Positions 1-48,341 of a stretch of DNA of 48,341 nt are shown here, one piece after another (position 1 is the first letter of the stretch; each line of letters opens with the position of its first letter). The notes beneath the pieces were generated by a model, which saw nothing but the letters and a program-made list of their open reading frames with translations, did not search any database and had not been told where the DNA came from. A program made the position numbers and the translations under genes. The stretch comes from Alkalinema sp. RU_4_3 (GTDB taxonomy: Bacteria; Cyanobacteriota; Cyanobacteriia; Leptolyngbyales; Leptolyngbyaceae): the NCBI GenBank assembly GCA_012031975.1, contig JAAUSA010000009.1, positions 1-48,341 on the forward strand, read 5' to 3'.

Positions 1-33
1 AACCTGGACGCATATCTACCTCCTGATGTGTAA
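1..33 (+). CDS. C-terminal tail of an upstream gene (partial)
   Basis: The first frame is open from the window edge and reads NLDAYLPPDV before a TAA stop at 31-33. It could be the last ten residues of a gene that begins left of the window. The tail is too short to identify a family, and an open frame of ten codons can occur by chance, so this is only a possibility. The following relic of an aspartic protease lies on the same strand. Confidence 0.2.
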   Translation, partial: NLDAYLPPDV

Positions 34-139
34 GGATTGAGGCTATGAGCTTTCTTTAGTGTAGGCTTATTTTCAATCTTGGCAAAAGTACGGAACTGTT
101 GAACTACACAAACCAGGCTAGAACCAGGTTCAAGCTACA

Positions 140-448
140 ATGAGAGCGTCAAGTCGTAGCGACGAGGTTAATCCCCATGGTACGGGATCTAACGGATTCC
201 TATCCCTACCGTTATCGATAATTAAGTCCCTGGGATTAACTTGGATCTTTAGTGATCTTCTCACATTAGGTGATGGTAGTGAAGTGAATTTTCAGAGGTG
301 CCGGGCCACCATCATTTGGGACGGAGCATTTAAGGTGGTAGACGTAGCAGCATCAGAGACAGAGCCACTGTTGGGCATGGGTTTGTATGGATTTAAGCTC
401 CAAGTTGCAGCTGTTGAGCGAGGCATGGTTACCATTGAGGCTATTTAG
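140..448 (+). pseudogene. Relic of a clan AA (retropepsin-like) aspartic protease
   Basis: From residue 14 the 102-residue product follows the bacterial clan AA aspartic protease pattern: a TGSNGFLSLP turn, a strand ending in LTLGDGSEV, an IIWDG strand, then EPLLGMGLYGFKL and a closing VTIEAI strand. In this family the first turn is D-T-G, the catalytic aspartate. Here the aligned codon is GGT (Gly), which is one base from GAT. The N-terminal 25-30 residues of the family are also missing, and an in-frame TAG at 119-121 closes the reading frame just upstream. I infer a decayed, catalytically dead copy. The family assignment rests on motif reading only; a small non-catalytic derivative protein is the alternative. 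Confidence 0.5.
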
Positions 449-456
449 CCGTTGGA

Positions 457-3400
457 TTACCCCCGATCGCAAAGCCTGCGATCGCTCTCCCTCACCGCCG
501 GACTGGTGTGGAGATAATCCTTCACCCAGCGACAGGCGTAGGTTAATTCATTAATGCCTTTAATCTTGGTGAGATTCCAAAGCATCACCTTGCCATCATC
601 CCCCCCCCGACGCCAACAGCTTCCCATCCGGCGTAAAGGCCAAACTCACGACCATCCCCCGATGGCCCGGTAAAATCTTCAATCGTTCACCCTCAGGACT
701 CCAAAGTTTAATCGTATTGTCTACTCCCGCCGTTGCGATCATCCGACCATCAGGGCTCCAGGCCACACGGGTCAAACCCTGACTCTGGGCAGGTCGATCC
801 CAGATCAACTTACCCTGCAAATCCCACAACTTCAAAGTATCATCCCGACTGCCTGTCACCAGCCGATCGCCCCCTGGATTAAAGGCTAATCCCCAGACCG
901 CCCCCTCATGGGCCTTCAAAACCGCGCCCGGTCTCCCATCGCTGTGCCATAGCTTCACCAGGCCATCTTCACTGGCCGAAGCCAGCCAATCCCCCTTGGA
1001 ACTGTAGGCCAATTTCCAAATCCGATCGTGGTGGGCCTCAAACTGGTTTTTTAGCTGGCCCTGGGGGGTCCAGAGTTTGATGCTCTGGTCGTCTCCGGCG
1101 GAGGCGATCGTTTGGCTGTCGGGGCTGATGGCTAGGGCGATCACTTCGGTGTTGTGGGCGACGAATTGTTTGAGGGGTTTTGGGCGGGGAGTGAGCTGCC
1201 AGAGGTAGAGCTTGCCGTCACTGCGTCCGGCGGCGAGGAATTGCCGATCGAGGCTGAAGGCGGTGGTCATGGTGAGGCCCTGGTTGCGATCGAGGTTTTG
1301 ACTACCCTGCTGCGGTTGCCATATCAGAAACTGATCCCCTCCGGCGGCGGCGATCGTCTCGCTGTCGGGACTGGTGGCAATATCCCAGATGGTATCCTGG
1401 GCCGTGGCCAGCAGTTGGGGTAGGAGTAGGTTTTGCTGCCAGAGTTTGACATGGCCGTCTTCGCTGGCCGAGGCTAGGGTGCCGCTCTTCGATAGGGCCA
1501 CGTCGCGGATGATCGATCGGTGTCCCGGCAGTTTGTGTAGGAGTTTGCCATCTTTGTCCCAGAGGCGCACTTCATTGTCGTTGCCGCCCCCGGCGATCAG
1601 CTCGCCATGGGTCGTATCGCGGCAGTCGATGCCCTGGAGGATGGTTTCGGTGGTAATGGTGCGTAGGAGTTTGCCCCCGGAGTCCCAGAGTTTGGCGGTG
1701 CGATCGGCGCTGGCCGAAACGAGGCGATCTTTGTTGCACCAGGCGATGTCCCAGACGGGGCCTTGGTGTTGATTCAGGGTGGTGAGTAGGGTGCCGTCGG
1801 TCTGCCAGAGTTTGATGGTGCGATCGATGCTGGAGGAGGCGATTCGAGTTCCATCGGGGCTGATGGCTACGCTCCAGACGCTGTTTTGGTGGCCTGGGAA
1901 GGTTTTGAGCAGTTTGCCATCGGATTGCCAGAGTTTGACGGTGCGATCGGCGCTAGCGGTGGCGATCTGCCTGCCGTCGGGGCCGAAGGAAACGCCCCAA
2001 ATGGGGGCTTCATGGGCCTGGAATTGCTTGAGAAGCGTTCCGTTGAGTTTCCAGATCGAGAGGTTGCCATCGAGTCCAGCGGTGACGATCTGCGTTCCGT
2101 CGGGGCTGAAGGAGAGGCGAAATACTGTAGCGCTGTGGGGCAGGGTTTGGGCGAGCTGGCCGTTGCTGTGCCAGAGTTTGACGGTTTTGTCGTTGCTGCC
2201 TGTGGCGATCCATTGTTCGTCGGGGCTGATGGCGACGGTGAGGACGCCGCCCCGGTGGCCCGTGAGTTGGTTGATGCCCGGTTGGGATGGGTTGCTGGCG
2301 AATTCGTTAAATTCGCTGCTGCTGTAGACGGCGCGCTGGAGGGCTTCGGTGACTTGGGCCTGGAGGGCTGGGTCGGGGTTAAGGATCGTGGCGAGTTCGC
2401 GTTTGGCACGGATCGCGGCGATCGTCGCTTCGAGTTGATTGTCGTTGACTTGGCTAATGGCGGATTCGGCGAGGGCGCCCACTTCGCGAATGCTGGCCTG
2501 GCGGGATTGCCAGAGGGCAAGCAGGGTAGCGGCGATCGTCAGGAATAGGATGCTGCTGAGGGCGACGAGGAGCTGGCGTTGGAGTTTGTTGGCCTTGGAT
2601 TCTTGGAGGAGGCGGGCCTGGATTTCCTGGGTGCGGGCGGCTTCTAGGGCGAGTTGGACTTCGCGGCGATCGCATTCACTACTGCCCGCTAGGAAACGGT
2701 AATCGATGTCGCTGAGTTGTTTGCCCTGGCTCCAGGTTTGGGCGTCAATTAGGGCTTGGCCCCGTAGGAGTCGGGATTGGTCCTGCTGCTGGGATGCGAT
2801 CCAGGCGTTGAAGGCCTGGGAATAGGGGCGGAGGTTGCTGAGCTGGTGTTTTACCCATGCAAGGGGGAAGACGGCTTCGTAGATTGGGTTTTTGACCTGG
2901 AGGCGATCTCTGCGGTTTTCCACCAAACCACTCAGGAGCAGTTCGGTCTGTTCGGGGCTGGCGTCGGTGACGATGCCTTGGTTTTCCAGCACCTTTTGGT
3001 AGAGGCCGAGGATTTTGCCCGATCGCGATTCCTGGCGCAGGAGGCGATCTCTAATGGTGCGCAGGTGTTCTGGATGGTCCTGGGCGGGCCAATGCTGGAT
3101 GATTTGGGTCTGGACTAGGTCGGATATCCAGGTGGCTTCAAAGCCCTGGGGAATTAGGAGGGCTTCGTCGCGATCGATCCATTGATCTTGGATAAATCCA
3201 CAGATTTTCTGGGTCAGGAAGGGCTGGCCCTGGGTCCATTTGAGGATTTCTGCCATGGTCCGTGTGGGATCTTCTGCGATGTCGGTGAGGCCGTCGGTGA
3301 GGGGCTGGACTTCCTGGGGTTGGAAACCTTGGAGTGCAATAGCGCGGCCAATGTTGAAGGGGGTGCGAGTGCGATCGCGGATCAGTTCTGAGGGGGTGGT

Positions 3401-3946
3401 GGTGCCGAATAAGGCCCAGGTGAGCCGCTGGTAGTCGGGGTCGGAGGCTTGACGGTTGTGGCAGGCGCGGATCAGGGCGAAGAGGTCATCGACTGAAAAG
3501 GGGAGGCTGAGTAAACTATCGATTTCGTCGATGAAGATGACGAGGCGCGGTGTTGGCAATTCTGCTTTGAGGAGTCTGTCGATCAGGCGACTGAGGCGCT
3601 GTAGCGGAGAGAGGGCTTGGTGCTGCTGCCACCAGGTTTGGAATGTCTCTAGGGGCAGGCCAAACCCCCGCAGTAGGCTGGCGGCGATGCTGCTGTACCA
3701 TTGCTCGGGGGTGATGGTTTCGCTGCCGATGCTGGAGAGGTCGATGGCGCAGCAGCGCAGGCCCTGGGCTTCGAGTTGGACCTGGGTCTGGATGCGCAGG
3801 CTGGATTTGCCCATTTGGCGGGCGTTGAAGACGTAGCAAAGTTCCTGGGCCAGCAGGGCGTTGTATAGCTCAACGTCGGCCTGTCGGGTGACGTAGCAGC
3901 TTGAATTTTTTCTGAGGCTTCCGCCCACTTGGTAGTGGTGAGGCAT
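457..3946 (-). CDS. AAA-like ATPase with 14 WD40 repeats; frame broken near its 3' end
   Basis: This is a cyanobacterial AAA-like protein fused to a WD40 domain, probably a signalling or scaffold protein. The N-terminal ATPase has a Walker A-like segment (FNARQMGKSSL) and Walker B (VIFIDEIDSL). A single membrane helix follows (VALSSILFLTIAATLLALW), then 14 WD40 repeats, enough for two seven-bladed propellers. The frame as sequenced stops at 596, inside the last repeat, in a run of nine C on the plus strand (600-608). With eight bases the frame would read on through GGDDGKVMLWNL, which completes blade 14, and through a tail containing ACRWVKDYL and ESDRRLCD to a stop at 457. Such a tail is usual for these proteins. 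I prefer the start MPHHYQVGG at 3946, because the upstream start at 4030 runs into the Uma2 gene. Confidence 0.85.
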
Positions 3947-4002
3947 GGAGGTGGCGATTGCTAGGGAACTGTTCTCTAGCTTACGGCTTTTTGGGGTGTG
4001 GC

Positions 4003-4662
4003 TTATTGCTGGATCTGGGTCATCAGCCAAGCCATGGTGGCGGATTGGTTGCTGCTTCGGCGACGTTCGAGGGTTTCTTTGAGGAGGCCTAATTCTAGAC
4101 CAGGGATGACTTTGGAGGTTTGGATGCGTTGGCTGACGCCGATATTGCTAATTGAAAAGGCGATGATTTCGCAGGTTTTGACGCTGACGATCCAATATTC
4201 TGAAATGCCGAGTTCTTCGTATTGCAGTCGTTTTTCACCTTTGTCATCGCTCAAGGTTGTGTCTGAGATTTCGATGACTAAGCTGGGTAGGGGATGGATA
4301 TCGAGGTTGATGATGTGGGTTCCATTGGGAATTGCATCAACGTTGATACCTGTGTAGCAGGAAATGTCAGGTTGGCACTCATCATGGCCAGTTTTGCGAT
4401 AGGAACAGGCATCATGACAGTTGATGGGAATTTCTCGAACCATGGCATAGAGTCCGATCGCCAGGATGATGATGGTGTGGTCTCTGGAATGATCGGCTCC
4501 CGTGGACATGGCTTCAAACCTCATTGCGCCTTTGTGATAGTAGCCTTTAGATTTGGCATGGGTTGGATCGTCGGATAGCTGGACGAATTCCTCCCAGGAA
4601 GCCGTGATCCAGGTGTCCATGGGGACTTGGGTGGATGGGGGTGAGGGGGCGATCGGGCTCAT
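4003..4662 (-). CDS. Uma2 family (DUF820) putative endonuclease
   Basis: This 219-residue protein belongs to the Uma2/DUF820 family, which is greatly expanded in cyanobacteria and has a PD-(D/E)XK nuclease-like fold. The central core is recognisable: ECQPDISCY (usual form PDv), then PSLVIEISDTTLSDDKGEKRLQYEELGISEYWIVS, where the acidic residue, the VIEISD strand and the lysine of the K..Y...GI.EYW element sit in the usual order. Residues 1-18 are low complexity and the real start may be M15 (MDTWITASWEEF). The function is unproven; members are often linked to mobile DNA or defence. Its 3' end nearly touches the AAA/WD40 gene on the same strand, so the two may be co-transcribed. Confidence 0.85.
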   Translation of the reverse strand: MSPIAPSPPSTQVPMDTWITASWEEFVQLSDDPTHAKSKGYYHKGAMRFEAMSTGADHSRDHTIIILAIGLYAMVREIPINCHDACSYRKTGHDECQPDISCYTGINVDAIPNGTHIINLDIHPLPSLVIEISDTTLSDDKGEKRLQYEELGISEYWIVSVKTCEIIAFSISNIGVSQRIQTSKVIPGLELGLLKETLERRRSSNQSATMAWLMTQIQQ

Positions 4663-4796
4663 GATTTGTCCTCTGGGGTCTAGTCTGTCCGATTATAACC
4701 TGCCTAATAGAGCGGCCTATGTGGTTTGGCACTGGCCATGGTTGAAGTTTAATTGATTAGTACGGAAGAACTCATCTATCTAGAGAGATAGTCCGA

Positions 4797-5498
4797 TCAA
4801 GCCACCATATCAAACAGCAATACCTCTGCATCTCCCTGGGCTTGCATTACCAAGCTCGACTCCTGGGCGATCGCTGCGCCATCGCCTGTATTTAATACCT
4901 GGTCATTCACCTGCACCGATCCGCGTGCCACCTGGAGCCAAGCCACGCGCCCCGGCGAAAGGGCTTGCTCCAAGGACTGTCCGGCGGACAACCGAGCTGT
5001 ATAAAAATCCACATCCTGGTGAATGGTGATCGATCCTTCTCGACCATTGCGTGATCCCACCAGCCTCAACTGATCCGATAGATCCTCGGATGCAAAGTGC
5101 TTCTGCTCATAGCCTGGATCGATCCCTTTTTCCCCTGGCAGAATCCAGATTTGCAGAAAATGGACATTGTCGGACGATGAAGCATTGTATTCGCTATGTT
5201 GAATTCCAGTTCCCGCAGACATTCGCTGAATATCGCCTGGGCGAATCACCGATCCATTGCCGATACTGTCTTTATGCTCCAAGGCCCCATCTAGCACGTA
5301 GGAAATAATTTCCATATCCGCATGGCCATGGGTGGCAAAGCCTTTGCCTGGAGCCACCCGATCCTCATTGATTACCCGCAATGGTCCAAAGCCCATGTGC
5401 TGGGGATCGACATAGCCCCCAAAGGAAAATGTATGCTGACTATCTAACCAGCCAAAGTTAGCACGACCTCTGTCTTGGCTCGATCGCACAATAATCAT
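4797..5498 (-). CDS. Pirin family protein (YhaK type, bicupin)
   Basis: This 233-residue protein is a full-length YhaK/pirin-type bicupin. The N-terminal half contains the typical strings TFSFGGYVDPQHMGFGPLRVINED and the metal-binding cupin residues FATHGHADMEIISYV and GTGIQHSE (two His in THGH, Glu in MEI, His in QHSE). The C-terminal cupin (residues about 150-233) is degenerate. Related proteins show quercetin 2,3-dioxygenase activity in vitro, but the cellular role is uncertain and may be redox sensing. The gene stands alone, with about 130 bases to the Uma2 gene upstream of its stop and a short gap to the broken DUF4126 gene. Confidence 0.93.
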   Translation of the reverse strand: MIIVRSSQDRGRANFGWLDSQHTFSFGGYVDPQHMGFGPLRVINEDRVAPGKGFATHGHADMEIISYVLDGALEHKDSIGNGSVIRPGDIQRMSAGTGIQHSEYNASSSDNVHFLQIWILPGEKGIDPGYEQKHFASEDLSDQLRLVGSRNGREGSITIHQDVDFYTARLSAGQSLEQALSPGRVAWLQVARGSVQVNDQVLNTGDGAAIAQESSLVMQAQGDAEVLLFDMVA

Positions 5499-5526
5499 GG
5501 TTTATGCCTCCGATATCATCCATTCA

Positions 5527-6113
5527 TTATGACTGGGAGGCCGATTTTCTGCCCTGGAAGAACGAGATTATTTTATAAATTCCAAACCCAAAGATTCCTA
5601 GGACGATCGCGGCGGCTACCACCGGAGCCACGATCGCCAGCACCGACAGAATCACGGCGATCGCCAATTCCCCAAAGGCAAAGATGGGGTTTGCGAGGCC
5701 CCCTGTGGCGGCGGTCGATCCGCCTCGCAGGAGGTTCATTAGACCTTTGGTGATGCCTGCGGCTCCGCCCCCAAAGGCTAGGGCTAGTACCCATTTGGCG
5801 AGGGGGTCCATTTCTGGGGCGAGGGATGCGGCGACGATCGTTCCGGCGAGAATTGCGGCGGGGGTGGCGACGATATCCAGGAGGTGATCGAACCAGGGGA
5901 TGGAGTAGCCGATGATTTCGAGCAGGGCGCGATCGCGAACAAGGTCATGGCCTGGGGATTTTCGATCCAGTCGAAGCGGGCGGGCAGGTCCACATGGCCC
6001 AGGACTGAAGCCGTGCTCAAGGCCAGCAGGGGGATGAACACCCGAAACCCGGCTGCTGCGCTCAAGCTGATCGCCAGCATCACTTCCACCACCGTCTGCA
6101 CCGGAAACGCCAT
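5527..6113 (-). pseudogene. DUF4126 membrane protein, frame broken near 5930
   Basis: Two overlapping frames together give a complete DUF4126 protein of about 195 residues. The first (start 6113) encodes MAFPVQTVVEVMLAISLSAA, GFRVFIPLL and FDWIENPQAMTLFAIA. It then drifts out of family just after a GCGATCGC site near 5926-5938. The other frame resumes with LLEIIGYSIPWFDHLLD, TPAAILAGTIV, LLRGGSTAATGGLANP and a C-terminal membrane helix. One extra base at the break restores a continuous protein (FAIA-ALLEI). Family members are integral membrane proteins with 4-5 helices and unknown function. The coding character is intact on both sides, so a sequencing error or a recent mutation is more likely than old decay. 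Confidence 0.8.
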
Positions 6114-6190
6114 AACCCACCTCGGAAAACACAGATTTCCTTCCTATGGTATTAGGAATCAACAAATCCCGATAAATTGTGGGGATTTTC

Positions 6191-6328
6191 TTAAGCCTGA
6201 GGCACCAAGCCCGACTGCTCCAATTCCCGCAACTGCATCGTCAGCACCCGCTCCGTCACCCCCGGTAACTGCTGCCGCAACTCCCCATACCTCCCAAATG
6301 CCACGAGGGATTTGGAATCGTGACCCAT
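6191..6328 (-). pseudogene. C-terminal fragment of an HxlR family regulator
   Basis: A 45-residue reading frame contains FGRYGELRQQLPGVTERVLT followed by MQLRELEQSGLV. This matches the winged-helix core of HxlR-type regulators (F.ELRR.IPGI....L...LREL...GLV). Complete members have about 100-110 residues, with an N-terminal part that includes a conserved Cys and the first helices; that part is absent here. Directly upstream lies the 3' end of the DUF11 gene at 6333. I infer a truncated remnant. A short functional peptide is possible but unlikely. Confidence 0.55.
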
Positions 6329-6332
6329 TGTT

Positions 6333-9008
6333 CTATTTTACAGTGGCCCTGAAGCGAATAAATCCGTAGGATGTCGCAGGTATGCCGGATGCAGTAGCGC
6401 GGGGGATGGTGCCTAGATCAACAATTACGCCGCCTCTGCCATTATTGATGCCGTTTTTGCAAGGGCCAGTAGTGGTCGATAGTTCGGGTGAATTATCGAT
6501 ATAGAATCCGGGGGCAGGGGGTGCGATCGGTGTACTACCACCTTGACTAAACACTAAACTATTTGGCACGTAGGTATTATTGGCCGGAATAAAGTCACAG
6601 ATTTTCAGATTTTTTGCATCTACACCGCCATCGGAGAGGAAATAAATTGTATATTCAATTTCCTCATTAGGGCGGGGTAGTTCTGTCCCGGCAGGTAGAC
6701 TTTCAGGGCTGATCGCACCCTGAAGCAAGCTGCTGAAGTTAGGGGTGGCTCCAACTGTGGGGGACTGGCTGGCGATCGCCGTCAGGGCAGGCCAATTGGG
6801 AGCATTGTCATCCGGTGCTGTGGGATCAGCCGCCAAAACAAAGTCCACATGGTTATTTAATGAAGTGGTTGCAATTTTAGTAATCCGTTTTACTAAACGA
6901 ACTCTGGGAGGTGGCGAGACAGTTAGCAAGGTGGGGTCATCATCACCGTTTTTAGTTGGATCGTTGCCAGTATTCACACCATCATCGGTGACTTGAGCGA
7001 TCGCTCCCGTTGGGGCATCAGCGTCAGAAAGAACCGTGGTTGTTGTCGTTGCAGTAGGCTTATAGGTGGCGATCGCCTGGTTGTTAATGGTGGTACCAGC
7101 GGTGAGAATTTTGGCGGTGAGTTTGATGGCGATCGTTGAGTTGGCAGGTAAAGTTGTGGCATTGATCAGGTTGCCAGTGCCTGCGTAGGAAGGGTTTAGA
7201 GCTAAGGTGGCGTTGGTTTGGCTGGCGATCAAGGCGCTGACAAACTGTAGGGATGCAGGTAAATCATCCTGCAAAATAAACGTATCGGCTGGGCCTCCCC
7301 CCGTATTTTTATAGGTGATCAAATATTCCACCGTATCACCCGTGCTAGGGCCACCACTGCCATCGGTATCTAGACTAATTTTAACCGATTTAGTCCCTGA
7401 AACGGTAGGGGCTAGCGCTTGGATGATCACATCTGCGGTGACTGCTGCACTGGGGAAATAGGCCCAAGTGTCCACGGCCTTTTTATCGCCATACCCAGAG
7501 GCATATTTTCTAGGTGCTGCATTGCTATCAAGACCACCACGGGCATCACAGGGAGGATTCGTCCCAGAGGTAGGACAGCCTAAAGACACTGGTGTGGAGC
7601 CCAAGGCATAGTCGCGTTCATCATAGAACACCGTATATTGGTTACTCCCAACGGGGAAGGCCCCCGGAGGATTGAGCATTTTAATCGTAAACCCTTCGTT
7701 ATTATTTTCCGCATCGAGAAGAGGAAAGTGGTATTCGCCACCTTTCATGATAATTCTGGCAGGATAGGCTGCATTATTAGCTAAGGGCGGCACATTAGCT
7801 CCTGAATTATTCTTGCCATCCCAAAAAACTGTATTTAAACCAATTACAGCCGTACCATCAATTATACGATCTCCCCCCGATGCTGTAAACGCTCCATCAT
7901 TATTAGCATCAATTGCAATTTGAAAGCCGTCGTCTGTGGCTGAATCAAATTTAAAATTACCACCGATGCCCGTCAGTGTTAAATTGTTCACCTGGCCTTC
8001 AAATTTAAAATTAGTAGCAGGTATTGGTAATATGGGTGCTGATGGATAGCCCAAGGCTGTAACCACTTCCTCATCTGGCGTATTAAAAAAGATTTTATGC
8101 TGGGGGCCTTGGACAGTTACTCCACCTATCAATGGAGGTGTAACTGTGTTGTCACCTCCCCCACTACCCGATCGATATAAAGATTGCCCTGATGGAGTCA
8201 GGACTCCGCGATCGTTAGCAATAAAAATAAAGCCATTAGGATCTAGCCCTTGGGAAGTGGTAGGACTAAGATCGGTACTATAGCGATACCCGCCGTCTGT
8301 CAGAATAAATAGCTCTGATCTTAAATAACGATTGTTAGAAACCATATACAAGGCAAGTTTATCAACAAATACTCGACCCTTTAGATTCGTCACAGCAGTT
8401 GCACTTGTCCGCACTGTCACATCCCAAAGTGCCAATCCTGTTGCCTGGTCTGTCAGAACAGGTGCGCTGGCGGTAATGGCTGTACCGGACTGAGTCGTAC
8501 CAACACCACTAGGTCCTGTCATAATAACAGTGTAGATACCACCACCAGTAGATGGGACCGTATATTTACAAGAATCATAACCTGCATCCAATGCCGTCAC
8601 CTTAGGACCAAAGGATTCTTGTGCTGGCGTCGTCAGCAAGCCTTTACCAAATTGGCTAGCTCGACAATCAAGCACAGGTGTAGTTGTGGCAGGATCATCT
8701 CCAGGGGCATAGAGCTTCACGTTTCCCCCAGTTCCTAAATTAATTGCACTGGAACCTAAGTGAATGACTTCTCCAGGTTTAGCAAAAACCTGGGGAATCG
8801 TCTGGCGGGCCAAGCCCCCGGTCGTATTGAGCCGATTTTCTGTATAGGGACGATGATCGGCAGTTGAGATATAGTCTTTAATGAGCTCATAGCTCCCCTC
8901 TGCCCTCGCAGACTGAGTCGAACCCACGATCGAACCCACGATCGAACCCACAACAAAACAGGTGAGTAATCCGAATAAACTTGTTTTTTGAGCTTGCTGT
9001 TTAATCAC
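6333..9008 (-). CDS. Exported DUF11-repeat surface protein (about 890 aa)
   Basis: Last gene of the five-gene surface cluster. It encodes a secreted, Asn/Thr/Gly-rich protein. A GTG start at 9008 places a hydrophobic signal segment (LFGLLTCFVVGSIVGS, cut after SARA) at the N-terminus; the alternative ATG at 9110 lies inside the preceding gene. The first 500 residues are beta-rich with no family I recognise; they include a FLG-like FWDGKNNSGANVP stretch. DUF11 (conserved-repeat) modules follow at roughly 535-650 (TGDTVEYLITYKNTGG, DDLPASLQFVSA) and 700-885 (NEEIEYTIYFLSDGG, ICDFIPANN). There is no C-terminal anchor or sorting signal. It is probably held at the surface by its neighbours, possibly the beta-barrel protein just upstream. 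The ligand and role are unknown. Confidence 0.75.
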   Translation of the reverse strand: MIKQQAQKTSLFGLLTCFVVGSIVGSIVGSTQSARAEGSYELIKDYISTADHRPYTENRLNTTGGLARQTIPQVFAKPGEVIHLGSSAINLGTGGNVKLYAPGDDPATTTPVLDCRASQFGKGLLTTPAQESFGPKVTALDAGYDSCKYTVPSTGGGIYTVIMTGPSGVGTTQSGTAITASAPVLTDQATGLALWDVTVRTSATAVTNLKGRVFVDKLALYMVSNNRYLRSELFILTDGGYRYSTDLSPTTSQGLDPNGFIFIANDRGVLTPSGQSLYRSGSGGGDNTVTPPLIGGVTVQGPQHKIFFNTPDEEVVTALGYPSAPILPIPATNFKFEGQVNNLTLTGIGGNFKFDSATDDGFQIAIDANNDGAFTASGGDRIIDGTAVIGLNTVFWDGKNNSGANVPPLANNAAYPARIIMKGGEYHFPLLDAENNNEGFTIKMLNPPGAFPVGSNQYTVFYDERDYALGSTPVSLGCPTSGTNPPCDARGGLDSNAAPRKYASGYGDKKAVDTWAYFPSAAVTADVIIQALAPTVSGTKSVKISLDTDGSGGPSTGDTVEYLITYKNTGGGPADTFILQDDLPASLQFVSALIASQTNATLALNPSYAGTGNLINATTLPANSTIAIKLTAKILTAGTTINNQAIATYKPTATTTTTVLSDADAPTGAIAQVTDDGVNTGNDPTKNGDDDPTLLTVSPPPRVRLVKRITKIATTSLNNHVDFVLAADPTAPDDNAPNWPALTAIASQSPTVGATPNFSSLLQGAISPESLPAGTELPRPNEEIEYTIYFLSDGGVDAKNLKICDFIPANNTYVPNSLVFSQGGSTPIAPPAPGFYIDNSPELSTTTGPCKNGINNGRGGVIVDLGTIPRATASGIPATSYGFIRFRATVK
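8919..8951. repeat. 12-bp tandem repeat in a signal-peptide coding region
   Basis: The unit CGAACCCACGAT is repeated about 2.7 times in perfect register. In the minus-strand gene it encodes repeated GSIV in the hydrophobic core of the signal segment. Because the unit is a multiple of three, gain or loss of a copy changes core length by four residues without breaking the frame. Confidence 0.85.
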
Positions 9009-9057
9009 TGTACTACACCACTTGGAGGAAAGAAAGAAGAGGGAAGAAAGAAGAGGG

Positions 9058-12000
9058 TTATTTGACGGTTGGTACTGCTGCTTTGGAAGCTTTCTGTAGG
9101 CCAAACCCATTAAACAGCTGATCGAGCTTAACGGTCACACCTAAATACAGCCCGCCCGCCGATCGCGCAATGCCCAGATCGCGATCCCTGGCCTTACCAA
9201 AGCTGTAGCCCAGTCCCAGCCGCAAATTGGGCGAAACGTAATAGCCCCCTTCCAAGGCCCAGCCCACCTCCGAAAACTTGGCCGCCCCCGTCTGGCCAAT
9301 CCAGCGACCTTCAATAGCCGCATCCCAGCGCTTCGCAAAGCGATAGGTAGCCTTTGCCTGACCGAGCGTGACAAAACTACTGGCCGTAAAATCATCCGCC
9401 AAATAGGTTCGACTGCTGCGAAACGCGAACTTCCCATAGAACTCCCAGCGCCAATCCGGGGTGTAAATCATCTCTAAGCCAAACAAATGCTCCTTCGAGC
9501 CCGTCCCACTGCCAATCAGCAGCGTCTCCGGAATCACCGAAGGATTGCGGCGATACTCATAGCGCAGCAAGGCATTAAAGCGATCGTCCTGGGGCTCTCG
9601 GTAGGCCAACCCCACCTTCAGCGCCGCCGTATCCCCCAAACCCTCCAGCCGAACATTCGCCGCACTCGCCTGCTGGTAGCTAGCTAAGGCCGTGATTGCA
9701 GGCGATAGCTTACCCGTCAACCCAGCACTAATTACAGTGTTGTTGCCCGTCGAAGAGAATCGATGCTCATAGCGGGCATTGGCCGTGAATCGATCGCCAT
9801 CGTTATAGTTCAACCCCACACTGTAGTTGTCCCCCGAGGGTAAGCCCAAACTCGCGGCACTTTGGCCCGGTGTGAAAGCAGGTAAATCCTGACCCCCCGA
9901 GGCCGATCGCGTTCCACCGCTTCCGAAAATATGCTCATAGCTCAGATCCGCCCGCAGTCCTGGCGTGAGTTTTAGCGAATGTTTGACGCCCATGGAAGCC
10001 TGGGTCGTCAGCCCTGAATTGCCCTTGAGCAATGAGTAGCGCCCGAACAAATCTGTATTTGGCCCCAGGCGATATTCGTTGTTCACACTCAGGCTGGTGA
10101 CGGCTTGGCCCGATCGCTGACCCCTAGTGTAAAACTGCTGGGCCAACTGCACATTCATGCCTGGCATGGTTTGCCAATTTAAGCCGATCAGATTGCGATC
10201 GCTAACGATCGAATCCGCATCCTTCGAAATCGTCGTTTCATTCTGCGCGAACAGACTTAGATTCCTGGCCACCGGGAGATTCAAGCGCGTCCGAAGCTGG
10301 TCAGAGCTGCCGCCGAGGTTGGTCAGGCGATCGGCGCGATCGCGATGCAGATAATCGAAGTTCAGGTTCGCCTTACCAATCTGCTGCTGTACCCCAACAC
10401 TAAAGGTGCTGAGGGAATTATCAACCCGTGCCCCTGGCGTCGCTTCGGTCTGACCATTTAGCAATTCATCTAGAGTATTCAGCCTAGTGGGCGCAATGCC
10501 CTTGTTGTCTTCGTGGTCGTATTGAACTTTGAGACTGGTTTTCGCTGCGATCTTCGCCTGAACCTGGGCACCATAGCGGCGTTGGCCAGGCACGAAACTG
10601 ACGGTGGAGTTATTACTAAAGCCTGCATCTGCCGATCGATAGTAGGCATCGCCCGTCACACCTTTGAATAATTCACCCTTGGCCGTGACACGATAGGCCA
10701 TCCCCGACACGGAGCCAAAATCCAGGGAATCACTATTTGATTTAGCAATTTCTGCAATCAGCCTCCCCTTAGAACCGAGGGCGATCTGGGCGTCTGCACC
10801 GAAGAGTTCAAACTTCCGCGCTCCGAGATTCTCCTTCGCATAGCTCGCTCCAATCCACTGTTCTGTATTGCCGCCCTTGCCCAGATCGTAGCGCAGACGC
10901 GATCCCCAGATGCTGTTGTTGCTCCCAGGAGATTCGTACTCGTAGGTCGCCACAATCCGCCGCACCATTGGTTCACCCTGCCCCCCACATCCGTGCGCAA
11001 CACAGGCTCCCGGAATAGCACGGAACCGCGATCGTAGTCAATTTCGTAATCCGGCCCCCGACTCAGGCGTTTTCGCGTAATTACGGTGCCGGGGCGATCG
11101 AGTTCCTCTGTCTCCAAGAAGATATTCTCCGTCCCTTCCACCAGCAACCGCCGCGACAGGAAGTAATAGCCACTCGTTCCATCTGGCAAAATCGTATCCC
11201 GTTGGAACCCCTCGACATCCGGGCTGTAGAAACCACTAATTTGCAGTTTCCCAACGTTGTAGTTTAATTTTAAACCATGGAGCGATCGCCCCACCGCCGT
11301 AAACTCCTGGGACGGTGAGGAAAACTCCTCCAGGCTGTAATCCCCCCACATGCCGTAGTCCAATCGACCACTGGCCGTCGTGCGTTCAAAACGCAAATAG
11401 AGGCTGTCCTTGGAAGGCGTTAGATTACTAACCTTGGACTGATCTCCGTAGGTCGCATAGGTCGGCTCACAAACGGCCTGTTCCTTATAAAGGCCCACGC
11501 TGCCATTGCAGGATTCATTCAATGCGCGGGTGCTGTTAAACGCCCCCGTCAGTAGCCAATCCCCTACTTTCCCGGTGGCAAAACCCGCTGCTTGGGTGGT
11601 CAGGTGGTAATGGTTATCGCGATCGCTCGGCAGAAAATCCCGGAATCGCCCATAGAAATTCGTCCCCCGTTTCCCAAGCCGCAAATCCACGACGCCCGTG
11701 GCAAGAGAAGGACGCAGATCGGTTTCAAATTGGATTTGGGAGAAGGCGCGCAGATCTCCGGCGAGGGCACCGATCGTTACGGTGCCAGCTTTGAGCATCG
11801 ATCGCAATTGCGCCTGGAATTTGCCGTCGTTGACTTTGACCTGGAATCCGGGTTGAGCGAGATCTTCATCCGTGCCGACAAACTCCCCCAATTCAGCGGT
11901 TAGGGTCAGGCTGTTAATACCCGTGGCGAGGTTGCTATCCTTATCGAGAAGTTGGCCTGTGATGTTGGCGATCGATCGCCCATCCGCCGGAATGCGCGTT

Positions 12001-12491
12001 TCTTCGGTGCCTACGGTGAGCTTTGTCGCTGCGCCGCGCACCATGACGGTGGTGGAGGTGGTTTCGTCACCCGATTGAGCGGTGATTTCGTTTTTCCCGA
12101 TATTTAAAGGGACGCCGTACCAGGTGGTGGTGGAAATTTGAGCGCGGCGATCGGTGGCGGTTTCCCCAATCCGGTTGGATTCGACGGGGGTTCCATTGAC
12201 ACGCAGATCGATCGGTTGGCCTGCTTTGCTCTGGACAATCACCGTGGCAGCGCCAATGCTCAAGACATCGTTGAGTTTGGGACTGAGGATTTTGAGGGTG
12301 GTTTGCGTGGCGGGGACAGCGGGTGAAACCTGGGGTAAAACCTCTGTTTTGGCGGTGGGAATTACTTCGGCGATCGAAGTTTGTGTAGTCTTTTGGGCGA
12401 TCGCCTTAGTGGTATTTGCTTGGGCGACGTTTGCGTAGATGCCAGCAATAACGATGGTTAAGCCGACGGTCGAGTAGAAACGCTGTATCAT
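9058..12491 (-). CDS. Big_1-domain outer-membrane beta-barrel protein; one frame break
   Basis: Fourth gene of the surface cluster, about 1144 residues when the break is repaired. It has a signal peptide (residues 1-25, ending NVAQA), an Ig-like region (about 65-155), and a Big_1/invasin-like domain with the typical string RIPADGRSIANITGQLLDKD (about 160-255). A long C-terminal part of alternating amphipathic strands follows (for example RLRYDLGKGG, FGRYSLLKGNSGL, YLGVTVKLDQLFNGF), as in outer-membrane barrels. The frame breaks in a run of six C at 10981-10986. One more base joins RTDVGG to QGEPMVRRIVATYEYE. Its ATG overlaps the stop of the preceding gene (ATGA at 12488-12491), so the two are translationally coupled. 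I infer that it anchors or exports the DUF11 proteins. Confidence 0.75.
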
Positions 12492-14008
12492 TTTCCTGCC
12501 TCCTGAGCCTGCGGAATGACGCCGAAATTCATTTTGACTAGACTGCCAGGGGCAAGCTGGACCAGGCGGGAGCTATGGTTGCGGGCGATAAATTTCTCGT
12601 TGGGGGCCATTTTGTAGCCCGCGACGCTGGTCATATCGAGGACGCCTGTGTGATAGCCAGGCAGAACGTTGGCGACGGAAAAGCGGCCCATTTCATCGGT
12701 GACAATTCGATTGCCATCCTGGAGAAAAACCACCGCATTGGGAATACCAGGCTCGTCGGGCTGGGCTTCACCGTCTTGGTTGCGATCGAAAAACACCCTC
12801 CCAATAATCGTGCCGCAGTCGCTCAAAATCCCACCGCTTAGGCGCATCCGGTGGCGGGCCGGACCATCGCTGACCCGTTCGTTATTGTCCTGCCGTTGGG
12901 CAAAGGCGCTGGCCCGGTTTTCGCCGCTGCCTCGGATCGCGTCGGGGGTGAGGGTGACGGCGTAGGCGATGTTTAGGATCGCTGTGGGATCGGTGCTGCT
13001 TGGGGGAAGGTTCAGACCGTCAAACTTAATTTGAATGGCTTTGTCGGTGTTACTGACCACCGTGGCAGCGACCTTTGTACCCTTGAGTTCAGCGCGAATA
13101 GATTCGGGAAGAATTCGGAAACCCAGGGGCGGTGTATCAATGACAGAAACATCAGCCAACGGTGCCGTAGCGAGGTTTTTCACCGAAAGGCGATAGATGG
13201 CCGTGTCACCCACGACGGCGGCGGCGCGATCGCCCCCCTTCGTAATTTGAATGGCCTGCGCTTGGCAAACACTCGTATCCAGGTCCAATACCGCGAGGGA
13301 CAATCCCGTCTGGGCGGCGTTTTGAATGGAAATGGTGCCTTGGACAGAAGCTTCGCCGCTGGTGCTGCTGAGGGGGCGACCGTCGAGGGCCGTGGCTAGG
13401 TAGGAAACTTGATTGCCGTTGCGTCCGGTAATTTCGATTCGCACCCGACGCGGGCTGTAATTGGCGCCCTGGGGCGGCGTAATCACGAGAATATAGCGGC
13501 GGCCCTGGTCGAGCTGACCGCGACCTAGATCGAGCAGGAAGTTATAGGTGCCTTCGCCGCCCGTGAGATTATAGGGGTTTAGATTACTGCCATTGGGATC
13601 GAGGCCCGCCGGAATATTATTGTTAGGAATATCCGGTGTTTCGGTTCCGGTCAAACTCACCAGTGATCCCAGCCCCACACCTGTGCTATCGGCTTCATAG
13701 ATGCCCACCGAAAATCCGGTGTAGTCGTTTAATTGCTCTCCGGCGCAGCCTGTAATGCGACCGAGGGGATCGACCAGCGTCGGCGATAGCACATTGGTTT
13801 CCCCCGTTTGCACCTGACCATCGGGCATCTCGAAGGTATAGCTGGCCCGATTGGTCACAGGGGAGGCTCCCCGAGGCTTCGGTTGCACCTGGGCTTGGGT
13901 GATTTCTCCCATTGTCAAACCACTGAGCAGCAGTATTCCCAACGCGGGTTTAGCTAAATTTGATTGTTTGGACGATCGCTTGGGCCATCGCGTTTGGAAC
14001 CGAAACAT
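12488..14008 (-). CDS. Exported DUF11 / SdrD B-like domain protein
   Basis: Third gene of the surface cluster, 506 residues. It has a long basic N-terminus and a signal peptide (GILLLSGLTM, cut near TQAQ), then a beta-rich region of unknown fold. A DUF11 module lies at about 250-370 (VVGDTAIYRLSVKNLATAPL, IDTPPLGFRILPESI). A C-terminal SdrD B-like/carboxypeptidase-regulatory module lies at about 396-456 (IIGRVFFDRNQDGEAQPDEP, GIPNAVVFLQDG, VTDEMGRFSVANVLPG). Such modules are Ca-binding or structural stalk domains of adhesins. It overlaps the downstream barrel gene by four bases, which suggests that equal amounts are made and that the two products act together. No sorting motif is visible. Confidence 0.8.
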   Translation of the reverse strand: MFRFQTRWPKRSSKQSNLAKPALGILLLSGLTMGEITQAQVQPKPRGASPVTNRASYTFEMPDGQVQTGETNVLSPTLVDPLGRITGCAGEQLNDYTGFSVGIYEADSTGVGLGSLVSLTGTETPDIPNNNIPAGLDPNGSNLNPYNLTGGEGTYNFLLDLGRGQLDQGRRYILVITPPQGANYSPRRVRIEITGRNGNQVSYLATALDGRPLSSTSGEASVQGTISIQNAAQTGLSLAVLDLDTSVCQAQAIQITKGGDRAAAVVGDTAIYRLSVKNLATAPLADVSVIDTPPLGFRILPESIRAELKGTKVAATVVSNTDKAIQIKFDGLNLPPSSTDPTAILNIAYAVTLTPDAIRGSGENRASAFAQRQDNNERVSDGPARHRMRLSGGILSDCGTIIGRVFFDRNQDGEAQPDEPGIPNAVVFLQDGNRIVTDEMGRFSVANVLPGYHTGVLDMTSVAGYKMAPNEKFIARNHSSRLVQLAPGSLVKMNFGVIPQAQEAGK

Positions 14009-14085
14009 AATTAGTAACCCTTGCTAGGTAGGTCGCACCGGAGATTAGGGTCCTGGATATCAACGACCCAGAACCCTAAGGGGCG

Positions 14086-14658
14086 TTATTTCACACGCAC
14101 TTCGTAGGCCATTTGCTGCTGGGATTTAGCATTTAATGCCTGATCGAGCTGCCAGCGCACATGGGTGTAATTCGCTGCAGGGGCAGGCTGCATGACGGTT
14201 TCGCCATTGGCTTGCTTGACGGGAATTTGGGGATTGGCCACGAAGGTTTTGCCGTTGTCAATGCTGAATACGGTTTGGGCCTTGGCGGTGCTGGTGGCGG
14301 AATTGAGTTTGAATTCCATGCCAGCGGGTACGGGTTGGGTGACCGCTAGGGATTTCGCTGCTTTGTCACCGACGTTTGCTGCCTTGACGTTAAAGCGGAT
14401 AGTCGTGCCGGGCTGGACAGGGATTTTACTGTCGATCGCCTGCCAAGCCATTTCCCCCTTAGGGGTTTTGACGGCCTGCTGGGCAGACAGTTCTAGGTTC
14501 ACCTGGGGCTTTTGCAGCAGCTTGCTGGCCATTTGGCGGCCTGCGTCCATGAGTTTGGTGGCAGCGGGGGCACCATCGATCGGCAGAATCGATAGGGTTA
14601 GGGCTGCACCGACGCCGACGAATGCAAGTTGTGTTTTAGAGAGTTTCATGGGTTGCAT
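14086..14658 (-). CDS. Small exported DUF11-like protein (190 aa)
   Basis: Second gene of the cluster. A signal peptide covers about residues 1-33 (LAFVGVGAALTLSI, cut near APAA). A single DUF11-like beta-sandwich follows: TTIRFNVKAANVGDKAAKSL, VTQPVPAGMEFKLNSA, and a closing HVRWQLDQALNAKSQQQMAY. Two ATG codons nine bases apart (14658 and 14649) could start it, and MKLSKTQ gives the more usual signal peptide. A pilin-like or minor structural subunit would fit its size. Only 77 bases separate it from the next gene downstream. Confidence 0.8.
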   Translation of the reverse strand: MQPMKLSKTQLAFVGVGAALTLSILPIDGAPAATKLMDAGRQMASKLLQKPQVNLELSAQQAVKTPKGEMAWQAIDSKIPVQPGTTIRFNVKAANVGDKAAKSLAVTQPVPAGMEFKLNSATSTAKAQTVFSIDNGKTFVANPQIPVKQANGETVMQPAPAANYTHVRWQLDQALNAKSQQQMAYEVRVK

Positions 14659-14682
14659 GGTAGAAGGATTGCAATAACAGAC

Positions 14683-17107
14683 CTACTTCACCTGACGCTG
14701 GAAGGTAAAAATTCCAGTGGTTCCGGGTTCCAAGGTTGGTGGCTTATCCACATAGGTTTGGATATCCGTGCCATTGACCACCGTCGTCAACGTACCGCTT
14801 AGACTATCCTTGGCAGAACCCGGATTTGTCGTCCCCACGGTATCCTTAGTGGTGGCAAACCAAGTATTCGGTGGGGCCAACCCATCCTCTGTGATGGTCA
14901 GATCCTAGCGGAAAGCGCCACACTTCCAGAACCTACCACCGCTGCAGAGGAGAGGTTTTTGTAGGTAATCTGGTACTCAATAATCCGACCCGGACGCAAG
15001 GCTGGAGACAGCAGCGTCGTATCACTGGTAAAGGGCACAATGATCGTGCTGCCATCCCAAATCTGTGCCTTTTTCTCCAAGCTCAGATAGCCGCTGTAAA
15101 TGCGATCGATCGTCTGGTTCGTCGGCTCGTCGGTATCCGGCGTCTTGTCCCCATCGAGATCCACGAAGGCCGTGATCATCACCGGGAATTCCTTCAGTTG
15201 ATCGACAATCGGTAGATTGACTTCCACTGTGTAACTAGCAGTACTGCCGCCAGGAACGGTCACTGTGGGCGGGACACCCCCCGTTGTGTAGACCGTACCG
15301 TTGTAGGTAAAGACCACAGGAGCACCAGGGCCTGTCCCATCGGGATCGATCGTCACTGTCGTCCCCGTTGGAATGGCCCCAGGCGTTGCGGGCGGCGTCG
15401 GCACCAAGGTAATTACCTGGGTCGCCGGGCTGTCATTGCGCAGGGTATTGTTAAAGGTAACAGGCGGCGTTTCTGCATCCGTTAATTGTCTGGTTGGATC
15501 AGCGCCGGGCGGTAGCACCAGGGATTTGTTGGTAAAGTCATCATTGGTATTACCGGGCGATCCTGTGGCAGCAGGGGCACCGTTGGGGCCGTTCAAAATG
15601 CCAGCAGCAACTGTAAAGACCGTCGATTCACCCCCCGAGGTGGTCCCTGTATTTTTGGTCGTGGGATCGGTCGTGATCCCGCCTGTGGGGTCGGGATCAT
15701 TCGGGTCTGCTTTCCCCGTAGTGATTCCTGGGGTCCCACGGTGGGGTTGGTGACAGGATTCGGGTCCGTGCCTTCAAGACCATTGTTGGAAATATTATCC
15801 CCGGATTGGTCATAGACGATTTGCGTCGGAGTACTCGGCACCACAGGCCCTGGACCAGATTGGCCAAATACTTCGGCAATACTGGCGATCGGCCCGCCCG
15901 CAAAGGTCGCATTCGGGGTCACTTCAAAACTAAAGCCGGGTATTGTCGAATTCCGGGCAACCGTGCCCGTTTTGACATAACCAATTCGGGTAATCCCCCC
16001 CGTCGTCGGTCTTGTATCGGTCCAGATGGCATTCAACGCATTGACGGTGTCAAGATCCGAAAGCGTGTATACAACCGTCCAGCCAGGAGCTGGTGTCGGA
16101 TTGATAGTGCTCAGGGTGGTGCCAGCGGGAATGGCATTGGAAATCAGGATGCGATCCTGCTTAGTGCCATTGAGATCGATCTCAGTCGCGACCAAATCCG
16201 CTGGCGTCAGACCGGGTGGAATAATGGCGGGATCGGGGTTTTTGAGGGTGATCGCAAAGGTGAGTTTGTCATCCGTGAAGGGCGATGGTGTCCCATTATT
16301 GTTGTAGCCGCTGACGGATTCGAGGATGGTCGCAAAGGCTTGGGGCCGGACACCAATGGTAATTGCAGTGGTCGTGGTGGCCATGGCTTCGCGGATGCCA
16401 TTGACGGGGGCACCCGCGATGGTCGATTCACCGGTTGCACCCAGGGCATTGTCTTCGGTGCGCAGATCGTCGGCGATCGTGCCTGTTTGGGGCACATCCT
16501 GGGCATTGGCGAGGACGGCTGGTGTGGTGTTCGCGGTATCCCCAAGGCTGACAAAGGTGGTGGCATTTAACGTTGCACCGGGTTTTGCCTTGATTTTGAC
16601 GGTGATGGTTACTGTACCAATGTTACCAGTGCCTGGATAAACCTGAATCGAGCCATCGGCCCCCAGATAGGTTCCTGTGGGCACACCGGGCTGAAGGGGC
16701 AGGTTTTTCGTCACCCCGTTGGCCGCGACAACGGTCGGGGTCCCCACAATTTCAAAGTCCGTGATATTCGTCAGCTTAGGCATCGGGATGACAAACTGCG
16801 TTGCGTCGTTACCCGTGTTGGTAATCGTAAACGTCACTTCGCTTTCGCCACCTGCCACCACCGAGGGCACCGTCGGCGCACCCACCGCTACATTAATCCC
16901 AGCGACTTCAGCAACTTTGATTTCTACGGTATTCGACGTGGCATTGTAGTTTGTCGTCCCATCATCGTAGGTCGCCGTCGCCTTGTTCGTAATCACTTCT
17001 CCAGCCTTAATTCCCTCTGCAATCGCAGGCGCCACCAACGCAAACGCACCGCCGATCGCCACGAGCGTCATTAAAAAACGACTGTGCGATCCCCATCTCT
17101 TATGCAT
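14683..17107 (-). CDS. Exported DUF11-repeat protein, first gene of the surface operon; two frame breaks
   Basis: Repaired length is about 808 residues: signal peptide (MTLVAIGGAFALVAPAIAEG), then several conserved-repeat (DUF11) modules, for example EVITNKATATYDDGTTN, GGESEVTFTITNTGND, and near the end RPGRIIEYQITYKNLSSAA, and a final FTFQRQVK. The frame breaks near 15727 (CC where CCC restores GPQGITTGKADPNDP) and near 14904 (CC where CCC restores ALSARDLTITEDGLAPP). All three pieces join into one consistent protein, so I annotate a single gene. ATG at 17107 is preferred over GTG at 17113. It is followed 25 bases later by the small DUF11 protein. About 670 bases upstream carry no gene and must hold the promoter. 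Confidence 0.75.
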
Positions 17108-17113
17108 ATACAC

Positions 17114-17784
17114 ACCAAAACCTGGAAAATGAGTATCGAAAATAAGCCTGACTTTCTATCACAAAATCAGAGCCAAAAGTATTCTGCAAAACCGCTAAAC
17201 ATCCTGCCCAGACTCTGGTATCAGAGCATGGCCCATAAAAAATACGTGTTACTGCGCAAAAACAACGAATTTGGAATGGGTTGGGCGATTATCTATGGTA
17301 TATTTGTCGATGAGTTATGCGAAACGCGATCGAATGTGTTGTTCTGAATCATTCCCGCAGAATCCCTGTATACCGTGGCTGGATCTAAAACGATCGAATG
17401 CCACTGGCCCTAGATTCATACAAATCTCCAGTCCTCTGAAGCGTAACCCTGGGGTTCAGAACCCTAATGCACCTGCTGATAACATACCCACATCCCTCAG
17501 CATAGATAACATCAGAAAGAGAATGTAGGGAGAATTCATGCTGAATGTTCCAGACGATCGCTCAGTTTAGTTGTAGGGATTGATGCCTATTTTAAAAGAA
17601 AACATCAGATTAGAAGGTAAACCCCTAGGTAGTGAATCTGTATCGCGGGGATAGTTTCCGTAGGAATGCTTAGTGGAATTGCCAAAATACCCTAAGGATA
17701 AGTCGCAGATCGCCAGATAACTAGATGGCAATACCAATCAGCCCGCATCTTTTAGATTCTGCCCTAAACTGAACAGAAATAGAC
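17114..17784. other. Gene-free interval upstream of the surface operon
   Basis: This 670-base stretch has no convincing gene. Open frames on the plus strand here (for example from 17084 or 17271) have no family resemblance and no ribosome-binding site. The half nearest 17114 should contain the promoter and leader of the minus-strand surface operon. The half nearest 17784 is downstream of the HpnG-like gene. I see no strong hairpin with a T-run and no repeats. Confidence 0.5.
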
Positions 17785-18399
17785 CTATTCCAGCCCAATT
17801 TGCCCAGCCAGCTTTTCCAACTGTTCCAACCCGCGTAAGGATCCACCAATCAGTTTCATGGCCCGCAGGGGGGCCCGCAGCATCGCCAGGGCCAGCTTAA
17901 TCGGTAGAAGATTACCGTCAGCATCGATGGCCCCACTCAAATCCGGCAGATCCTGGGCCGCAGAGTCACTCACCACCCGCAGCATTGAGGTTTTGTTGGG
18001 AAACGCCCGCGCTATAGCCACCCCTTCCATATCCACCACATCCCCCAGATGCGCCAACCCCTGTTTTTCCTGGGCAGTGGTCAGAACGCGATCGCTCGTC
18101 ACCCCCCGCACAGGTTGACCCAGCCCCTCAAACCCCGCCATCATGGGCCAAACCTCTCCCGAGAGCGTTTGACAACAGGTGTAAACCACCGCATCCCCGG
18201 CGTTTAACTCCGGATCTAAGGCACCGCACAGACCCATGACGATGATTCGATCGGCTGCGATCTCCTGGGTCTTCAGCCACCTTGTAACCGGAACGATGCC
18301 GATCGGAATGGCAAGCACAGCAACAGACGAGGTCTGGCCCAAACCTCGTCGCACTGCTTTATATTCCGAACCCTGGGGGACTAGAACGATCGTGTTCAT
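17785..18399 (-). CDS. hpnG: HpnG-like phosphorylase-superfamily nucleosidase
   Basis: This 204-residue protein of the PNP/MTAN nucleoside phosphorylase superfamily shows GLCGALDPELNAGDAVVY (the G.CG.L....GD.V element) and VVDMEGVAIARAF (the DMEG/A substrate motif), followed by RVVSDSAAQDLPDL. In hopanoid producers HpnG cleaves adenine from adenosylhopane to give ribosylhopane. The neighbours hpnA and hpnH on the opposite strand make that role likely here. The general MTA/SAH nucleosidase role is the alternative, since this branch is divergent. The start codon overlaps the stop of the upstream small exported-protein gene (TAATG), so the two are coupled. Confidence 0.75.
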   Translation of the reverse strand: MNTIVLVPQGSEYKAVRRGLGQTSSVAVLAIPIGIVPVTRWLKTQEIAADRIIVMGLCGALDPELNAGDAVVYTCCQTLSGEVWPMMAGFEGLGQPVRGVTSDRVLTTAQEKQGLAHLGDVVDMEGVAIARAFPNKTSMLRVVSDSAAQDLPDLSGAIDADGNLLPIKLALAMLRAPLRAMKLIGGSLRGLEQLEKLAGQIGLE

Positions 18400-18815
18400 T
18401 AGGGCATGGTGAAGATTGGCACCTTGGCTCCGATCGCATTGGGATCCATGGGCGTCCCCACAAACGGCTGGACATTGCCCAGGATATTAAACACTGGAGT
18501 CTGGGTATCTTGGCGTGTTTCACCCTGGGGCCGCTTGAGATTACCCTCTGGGCCACCGCATCGGCCATAGCAGATTCGAACAATCGAAATTGCAGGTGCT
18601 TGGGGGACCTGCAATTCTATCCCCGAGCCCGGAACCACAGGCGGAGCAGGAATGCTGCCTCCAGGACCCACTGTTCTCGGTTCCGTTTTGAGCAGGTCCT
18701 TGGCACTAAGCTGCTGGCTAGAAGTCGCCACTGGCGCGGCAGCCTGGGCGATCGCGCTCGATCCCAGCAATGCCGCAAAAACCGTCACCGTCATCATCCG
18801 AAACATACTTTTCAT
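18399..18815 (-). CDS. Small exported protein coupled to the HpnG-like gene
   Basis: A 138-residue product with a clear signal peptide (MTVTVFAALLGSSAIAQAAA) and a proline/glycine-rich mature part (PAPPVVPGSGIELQVPQAP). It contains one cysteine pair (RICYGRCGG) and ends in IFTMP. I recognise no family. A ribosome-binding site (CAGGAG) precedes the ATG. The one-base overlap with the HpnG-like gene suggests a shared mRNA, which is odd for an exported protein and a cytosolic nucleosidase. Coding character and the signal peptide make it real; its function is unknown. Confidence 0.75.
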   Translation of the reverse strand: MKSMFRMMTVTVFAALLGSSAIAQAAAPVATSSQQLSAKDLLKTEPRTVGPGGSIPAPPVVPGSGIELQVPQAPAISIVRICYGRCGGPEGNLKRPQGETRQDTQTPVFNILGNVQPFVGTPMDPNAIGAKVPIFTMP

Positions 18816-18969
18816 GATGTTTTCTCCTGAGGGGAACGTGGGATCTTACGACCCGGTCACGTGGAATGGTATATGTAGTCAATTCTAATCAAGCGCGCGT
18901 CAGCAAACGGTAAAACCGATGGTGATCGCCCAAATTGTCATTTTTCCTAATGTTTAGCAATCAAGGTAT
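18816..18969. promoter_or_regulatory. Divergent promoter region between the HpnG pair and hpnA
   Basis: The 154 bases between two divergently transcribed genes must hold both promoters. The sequence is AT-rich near hpnA (TTTTTCCTAATGTTTAGC) with an unremarkable ribosome-binding region. I do not see an operator palindrome that I could name. Confidence 0.5.
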
Positions 18970-19953
18970 ATGAAGGTTTTTGTCACGGGGGGAACGGGAT
19001 TTGTCGGGGCCAATCTGGTGCGATCGCTGCTGGATAAGGGCTACGAGGTGCGGGCGCTGGTGCGAGGTGCGAGCGATCGCGCCAATCTCCAGGGTTTAGA
19101 TGTGGAAGTTGTTACAGGCGACCTAAACGATCCCGACCTGGTGCCCAGCCTCCGGGGATGCCAGGCCCTCTTCCATGCGGCGGCCCACTACTCCCTCCTA
19201 CAGAAGGAGCGCGATCGCCTCTTCCAGATCAATATCCTCGGCACCCGAAACATCCTCCGAGCCGCTCGGGAGGCCGGAGTCGAGCGGGTGGTCTACACCA
19301 GTTCCGTGGCGGCGATCGGCGTCCCAAGTGACGGCTCCCTGGCGGACGAAACCTACCAGTCATCGCCCGATCGCCTGATTGGTGCCTATAAGCAATCGAA
19401 GTACTGGGCCGAGCAGGAGGCAAGGAAGGCCATGGACCTAGGCCAGGACATTGTGATTGTCAGTCCGAGCAGTCCGATCGGCCCCTACGACATCAAGCCG
19501 ACACCGACCGGGGACTTGGTGCTGCGTTTTTTGCAGGGACGGATGCCCGCCTATGTGGACACGGGGCTGAACTTTGTGGATGTGCGGGATGTGGCCCAGG
19601 GGCATATTCTAGCCCTGGAGAAAGGGGTGGGGGGCGATCGCTACATTCTCGGCAACGAAAACCTTTCCCTGAAGTCAGTTTTAGCAATGCTGGGCACCAT
19701 CACGAGTCGAAAACCGCCCCAATGTCAGCTGCCCCTTTGGCTGCCCCTGGGCATCGCCTGGGTCGATGAGAAAATCCTGGGCAGCCTGGGCAAAACCCCT
19801 TCTGTGCCCATCGATGGGGTGCGCATGTCCCGGCAAAAGATGTTTTATAACCCGTCAAAAGCCGTCAAAACCCTAGGCCTGCCCCAAACTGAGGTGGCGA
19901 TCGCCCTGGCAGATGCTGTAGATTGGTTCAAGCGTAATGGCTACGTTCAATAG
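18970..19953 (+). CDS. hpnA: HpnA, hopanoid-associated sugar epimerase
   Basis: This 327-residue extended SDR-family protein has the Rossmann motif VTGGTGFVGANL at the N-terminus, ALFHAAAHYSLL around residue 70, TSSVAAIG for the catalytic Ser region and the active-site pair in YKQSK (YxxxK). The strings SPIGPYDIKPTPTG and DTGLNFVDVRDVAQGHILA are typical of HpnA. The family is thought to act on the sugar side chain of bacteriohopanepolyols, though the exact reaction is not settled. It starts two genes of an operon with hpnH, 27 bases apart. Confidence 0.9.
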   Translation: MKVFVTGGTGFVGANLVRSLLDKGYEVRALVRGASDRANLQGLDVEVVTGDLNDPDLVPSLRGCQALFHAAAHYSLLQKERDRLFQINILGTRNILRAAREAGVERVVYTSSVAAIGVPSDGSLADETYQSSPDRLIGAYKQSKYWAEQEARKAMDLGQDIVIVSPSSPIGPYDIKPTPTGDLVLRFLQGRMPAYVDTGLNFVDVRDVAQGHILALEKGVGGDRYILGNENLSLKSVLAMLGTITSRKPPQCQLPLWLPLGIAWVDEKILGSLGKTPSVPIDGVRMSRQKMFYNPSKAVKTLGLPQTEVAIALADAVDWFKRNGYVQ

Positions 19954-19980
19954 GCATCTTTCTAATCCTGTGAGGAGATT

Positions 19981-20997
19981 ATGGCGGTTCAATTACAGCA
20001 GGCTCTCTCGATCGGCAGTTATCTACTCAAGCAGCGCGTCACGGGGAAAAAACGGTTTCCGCTGGTCCTGATGTTGGAACCCTTGTTCCGCTGCAATTTG
20101 GCCTGCACGGGCTGTGGCAAGATTCAGCATCCCAAGGAAATCCTCGTCCAAAACCTGACCCCCGAGCAATGCTTTAAAGCGGCAGAAGAATGTGGCGCGC
20201 CCGTGGTCTCGATTCCAGGTGGCGAACCGTTGCTGCATCCGCAAATTGACGAAATTGTCGAGGGTTTAATTGCCCGCAAGAAATACATCTATCTCTGCAC
20301 CAATGGAATTCTGCTAGAGAAGATGATGCACAAGTTCAAACCCTCGCCCTATTTCACCTTTATGGTGCATTTAGACGGCATGCGGGAATGGCATGATCAA
20401 TGTGTCGATCGCAAGGGCGTTTTCGATATCGCCGTGGCAGCCATTAAAGCCGCAAAGGCAGCAGGATTCCAGGTCAATACCAATACAACGGTCTACGACG
20501 GTGCCAAGCCGGAGGAAATTCAGGAGTTCTTTGATTTCCTGGCGGACTTGGGCATCGACGGGATGCAAATTTCGCCGGGTTATAGCTACGAATGGGCACC
20601 GGACCAGGAACATTTCCTAAAGCAAGAGGGCACCCGTCAGTTGTTCCGTCAAATCTTGGCCCCCTACAATGCGGGTAAAAAGCCAAAGTGGCAATTTAAT
20701 CACAATCCGTTGTTTTTAGATTTCCTCACTGGAGAAAAGGACTACGAATGCACCCCCTGGGGCAGCCCGAGCTACAGCGTGTTGGGTTGGCAGAAACCCT
20801 GCTATTTGCTGAATGAGGGTCATGTTAGTAGTTTTAAGGAACTGACAGAGCTGACCGACTGGAGCAAGTACGGCAAAAAGAGCGGCAATCCCCAATGCCA
20901 GGATTGTATGGTCCATTGTGGCTATGAACCGACGGCGGCGATCGATGCGTTGCAGCCGAATAATATGGGGAGGGCGATCGGTGCGTTGTTTGGGTAA
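19981..20997 (+). CDS. hpnH: HpnH, radical SAM adenosylhopane synthase
   Basis: This 338-residue radical SAM enzyme joins the 5'-deoxyadenosyl group to diploptene, the first step in extending the hopanoid side chain. The iron-sulfur cluster cysteines are in CNLACTGC (residues 38, 42 and 45). [11 protein letters not shown] is the GGEP SAM-binding motif. A C-terminal cysteine-rich segment ([14 protein letters not shown]) is typical of HpnH. A strong GAGGAG site lies three bases before the ATG. With hpnA upstream and an HpnG-like gene divergent, the three cover successive side-chain steps. Squalene-hopene cyclase is not in the window. Confidence 0.95.
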
Positions 20998-21009
20998 ATA
21001 ATCCGGTAG

Positions 21010-21072
21010 GGGCGCGTGCAACGCGCCCACTATCTATCCCAGCGCGTTGCACGCGCCCACTATCTATCCCAG
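21010..21072. repeat. Long perfect inverted repeat with 30-bp direct repeats; likely bidirectional terminator or REP-like element
   Basis: A 17-base arm at 21010-21026 (GGGCGCGTGCAACGCGC) is the exact reverse complement of 21042-21058, with a 15-base loop. Each arm is itself nearly palindromic. A 22-base segment at 21021-21042 recurs at 21051-21072. It lies between the convergent hpnH and CHAT genes, where a shared terminator would be expected, but there is no T-run. The layered symmetry resembles small interspersed cyanobacterial repeats. Confidence 0.8.
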
Positions 21073-21087
21073 GATATGGCCTGTTTC

Positions 21088-24000
21088 CTACCAGGGATTT
21101 CCCACCATTGTAAACCCTGACCAGTAATAGGGATGACTAAATACCTTTGTACCCTCGATCGCCAACCCCTTCGGCAGAGTCACTACTCCTTGACTGGTCA
21201 TTAATCGATCGCCCTCAATCCTTACCTTCCCATCCCGTAAACCCGCCTGTGCTGCCCTCAATGCATCGGTCCGCGAAGGCTGCTGCCTCAACTGGGTATA
21301 AAACTCTGACATCAACGCTAAGGTTCCTAAATCCGACACTTGCCACAGACTGCCCATGGCTGTCTTCACGCCCGATAGCGCCGCCAATCCCGTAAAGCCC
21401 AGTTCTGCCTCTGGATTCCCCGTCGCGGTATTACAGGCACTCAACACCAGTAATTCTGGCGCCAAAGCCTCTAAATTCAGATTGTGAATTTCTTTGAGGT
21501 GGAGCGATCGATCCCAAAGATGAATCAATGACTGATCCGGACTGCCCTCATTAAATTCTGCATGGGTGGCTAAATGTAAGATGCCTGGTTGTCTTAGCCG
21601 CAGTGCCTGCAAAATTCCGTTATAGGTAAACTGCTGATTCAATAACCCCGCCTGTCCTCCAAACTGTCGCTGAATCGCCTCTAATTCTAACGGCACCGCA
21701 GGCAGGGGCTCTTGGCCTTTGATATTATCGGATCCCATGGCTAATACTGTCTGATTCTTTAACAATTTCACCCGCTGATCCAATAGCCCCAAACTCGGTA
21801 CCACCGATATTCCATAGTGATTAATGGCCCAGTCGTTATGATGATTCATTGCGGCCACAGGCACCGATCGCAATCCCTCATCCAACACATAGATCAAGGT
21901 CTGGGTCTTCGCTCTCCTCAAATCTGACTCGATCGGCTGCAACAACCACTGATAAAACTGATTGCCAAACACTGGAAAGCTCTGACTGTTTTCCACATCA
22001 TCATTAATCAAGCGGAAATTAGACATCTCCTCTGCGATTTGCGATCGCGTAAAAGCTGTCGATCGCCGCACCACCTTCCCCTCGGGATGGACAAACACCA
22101 AATCTAGGCGATCTCCTGGACTCGGATTGCGGGCTCTAAGCAGATTTGGTATTGCACCACCTCCCTCGGCCTGCTGATTCGGCACAATCACCGCTGGGAC
22201 AAATACCGCATAGATCACCGCAGGCTTCAGTCCCGACTCCCCACGAATTTTACGTAGCGAATCTTGGATTGATTCACCCGTTTGCCGACTCCTAGCTGTC
22301 AAGCTCCCCTGGGCATAATTCTGAAATTCCTGGGTAAAGCTATCATCTAAGGTCGTTAAACTATCTACAATAAATGGGTTGGCTGACAGTTGAAATTCAG
22401 ACTTTTGAAATTCAGACTTTGGCTCGATCTCAGGAGGTTTGGGAACTGCGGACTTGGGTGGCTTCGGTGAAGGTGGTGGAGTGACGGGAGGAACCACAGG
22501 AGGGACTACAGGAGGAACTACAGGAGGGACTACAGGAGGTAAACTATTTGTTAGAGAGAATTGTGTTGCGATCGCTGTCTGTGGATTCGTCCCAAGCTGC
22601 GCCTGCACATTGTAAGAACCTGCTTCAGCATTGGCCATTGGAGCGACTTGAGCAATATTATTGGCGATCGTCACAATTTTCTGATTCTCTGGCAACATTG
22701 CACTTGGACCTGTTATTGGGGTCGAGAATAGAAGCTGCCCACCGTTTACGGGCTCATTGAATAGACTAGATATAGAGACCTGTAAGGGTGCTGAAAAGGC
22801 CTGATTAATCAGTGCTGTTTGGCCATTGCCTGACTGCGGCGACAGGATAAAGCCTCGGGATTCAAAGGCCCCAATATCAATGGCGCCAATGCGTGCCACC
22901 CCTCGCTGATCAACCGTTAGGGTGGAATTACCTGCATCTATCGCTGGGCTGCCTGGCAATAGCGCATAGGCTGTGCCAAATGGCGACAGTAAGGGGATCA
23001 CTGGGGAAGCTACTGTGCCGATCAGCGGACTAGGGGCAAATCCGATGGCACCTTCACTGACTCCAATTAAATTATTCCCCTGGTCGATTATCCCAGCGGA
23101 TACATCGGCATTGAGCGCAGCAGTATTATTGGCAATCAAACTATTCTTAATACTCGTGTTCGAGGGCATCAAAGCTCCCAAGCCACCCCATCGACCAAAC
23201 CCGTTGCCATCGGCATCAGCTACATTTTCTGTGATGGTTACACTGTCTAAATTGAGGTTGGTATTATTATTGTTCAGGCCACCCCCTCGACCATTGGCTC
23301 TGTTTTTTGCGACGGTTACGTTGGTTAAATTTGTGATCGATTGGGCAATGGAGAGTCCACCTCCATCGGAACTGGCTTGATTGCCGAGTAGGGCCGATCG
23401 ATCGATCGCCAAGACACTAGTTAGCGTTTGAGGATTGAAGTCGATGCCGCCGCCATTGGCCCCAGATCTATTTTGTTCGATCAAGCTCTCAGTGATCGTG
23501 AGCATGCCATCAAAGCCATTGTAATCCTGGACCCCAATCCCGCCACCGTTTGAGGCCGATTGGTTGCCTCGGATGGTGGTTCGATTGATTCCGAGATGGG
23601 TGACACCGCCGACACTCAAGCCACCGCCGTTAAATTGGGTGGCTTGGTTCCCATCAATTAAGGAATTATCGATCAACGCATTGGATTTATCGCTTAGAAA
23701 CAATCCGCCCCCTAGCTGGGCTTGATTATTATTGAAGTGGCTATTCAATATAGTTGCTGTCTGCGAAGTCGAGAATAATCCACCGCCTATGCTTGCTTGA
23801 TTTCCGCCAACTTCGATCGCTTGGGCATCGATTGCACCTTCAGAAAAAATGCCCCCGCCATTGCCCCCGGCAGTACTATTTACAACAGATGTGGTTGTAA
23901 TATTTAACTGACCTAATCCAGCGGAATTCGTAATAAAGATAGAACCGCCGCGATCCCCGGCATTATTACGGTTGAGGTAGACCTTCTCAATACTGGTATT

Positions 24001-26466
24001 GCCACTCGAAAAGATGCTGCCACCATCTCGACCACTTTGATTGTTCTGGACCGAAGCAATCTCGACCCTTAAGGCGCCTTGATGTTGGTAGATTGCCCCC
24101 CCATCTGTTGCGGCGCTGTTACTATCTAGTCCCACTTCCAGGATAGAGGTTGTTGCGCGATCGGCATAGATTCCACCCCCTTGGCCGAGCGATCGGCTAG
24201 CGGTGAGTGCTGCAAAACTAAGGTTGAGCCTACTATTGGCAGCGCTATAAATCCCGCCGCCCTTATCCGTCGCCAATCCATCATGGAGACCCAACTGGGA
24301 AATATCTAACGTAGCATTAGCTTCATTGGCGACCAAACCACCTAAAATAGCGCTACTATTACTAATTTCCCCACCCTGAATGGTCATCTTGCCATTGTTG
24401 TCGTTTCGAATACTGCCCCCGGAGATTGTTGCCTTATTTTGCTCAAAGACGCTGCCCAAGATAGTAAAAGGTGTGCTAGCGTTTGAACTATTTTCGATCG
24501 CTCCACCATATTGAGCTTGATTCCCCCTGAAGTAGCTATTTTTAATTGTGACCATGCCCGTGGCTCCTAAATCACTGCGAACGGCTCCTCCATCAATATC
24601 CGCACGGTTATCTAGAAAGCTACTCTGGGTAATTGATAGAGTTCCTTGATTATTAACGGCACCTCCCGAAAAAGGTGTATAACCCCGGCTAATTCCAATA
24701 GTCTCTAAGGTTAAATTCCCATTGCTTAAGACTTGAATCGGCTGTACTGTATTTTGTCCATCCAGTACGGTGTTATCTTGATTTTGACCGATGATGCTCA
24801 CTTGTTTGTCAACAATAATTGGTGAGGCAATGGTGTATATAGCTGATGGCAGATTAATTGTTCGTTGGCCAGGGACATTCGCGATCGCATCTAAGGCATT
24901 CTGAATCGAACTTGCCGGGGCCACGGTTTCAGTGTTGACGGTGTTTAGGTTAAATGTCAAAGCCCCTGTGCTGGTCAGGTTAATCTGTGCCCCTGTGGGA
25001 TTGGTAAATCGTCGTCCTGTAAGGGTGAGTTGGGCTGTGCCGTTGCCCGTTTGGTTGATTGAGTCGGTGAGGGTAATGTCGCCAGCATCGACTCCGGCTC
25101 CAGCGGTGGAAAGGGTGACATTGGTGCCTGTGTCGAGGGTAGTGGCGATCGCCCCAGGGGTGACAGTGCCGCCTACATTCGCAATATTAATATCCGTGGG
25201 ATCGAGCAGCCATTCGCCGTTTTTACCGAGTGTTGTACCCGCATTGACCTGGGCGTTTTGAATATTGAGGGTTTGTTTCCCAGAGGTTTCGATTTTGCCG
25301 CCGTCGCCGCCTTGGGTGCCTGCGCGCGCTGTGGCGGTTCCGGCAAACTGGGTACTACCGTCGGACCAGATCACGATTTTGCCGCCGTCGCCTTGGAGTT
25401 TGCTATCGGCCTGGATGTTGGTTTTGTCATCGGCTTGTACAGTTTTGGCGCGGTAGGTTTCACCTTTGCCTTGGAAGTCACCGCCGATCGCAATTTTCCC
25501 GGCTTTGAAACTCCCGCTAGCGTCAATGTTGGCTTCTTGGAGCTGGATGCGTTCCCCGGTGATATTGATTTGGGAGGGGTTTTGCTGCGCTGCTGTGGAG
25601 AGTTGACCCGAAACGATCGCATCCCCTGCTGATTTTGCCTCGACAACTTTGCCTGAGCTGAGGCGAACTTGGCCATTTTCGACGGTGAGTCGGGTGGCGT
25701 TTTGGACAGATTGGCCTGTTAGGAGTTCGGGTAGTTGTGTGGGGGTGAGAGGTGCCGGGTTAATCGCGGTTTTGTCAGAAAGTGGCAGATCTAAACTCAG
25801 GACTTGGCCCTGGGGTGTGAGTCGGACGTGTTGGTCGCCGGGGAGGGCGGCGATCGTGATGGTGCCGCCAGGAGCGTTAATCGTGCCTGTGTTAAGGATG
25901 GTGCCGCCGAGGAGGGTGAGGCTTTGGGTGGGGGCGACGGAGAGGGTGCCTGTGTTGACGATCGCGCCGGAGTTGCTGAGTCCGAAGGCTGTGGGGTTGC
26001 CTGTGAGGCGACTGTAGTCGGTGGTGCTGGCCGAGAGCCACTGGCCGGGGCCGAATTCGATGCCTGGGGCTGTGGTGGCGGTGAAGGCGGCTGGCAGGTT
26101 GAGTGTGGCTGTGGTGCCGAAGAGGATTCCGGCGGGGTTGATTAAAAATAGATTGGCGGGCGCTCCTTGGATTTGGAGACGACCGTTAATGACCGAAGGG
26201 AGGCCACCTGTGACGCGGCTGAAGATGTTGGCGATCGCGGGATTCGCTTGAAATATAGCTGTCTGGCCCGCATCCAGGTTGAATTGCTGGAAACTATGGA
26301 AGAGGTTGCTGCCGGATTGGTTGCCGCCTGTGATGGTGGTGGCGCCGCCGCTTGGGGTGACTTGGGTGGCAGGACTGTCGGGAATGATGGTTTGGGCCAG
26401 GGCGCTGGGGCCGAAGGTGGCGATTATTGCCAGACTGACCAGCAGGCTGTGGATATTTGTTCGCAT
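21088..26466 (-). CDS. Secreted two-partner-secretion / beta-helix protein with C-terminal CHAT protease domain
   Basis: This 1792-residue protein has a signal peptide (residues 1-25, ending SALAQ) and a filamentous-haemagglutinin TPS domain (about 26-250) with FQQFNLDAGQTAIFQANP, NRVTGG-like IFSRVTGGLPS and LFLINPAGILFG. A long right-handed beta-helix follows (about 540-1200, many NNQA..GGGI repeats), then a PVVPP-repeat linker near 1309-1330 and a C-terminal CHAT domain (about 1500-1792). The caspase-like dyad is visible: His1635 in HLATHAEF and Cys1678 in LVLSACNTATG. TPS proteins cross the outer membrane through a TpsB porin, which is not in the window. Peptidase activity and target are inferred, not known. 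TPS-CHAT fusions exist in cyanobacteria but are poorly understood. The linker and the neighbouring KSEFQ duplication are repetitive DNA. Confidence 0.9.
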   Translation of the reverse strand: MRTNIHSLLVSLAIIATFGPSALAQTIIPDSPATQVTPSGGATTITGGNQSGSNLFHSFQQFNLDAGQTAIFQANPAIANIFSRVTGGLPSVINGRLQIQGAPANLFLINPAGILFGTTATLNLPAAFTATTAPGIEFGPGQWLSASTTDYSRLTGNPTAFGLSNSGAIVNTGTLSVAPTQSLTLLGGTILNTGTINAPGGTITIAALPGDQHVRLTPQGQVLSLDLPLSDKTAINPAPLTPTQLPELLTGQSVQNATRLTVENGQVRLSSGKVVEAKSAGDAIVSGQLSTAAQQNPSQINITGERIQLQEANIDASGSFKAGKIAIGGDFQGKGETYRAKTVQADDKTNIQADSKLQGDGGKIVIWSDGSTQFAGTATARAGTQGGDGGKIETSGKQTLNIQNAQVNAGTTLGKNGEWLLDPTDINIANVGGTVTPGAIATTLDTGTNVTLSTAGAGVDAGDITLTDSINQTGNGTAQLTLTGRRFTNPTGAQINLTSTGALTFNLNTVNTETVAPASSIQNALDAIANVPGQRTINLPSAIYTIASPIIVDKQVSIIGQNQDNTVLDGQNTVQPIQVLSNGNLTLETIGISRGYTPFSGGAVNNQGTLSITQSSFLDNRADIDGGAVRSDLGATGMVTIKNSYFRGNQAQYGGAIENSSNASTPFTILGSVFEQNKATISGGSIRNDNNGKMTIQGGEISNSSAILGGLVANEANATLDISQLGLHDGLATDKGGGIYSAANSRLNLSFAALTASRSLGQGGGIYADRATTSILEVGLDSNSAATDGGAIYQHQGALRVEIASVQNNQSGRDGGSIFSSGNTSIEKVYLNRNNAGDRGGSIFITNSAGLGQLNITTTSVVNSTAGGNGGGIFSEGAIDAQAIEVGGNQASIGGGLFSTSQTATILNSHFNNNQAQLGGGLFLSDKSNALIDNSLIDGNQATQFNGGGLSVGGVTHLGINRTTIRGNQSASNGGGIGVQDYNGFDGMLTITESLIEQNRSGANGGGIDFNPQTLTSVLAIDRSALLGNQASSDGGGLSIAQSITNLTNVTVAKNRANGRGGGLNNNNTNLNLDSVTITENVADADGNGFGRWGGLGALMPSNTSIKNSLIANNTAALNADVSAGIIDQGNNLIGVSEGAIGFAPSPLIGTVASPVIPLLSPFGTAYALLPGSPAIDAGNSTLTVDQRGVARIGAIDIGAFESRGFILSPQSGNGQTALINQAFSAPLQVSISSLFNEPVNGGQLLFSTPITGPSAMLPENQKIVTIANNIAQVAPMANAEAGSYNVQAQLGTNPQTAIATQFSLTNSLPPVVPPVVPPVVPPVVPPVTPPPSPKPPKSAVPKPPEIEPKSEFQKSEFQLSANPFIVDSLTTLDDSFTQEFQNYAQGSLTARSRQTGESIQDSLRKIRGESGLKPAVIYAVFVPAVIVPNQQAEGGGAIPNLLRARNPSPGDRLDLVFVHPEGKVVRRSTAFTRSQIAEEMSNFRLINDDVENSQSFPVFGNQFYQWLLQPIESDLRRAKTQTLIYVLDEGLRSVPVAAMNHHNDWAINHYGISVVPSLGLLDQRVKLLKNQTVLAMGSDNIKGQEPLPAVPLELEAIQRQFGGQAGLLNQQFTYNGILQALRLRQPGILHLATHAEFNEGSPDQSLIHLWDRSLHLKEIHNLNLEALAPELLVLSACNTATGNPEAELGFTGLAALSGVKTAMGSLWQVSDLGTLALMSEFYTQLRQQPSRTDALRAAQAGLRDGKVRIEGDRLMTSQGVVTLPKGLAIEGTKVFSHPYYWSGFTMVGNPW

Positions 26467-26530
26467 TACGCTACCCCATTGGTGAGATTGAAATGGTGTG
26501 GTAGCGTTGTTTGGGCTAACAAAACGTAAA

Positions 26531-26560
26531 CCCTAACCCTGAATGTCCTATGAGTTAGGG
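26531..26560 (-). terminator. Candidate terminator of the histidine kinase gene
   Basis: Arms CCCTAAC (26531-26537) and GTTAGGG (26554-26560) pair. Read on the minus strand the hairpin is followed by a T-rich stretch (TTTACGTTTTGTT). It sits between the histidine kinase stop (26584) and the CHAT gene start (26466), so the kinase and the CHAT gene are probably separate transcripts. Confidence 0.5.
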
Positions 26561-26583
26561 TACCCAAACCTGCGGGTAAATCG

Positions 26584-28869
26584 TTACGCGGGGTAAAAAC
26601 GAGTAGCAACCACCGCGATCGGCAGTTGGATCACAAATTCCGTGCCCTGTCCCCGTTGGGAATAGCAGAGCAAATGGCCTTGGTGCTTGTCCGTGATGAT
26701 TTGGTAGCTGATCGCCATGCCCATACCCGTACCATGGCCCACGGGTTTGGTGGTGAAGAAAGGATCGAAAATGCGGTGCTGGATTTCGGTGGGAATGGCT
26801 GGGCCGTTATTGGCAATTCGGATCGCCACTTGACTTGGGGAAATTGCCTCCGTCGTGATCACAATCCGGCGGTCCTGGTCAGGTGCGAGTTCATTGAGGG
26901 CATCAATCGCATTAACCAAAATATTCATAAACACCTGATTAATCTCACCCGCTAGACATTCAATCAAAGGCAAATCGCCATAGTGTTTGACAATCTCAAT
27001 GGCTGGAGGATGATTAATCCGACTTTGCAGAATCATCAAAGCGCTGTCAATCCCCCTGTGCAAATCAACGACTTTCAACCCCGTCTCATCTAAGCGAGAG
27101 AACGATCGCAGGGATTCCACAATCTCGTTGATCCGTTCCGTGCCGAGCTGCATGGAGTCTAATATTTTAGGAAAATCCTGCCGCAGAAAATCCAAGTCTA
27201 TGGCCTCTATCACCTGGCTTATTTCGGCTACAGGTTCAGGATAGTAGGTTTGATACTGTTCAACCAATTTCAATAAATTGGCCACATAGGCTTTTGTATA
27301 ATCCACATTGCCATGGATAAAATTCACAGGATTATTAATTTCATGGGCAATCCCAGCGACCAACTGCCCCAAACTCGACATTTTCTCATTCTGAACCATT
27401 TGAGCCTGGGCGCGCTTCAGCTCCTGAAGGGTCTGCTGCAAGGCCTTGCCCTTCGCCCGACTGTCATTGTAGAGTTCGGCTTGATCGATGGCGATCGCCA
27501 ACTGATAGGCCACGGACTGCACCAGCACCACCTCATCATCGGTCCAACTATGGGGCGCCTGTCTGTGGTCACAGAGAATTAGCCCGTACTGATTGCGCTG
27601 GGTTTTGATCGGAATACAAAGGCGTGATTGGGTGCCCTGGGCTAGCAGGAAATTCGGATGCTCCCCATCGTTGTGTTCAAAGCGATCGAGGCGCAATGTT
27701 TCGAGATTCAGGACAATACTATCCATTTCCCCAACCACGACCGAAGTATATTGCCCCACCCAGCTTTGTCCATCCCAGCTTTGATCCTCCACCACATTCC
27801 AACTTGAAGGCGAGCTTATTGGGTCATACCAGCAAAAGGCACACCAATCCACATCCAGCAATTCTAACAGTGCTTTAATCGTCGTTTTGAGAATCGTTGT
27901 GATATCGAGGGTGTTACGGATTTGGGCGGTAATCCGATGGAGGAGGGCCTGCTGGTCTGCAAAACTATGCAGGGCGGCTTCAGCCGTCTGGCGGGCGGTG
28001 ATATCTTCGATGGTGACTAGAATCCCGGTAACCAGGCCTGACTCATTGTGGAGGGGGACTTTATTGGTATTGAGAATGACCTGTTGCCCATCGGCCTGGT
28101 GCTGGGTTTCGATAATGTTGAATTCAGCTTGACCCGATTCCATCACGCGGCGATCGCACAGTCGATACCAGTCCGATTCCTCAGTCGTCCAGGGCATGTC
28201 ATAGTCGGTTTTGCCCACCACCAAGTCGGTGGATTTCAAACCACAGGCAACCAGGGCTGAGCGATTACAGCCTTGGAAGACGAAATTGCGATCTTTCCAG
28301 AAGAGGGCGATGGGAATTTCGTCTAGGATTTGCTGGAGTAGCTGGGAGGTTTGACGCTGGGGTGCCGTTGGGAGATCGCTAATCTCCGTAATGGTGACCA
28401 GGATATGGGTAATCGTGGGATTGTGCAGGGGATTGATGGTTAGGCGCCAGGTCAGTCCCCCTTGGTCAAACGGTTCCTCCACGGTGAGGGACTGGTTGGT
28501 AGTGGCGGCGATCTGATAGTGTTGGCGATAGTTCTGGGCCATTTCTAGGGGAAATGCCTCCGCCAAGGTTTTGCCCAGCAACTGATCGGTGGGCCAGGGA
28601 CTAAGCTGCTCCATTGCCGGATTAAATGCCACAAACCGAAATTCCTCTCCCGCCGCCAACACTTCCATCAAAAACATTCCATAACTCACGCCTTCCCACA
28701 GCTGTTCCAATAAAAACGGCTGATCTTGGAAAAAATGGGAATCAGGCAGGGGTACAAAGGACTTATAGGCTGACTGACTTAACATGGGTAATGGGGATTT
28801 AATCGTCTTTAGAGCAGGGGAATATAGCCCAGAATGCCCTACTTTAAAGGCAACATCACCTTGGTTCAA
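26584..28869 (-). CDS. PAS-PAS-GAF sensor histidine kinase
   Basis: This 761-residue soluble hybrid sensor, without receiver domain or membrane helix, has two PAS domains (about 45-170 and 180-300, the second with the ALFWKDRNFVFQGCNRSAL pattern and a trailing ILVTIEDITARQ). A GAF domain follows (about 320-475), then a coiled coil and the kinase core. The phospho-acceptor is His509 in AGIAHEINNPVNFI. The ATP-binding boxes are NQVFMNILVNAIDAL (N), IFDPFFTTKP (F) and GHGTGMGMAIS (G). The extended insert between H and N boxes with FSRLDETG.K.VDLH is typical of cyanobacterial kinases. No response regulator is adjacent, so its partner is elsewhere. M29 (MLSQSAYKSF) is an alternative start. Confidence 0.93.
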   Translation of the reverse strand: MNQGDVAFKVGHSGLYSPALKTIKSPLPMLSQSAYKSFVPLPDSHFFQDQPFLLEQLWEGVSYGMFLMEVLAAGEEFRFVAFNPAMEQLSPWPTDQLLGKTLAEAFPLEMAQNYRQHYQIAATTNQSLTVEEPFDQGGLTWRLTINPLHNPTITHILVTITEISDLPTAPQRQTSQLLQQILDEIPIALFWKDRNFVFQGCNRSALVACGLKSTDLVVGKTDYDMPWTTEESDWYRLCDRRVMESGQAEFNIIETQHQADGQQVILNTNKVPLHNESGLVTGILVTIEDITARQTAEAALHSFADQQALLHRITAQIRNTLDITTILKTTIKALLELLDVDWCAFCWYDPISSPSSWNVVEDQSWDGQSWVGQYTSVVVGEMDSIVLNLETLRLDRFEHNDGEHPNFLLAQGTQSRLCIPIKTQRNQYGLILCDHRQAPHSWTDDEVVLVQSVAYQLAIAIDQAELYNDSRAKGKALQQTLQELKRAQAQMVQNEKMSSLGQLVAGIAHEINNPVNFIHGNVDYTKAYVANLLKLVEQYQTYYPEPVAEISQVIEAIDLDFLRQDFPKILDSMQLGTERINEIVESLRSFSRLDETGLKVVDLHRGIDSALMILQSRINHPPAIEIVKHYGDLPLIECLAGEINQVFMNILVNAIDALNELAPDQDRRIVITTEAISPSQVAIRIANNGPAIPTEIQHRIFDPFFTTKPVGHGTGMGMAISYQIITDKHQGHLLCYSQRGQGTEFVIQLPIAVVATRFYPA

Positions 28870-28901
28870 GAAGACATAATTAATGTGTTTTTGTCTGCTT
28901 T

Positions 28902-29639
28902 ATGGCGATCGCTCGTTGTATTCTTACATTACTTTTTGTATGGTTTTCTATGAATCTTCTGCGGGCTCAATTATCACGGCGTCAGTTTTGCCAAGGGCTG
29001 GGATTGGGGGCGATCGCCCCCATTTTCCAAGGGGATCTAGCCCGAGCCGAGGCGCGTTCTCCGGACGGGGCGCTGCAAAAACTTCTGGACGGCAACGCTA
29101 GGTTTGTCGGTCAGCGGCGACTCTACCCGGATCAGTCCCTGGCGCGGGTTTTGGCGGTGGCCCAGACCCAGCAGCCCTTTGCGGCTCTGCTAAGCTGTGC
29201 GGATTCGCGGGTGTCGCCGGAGATCCTGTTTGACACCGGGATTGGGGATCTATTCGATGTACGCTTGGCGGGGAATGTGGTGACGCCGGAGAGCCTGGGG
29301 AGTCTGGAATATGCGGTGGTGGCCTTGCAGACCAAGCTGATCGTGGTGCTGGGCCATGAGCGATGCGGGGCAGTGACGGCGGCGGTGGCCCAGGAAACCC
29401 TGCCAGGGGAGATCGGCAGTCTAGTGGCGGCCATTGCCCCGGCGATCCTGGGGCTCCATGGCGGCGATCTCCTAGAGCAGGCGGTGGTGGCCAATATTCG
29501 CTATCAGGTAGGCTTGCTCAAAACAAAATCGCCTGTGCTGGCAGAGTGCCTAAGGCGCGGGGCGTTGCAGATAGTGGGGGCCAGGTATGATTTGGACACG
29601 GGGCGGGTGACAATTCTATCGTTTCCCAAAACACCCTAG
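28902..29639 (+). CDS. Exported beta-class carbonic anhydrase
   Basis: This 245-residue beta-carbonic anhydrase interconverts CO2 and bicarbonate. Zinc ligands and partners are visible: Cys99, Asp101 and Arg103 in SCADSR, His152 and Cys155 in GHERCG. Ahead of the catalytic domain is a twin-arginine-like signal (SRRQFCQGLGLG, Arg26-Arg27), so it is probably exported folded to the periplasm or thylakoid lumen. Such exported forms are known in cyanobacteria (EcaB type). Start choice matters: M17 at 28950 would give a normal-length Tat signal and is my preference. It is transcribed divergently from the kinase, only 32 bases apart. Confidence 0.93.
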   Translation: MAIARCILTLLFVWFSMNLLRAQLSRRQFCQGLGLGAIAPIFQGDLARAEARSPDGALQKLLDGNARFVGQRRLYPDQSLARVLAVAQTQQPFAALLSCADSRVSPEILFDTGIGDLFDVRLAGNVVTPESLGSLEYAVVALQTKLIVVLGHERCGAVTAAVAQETLPGEIGSLVAAIAPAILGLHGGDLLEQAVVANIRYQVGLLKTKSPVLAECLRRGALQIVGARYDLDTGRVTILSFPKTP

Positions 29640-29678
29640 ATAACCGCCAGATAAATTTGGCAATCGATAGAATTAGCC

Positions 29679-31822
29679 CTAGCCTACTTCCACGACTTCC
29701 GGTGAGAACGTCGGAATCACCTGGGCCTGGGGCAACGGCATCTCTACGCCATTAATCACCGATCCGAGCAGGTCCACATCCTCCGACTCAGAAAACCCAT
29801 TGAGCGCCTCCGCCAGCAAACTCTGGGAGGTCACCCCAGGCCGGGTGACGATCACCATGCCATCGGTAAAGGGCTCCAGCAGCATGGCATCATTGCATTT
29901 CGACAGCGCTGGCACATCCAGCACCACAAAATCAAACCTTCCCCGAGCATCCTCTAGCAAGCGGCGCATTTCGCTGGACTCGATAATCGAAGCGGCCTGG
30001 CGCTGGGGACCACAGCTCGGCACCACATAGAGATTCTCCACCATCGGCGCCATGGCAATGCAGTCACTAATTTGCCCGTAATAGCGCAAAGGTTCCAACT
30101 GGGCATCGGGATTGGGTTGGATGCCAACAAAATGGGCAAGAGAGGCCGATCGCACATCCGCCTCGATCAACAGAGTGCGTTTGCCAACGCGGGCGGAGCG
30201 ATCGCCAAATTATAGGCCGTCACCGATTTGCCTTCTCCGGGCAACACGCTCGTGAGCATCACCATGCGGGGATTGCCATTTTCGGGCCGCCGCAGCAGAC
30301 TGCGAAAGCGCTCGTAGGCGTCAAAATAGGGGGACTCCTGCATGGATAGAATGGCTCCACGCCTTGGATCATCCAGGGACAAAACCAAGGGCAACACCCC
30401 CAGCACAGCAATTTCCTGCTGTTTGAGAGCGTCTTTGATATCTTCGGGCGTATAGAACATGCCCTCCAGCATATCCAGCAGGAAGACCGCCCCGGCCCCG
30501 AGGATTAAACCGACCAGACCGCCGATCGCCATCATCACGGGCGCACTCTTCGGCGCCTTCGGCGGCAGAGGCGGCTGCATCACCTGGGCGAGCGATAGAC
30601 TACTGACCGTCTCCGCCTCAGCGGTTTTGGCATCCACCAGCTTGGCCTGCATTTGATCGTGCAAAGCCTTTTTGAGCTTGAGCTGGTCCTCTAAGCGTGC
30701 CCGCGCCAATTGCTTATTTGGAATCTGGGTCAACTGCTGCCGCGAATCCTGCTGGAACCTGGCCATCGACTGCAACTGCTGCTGCAAGCGTTCCTTGCCC
30801 GTCGTCAGCTCCACCAAACGCAGGGCCAATCGCTGCCGTTCTGGGTCTAGATTACTATCCTGGCGCACATTCGCCGTACCCAGGGGCGCCGCAAACCCAC
30901 CACCGCCGATCACCTCATTGGCCCGCTGCTGCAACTGCACTTCGTAGGCATCCTTCTGCTGCTGCAACAGCACCATGGTGGGATGCTCTGGCCGCAGATC
31001 CTTCGCCTGCAAGGTCAACTGCGACTCTGCCTGATAGATTTTGGCCCGCAGATCCGCCACGATCGGGTCCGCACTCAAGGCCGAGGACACATAGGCCTGA
31101 TTCACCGACAAACCCAGCTTCTGCTGGAGACTGGCCACCTCGGCGTTAATCCCCTCCAATTCCAGCCCCATCTGCCGCTGCTGGCCATCACTCTGCTGAA
31201 TCTGGGATACCAAACTGCCATTTTGGGCGGCAAACAACGCCGGACCTTCAGTGCGATCGTATTCCTCCAAAGCCTGTTCCGCATTGGTCAAATCCGCCTT
31301 GACCTGGGGCAGACGCTGGTTGAGGGAATCGATTACCGATCGCAGTCTGGCCGTATTGTTGGCCTTACTTTGATCGATGGCGCTGCGCACCAGCAGCTCC
31401 ATCACCTGCTTGACCCGACCTTGATCGCTGTCTTTATAGTCTAGTTTGAGCTGGCCGCCGCCCTCGGGGACCGCCGCCGCTTTCTTACCGCCCTCGGCCC
31501 CTGGCAGGGTGACTTTCAGGTTGCGAATTAGAACCTTGGGATCGAGACCCACCTTTTTCGAGGTTTCCTTAATCACCGTTTCCGTCAGCAGGGACTCCGC
31601 CGTAAAGGATTCCAGGGGCTGGCGAATTTCCGAACCCGTGGCGGAAAAGATCGTCGGGGGGCGATTGTTGACGAGTATGGCTTGAATCGTATGGGTGGGG
31701 GGTGGATCGGGCTGGGAGACTGCAAACCCGCCCCCGGCGACGCCCAGGACAATACCCACGGGAATCGCCCAGGGATAGCGGCCCAGGGCCAGGAGATAGC
31801 GTTTAAGGATAGGGGAGGCCAT
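29679..31822 (-). CDS. Wzc-like polysaccharide co-polymerase / BY-kinase-type ATPase; one frame break
   Basis: Repaired length is about 714 residues. The N-terminal Wzz-type chain-length domain has a first membrane helix near residues 17-34 and a second near 428-448 (GGLVGLILGAGAVFLLDML), with long coiled coils between them. The C-terminal ATPase has Walker A SVLPGEGKSVTAYNLA and a later FVVLDVPALS (Walker B). The frame breaks near 30197, beside a GCGATCGC site: AYNLAIA is followed by the wrong frame until IEADVRSAS. One inserted base restores ASARVGKRTLLIEADVR, as in CpsD/Wzc. There is no C-terminal tyrosine cluster, so kinase autophosphorylation is doubtful. It acts with the Wza-like protein just upstream to control polysaccharide length and export. 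Confidence 0.85.
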
Positions 31823-31893
31823 AGGTCAGCAACTTAAAACAATTCGGGACAAAGCAGGCCAACAGAGAAACACTCAAACCACAGACAAACCCC

Positions 31894-33095
31894 TTAACGG
31901 CGGGTCGGCCCAAATAGATTCGCCGCTCCATCGTTCAACTGACGGAAAAACAACAGGAAGCCCAACACATCTCGAAACGGCTGCGTAAAGACATTCAGCG
32001 CATTCGTAATTTTACCCACCAGATTGCGATCGAGCACCAGTACGTCATTTTCCTGGAGGGCGATATTTTGGCTTTGGTCCCCCATCAGGGCCTTTTTGCC
32101 ATCCACCTGAATGGTGATCGCCCGCTGCTGCCGTTCATCAAACCGGACCAGGACAATTTTCTTCAAATTGGAGGCATCGGGATTGGCGCTGGAGCTGGCT
32201 AGGGCATCGACCAGGGTGCTGCCATTATCCAACTGGATCTGGGCCAGCCCCCCCGAGCGTAGCTGAGTAGCCGCACCACAATTTTGGGTTTGACGAGGGT
32301 CGATCGCGAGACCACATTGCGATCGTAGGTTTTAGCAGTTTCCTCGGTGAGGCGGGGGACGACGATCGTGTCGCCGTCCTGCAACCGGGGGTCCGGCAGG
32401 GGCGTGCCCTCCTTGAGGGGCGTGAATAAATCCAGGGTTTGCTCGACAAACTGGCCGTCTCCCAGGGGACGCCGCACCTTCACGGCCCGCAGATCCGCCG
32501 CTTCGCGGGTGCCGCCCACGGACAATAGCAGCGAGGAAATCTTCGTGCCCTGCTGTTGCAAGGGATAGAGTCCGGGGCGCGCCACTTCTCCTGTCACCGT
32601 CACCTGCACGGGCCGCTGGCTGGTCAGGGCGAGCAGCACCACGGGATTGATAATGTAGCGGTTCACCGACTGCTGCACCTTGATCTGGGCCTGCTCGACG
32701 GTCAAACCCTGGAGGGTGATTTTGCCCAGCAAAGGATGGGTGATTTGGCCCTCGGGGTCGATCGCCGCCTGAAAATTAAAGTCGGGGAACCGCTGCACAT
32801 AGACCGAGACGGCATCCCCAGGCCCGAGACGATAGATGTTGAATACGGGGGGCGGGGCTATTTCTGGCTGGAGGACCGGAACCCCAGGCATGGGAACCGC
32901 GATCGGTGTTTCCTTTGGGATTGCTCGCGCTGGAGGCAAGGGGGTCGAAGTAATCAAACCGGGTTCTTCAAACTTTGACGCGGCAGCTTGGGCGCTCGCT
33001 TGACCCAACAGCTCAAGGGTTAACAGAGACCCAGCACTATAGAGCCCTAGACTGACTAGGGCGGCAAGGCGATGGCCGATCGGCTTCATGGGCAT
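31894..33095 (-). CDS. Wza-like polysaccharide export protein (SLBB); one frame break
   Basis: An outer-membrane polysaccharide export protein of about 400 residues. It has a signal peptide (ALVSLGLYSAGSLLTLELLG), then the polysaccharide-export domain (YRLGPGDAVSVYVQRFPDF, DPEGQITHPLLGKITLQGLT) and SLBB domains (VTGEVARPGLYPL and later DALASSSANPDASNLKKIVL, LQENDVLVLDRN). The frame breaks in a run of seven C at 32248-32254. An eighth base joins LLSYARGGLAQIQLDNGSTL and continues to the stop at 31894. The missing base could be an assembly error, since the gene is otherwise intact. Wzc lies 71 bases downstream. Confidence 0.87.
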
Positions 33096-33135
33096 GGAAC
33101 TTGCTAAAGGGGGCGTGGAAAATCGTAGCGTTAAC

Positions 33136-33810
33136 TTAGGGCTTGAGGGCCTGACGCATCAAACCTGATTGCACCGACTGAACTAAGGATTCCGCAGTTT
33201 GGCGATATTTACTCAGATCGTCCAAAGGTTCCATCTTAATCAATATACTCACGGCCACCCAGGAAACCCGGCGATTTTGCCATTGGGCGGTGCGATCGCG
33301 CCAAAACCAACCCGCAGGCGTCGTCACCCCCCCCTGGGGCAGGGCATACCACTGCACCACACCGTAGGTTTGCTTATTGGTCCAGGCCCGGAAGAAGCGG
33401 GTTTGGATGTCGCCGGAGAGGTTGAGGGACTGGTGGGAATCCTGCTTCCAGCGCTCCAGTCCATCGACATCCATCCATTCCACCTGGGGCTGACGGGTAT
33501 TACTGCCCTGGGGCAGCAGCAGGACTCGGGCCGACTGGTTGCCCTGGGTGAGGGTCTGCTGGACCCATTTGTGTTCGCCGATCACCATGGGGGTGACTTC
33601 GCTGACGGTCCAGTTGTCCACCGCTACGCCCGATCGCTTGATTTCCTGCAATTCCCGCAGCGTGCTGACCAGGGGCGGATTCTTCCAGCGCCACTGCCCT
33701 TGGAAATAGCCCGGCAAGGCCCCCAGACAGAACAGTCCGGCCAAGAGCACCAGTAAGACCAGTTTGGCGCGGGGCAGCGATCGCGATTTAGAAAAAGACA
33801 CAGAAGCCAT
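33136..33810 (-). CDS. Cyanoexosortase B system-associated protein
   Basis: This 224-residue protein has a basic N-terminus, one membrane helix (residues about 16-36, LVLLVLLAGLFCLGALPGYF) and a soluble exported domain with WTVSEVTPMVIGEHKWVQQ, RFFRAWTNKQTYGVVQWYAL and WFWRDRTAQWQNRRVSWVAVS. This matches the EpsI-like partner of cyanobacterial exosortase B. EpsI-type proteins assist the exosortase or the linked polysaccharide system, but their biochemistry is unknown. It follows the exosortase gene by 35 bases on the same strand, which supports the call. An operon position between exosortase and Wza is usual. Confidence 0.8.
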   Translation of the reverse strand: MASVSFSKSRSLPRAKLVLLVLLAGLFCLGALPGYFQGQWRWKNPPLVSTLRELQEIKRSGVAVDNWTVSEVTPMVIGEHKWVQQTLTQGNQSARVLLLPQGSNTRQPQVEWMDVDGLERWKQDSHQSLNLSGDIQTRFFRAWTNKQTYGVVQWYALPQGGVTTPAGWFWRDRTAQWQNRRVSWVAVSILIKMEPLDDLSKYRQTAESLVQSVQSGLMRQALKP

Positions 33811-33845
33811 GACGATAAACCTCAGGATAAAACTTCACCGAACCC

Positions 33846-34730
33846 CTATACCGCTGGCCCCATCCGCTTCTCCAGCGCCCCAATCAACAGCACCAAACAG
33901 CCCAATAGACAGCCCGAATACAAATCCCCGCCCCAGCCATCATGGAGCCAGACAAAGGCCGACTCGTTGCCTGTGCCATGGAAGAAGGTCAAGATCGTGT
34001 TGCGAATAATATTGCCCACCACACTCACCGCCGCCGACAGCAGCAAAAAGGTGCGGACCATCGACTTCGATCGCAGATTATCCGTCCATTGCAGCAGCAT
34101 CAAGGCCACATACAGACTGGTAAACAGCATCTTCAACCCCGCACAGTAGGGCGCCACCTCCACCAGGCGATTCCCCATGATCAAGTGAATCCCCTCCACC
34201 CGCACGGGGAAACCCATCAGATTTAAAATCAGCCCAGCAGAGCCCGCAATAAAAGCCTGCAAAGGGGCCGTAAAGGGTGCGATCAAGTAGGGCAGCTCAT
34301 TCGGCGTCGCCAAGGCAATCAGCAGCAAAGGAAACCCCATCAGCTTCAGCCCCGGCATCCCCTTCAGCCAGAGACAGCCGCCCGTCAGCACCATGGGCAG
34401 GGACAGATTCACCGTATCCGGTAACCCCACCAGATAAAACAACCCGCCTAGAATTAGCAATGCTAAACCCGCCCAGCGATCCAGGCCACCATGGTGCCCG
34501 GTGCCACCGGGCAGAGCATCCCAGGCCTGCCGTTGGGTCCAAATCAAGTAGGCCGCGAAGGGCAGCCCGATCAACCCATGGCTGAAATATTCATGCTCAA
34601 TGCTGATGGTTTTCTTCACCCAACCCACGACCCAGTGCACCAGCAGCGGTCCATAGAGCAGACCCAGCAGGAGGAGGGCCAGGTAGTCGCTTTTAGGGCG
34701 ATCGAAGCGGGCGGAACGCGCATTGAGCAT
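33846..34730 (-). CDS. Cyanoexosortase B
   Basis: This 294-residue integral membrane cysteine transpeptidase-like enzyme has about eight membrane helices. The presumed catalytic triad is visible: Cys196 in VAPYCAGLKML, Arg243 in VGNIIRNTIL and His263 in VWLHDGWGGDLYS. Exosortases remove and anchor proteins with a C-terminal PEP-CTERM-like signal at the cell surface, in genomes that also make exopolysaccharide. Here the enzyme is embedded among aminotransferase, Wza and Wzc genes, which is the expected company. I found no PEP-CTERM-like C-terminus on any protein in the window, so its substrates lie elsewhere. The family symbol crtB is not used because it clashes with phytoene synthase. Confidence 0.9.
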   Translation of the reverse strand: MLNARSARFDRPKSDYLALLLLGLLYGPLLVHWVVGWVKKTISIEHEYFSHGLIGLPFAAYLIWTQRQAWDALPGGTGHHGGLDRWAGLALLILGGLFYLVGLPDTVNLSLPMVLTGGCLWLKGMPGLKLMGFPLLLIALATPNELPYLIAPFTAPLQAFIAGSAGLILNLMGFPVRVEGIHLIMGNRLVEVAPYCAGLKMLFTSLYVALMLLQWTDNLRSKSMVRTFLLLSAAVSVVGNIIRNTILTFFHGTGNESAFVWLHDGWGGDLYSGCLLGCLVLLIGALEKRMGPAV

Positions 34731-34745
34731 AGGATCAAAGGGGGT

Positions 34746-35930
34746 TTAAGCCGAGAGTTTTACAGGTATGGGGGCGGCTAGGGCATTGCTGAGGGCACCC
34801 ACCACACGATTCACCTGGGCTTCGGTCAGACCCGGATACATCGGCAGGGATAGCATTTCCTCGGAGAGCTGCTCGGCATGGGGGAAGTCCCCCATGCGGT
34901 AGCCGAGGAACTTGAAGGCGGGCTGCAAATGACAGGGAATCGGATAGTGAATCCCCGTTTCCACACCCTGGGCCTGGAGATTCTCCTGGAGCACCTGCCT
35001 GGCCACGGGGCAGAACTTGCTACTGCGTGTCTCCATCATCACCCGCACAATGTAGAGATGGTAGACATGGCCCGCGCCCACTTGGTTCTGCATCGGCAGC
35101 AGACCCTGGGATTTGAAGGGACTGAGGAGGATATTGTATTGCTCAGCGATTTCAAAGCGCTGTTGGTTCCATTGGGCCAGATAGGGAAGTTTGACCCCGA
35201 GGACGGCGGCTTGAATGGTGTCGAGGCGGCTATTGGTGCCGATTTCGGTATGGTAGTACTTTTTCGGTGCGCCGTAGTTGCGCAGGGACTTGAGACGCTG
35301 GGCGATCGCTTCGTCGCGGGTGACGACCATGCCCCCGTCCCCCATGGCACCGAGGTTTTTGCTCGGGTAGAAGCTGAAGGCGGCGGCAGCGCCGATGGAA
35401 CCCGCCCGGTAGCCTTCGCGCTCCGCCAGGTGGGCCTGGGCCGCATCTTCAAAAATAATTAGGTCGTAGGTGTCGGCCAAATCAATCAGGCGCGCGGGGG
35501 ACACCATCTGACCGTAGAGGTGGACCGGAACGATCGCCCGCGTCTGGGGTGTAATCACCCGTTCTGCCGCAATCAGGTCAATCAACCCCGTATTGGCCTC
35601 GCAATCCACCAGCACAGGTTTTGCCCCGGTGCGCAGGACCCCGATTAGGGTCGCAACAAACGTATTGGCTGGGAGCAGGACCTCATCCCCTTCACCGATG
35701 CCGCAGGCTTGGAGCCCTAGGGCGATCGCATCCGTACCGCAGGCCACCCCCACCCCATAATCGACCCCGCAGGCCGCCGCGAATGCCGATTCAAACTCAG
35801 TCAAGGCTTGGCCGAGGACATAGTCGCCGCCCGTTATCACCGCCATCATGGCCTGGGCAATTTTCTGCTCGATCGGCTGATGCTGGAGTTTGAGATCGAC
35901 AAATGGAACGGTCGTCGGAACACTGTGCAT
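34746..35930 (-). CDS. DegT/DnrJ/EryC1/StrS sugar aminotransferase
   Basis: This 394-residue PLP-dependent aminotransferase makes amino sugars for polysaccharides or glycoconjugates. The fold is complete: the ACGTDAIALGL phosphate-binding segment, FEDAAQAHLA around the Asp that contacts the pyridine ring, and the Schiff-base Lys191 in FSFYPSKNLGAMGDGGM. The C-terminal part reads GVETGIHYPIPCHLQPAF, standard for the family. The substrate is likely a UDP- or dTDP-keto sugar, but cannot be told from sequence. It is the first gene of the minus-strand operon with cyanoexosortase B, its associated protein, Wza and Wzc; the gap to the next gene is 15 bases. Confidence 0.92.
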   Translation of the reverse strand: MHSVPTTVPFVDLKLQHQPIEQKIAQAMMAVITGGDYVLGQALTEFESAFAAACGVDYGVGVACGTDAIALGLQACGIGEGDEVLLPANTFVATLIGVLRTGAKPVLVDCEANTGLIDLIAAERVITPQTRAIVPVHLYGQMVSPARLIDLADTYDLIIFEDAAQAHLAEREGYRAGSIGAAAAFSFYPSKNLGAMGDGGMVVTRDEAIAQRLKSLRNYGAPKKYYHTEIGTNSRLDTIQAAVLGVKLPYLAQWNQQRFEIAEQYNILLSPFKSQGLLPMQNQVGAGHVYHLYIVRVMMETRSSKFCPVARQVLQENLQAQGVETGIHYPIPCHLQPAFKFLGYRMGDFPHAEQLSEEMLSLPMYPGLTEAQVNRVVGALSNALAAPIPVKLSA

Positions 35931-36103
35931 GGCACTGCTGGGTAAAAAGAGGAACAGTGGTCCTTAAGGCCTATGCGGGGGTGCAAATCTCCGTAAATTC
36001 CTCAAGAAGAGCGCCAGAAAAGGCTTTGAACATTGATGAACTTAGAGTACCCAGCCCCTTTAAAATGCAAAACGCGATCCCGCAAAGTTCCGTATATATA
36101 CTA

Positions 36104-36142
36104 AATCCCGCTCCCACCAACGAATGTGATGGAAGCGGGATT
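36104..36142 (-). terminator. Hairpin downstream of the 88-residue membrane protein gene
   Basis: Arms AATCCCGCT (36104-36112) and AGCGGGATT (36134-36142) pair perfectly around a 21-base loop. It lies just after the stop of the minus-strand gene at 36165 and before the aminotransferase promoter. Only a short T-tract follows, so it may be a weak terminator or a processing hairpin. Confidence 0.45.
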
Positions 36143-36164
36143 CGCTTTAAAGATTGAGTAAAGA

Positions 36165-36431
36165 TTAAGGGCGATCGCGATCTGGGGGCGTTTTTTGTTT
36201 CAATAACAGAGAACGCAGGCCAAGGGCACCGCCCACCACAAGTAAGCCGATGGTCGATAACCCACCCTGATCGCCAATGCTCCCTAACACCACTGCTGCG
36301 CCGCCCAACAGGACAAGAAATCCAGTGATCGGATCGCGCCGATAGACGGTACGGAAAAACTGGCTATTCAGGAGTTTTGATTCGAGTTGGGGGTCTGGCA
36401 GTTTTGAGTCCGGTCGATCGCGCGCTGCCAT
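36165..36431 (-). CDS. Small two-helix membrane protein of unknown function
   Basis: An 88-residue product with a charged N-terminus (MAARDRPDSKLPDPQLESKL) and YRRDPITGFLV, followed by two hydrophobic segments (FLVLLGGAAVVLGSI and LSTIGLLVVGGALGL) and a basic C-terminus (LLLKQKTPPDRDRP). No family is recognised. It is likely in the thylakoid or plasma membrane. It is downstream of, and may be co-transcribed with, the Hli gene 38 bases away, so a link to photosystem maintenance is a guess. Confidence 0.65.
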   Translation of the reverse strand: MAARDRPDSKLPDPQLESKLLNSQFFRTVYRRDPITGFLVLLGGAAVVLGSIGDQGGLSTIGLLVVGGALGLRSLLLKQKTPPDRDRP

Positions 36432-36469
36432 GGTTCCACCTACAAAAAGACTTGCTCGCCCATTCTAAT

Positions 36470-36673
36470 CTAGGGATCGATCAGACCCAACCAAGCCAAG
36501 ACGCCCTGACGGCTGACAAACTCGATGGCCAAGGACAGGATGAACCCAATCATGGCAGCACGACCGTTGAGGCGTTCCGCATAGCTATTGAAGCCAAACT
36601 TCGGCTCCTCTAGGTCAGGGGTAACGGTGGGTTTGGGGATGGATTTTGTCGGAGTCATGGGATTTATCAACAT
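36470..36673 (-). CDS. High-light-inducible protein (one-helix chlorophyll a/b-binding family)
   Basis: A 67-residue Hli/SCP protein. The single helix carries the chlorophyll-binding motif: FNSYAERLNGRAAMIGFILS has the ExxNGRxAMxGF core, with Glu and Asn/Arg as pigment ligands. A short C-terminal segment (GVLAWLGLIDP) follows. Hli proteins bind chlorophyll and carotenoid and protect photosystem II assembly under light stress. The start may be M1 (36673) or M6 (36658). A candidate RpaB-binding HLR1 site lies directly upstream. The presence of this gene supports cyanobacterial origin. Confidence 0.92.
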   Translation of the reverse strand: MLINPMTPTKSIPKPTVTPDLEEPKFGFNSYAERLNGRAAMIGFILSLAIEFVSRQGVLAWLGLIDP

Positions 36674-36677
36674 TTGA

Positions 36678-36695
36678 TTAACATTCCGTTACAAC
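36678..36695 (+). promoter_or_regulatory. Candidate HLR1 (RpaB) site ahead of the Hli gene
   Basis: TTAACATT-CC-GTTACAAC matches the HLR1 consensus (two KTTACAWW octamers with a two-base gap) at 14 of 16 positions. It lies 5-20 bases upstream of the possible starts. HLR1 sites control high-light genes through RpaB. The position is closer to the start codon than usual and the site is read on the opposite strand, so confidence is moderate. Confidence 0.4.
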
Positions 36696-36735
36696 TTTAG
36701 CCGATCGTGGTGCCTTCAGGGGGGAAAAGGCCCAA

Positions 36736-36764
36736 CAAAAAGCAGGCCCCAGGGAGCCTGCTTT
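36736..36764 (-). terminator. Rho-independent terminator of pnp
   Basis: Arms AAAGCAGGC (36739-36747) and GCCTGCTTT (36756-36764) pair. On the minus strand the hairpin is followed by a short T-tract (complement of AAAAA at 36737-36741). It sits 23 bases after the pnp stop, as expected. Confidence 0.8.
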
Positions 36765-36786
36765 GAGTGGTTTTGCTAAACCGGGA

Positions 36787-38931
36787 CTAGTCTACGGTGG
36801 TTTTGACCGCTGCGGCTTCGTCGGGGCTGATGCCGAGACGGGTTAGGTTGATCCGGCCACGGGAATCCACTTCCCGCACCTTGATCACGACGGAATCGCC
36901 CACGGCCACTTCGTCTTCCACCTTGCCCACGCGGTAGTCCGCCAATTGGGAGATGTGAATCATGCCTTCTTTACCGGGCAGGAATTCGACAAAGGCGCCG
37001 ATCGGGATAATCCTTGTCACCCGGCCCGCGTAGATATCGCCTTCGATAATCCGACGGGTCATGCCCTCGATGATGGCGCGGGCCTTCTTACCCTTCTCCC
37101 CATCGGAGGCGGAAATTGTCACGGTGCCATCGTCTTCGATGTCGATCTTGGCGCCAGTCTGCTCCGTAATCCCCTTGATCGTCTTACCGCCTGGGCCAAT
37201 GATCATGCCGATCTGGTCAGGGCTAATCCGAATCGTCATCAGGCGTGGGGCCGAGGAAGCAATGTCGGTGCGGGGGCCTTCGAGGGCCTCCAGCATCTTG
37301 CCGAGGATATGCAGACGGGCGGGCTTGGCCCTATGGATCGCCTCGGCGATCACATTCATGGGCAGACCCGAAATCTTCATGTCCAATTGCAGGGCCGTAA
37401 TCCCTTCCTTGGTCCCGGCTACTTTGAAGTCCATGTCGCCGAGGAAGTCCTCGATGCCTTGGATGTCGGTCAGGATGCGAATCTCTTCACCTTCCTTAAT
37501 CAGGCCCATGGCGGCGCCACTGACGGGCTTCTTAATCGGTACCCCGGCATCCATCAGGCCCAGCGAGGAGCCGCAGACAGAACCCATGGAGGTGGAGCCA
37601 TTAGAAGACAGCACTTCCGAAACCACGCGGATCACGTAGGGGAAGCTTTCTTTGCTCGGCAGCACAGGCAGCAGTGCCCTTTCCGCTAAAGCGCCATGGC
37701 CGATTTCCCGACGACCGGGGCCGCGCATGGGCCGGGTCTCACCCACGGAGTAGGGGGGGAAATTGTAGTGGTGCAGGTAGCGCTTCTCGGTGTCGGGATG
37801 GAGATCATCGAGTTCCTGGGCATCGCCCGGTGTCCCGAGGGTGACCACCGACAGCACCTGGGTCAGGCCCCGGTTGAACAGGCCGCTACCATGGACCTTC
37901 TTGGGCAGGACGCCCGCGCGGCACCAGATGGGCCGTACTTCGTCGAGTTTGCGGCCATCGACGCGCACAGAATCATCGACGATCTGCTTGCGCATCAGCT
38001 TCTTGGTGATCGACTTGAAGGTCTGGGGCAGCACCTTGCCGTTGGCGCTGGCCGCCACCCGCACGAGGTTGTCTTCGTCCAGCTCGGCGATCTCAGCGGC
38101 GATCGAAGCTTTCACTTCATCGAGGGCCGCATCCCTGACGTTTTTATCCTTTTCAAAGCGGCCTAAGATCGCCTTCACAGGCTTCGTGGCGCGCTCAGCA
38201 ATGAAGGTTTCCAAGGTGGCATCGACCTCGGGGGCCTCCTCCTGGACTAGGCTCAGGCCCAGGTCCTTGAGAATATCGAGCTGGGCTTGGATCAGATCGC
38301 GCACGGCTTCGTAGCCAAAGTCGATCGCTTCGATCATGTCTTCCTCCGGCAGCTCACTGGCTCCGGCCTCCACCATGATGATGCCTGCCTCCGTTCCGGC
38401 GACCACCAGGTCTAGATCGCCATCGGCAATCTCCCGGTAGGTGGGATTGATGATGAAATCATCGCCGACGAGACCGACCCGCACCGCCGCCATCGGACCA
38501 TCGAAGGGAATCTGGGCCAACAGGGTGGCGATCGATGCCCCCGTCACAGCCAGCACATCTGGAGGTACGGTCTCATCTAGCGACATCGTCGTGGCAACCA
38601 GTTGGATATCATCTCGAAGCCAGCCAGGGAAGAGCGGACGCATGGGGCGATCGATCAGGCGGCCTGTCAAAATTGCCTTCTCCGAAGGGCGCGACTCCCG
38701 CCGTTGGAAACTGCCAGGGAATTTCCCAGCCGCATACATGCGTTCTTCATAATCCACGGTCAAGGGGAGAAAATCAATGCCCTCCCGGCCCCCCGATCGC
38801 GTCGCCGTGACCAACACCGAGGTGTCACCGGACTCAATTAGGACAGAACCGCCTGCTTGAGGCGCGAGCAGGCCAATCTTGAGTCGAATATCTCTACCAT
38901 CAAAAGATATTGACTTTACAACTTCTTCCAT
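36787..38931 (-). CDS. pnp: Polynucleotide phosphorylase
   Basis: This 714-residue polynucleotide phosphorylase degrades RNA from the 3' end with phosphate, or adds tails. Two RNase PH domains are seen (first: [33 protein letters not shown]; second: [37 protein letters not shown]), followed by a KH domain ([18 protein letters not shown]) and an S1 domain ([20 protein letters not shown]). The length is normal and the start ATG follows a purine-rich AAGGAAGAAGGAAAG sequence. The gene is single in its surroundings and highly conserved. Confidence 0.97.
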
Positions 38932-39027
38932 TCTTTCTTTCCTTCTTCCTTATCTCTTTTCGTCTGATTTACCATGGTACCACCTGAACAAATCCCTTTA
39001 ACAAATCCCTGGCCCGTTGAATTCATG

Positions 39028-40140
39028 CTAAGCAACCCATAGCCACCAAGCAAACCTGAGGCTAAATCCCACCAATCCCAGGGCAAAAATGCCGATCGCC
39101 AGACTCCGCCAGGGTTTCCATCTTGCAATCTGGAAGCCCAAGGCCCAGCTCAGGGGGGCGAGGGCATAGAGGTAGCGAATCAAACCTTCTGTAGAGTTAG
39201 AAGCCAGCAGAAACCCTAGGGTGAGCAGGCCGTAGGTCCGATCGCTACGGGTCAAAACCTGGGGCGATCGCAGGATTAAAGCCAGGGCACCCCCAAAGCT
39301 CAGCAGTCTGACCCAGGCGCCGATGCCTTGACTATTCAAGTGGGGCAGACGCGAGATCACCTCGGGCCAGCTAACAATGCTCTCCGACCAGGCCTGGTGG
39401 CCCTGGAAGGTGGCCCAGGGATTGCCCAGGGTCCCGCAGTAGACTAGAAACCCCACAAACCCCAGGGCCATCAGCAGACTGGCCAGGTAGGCGATCCGGG
39501 GACGGCGATCGCGGTAGCTGGCCCAGAGCAAAGCGGGCACCAACAGCATTCCAGGGGGACGGCAGGCCGTGGCGAGGATGCCCCAGAGGGCGGTTTGGTT
39601 GTATTGGCGGCGATCGAAGGCGATCAAGGTGGCGCCTGTGGTCAGCAGGAAGAGGGACTCGGTATAGGTGACGGCGGAGTAGAGGGCACAGGGAAAGATG
39701 GCGAGAACCAAGGTGCTCCAACGGGCTAGGGTGCGATCGTACTTATCCTCTAGGTAGCCGTAGAGCAGCAGCAGGGCCGCTAAAAAACTAAGGTTACTCA
39801 CGAGGGATCCAGCCACCTCAAAGGACAGCCCCAACTGCATCAATCCTCGGCAGAGCAGCGGATAGAGGGGAAAGAAAACCACGGACTGCATGCCTTTGGC
39901 GCGGAGATCTCCGTAGCCTTGCTCGGCGATCCGCTGGTACCAGGCGCCGTCCCAGTGGGTCAGTAGGCTCCAGGCTGTATGGGGGGTGAAGCCGTTTTGG
40001 AAGCCGATGATGCTGTAGTCGTAGCTGGTGGGAGGGAGGGGGAGATGGGGGGCGACTAGGGCAATAGCGCCCCAGATCAGCAGCCGACTCCCTAGAAAAA
40101 CCAAGAGAACCCAAGGCAGGGGTTTTGGAAAACGGTGCAT
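39028..40140 (-). CDS. PIG-V-like mannosyltransferase family membrane protein
   Basis: A membrane glycosyltransferase of about 370 residues with roughly ten hydrophobic segments. The N-terminal pattern SRLLIWGAI, then WDGAWYQRIAEQGYG and FFPLYPLL, is typical of the PIG-V/GPI mannosyltransferase-2-like family (GT76). The acidic residue in HWDGAWY is the presumed lipid-linked-sugar site. Related cyanobacterial genes probably transfer a sugar from a polyprenyl donor in the plasma membrane, but the substrate is unknown. I use the ATG at 40140 (MHRFPKPLPW) as start rather than the one at 40176. The gene is separated from pnp by about 100 bases and could share its promoter. Confidence 0.8.
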   Translation of the reverse strand: MHRFPKPLPWVLLVFLGSRLLIWGAIALVAPHLPLPPTSYDYSIIGFQNGFTPHTAWSLLTHWDGAWYQRIAEQGYGDLRAKGMQSVVFFPLYPLLCRGLMQLGLSFEVAGSLVSNLSFLAALLLLYGYLEDKYDRTLARWSTLVLAIFPCALYSAVTYTESLFLLTTGATLIAFDRRQYNQTALWGILATACRPPGMLLVPALLWASYRDRRPRIAYLASLLMALGFVGFLVYCGTLGNPWATFQGHQAWSESIVSWPEVISRLPHLNSQGIGAWVRLLSFGGALALILRSPQVLTRSDRTYGLLTLGFLLASNSTEGLIRYLYALAPLSWALGFQIARWKPWRSLAIGIFALGLVGFSLRFAWWLWVA

Positions 40141-40295
40141 AGACTCGGCTCGGGGGAACTTCAAGGAACAACACAACTTAAAAGCACACCCCGATGGCTG
40201 AACAATCCAGCCTTAATTCCAAGCCTAGCGTCCCTTCTAGAGATGGATTGAATCTCTCAGAAAGGATAATTCTTATTTACCTGAACTCAGTAGCC

Positions 40296-41171
40296 CTACA
40301 TCATGCCCCGGAAGAGGCCCTGGGGTTTGACCAAGAGCACGAGCATCATGATTAGGAGGGCCACGGCGGTCTTGTACTCCACGGGTAAAAACAGGGTGGA
40401 CATCTCCTGGGCAATGCCAATCACGAAGGCGCCAGCGATCGCCCCGTAGGGATTGCCAATCCCCCCCAAGGTCACCGCTGCAAACAAAGGCAAAATCAAA
40501 AACCATCCCATATTGGGCCGCACGGCTTCAACGAGGCCCAGCATGCTTCCGCCCAGGGCCGTGAGTCCAGCGGCGATCACCCAGGTCCAGAGCACGACGC
40601 GCTCGACGTTAATCCCCGTGACGCGGGCCAGATCCACATCGTCGGCCACGGCGCGCATGGCCTTGCCGACCTTGGTGTTTTGCAAAATGTAACGGAGGAG
40701 GGCGATCGCGCCCAGGGCCAGGAGGATGACGAGGAAATTATTGAAGGGGAGTTTGACGAGTCCCAGGTTGAGGGCGGACTCGACGGGGAGTTTGTATTGG
40801 TGGCTGTCGGCGCCCCAGGCGAGGATCACTCCGTTGCGCAGGAAGAGGGCTAGTCCAATGGATAGAATCACCAAGGTAGTGGGGGTCGCTCGCTTGGCCC
40901 GCATTGGTCCCCACAAGAGTTTCTCGGCACCGAGGGCAAAGCCCACCATGATTGCTGCTGAGAGAACCATCGCCAGCCAGATGTTGAGGCCCATGAGGTT
41001 GAGGGTCCAGGTGAAGTAGGCGCCCATTGTCATGTAGTCGCCATGGGCGAAGTTCGAGAGGCGGAGTACCCCGTAGGTGAGGCTGAGTCCTACGGCGGAT
41101 AGGGCGATCACGCTCCCCAGGGCAATGCCATTTGTGAGCAGTTGAGGGATTTGCTGGGCGATCGATTCCAT
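40296..41171 (-). CDS. Branched-chain/neutral amino-acid ABC transporter permease (LivH type)
   Basis: An integral membrane permease of about 291 residues, LivH family, with eight or so helices: QQIPQLLTNGIALGSVIALS, YGVLRLSNFAHGDYMTMGAY and the cytoplasmic loop KVGKAMRAVADDVDLARVTGI, which contacts the ATPase. The end GIGNPYGAIAGAFVIGI matches too. In cyanobacteria this is most like NatD of the N-II neutral amino-acid system, though UrtB is a close relative. The start at 41171 (MESIAQQIPQ) fits the family better than 41270. The LivM, ATPase and binding-protein genes are not adjacent, so the subunits are dispersed. Confidence 0.88.
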   Translation of the reverse strand: MESIAQQIPQLLTNGIALGSVIALSAVGLSLTYGVLRLSNFAHGDYMTMGAYFTWTLNLMGLNIWLAMVLSAAIMVGFALGAEKLLWGPMRAKRATPTTLVILSIGLALFLRNGVILAWGADSHQYKLPVESALNLGLVKLPFNNFLVILLALGAIALLRYILQNTKVGKAMRAVADDVDLARVTGINVERVVLWTWVIAAGLTALGGSMLGLVEAVRPNMGWFLILPLFAAVTLGGIGNPYGAIAGAFVIGIAQEMSTLFLPVEYKTAVALLIMMLVLLVKPQGLFRGMM

Positions 41172-41271
41172 GGGGGCAGGCTTAGATACAGCGCCTAGAT
41201 TGTCCCTGAATCTGGTCGGCTTGAAAAGCGCTAGGGAAGAAGTATTTGGGGCAGGCCTAAAAATTTCCAAT

Positions 41272-41306
41272 AAAAAAGCGGCCCCTACCCGGTTTGGACC
41301 GCTTTT
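41272..41306 (-). terminator. Rho-independent terminator of purN
   Basis: Arms AAAAGCGG (41274-41281) and CCGCTTTT (41299-41306) pair around a 17-base loop. On the minus strand the hairpin ends in a T-run (complement of the A-run at 41272-41277). It lies downstream of purN and upstream of the LivH-type permease. Confidence 0.75.
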
Positions 41307-41430
41307 GTGCTAGACAATTAGCTTCTCAATCTGTACTTATTATTACCGAAACAATTTTGGGTGGCATCTTCCTTGAGGAATAGATCGCAGGAGGAAATGT
41401 ATGTCTTAGGGTAGGTTGCGGGAGGTTTTG

Positions 41431-42069
41431 TCATCGGCTTAAATGGTGGGTTTGCTGTAGCGCTAGGGCGATCGCACGCGGGTAAATAATGTGCTCCTGC
41501 TGGTGGATGCGCTCTGTGACGGTTTCTAGGGTGTCACTGGCGAAGATGGGCACGGCGGCCTGCATGATGATGGTGCCCGCATCGACTTCGGGGACAACTT
41601 GGTGGACGGTGCAGCCGGTGATTTTGACGCCTGCTTGGAGGGCCTGTTCGATGGCGCGGTGGCCTCGGAAGCTGGGCAAGAGGCTGGGATGGATGTTGAG
41701 CAGGCGATCGCGGTAGGCTTCGGTGAGGATGGGTGTGACGATGCGCATCCATCCGGCCATGATCACCCAGTCGATTTGGTGGGCTTTGAGGGCGGCGACG
41801 ATGGCTTGGTCGAGGGTTTCACGGCTGGGGTAGTCGCGGTGGTTGATCAGTTGGTGGGGTATGGCGAGGCGATCGGCGCGTTGGACAACTCCGGCGGCGG
41901 GGTTGTTGTAGATTAGCAGGGCGATTTGAGCGTTGAGCTGCTGGTTGTGGATGGCGGTAGCGATGGCCTCGAAGTTGCTGCCGTTGCCGGAGGCCATGAT
42001 GGCGAGGCGGGGTTTGGTCGGGGTATGGGTGGGGGTAATGTCGGGGGAGATCAGGCTGGGAACGGACAT
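41431..42069 (-). CDS. purN: Phosphoribosylglycinamide formyltransferase (GAR transformylase 1)
   Basis: This 212-residue enzyme transfers a formyl group from 10-formyl-tetrahydrofolate to GAR in purine synthesis. The nucleotide-binding start MASGNGSNFEAIA, the catalytic segment NIHPSLLPSFRG (Asn-His pair) and TGCTVHQVVPEVDAGTII (catalytic Asp) are all present. The length is normal apart from about 20 extra residues at the N-terminus (SVPSLISPDITPTHTPTK), which may mean that a later start is used, although no internal ATG precedes MASGNG. It is monocistronic with its own terminator. Confidence 0.95.
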   Translation of the reverse strand: MSVPSLISPDITPTHTPTKPRLAIMASGNGSNFEAIATAIHNQQLNAQIALLIYNNPAAGVVQRADRLAIPHQLINHRDYPSRETLDQAIVAALKAHQIDWVIMAGWMRIVTPILTEAYRDRLLNIHPSLLPSFRGHRAIEQALQAGVKITGCTVHQVVPEVDAGTIIMQAAVPIFASDTLETVTERIHQQEHIIYPRAIALALQQTHHLSR

Positions 42070-42177
42070 AGGGATTGCTTGGGACGGGAGGCTCTAATAT
42101 TAAGTATGTATTGTGGGCGATCCCGTTCGGGTCGGGCGGCTTGATCGGTTTTTCTATAGATTTTTGGGCGGGTGGTC

Positions 42178-43062
42178 ATGGGGGAGCGGGGGCTTTGGCG
42201 GAATTGGCTGGACCGGGATGGGGTGGCGGCGCTGGTGTTTTTGCTGCCTGCTTTGGTTTTGCTGGGGTTGTTTGTGGTCTATCCGATTGGGTATTTGGTG
42301 GGGTTGAGTTTTACCCAGGGGAGTTTTACGCGCGGTGGGGTGCATGGGGTGGGGCTGCGGAACTACCTGCGGCTGGTGGTGAGTCCGGATTTTTGGCAGG
42401 TGCTGGGGAATACGGTCTATTTTTCGGTTGGGACGCTGGTACCGAGTTTGGGGGTGCCGCTGGGTTTGGCGGTGGGGCTCGATCGCATCCCAAGGTTTCG
42501 GGCTGTTCTGCGGGCGGCCTATTTTATTCCTTCGATTACGTCGCTGGTGGCGGTGGGGCTGGGCTGGCGCTGGCTGTTTCAAACCGACGGGGTGGTGAAT
42601 GGGGCGATGGCGCTCTTTGGGATCGCGCCTGTGGCTTGGCTGGGGGATCCGGCTTGGGCGATGCCTGTGCTGATTTTGCTGACGGCTTGGAAGCAGGTGG
42701 GCTTTAATTTGGTGGTGTTTTTGGCGGGGTTGCAGAATATTCCGGTGAGTCGCTATGAGGCGGCGGCGCTGGATGGGGCGGGGCCTTGGCAGTTGTTTTG
42801 GTATGTGACGCTGCCAGGGCTCCGTCCGACGCTGGTGTTTGCGTTTGTGACGACGGGGATCTTTGTGCTGAGGAGTTTTGAGCAGGTCTATGTGGTGACG
42901 GGGGGTGGGCCGATGAATGGGACGAGCTTGCTGGTGTATTACGTCTATGAGCAGGCGTTTTCGCAGTTCGATTTTGGGTATGCGGCGGCGGCGGCGAGTC
43001 TGCTGTTGGCGATCGCCCTGGGGTTGGTCTATTTACAGTTGCGGTTCAGTGAGGAGAACTAG
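42178..43062 (+). CDS. Sugar ABC transporter permease (MalF/UgpA type)
   Basis: A membrane permease of about 294 residues, with six helices and the EAA loop EAAALDGAGPWQLFWYVTLP that couples to the ATPase. The N-terminus (RDGVAALVFLLPALVLLGLF) and the middle (YFIPSITSLVAVGLGWRWLF, GFNLVVFLAGLQNIP) are typical of the first permease of a carbohydrate uptake system. The sugar is unknown. The usual partners (binding protein, second permease, ATPase) are not in the window. GTG at 42172 is an alternative start. The sense strand is strongly G/T biased. The 3' end overlaps by four bases the stop of the convergent small gene. Confidence 0.9.
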   Translation: MGERGLWRNWLDRDGVAALVFLLPALVLLGLFVVYPIGYLVGLSFTQGSFTRGGVHGVGLRNYLRLVVSPDFWQVLGNTVYFSVGTLVPSLGVPLGLAVGLDRIPRFRAVLRAAYFIPSITSLVAVGLGWRWLFQTDGVVNGAMALFGIAPVAWLGDPAWAMPVLILLTAWKQVGFNLVVFLAGLQNIPVSRYEAAALDGAGPWQLFWYVTLPGLRPTLVFAFVTTGIFVLRSFEQVYVVTGGGPMNGTSLLVYYVYEQAFSQFDFGYAAAAASLLLAIALGLVYLQLRFSEEN

Positions 43063-43229
43063 CTGGGGAAGGTGCGTTGGAGCTCGGTGAGGAGGAGGTC
43101 CATTTCTTCGATGGCTTGTTCGATGTCGATCTGGAGGGTGCCGAGGTCTGGGCGTTGGCGCAGGGTTTCGAGGATGGTGCGCTGTTTTTGGATGGCGCTG
43201 ATGCGATCGAGGAGGGCGGCTTTTTCCAT
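43059..43229 (-). CDS. Small coiled-coil protein of unknown function
   Basis: A product of 56 residues from ATG 43229, or 65 from 43256. It is almost entirely heptad-like helix: KAALLDRISAIQKQRTILET and IDIEQAIEEMDLLLTEL. No family is known to me. Its convergent stop overlaps that of the sugar permease gene by four bases. Codon use and the amphipathic pattern suggest a real gene, perhaps of cyanobacteria only. Confidence 0.55.
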   Translation of the reverse strand: MEKAALLDRISAIQKQRTILETLRQRPDLGTLQIDIEQAIEEMDLLLTELQRTFPS

Positions 43230-43289
43230 GGGAGGTCCGGGGAGGTTTGGATACAAAACTCCTCTATTTTATGGGATGGCGATCGGGTT

Positions 43290-43490
43290 TTAGCTGTCGA
43301 ATTGGCGGGAGACGACTTTTTCGATGGTGGCTTGGGTCTGGTGGAGGAGCTGGTTGCGTTGGTCGCCGCCGTGGGTGAGGTGGGGGACGAGGTTGCGGGT
43401 TTGGAGGGCCATGTGGAGTTGGAGTTGGGCGACGTAGTCGCTGAAGTCTTCGCGCTGGGGGGTAGGGATGACTTGTTGTTCCAGGTTCAC
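43290..43490 (-). CDS. Small helical protein of unknown function
   Basis: A 66-residue helical product rich in Gln and His (YVAQLQLHMALQTRNLVPHL, NQLLHQTQATIEKVV). It lacks a signal peptide and membrane segments. I cannot name a family, though small Gln-rich proteins of this sort occur widely in cyanobacteria. It lies 33 bases upstream of the preceding small gene on the same strand, so the two are probably co-transcribed. Confidence 0.55.
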   Translation of the reverse strand: MNLEQQVIPTPQREDFSDYVAQLQLHMALQTRNLVPHLTHGGDQRNQLLHQTQATIEKVVSRQFDS

Positions 43491-43681
43491 GGGGTTTGGC
43501 CTCTAAGTTTGGGTTTGTTATGGTTCTATTATCTGGTCTGGTGTGGGGCGATCGCCATACTTCTTCAAGGATGTTTACTTGTTGGGGGGGAAATGTTACG
43601 GATTTGTTATTTGCTTTTTTGAGGGTGGGTGTGATATGTTAGGTGGGCACTTATGAAGAGTTTCATGGGCTGCTGTTTTAC

Positions 43682-43755
43682 GAACGCATAGCTCAGTTGG
43701 TTAGAGCACTACCTTGACATGGTAGGGGTCGGGAGTTCGAGTCTCTTTGCGTTCA
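43682..43755 (+). tRNA. tRNA-Val (anticodon GAC)
   Basis: A 74-base cloverleaf with a 7-bp acceptor stem (GAACGCA / TGCGTTC), D-arm TAGCTCAGTTGGTTAGAGCA, anticodon stem CTACC/GGTAG with loop TTGACAT (anticodon GAC, reading GUC/GUU Val codons) and T-arm loop TTCGAGT. The T-stem has two G-T pairs. The discriminator base is A and no 3' CCA is encoded, as usual in cyanobacteria. It sits at the boundary between conserved genes and the accessory stretch. Confidence 0.93.
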
Positions 43756-43769
43756 TTGATTTTTGATAA

Positions 43770-43819
43770 AACCTGCCATGCCTCTCCTTGGAAGAAAAGA
43801 TTGGCAGGTTGATTTTTTT
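43770..43819 (+). terminator. Terminator of tRNA-Val
   Basis: Arms AACCTGCCA (43770-43778) and TGGCAGGTT (43802-43810) pair perfectly, followed by GATTTTTTT. It lies 15 bases after the tRNA. Confidence 0.8.
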
Positions 43820-44004
43820 GGTGGATTTGGGTGGTTGGAATGGGTGGTTTTTGGTGGAGAGATGCTGGCGAGCCATGGAGGATCCCCCCCCCTTTTTTTG
43901 GTGCCCCCCCGCTGGAGATGCGTCGAAACGCCTCCCCAGACCCTCGCCCGAAATGGGATGGTTGACGATCGCGGTGTTTCCTCGTTTTTTGGGTTTGAGC
44001 CTTT

Positions 44005-44370
44005 ATGAAAGTCAATTGGAGCATTCTTGCAAGAGAACTGGGCACGCTCATTGATTCCCAGAATGAGATGGGTGGAAGTGATTTAGGGATTCAGGTCATT
44101 GAACATTTATTGGGGTCTGATTTTTTTGAGCAGGCCGTTGAGCATTATGTGAGCGGTGAAGCAGGTTCAGAGTTGGCGCGATCGGTGCTGTTGCGACTCA
44201 GGCCGTGGTCAGGGATGAAGCATTGTTATGCGATCTTCAAAGCCTCGAAGAATAGCGATGAAAGAGTCATGGCCGTGGAGTTATTGCCTTATGTTGGCGA
44301 TCGCAGAGTTTTAGGGTGGATACCAGAATTTCTAGCCGACCCGGATAGGACGATTCAGAATTTGTGTTAG
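44005..44370 (+). pseudogene. Truncated helical (HEAT-like) protein
   Basis: A 121-residue product with regular helical repeats (VIEHLLGSDFFEQAVEHYVS, SVLLRLRPWSGMKHCYAIFK, AVELLPYVGDRRVLGWIPEF). The last helix reads LADPDRTIQN and then stops after LC. In similar proteins the DPD..IQ element is followed by a further repeat. Here it runs into the inverted-repeat element that starts at 44366, only five bases before the stop. I infer that the element supplied the stop codon and removed the C-terminus. A short functional protein is still possible. Confidence 0.55.
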
Positions 44371-44474
44371 TGTCATGAATTATTCGCGTGACGGATCCGA
44401 TAGTTTTGGAGCCCTTGCGTAGAGCCAGTCCGTTTTCAGGCTCTGGGCTACCGCGAATAACTAAAGACACTAAC
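44366..44474. mobile_element. MITE-like element with imperfect terminal inverted repeats
   Basis: About 109 bases. The ends are GTTAGTGTC and GACACTAAC, exact inverts of nine bases. Allowing a five-base mismatched block, the match extends inward through TTATTCGCG / CGCGAATAA. The interior has a second imperfect hairpin (GAGCC...GGCTC). There is no gene and no clear target-site duplication. It interrupts the C-terminus of the gene at 44005. It is too short to encode a transposase, so it would be moved in trans; a strong terminator hairpin is the alternative. Confidence 0.5.
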
Positions 44475-44487
44475 CTTTTTGGGGTAC

Positions 44488-44820
44488 TCAGGATAGCGCA
44501 AGCAGCGATAAACTCTCATCTGTGTAAAACGAGCTGATTGGCTCAAAATTTCGACGTAATTGATTTTCAACTTGGGATGTCGAACAGTTCCCCAAACGAA
44601 TCCAAATAACTTTCGGTGGATTTCCTAATACCAAGCTCAGATCGTGCATATCTGAGTCCTTCGAGACAATCATCAACTCATTATCTTTTGCATAATCCCA
44701 AACGACAGGATCGATCGTTGCTTTCATACCCACATCGCGAACATGAAGTGAGTTTGGGAAAAGGTCGCGCAAGCGATGCGGTAAGTTTGGCGACAGGTTT
44801 TCGTCAAAAAGTAGCTTTAT
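44488..44820 (-). CDS. DUF5615 (PIN-like) toxin, no canonical start codon
   Basis: A PIN-like DUF5615 protein, toxin half of a DUF433/DUF5615 pair. From 44820 it reads KLLFDENLSPNLPHRLRDLF, then VRDVGM, DPVVWDYAKDNELMIVSKDSD and VIWIRLGNCS. The acidic residues typical of PIN-like nucleases are intact (DEN; D in the SKDSD region). A full-length family N-terminus begins at K2, yet the codon before it is ATA, overlapping the upstream TAA stop as ATAA where related operons have ATGA. No ATG, GTG or TTG lies between the antitoxin end and KLLFDEN; the next in-frame TTG is internal, at about residue 17. The gene is thus either started from a rare codon or silenced by one G-to-A change. Confidence 0.75.
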   Translation of the reverse strand: MKLLFDENLSPNLPHRLRDLFPNSLHVRDVGMKATIDPVVWDYAKDNELMIVSKDSDMHDLSLVLGNPPKVIWIRLGNCSTSQVENQLRRNFEPISSFYTDESLSLLALS

Positions 44821-45047
44821 GCTGATAATGGAGGGATCGCAAATCGCCGCTCACGGTCAGCAGCATAGGCAATACAAGCTTTCAAATCTTCTCGCGTCAA
44901 GTCGGGGAAATCTTCAAGAATCTCCGCTTCGGTCATCTCGGAAGCTAGGTACTCAAGTACTTCATACACCGTGATTCGTAAGCCCCGAACACAAGGCTTA
45001 CCCCCTCGTTTGTTGGGTTCGATCGTGATGTGGTTTCGATAGTTCAT
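44817..45047 (-). CDS. DUF433 antitoxin
   Basis: A product of about 76 residues from ATG 45047 (MNYRNHITIEPNKRGGKPCV). The family signature RGGKPCVRGLRITVYEVLEYL and MTEAEILEDFPDLTREDLKA show a helix-turn-helix DUF433 antitoxin that represses its own operon and pairs with a PIN-like DUF5615 toxin. The upstream start at 45095 would add 16 residues (MAIDSPIPP) and is less likely. It is followed by the toxin with a four-base overlap. Confidence 0.88.
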   Translation of the reverse strand: MNYRNHITIEPNKRGGKPCVRGLRITVYEVLEYLASEMTEAEILEDFPDLTREDLKACIAYAADRERRFAIPPLSA

Positions 45048-45544
45048 GGTTACGGATTGTCCAAGACGAGGTGGAATAGGGCTGTCGATCGCCATAGTTT
45101 CAAGCCTTCCAGAGACTACGACCCAATTCTAGCGCAAGTCAGGCAATGGATGTCGATCGCCCCAGTCCTCGATCGCAGTCTCATACCAGCCAGTGGGTCG
45201 ATCACGACTTTGATGCCTTCGATCGCATCCCCTAGCTGAACTCTCGATCGCCCCGGTTTTCGATCGTCAACCTCATGTCAGGCAAGGGGGCGATCGTGCC
45301 TCTGATGCTTTTGGGGGTGGGGTCAATCGCCATGACTTTAGCGGCAATCTAGGCGATCGCATAGTCAGAGCATTCCCGCATTGAGGGGTGATGAAAGCCC
45401 ACGACAAGCTCAATTTTCTGGGTGCCTTTTTCTGCGCCAATTAGAGTTTTCTAGCCCAAAATCAATCTGAACGTTGATTTTGCCGATCGAGATTGATAGC
45501 GATCGCCCAATCACCAGATCCTATGTGGATCCACCCAAAGGATC
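45048..45544. other. Gene-free, HIP1-rich interval with quasi-repeats
   Basis: About 500 bases without a gene. CGATCG recurs many times. Two related stretches (45153-45184 and 45244-45275) begin TCGATCGCCCC and end CTCAT, and fragments beginning GTCAGGCAA recur at 45138 and 45276. Read on the minus strand, some stretches remain open for short distances, so they may be remnants of decayed genes. It also contains the left copy of the 52-bp repeat that flanks the AIPR gene. Confidence 0.55.
45269..45320. repeat. Left copy of a 52-bp imperfect direct repeat flanking the AIPR gene
   Basis: The stretch AACCTCATG ... AAGGGGGCGATCGTG ... CTCTGATGCTT ... TGGGGGT matches 47554-47605 at 45 of 52 positions in the same orientation. 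A shorter version of its core (GGGGGC..ATCG.GCCTCTGATGCT) also occurs at 48054-48082 inside the DUF4365 remnant. Confidence 0.8.
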
Positions 45545-47224
45545 TCAACGGATCGCCATATTCTGAAGCTTATCAATTAGGTCGCCCCGTCGAAAAGTAG
45601 CCGAAAGCTGCTGCAAAGAAACATCCTGTCCCCCATAAAGATCCCTAAGCGCCGCCTCAATATCGCCCACCGAAGCATCAAAGTACTGCTCCCCCTTCTC
45701 CTCCAGCATCCGATGGGCAGCTTGAAAATTCTGGTGACTAACATCCTTCCTCTGGATCTTCATATCACCCAGCAGCCTCCGCCCCATCTGCATCGCAATA
45801 AAACAAGAAGCATAACGCACAAGATCCGGATCATGGGACTCTGGCCGCTTCCGCCGATTCTCTGCAATCCTGTACAATTCAACCGCCAGCACAACCTGTG
45901 CCCCATTAAGCTGGTCAGTAAAGATCGAACCATACAACTTACCAAAATGCTCTCTCGCAAAAAATCTAGCCTGGTGAGGCTTCTCCTGCCAGACCGAAAG
46001 CACAGCCTCCGCCGCCACTCCTGACGTAATATCCGTCGATCGGGTACTCCCATCAGACCGCTTACGCCGATAGCGATATCCCAACTGCTGAATATCCATC
46101 TCCAATCTTTGCTGGATCTGATCATTCGCCCGCAAATCCTTCAGATCCACAGGGTTTTGGCTATTGGTCGCATAGGTGATTTTCTGAACTAGATCGTTAT
46201 TATCACTCGGTAGCTGATAGAGCCGCAGTAGAACATAGGCTTGGACATCTCGTTGCGATAGATTCAGCTCCTGTAAGGTCTTAGCGATCGTGATACAAGT
46301 CTGCCCACCGTTGATAATTTGCAGATTTTCGATTCGCACCTGATAATCACCATTCTGCAACGCATTATAGGAAAAATTATCACAGGTTAGCGTCACGCCA
46401 TTATTATAAAAATAGAAATTACTCTCTTCCCCACCCATCAAAGTCTGCCGGATATCTTCATTAACCCGATTCCCTTGCAATCCTAAATAACGTCGGATAT
46501 TACGCTCTAGCAGTCGATCGCCATAGCGCTCAATTAGCGTTGAAATCTCAGCAACCGAAATTCGCCCGACCAGCACTCGGCTAAACTCCATATCCTCAAC
46601 GATCGCTTTACCACTGAGCTGCAAAGTCTCTTTGACGGGTCTAGAAGCTTGCAAAATCTTAACTAGACGTTCATGATTAACATGTTCCCAGGTCACCTGA
46701 TCGCCAAACCCTGTCCGCTTAATCGCCTCCTCAGCCGCAGTACTCCACTTCAGTCCATTGTTACAAGCCAATGCTCTAACCTGAGGAATGTAGCCATCTC
46801 GAATCAAACTACGAGCTGATTCCACCTTGGCTAGCAATCGTGCATTAATATGATTTAATTCTGTAGTGGGATCGAACAGATACTTGACTGCCTTGATTAA
46901 ACTCTCAAGACCATTTTCCGGAAAGTTCGCATCACCTTCTAGATTATTCTTGTACTTCCCCTGAAACAGACTAACAGTGAATTCACCGTCGTATTCCTCA
47001 GAGATATGCATGGCATCGACACCAAAATCCCCAGCCCCTTCGGTCAAACAGTCGAACGCATCATCATCATCTAAATCTAGAATAGTTGTGACACACAGAT
47101 AGACAAAAGCCAAGGACTTAAGCTTGCCCGCCTCATTAATATGGAGTTCCTGATCAGCCTGTAGCCGAATAGCGTCAGTGACTGCACCTAGACGCTGGTC
47201 AATAATAGAGGCATTGATATCCAT
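45545..47224 (-). CDS. AIPR family phage-resistance protein with N-terminal nuclease-like motif
   Basis: This 559-residue AIPR (abortive infection phage resistance) protein carries the core family blocks RNIRRYLGLQG (about 241-251), NFYFYNNGVTLTCDNF (269-284), LQIINGGQTCITIA (301-314) and YATNSQNPVDLKDLRANDQIQ further on. The N-terminal region has GAGDFGVDA (residues 63-71) and, 17 residues later, SLFQGKYK (85-92), the D..GVDA...Q.K arrangement of Mrr-like PD-(D/E)XK endonucleases. I infer a nucleic-acid-cleaving defence effector. The gene stands alone between relics and repeats, with a normal start at 47224. AIPR members are known from abortive infection systems but the mechanism is not established. 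Confidence 0.88.
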   Translation of the reverse strand: MDINASIIDQRLGAVTDAIRLQADQELHINEAGKLKSLAFVYLCVTTILDLDDDDAFDCLTEGAGDFGVDAMHISEEYDGEFTVSLFQGKYKNNLEGDANFPENGLESLIKAVKYLFDPTTELNHINARLLAKVESARSLIRDGYIPQVRALACNNGLKWSTAAEEAIKRTGFGDQVTWEHVNHERLVKILQASRPVKETLQLSGKAIVEDMEFSRVLVGRISVAEISTLIERYGDRLLERNIRRYLGLQGNRVNEDIRQTLMGGEESNFYFYNNGVTLTCDNFSYNALQNGDYQVRIENLQIINGGQTCITIAKTLQELNLSQRDVQAYVLLRLYQLPSDNNDLVQKITYATNSQNPVDLKDLRANDQIQQRLEMDIQQLGYRYRRKRSDGSTRSTDITSGVAAEAVLSVWQEKPHQARFFAREHFGKLYGSIFTDQLNGAQVVLAVELYRIAENRRKRPESHDPDLVRYASCFIAMQMGRRLLGDMKIQRKDVSHQNFQAAHRMLEEKGEQYFDASVGDIEAALRDLYGGQDVSLQQLSATFRRGDLIDKLQNMAIR

Positions 47225-47337
47225 GGCAAGTCGATTACATCTGTCAATCTATTCTAGACAACTAAACCGATCGCCAACCAACAATCTCTCAAGAAAAGCA
47301 GGGAGTAACGATCGCCACCCCCCGCTCACTTGACTAG

Positions 47338-47469
47338 CTAACCCTTCAGCGCCTTCACTTTCTTCATGATGCTGACAGGATCAAGCCCCTGATGCGGGAA
47401 CTGCTTCCACAGACCACCGCCACCCTCCCATGGATCGCCAAAGCCCCATCCAAATCCAGACTCCAAAAG
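47338..47469 (-). pseudogene. Short C-terminal remnant of an unidentified gene
   Basis: A 43-residue frame, preceded by an in-frame TGA, reads GWGFGDPWEGGGGLWKQFPH and then QGLDPVSIMKKVKALKG before TAG. The glycine/tryptophan-rich start and the basic ending look like the natural end of a protein. No family is recognised. A chance frame is possible. Confidence 0.3.
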
Positions 47470-47553
47470 TCAAGAATTTATATGGATCCACACCTCCAGC
47501 CAGACATTAGCATTCTCCACAACCAAATCTAACAGTCGAGAGAAAAGATCGCT

Positions 47554-47605
47554 AACCTCATGCTAGCAAAGGGGGCGATCGTGTCTCTGATGCTTCTGGG
47601 GGTTG
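47554..47605. repeat. Right copy of the 52-bp imperfect direct repeat
   Basis: Matches 45269-45320 at 45 of 52 positions, same orientation. The two copies bracket the AIPR gene and about 600 bases of flanking DNA. Confidence 0.8.
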
Positions 47606-47641
47606 ATATATTGCATCCCTAGACGCACAAGCTACGTTTTT

Positions 47642-48131
47642 CTATATTGAGGCTGTCATTTCAGCGTCGATCGTCTCCATGATTTCCTGAGAAGACATCG
47701 ATTGAAGAACAGCCAGAAGGTTGATGACTTTGTTCAGTAAATGGGGTTTGTCTTCGTAGGTGTCTTGGCTAGGCAGGACGATTTGAATGGGTTAGCAAAG
47801 ATTCTGGGGTTAGACGTTGCGATCGGGGAATTCGTATCCTGACAGAGGACCGATTCTCGCTGAGGGGGCCGCTGAGATAGGCCCAGTAGCAGGTGCCCTG
47901 GAGTCGGAGTTGGGATTCTTCGCAGATCAGCCATTGGGTTGGCTCGGCTGGGAGGGCCAATAGCAGAAGGATACAGGGGATGGCGGTCTTGATGCTGCGC
48001 CTGAGCACCAAGTCGTTGTAGGTTTTGGATTCAAGATCGTAGATGATGTCGCTGGGGGCATCGCGCCTCTGATGCTCTTGTGTGATGGGAAATGATCGAT
48101 CCAATAGTGATTTCTTCCACTCGATGTTCAA
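47642..48131 (-). pseudogene. Remnant of a DUF4365 protein
   Basis: A frame from TTG 48131 to 47769 reads YDLESKTYNDLVLRRS, ILLLLALPAEPTQWLICEES, CYWAYLSGPLSENRSSVRIR and IPRSQRLTPESLL, the C-terminal half of DUF4365 (a family of restriction-endonuclease-like fold found near defence genes). About 50 N-terminal residues of the family are missing. The frame then closes with THSNRPA, while an overlapping frame continues PIQIVLPSQDTYEDKPHLLN and VINLLAVLQSMSSQEIM to 47642. A shift near 47790 could join them. I infer a truncated and perhaps frame-broken relic. Confidence 0.55.
48054..48082. repeat. Third copy of the AIPR-flank repeat core
   Basis: GGGGGC-ATCGCGCCTCTGATG-CTCTTGTG matches the core of both 52-bp repeats (about 26 of 29 positions with one gap). 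It lies inside the DUF4365 remnant, where on the minus strand it encodes QEHQRRDAP. Confidence 0.65.
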
Positions 48132-48135
48132 GTTT

Positions 48136-48330
48136 TTAGGCGACGGCCCTATGAGCTAGACTAGGAGTGGGTTCCAGACGACCTAGGTTCCTCCCACTCA
48201 TATGCTTGCCCGAGGGCTTCAAGGTAAAGAATTCTTGGACGAGTGCCGCCATCTGAGTCAGTTGCTCCGCCGGGTTGGTGGATTGCAGCAGTTGTTCAAC
48301 ATGGCCCAATAAAGACTCCATCTGAATCAT
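48136..48330 (-). CDS. Small helical protein of unknown function
   Basis: A 64-residue product beginning MIQMESLLGHVEQLLQSTNP and AEQLTQMAALVQEFFTLKPS: two amphipathic helices, then a basic, less regular tail (GRLEPTPSLAHRAVA). No family is recognised. The regular helix pattern supports coding. It is close to the window edge and ends four bases before the DUF4365 remnant on the same strand, so it may be its former operon partner. Confidence 0.45.
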   Translation of the reverse strand: MIQMESLLGHVEQLLQSTNPAEQLTQMAALVQEFFTLKPSGKHMSGRNLGRLEPTPSLAHRAVA

Positions 48331-48341
48331 CCGGAGTAGGC

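Follow-up and report, generated by a model that had tools for sequence, protein, structure and literature searches.

Most of what is known about CHAT proteases concerns enzymes that work inside the cell, separase and Craspase among them. In a 48,341-nucleotide stretch of DNA from the cyanobacterium Alkalinema sp. RU_4_3 (contig JAAUSA010000009.1, positions 1 to 48,341; here called the window), one long open reading frame (ORF) joins a CHAT domain to the secretion domain of a two-partner secretion (TPS) exoprotein, or TpsA. The locus raises the question of what a caspase-like protease would be doing at the tip of a protein built for secretion. The best explanation overall, to which we give an even chance of being correct, is an exported surface protease whose activity is gated by its shaft and which possibly feeds envelope signaling.

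Architecture and predicted fold of the TPS-CHAT protein

The gene occupies the minus strand, which corrects the first-pass annotation; frame inspection found many stop codons on the plus strand across 21088-26466. The layout proposed in that annotation (an FHA-type secretion domain, a β-helix shaft, a PVVPP linker, and a CHAT domain) was recovered in full by Pfam, NCBIfam, structural models, and reading of the sequence, and the positions it gave for an intact dyad, His1635 and Cys1678, were exact in the sequence. The features are as follows.

21088..26466, minus strand: TPS-CHAT fusion protein, 1792 amino acids (aa), ATG start (ORF and translation, Pfam, NCBIfam)
26392..26466, minus strand: Sec signal peptide, residues 1-25, ending in GPSALAQ (sequence and homolog pattern)
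25792..26376, minus strand: TPS secretion domain, residues 31-225 (Pfam PF05860, E 3.9e-42; fold match to the EtpA, HxuA, and FHA secretion domains)
25087..26391, minus strand: predicted TpsA-type first β-helix, about residues 26-460 (AlphaFold2 model and EtpA fold match)
23167..25032, minus strand: predicted second right-handed β-helix, pectin-lyase/alginate-epimerase-like, about residues 479-1100 (model and fold search)
22858..22968, minus strand: choice-of-anchor Q segment, residues 1167-1203 (NCBIfam NF041518, E 7.6e-14)
22486..22536, minus strand: linker of four overlapping PVVPP units, residues 1311-1327 (sequence)
21091..22377, minus strand: CHAT module and preceding helices, residues 1364-1792 (Pfam and model)
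21097-21966, minus strand: Pfam CHAT core, residues 1501-1790 (PF12770, E 1.1e-60)
21562..21564, minus strand: codon (CAT) of His1635, the predicted catalytic histidine (sequence; kept in 108/108 homologs)
21433..21435, minus strand: codon (TGT) of Cys1678, the predicted catalytic cysteine (sequence; kept in 108/108 homologs)

The TPS and CHAT match scores are too large to be due to chance, and the architecture is visible in a plain Pfam run. NCBIfam additionally placed an FHA-type N-terminal domain (adhes_NPXG) at residues 56-134, and a 12-bp tandem repeat (22487-22539) underlies the PVVPP linker. A promoter and terminator scan found no excess over shuffled sequence.

The shaft was modeled with AlphaFold2 over residues 26-1210 (model mdf3c1a1545f4; pLDDT 81), and the model consists of all-β coils. 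In fold searches, the secretion domain of EtpA aligned with positions 1-441 of the model at a Z score of 31.6, followed by HxuA (Z 27-29) and the FHA secretion domain (Z 25.5). Residues ~479-1100 resembled alginate epimerases (Z about 26), a likeness of the predicted second β-helix that reflects a common fold only. The window protein has the features common to the TpsA exoproteins FHA, HMW1, EtpA, and HxuA: a signal peptide, an N-terminal TPS domain directly behind it, and, in the predicted structure, a right-handed β-helix shaft. It differs from them, however, in ending in a caspase-like CHAT domain and in that a gene for the partner transporter, TpsB, is usually not adjacent.

The CHAT module, modeled with AlphaFold2 over residues 1347-1792 (model m47f5e428c190), was predicted with high scores (pLDDT 91; pTM 0.91), with low-confidence loops surrounding the protease. 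This model matched Csx29/TPR-CHAT at a Z score of 29 over 332 residues, separase at 25, and the secreted gingipain RgpB at 19. Csx29 and separase were reached by fold search only, whereas a search of the PDB with the CHAT sequence profile found no relative. The dyad of Csx29 is formed by H615 and C658, and mutation of both abolishes cleavage (PMC10028731). The His and Cys of the window protein are likewise 43 residues apart, and Cys1678 is the sole cysteine in the entire 1792-aa protein. By profile, predicted fold, and dyad spacing, the domain is a predicted CHAT cysteine protease of clan CD.

Csx29, from the type III-E CRISPR system Craspase, has the CHAT fold and the dyad spacing, but the window CHAT is predicted to be exported and sits on a β-helix instead of a TPR, with no CRISPR link seen and no detectable profile sequence match to Csx29. 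Separase has the same fold and His/Cys protease type but is itself eukaryotic and intracellular, without TPS or β-helix. The gingipains RgpB and Kgp (Z 18-19) are secreted caspase-fold cysteine proteases that differ in family and architecture; they leave the cell by type IX secretion.

Conservation and predicted export of the family in Cyanobacteria

Relatives came from two sources: ~45 genomes belonging to the same family or class, and 80 named cyanobacterial loci, for which the search patterns did not contain the dyad. The first-pass annotation had named common loss of the His/Cys pair as a refuting result, and this was not seen: both residues are kept in 108/108 distinct TPS-CHAT fusion proteins, a collection in which degenerate homologs may be under-sampled because it was gathered by similarity to intact CHAT domains. 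CHAT is the last domain, at the C terminus, in all 108, and 97 of them have His and Cys 43 residues apart. In the aligned homologs, conservation covers the first 400-450 residues and returns in the CHAT domain, which is the best conserved part (61% mean column identity). The intervening shaft is variable, and anything between 197 and 2603 aa separates TPS end from CHAT start. The same layout is found widely among Cyanobacteria, in dozens besides the source organism.

Several variants accompany the standard layout. In 17 of the 108 proteins, the TPS domain lies past residue 250, with a GT2 glycosyltransferase-like region in frame ahead of it. Proteins in which the signal peptide and TPS appear to be internal, preceded by such a region, are those of L120, L124, L125, L126, L132, L136, L138, L140, L141, L144, L146, L148, L150, L151, L161, L180, and L221. 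This arrangement is odd for a TpsA; GT2 was assigned by PF00535 in L146, by phmmer for L180 and L221, and by eye for the other loci. Unfused versions also occur, at L089 (TpsB, CHAT, TPS) and L166 (TpsB, TPS, CHAT), each with a separate CHAT that has a signal-peptide-like start. In the genome with the closest CHAT relatives (G007), a CHAT gene and a TPS-CHAT gene lie in tandem (L109). In the source genome, other TPS/CHAT and TpsB loci (L093, L094, L095, and L089) appear broken into adjacent frames, possibly as pseudogenes or through assembly errors. In a tree sampled by similarity to fused CHATs, the fused CHATs all grouped with short exported CHATs in a single clade that had a support of 0.90 (1.0 for the wider clade), and most TPR-CHATs branched elsewhere; a single origin of the fused CHATs, as this sequence tree may suggest, is a lead only. 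Viral contigs yielded no relative, and a viral origin was rejected.

Composition argues that the fused proteins are located outside the cytoplasm. A signal-peptide-like stretch directly precedes the TPS domain in 91 of the 108, compared to ~37 expected from shuffles, although the heuristic is crude. The catalytic cysteine is the only cysteine of the mature (exported) part in 59/108, and the number of noncatalytic cysteines is even in 102/108. These cysteines occur at 0.72 per 1,000 aa, versus 9.4 in other ORFs, with just 6 across 36,828 aa of CHAT sequence. From the signal peptide, TPS, and scarce, even-numbered noncatalytic cysteines, a pattern to be anticipated for exported proteins with a catalytic thiol, we infer an extracytoplasmic location. 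The first-pass description of the protein as secreted holds for its build, which is that of a two-partner secretion substrate; export itself is predicted. The search for TpsB, which that annotation had proposed, found no copy on this contig; the rest of the genome carries three intact TpsB-like ORFs of the ShlB type, along with fragments. Among the fused loci, TpsB is adjacent in 6/102, and at one of these loci (L179), the end of the TPS-CHAT gene overlaps a TpsB gene.

A protein that instead remains periplasmic and finds its targets in that compartment, CHASE2 receptors being one example, is in our judgment improbable, though worth weighing. The rarity of TpsB beside fused genes fits this possibility, as do the GT2-fused variants and the signal-peptide-like starts of unfused CHATs beside TPS genes; an intact TpsA fold, the overlap at L179, and the TpsB genes of the source genome argue against it. 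We are about equally doubtful that CHAT cleaves the linker or shaft of the protein it belongs to and so releases the shaft or itself. Auto-processing is known from other caspase-fold enzymes, and both the flexible proline-rich linker and the low-confidence loops around the protease would suit such a role, but the linker consensus contains no conserved cleavage-like residue and the TPS-to-CHAT distance varies more than 10-fold.

Gene neighborhoods of TPS-CHAT genes

A PAS-PAS-GAF-HisKA-HATPase sensor kinase gene (26584..28869, minus strand) lies 117 bp upstream of the TPS-CHAT gene on the same strand. The first-pass annotation was thus right about the adjacency, but the kinase is not a conserved neighbor: a few fused genes have a homolog of the kinase domain nearby, but neither the entire protein nor its position is conserved, and we rejected it as a functional partner. 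Other genes in the window include an adjoining hopanoid cluster (HpnG-like ORF, HpnA, and HpnH; 17785-20997), a chain-length determinant/tyrosine autokinase (Wzc-like; 29679-31822, minus strand) that seems to be split by a frameshift into 551-aa and 163-aa ORFs matching successive parts of TIGR03018, an AAA_35-WD40 repeat protein (596-4030, minus strand), and an AIPR family protein (45545-47224, minus strand).

At the level of the family, two other genes recur. CHASE2 proteins were found near fused genes in 27/102 loci and exported DUF928 proteins in 20/102, whereas the densities of these genes in seven complete or near-complete genomes predict ~3.7 and ~2.6. In the same seven genomes, linkage was compared with 2,000 random shifts. 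Of 49 DUF928 genes, 33 had CHASE2 no more than 15 kb away (random-shift mean, 2.9; maximum, 14), and 16 lay near TPS (mean, 2.0; maximum, 9); of 36 unfused TPS genes, 20 had CHAT inside the same 15-kb distance (mean, 2.4; maximum, 11). Fused genes alone were weakly linked to CHASE2 (3/12 versus 0.7 expected; shift maximum, 4). The outputs of the 27 CHASE2 neighbors include GGDEF (10), nucleotide cyclase (7), EAL (3), TIR (2), histidine kinase (2), and CHAT (2). For Nostoc punctiforme, a paper has reported CHASE2 and DUF928 side by side with WD40 genes as neighbors, and it makes no mention of CHAT (PMC5587647). The window's own contig carries neither CHASE2 nor DUF928, so the link applies to the window gene by family only; in the source genome, matches to CHAT, TPS, DUF928, CHASE2, and TpsB share contigs such as C89, C342, C86, C206, and C239.

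In several genomes, CHASE2 ORFs contain a weak, partial CHAT-like domain (for example, the 837-aa ORF at G025:C1:5112519-5114327). Such matches indicate that some CHAT-like domains are divergent and would fit a noncatalytic CHAT that serves as an interaction or structural module; for the fused proteins, we consider this very unlikely, given a dyad that is universally kept in proteins otherwise nearly free of cysteine. Least likely of all is contact-dependent growth inhibition, the killing function that the first-pass annotation had suggested, in which CHAT would be a toxin delivered into neighboring cells in the manner of CdiA-CT: CdiA proteins also combine a TpsA shaft with a C-terminal effector domain, and some relatives carry several fused copies per genome, but the TPS-CHAT tip is the conserved part of the protein, where a CdiA-like toxin would be polymorphic, the gene is not followed by one for immunity (the next gene downstream is the convergent HpnH), and no small downstream gene recurs other than DUF928 and TpsB.

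A proposed shaft-gated surface protease

Computation establishes the gene, its architecture and fold, an intact dyad kept across the family, a composition that speaks for export, and gene linkage at the family level. Returning to the exported, shaft-gated protease, we infer from there a course of events that runs from export through regulated cleavage of a substrate to any role in signaling. Sec, and TpsB encoded elsewhere in the genome, would carry the TpsA-type exoprotein through the outer membrane. The β-helix shaft would then present the CHAT cysteine protease, via the proline-rich hinge, on the cell surface or within the envelope. Recognition of a ligand, a neighbor, or a matrix component is the most likely task of the variable shaft, which by analogy with the TPR part of Csx29 probably also controls when the protease cuts. 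The substrate would be a protein of the envelope or surface. Across the wider family, CHASE2 receptors and DUF928 would plausibly receive the signal from this cleavage; the evidence for the step from protease to CHASE2 signaling is gene linkage. A fuller version, which we offer tentatively and regard as possible but not probable, makes the protein the outer part of an envelope signaling route: a contact-activated protease whose product would act via DUF928 on CHASE2, changing c-di-GMP or cyclic nucleotide levels or triggering TIR or CHAT outputs. With the same reservation, the protease of this route would be either fused to a TpsA shaft or encoded beside one.

TpsA exoproteins with a caspase-like tip appear not to have been described before. 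In the open literature (as distinct from subscription papers and database annotations), no paper paired the CHAT domain with either filamentous hemagglutinin or two-partner secretion, and a keyword search of the main texts of exoproteome papers found no mention of TPS-CHAT proteins. The open literature likewise held no description of linkage between CHASE2/DUF928 and CHAT, and DUF928 was mentioned in one paper only.

If true, a CHAT family mounted on exported adhesin-like shafts would place caspase-like proteolysis on the outside of bacteria. The strong linkage of TPS, CHAT, DUF928, and CHASE2 genes provides a context for the uncharacterized DUF928 family and makes outside-in proteolytic signaling in cyanobacteria directly testable. 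Collectively, the layout of these proteins and their frequent membrane-sensor neighbors point to an undescribed form of protease-based sensing or remodeling of the cell surface.
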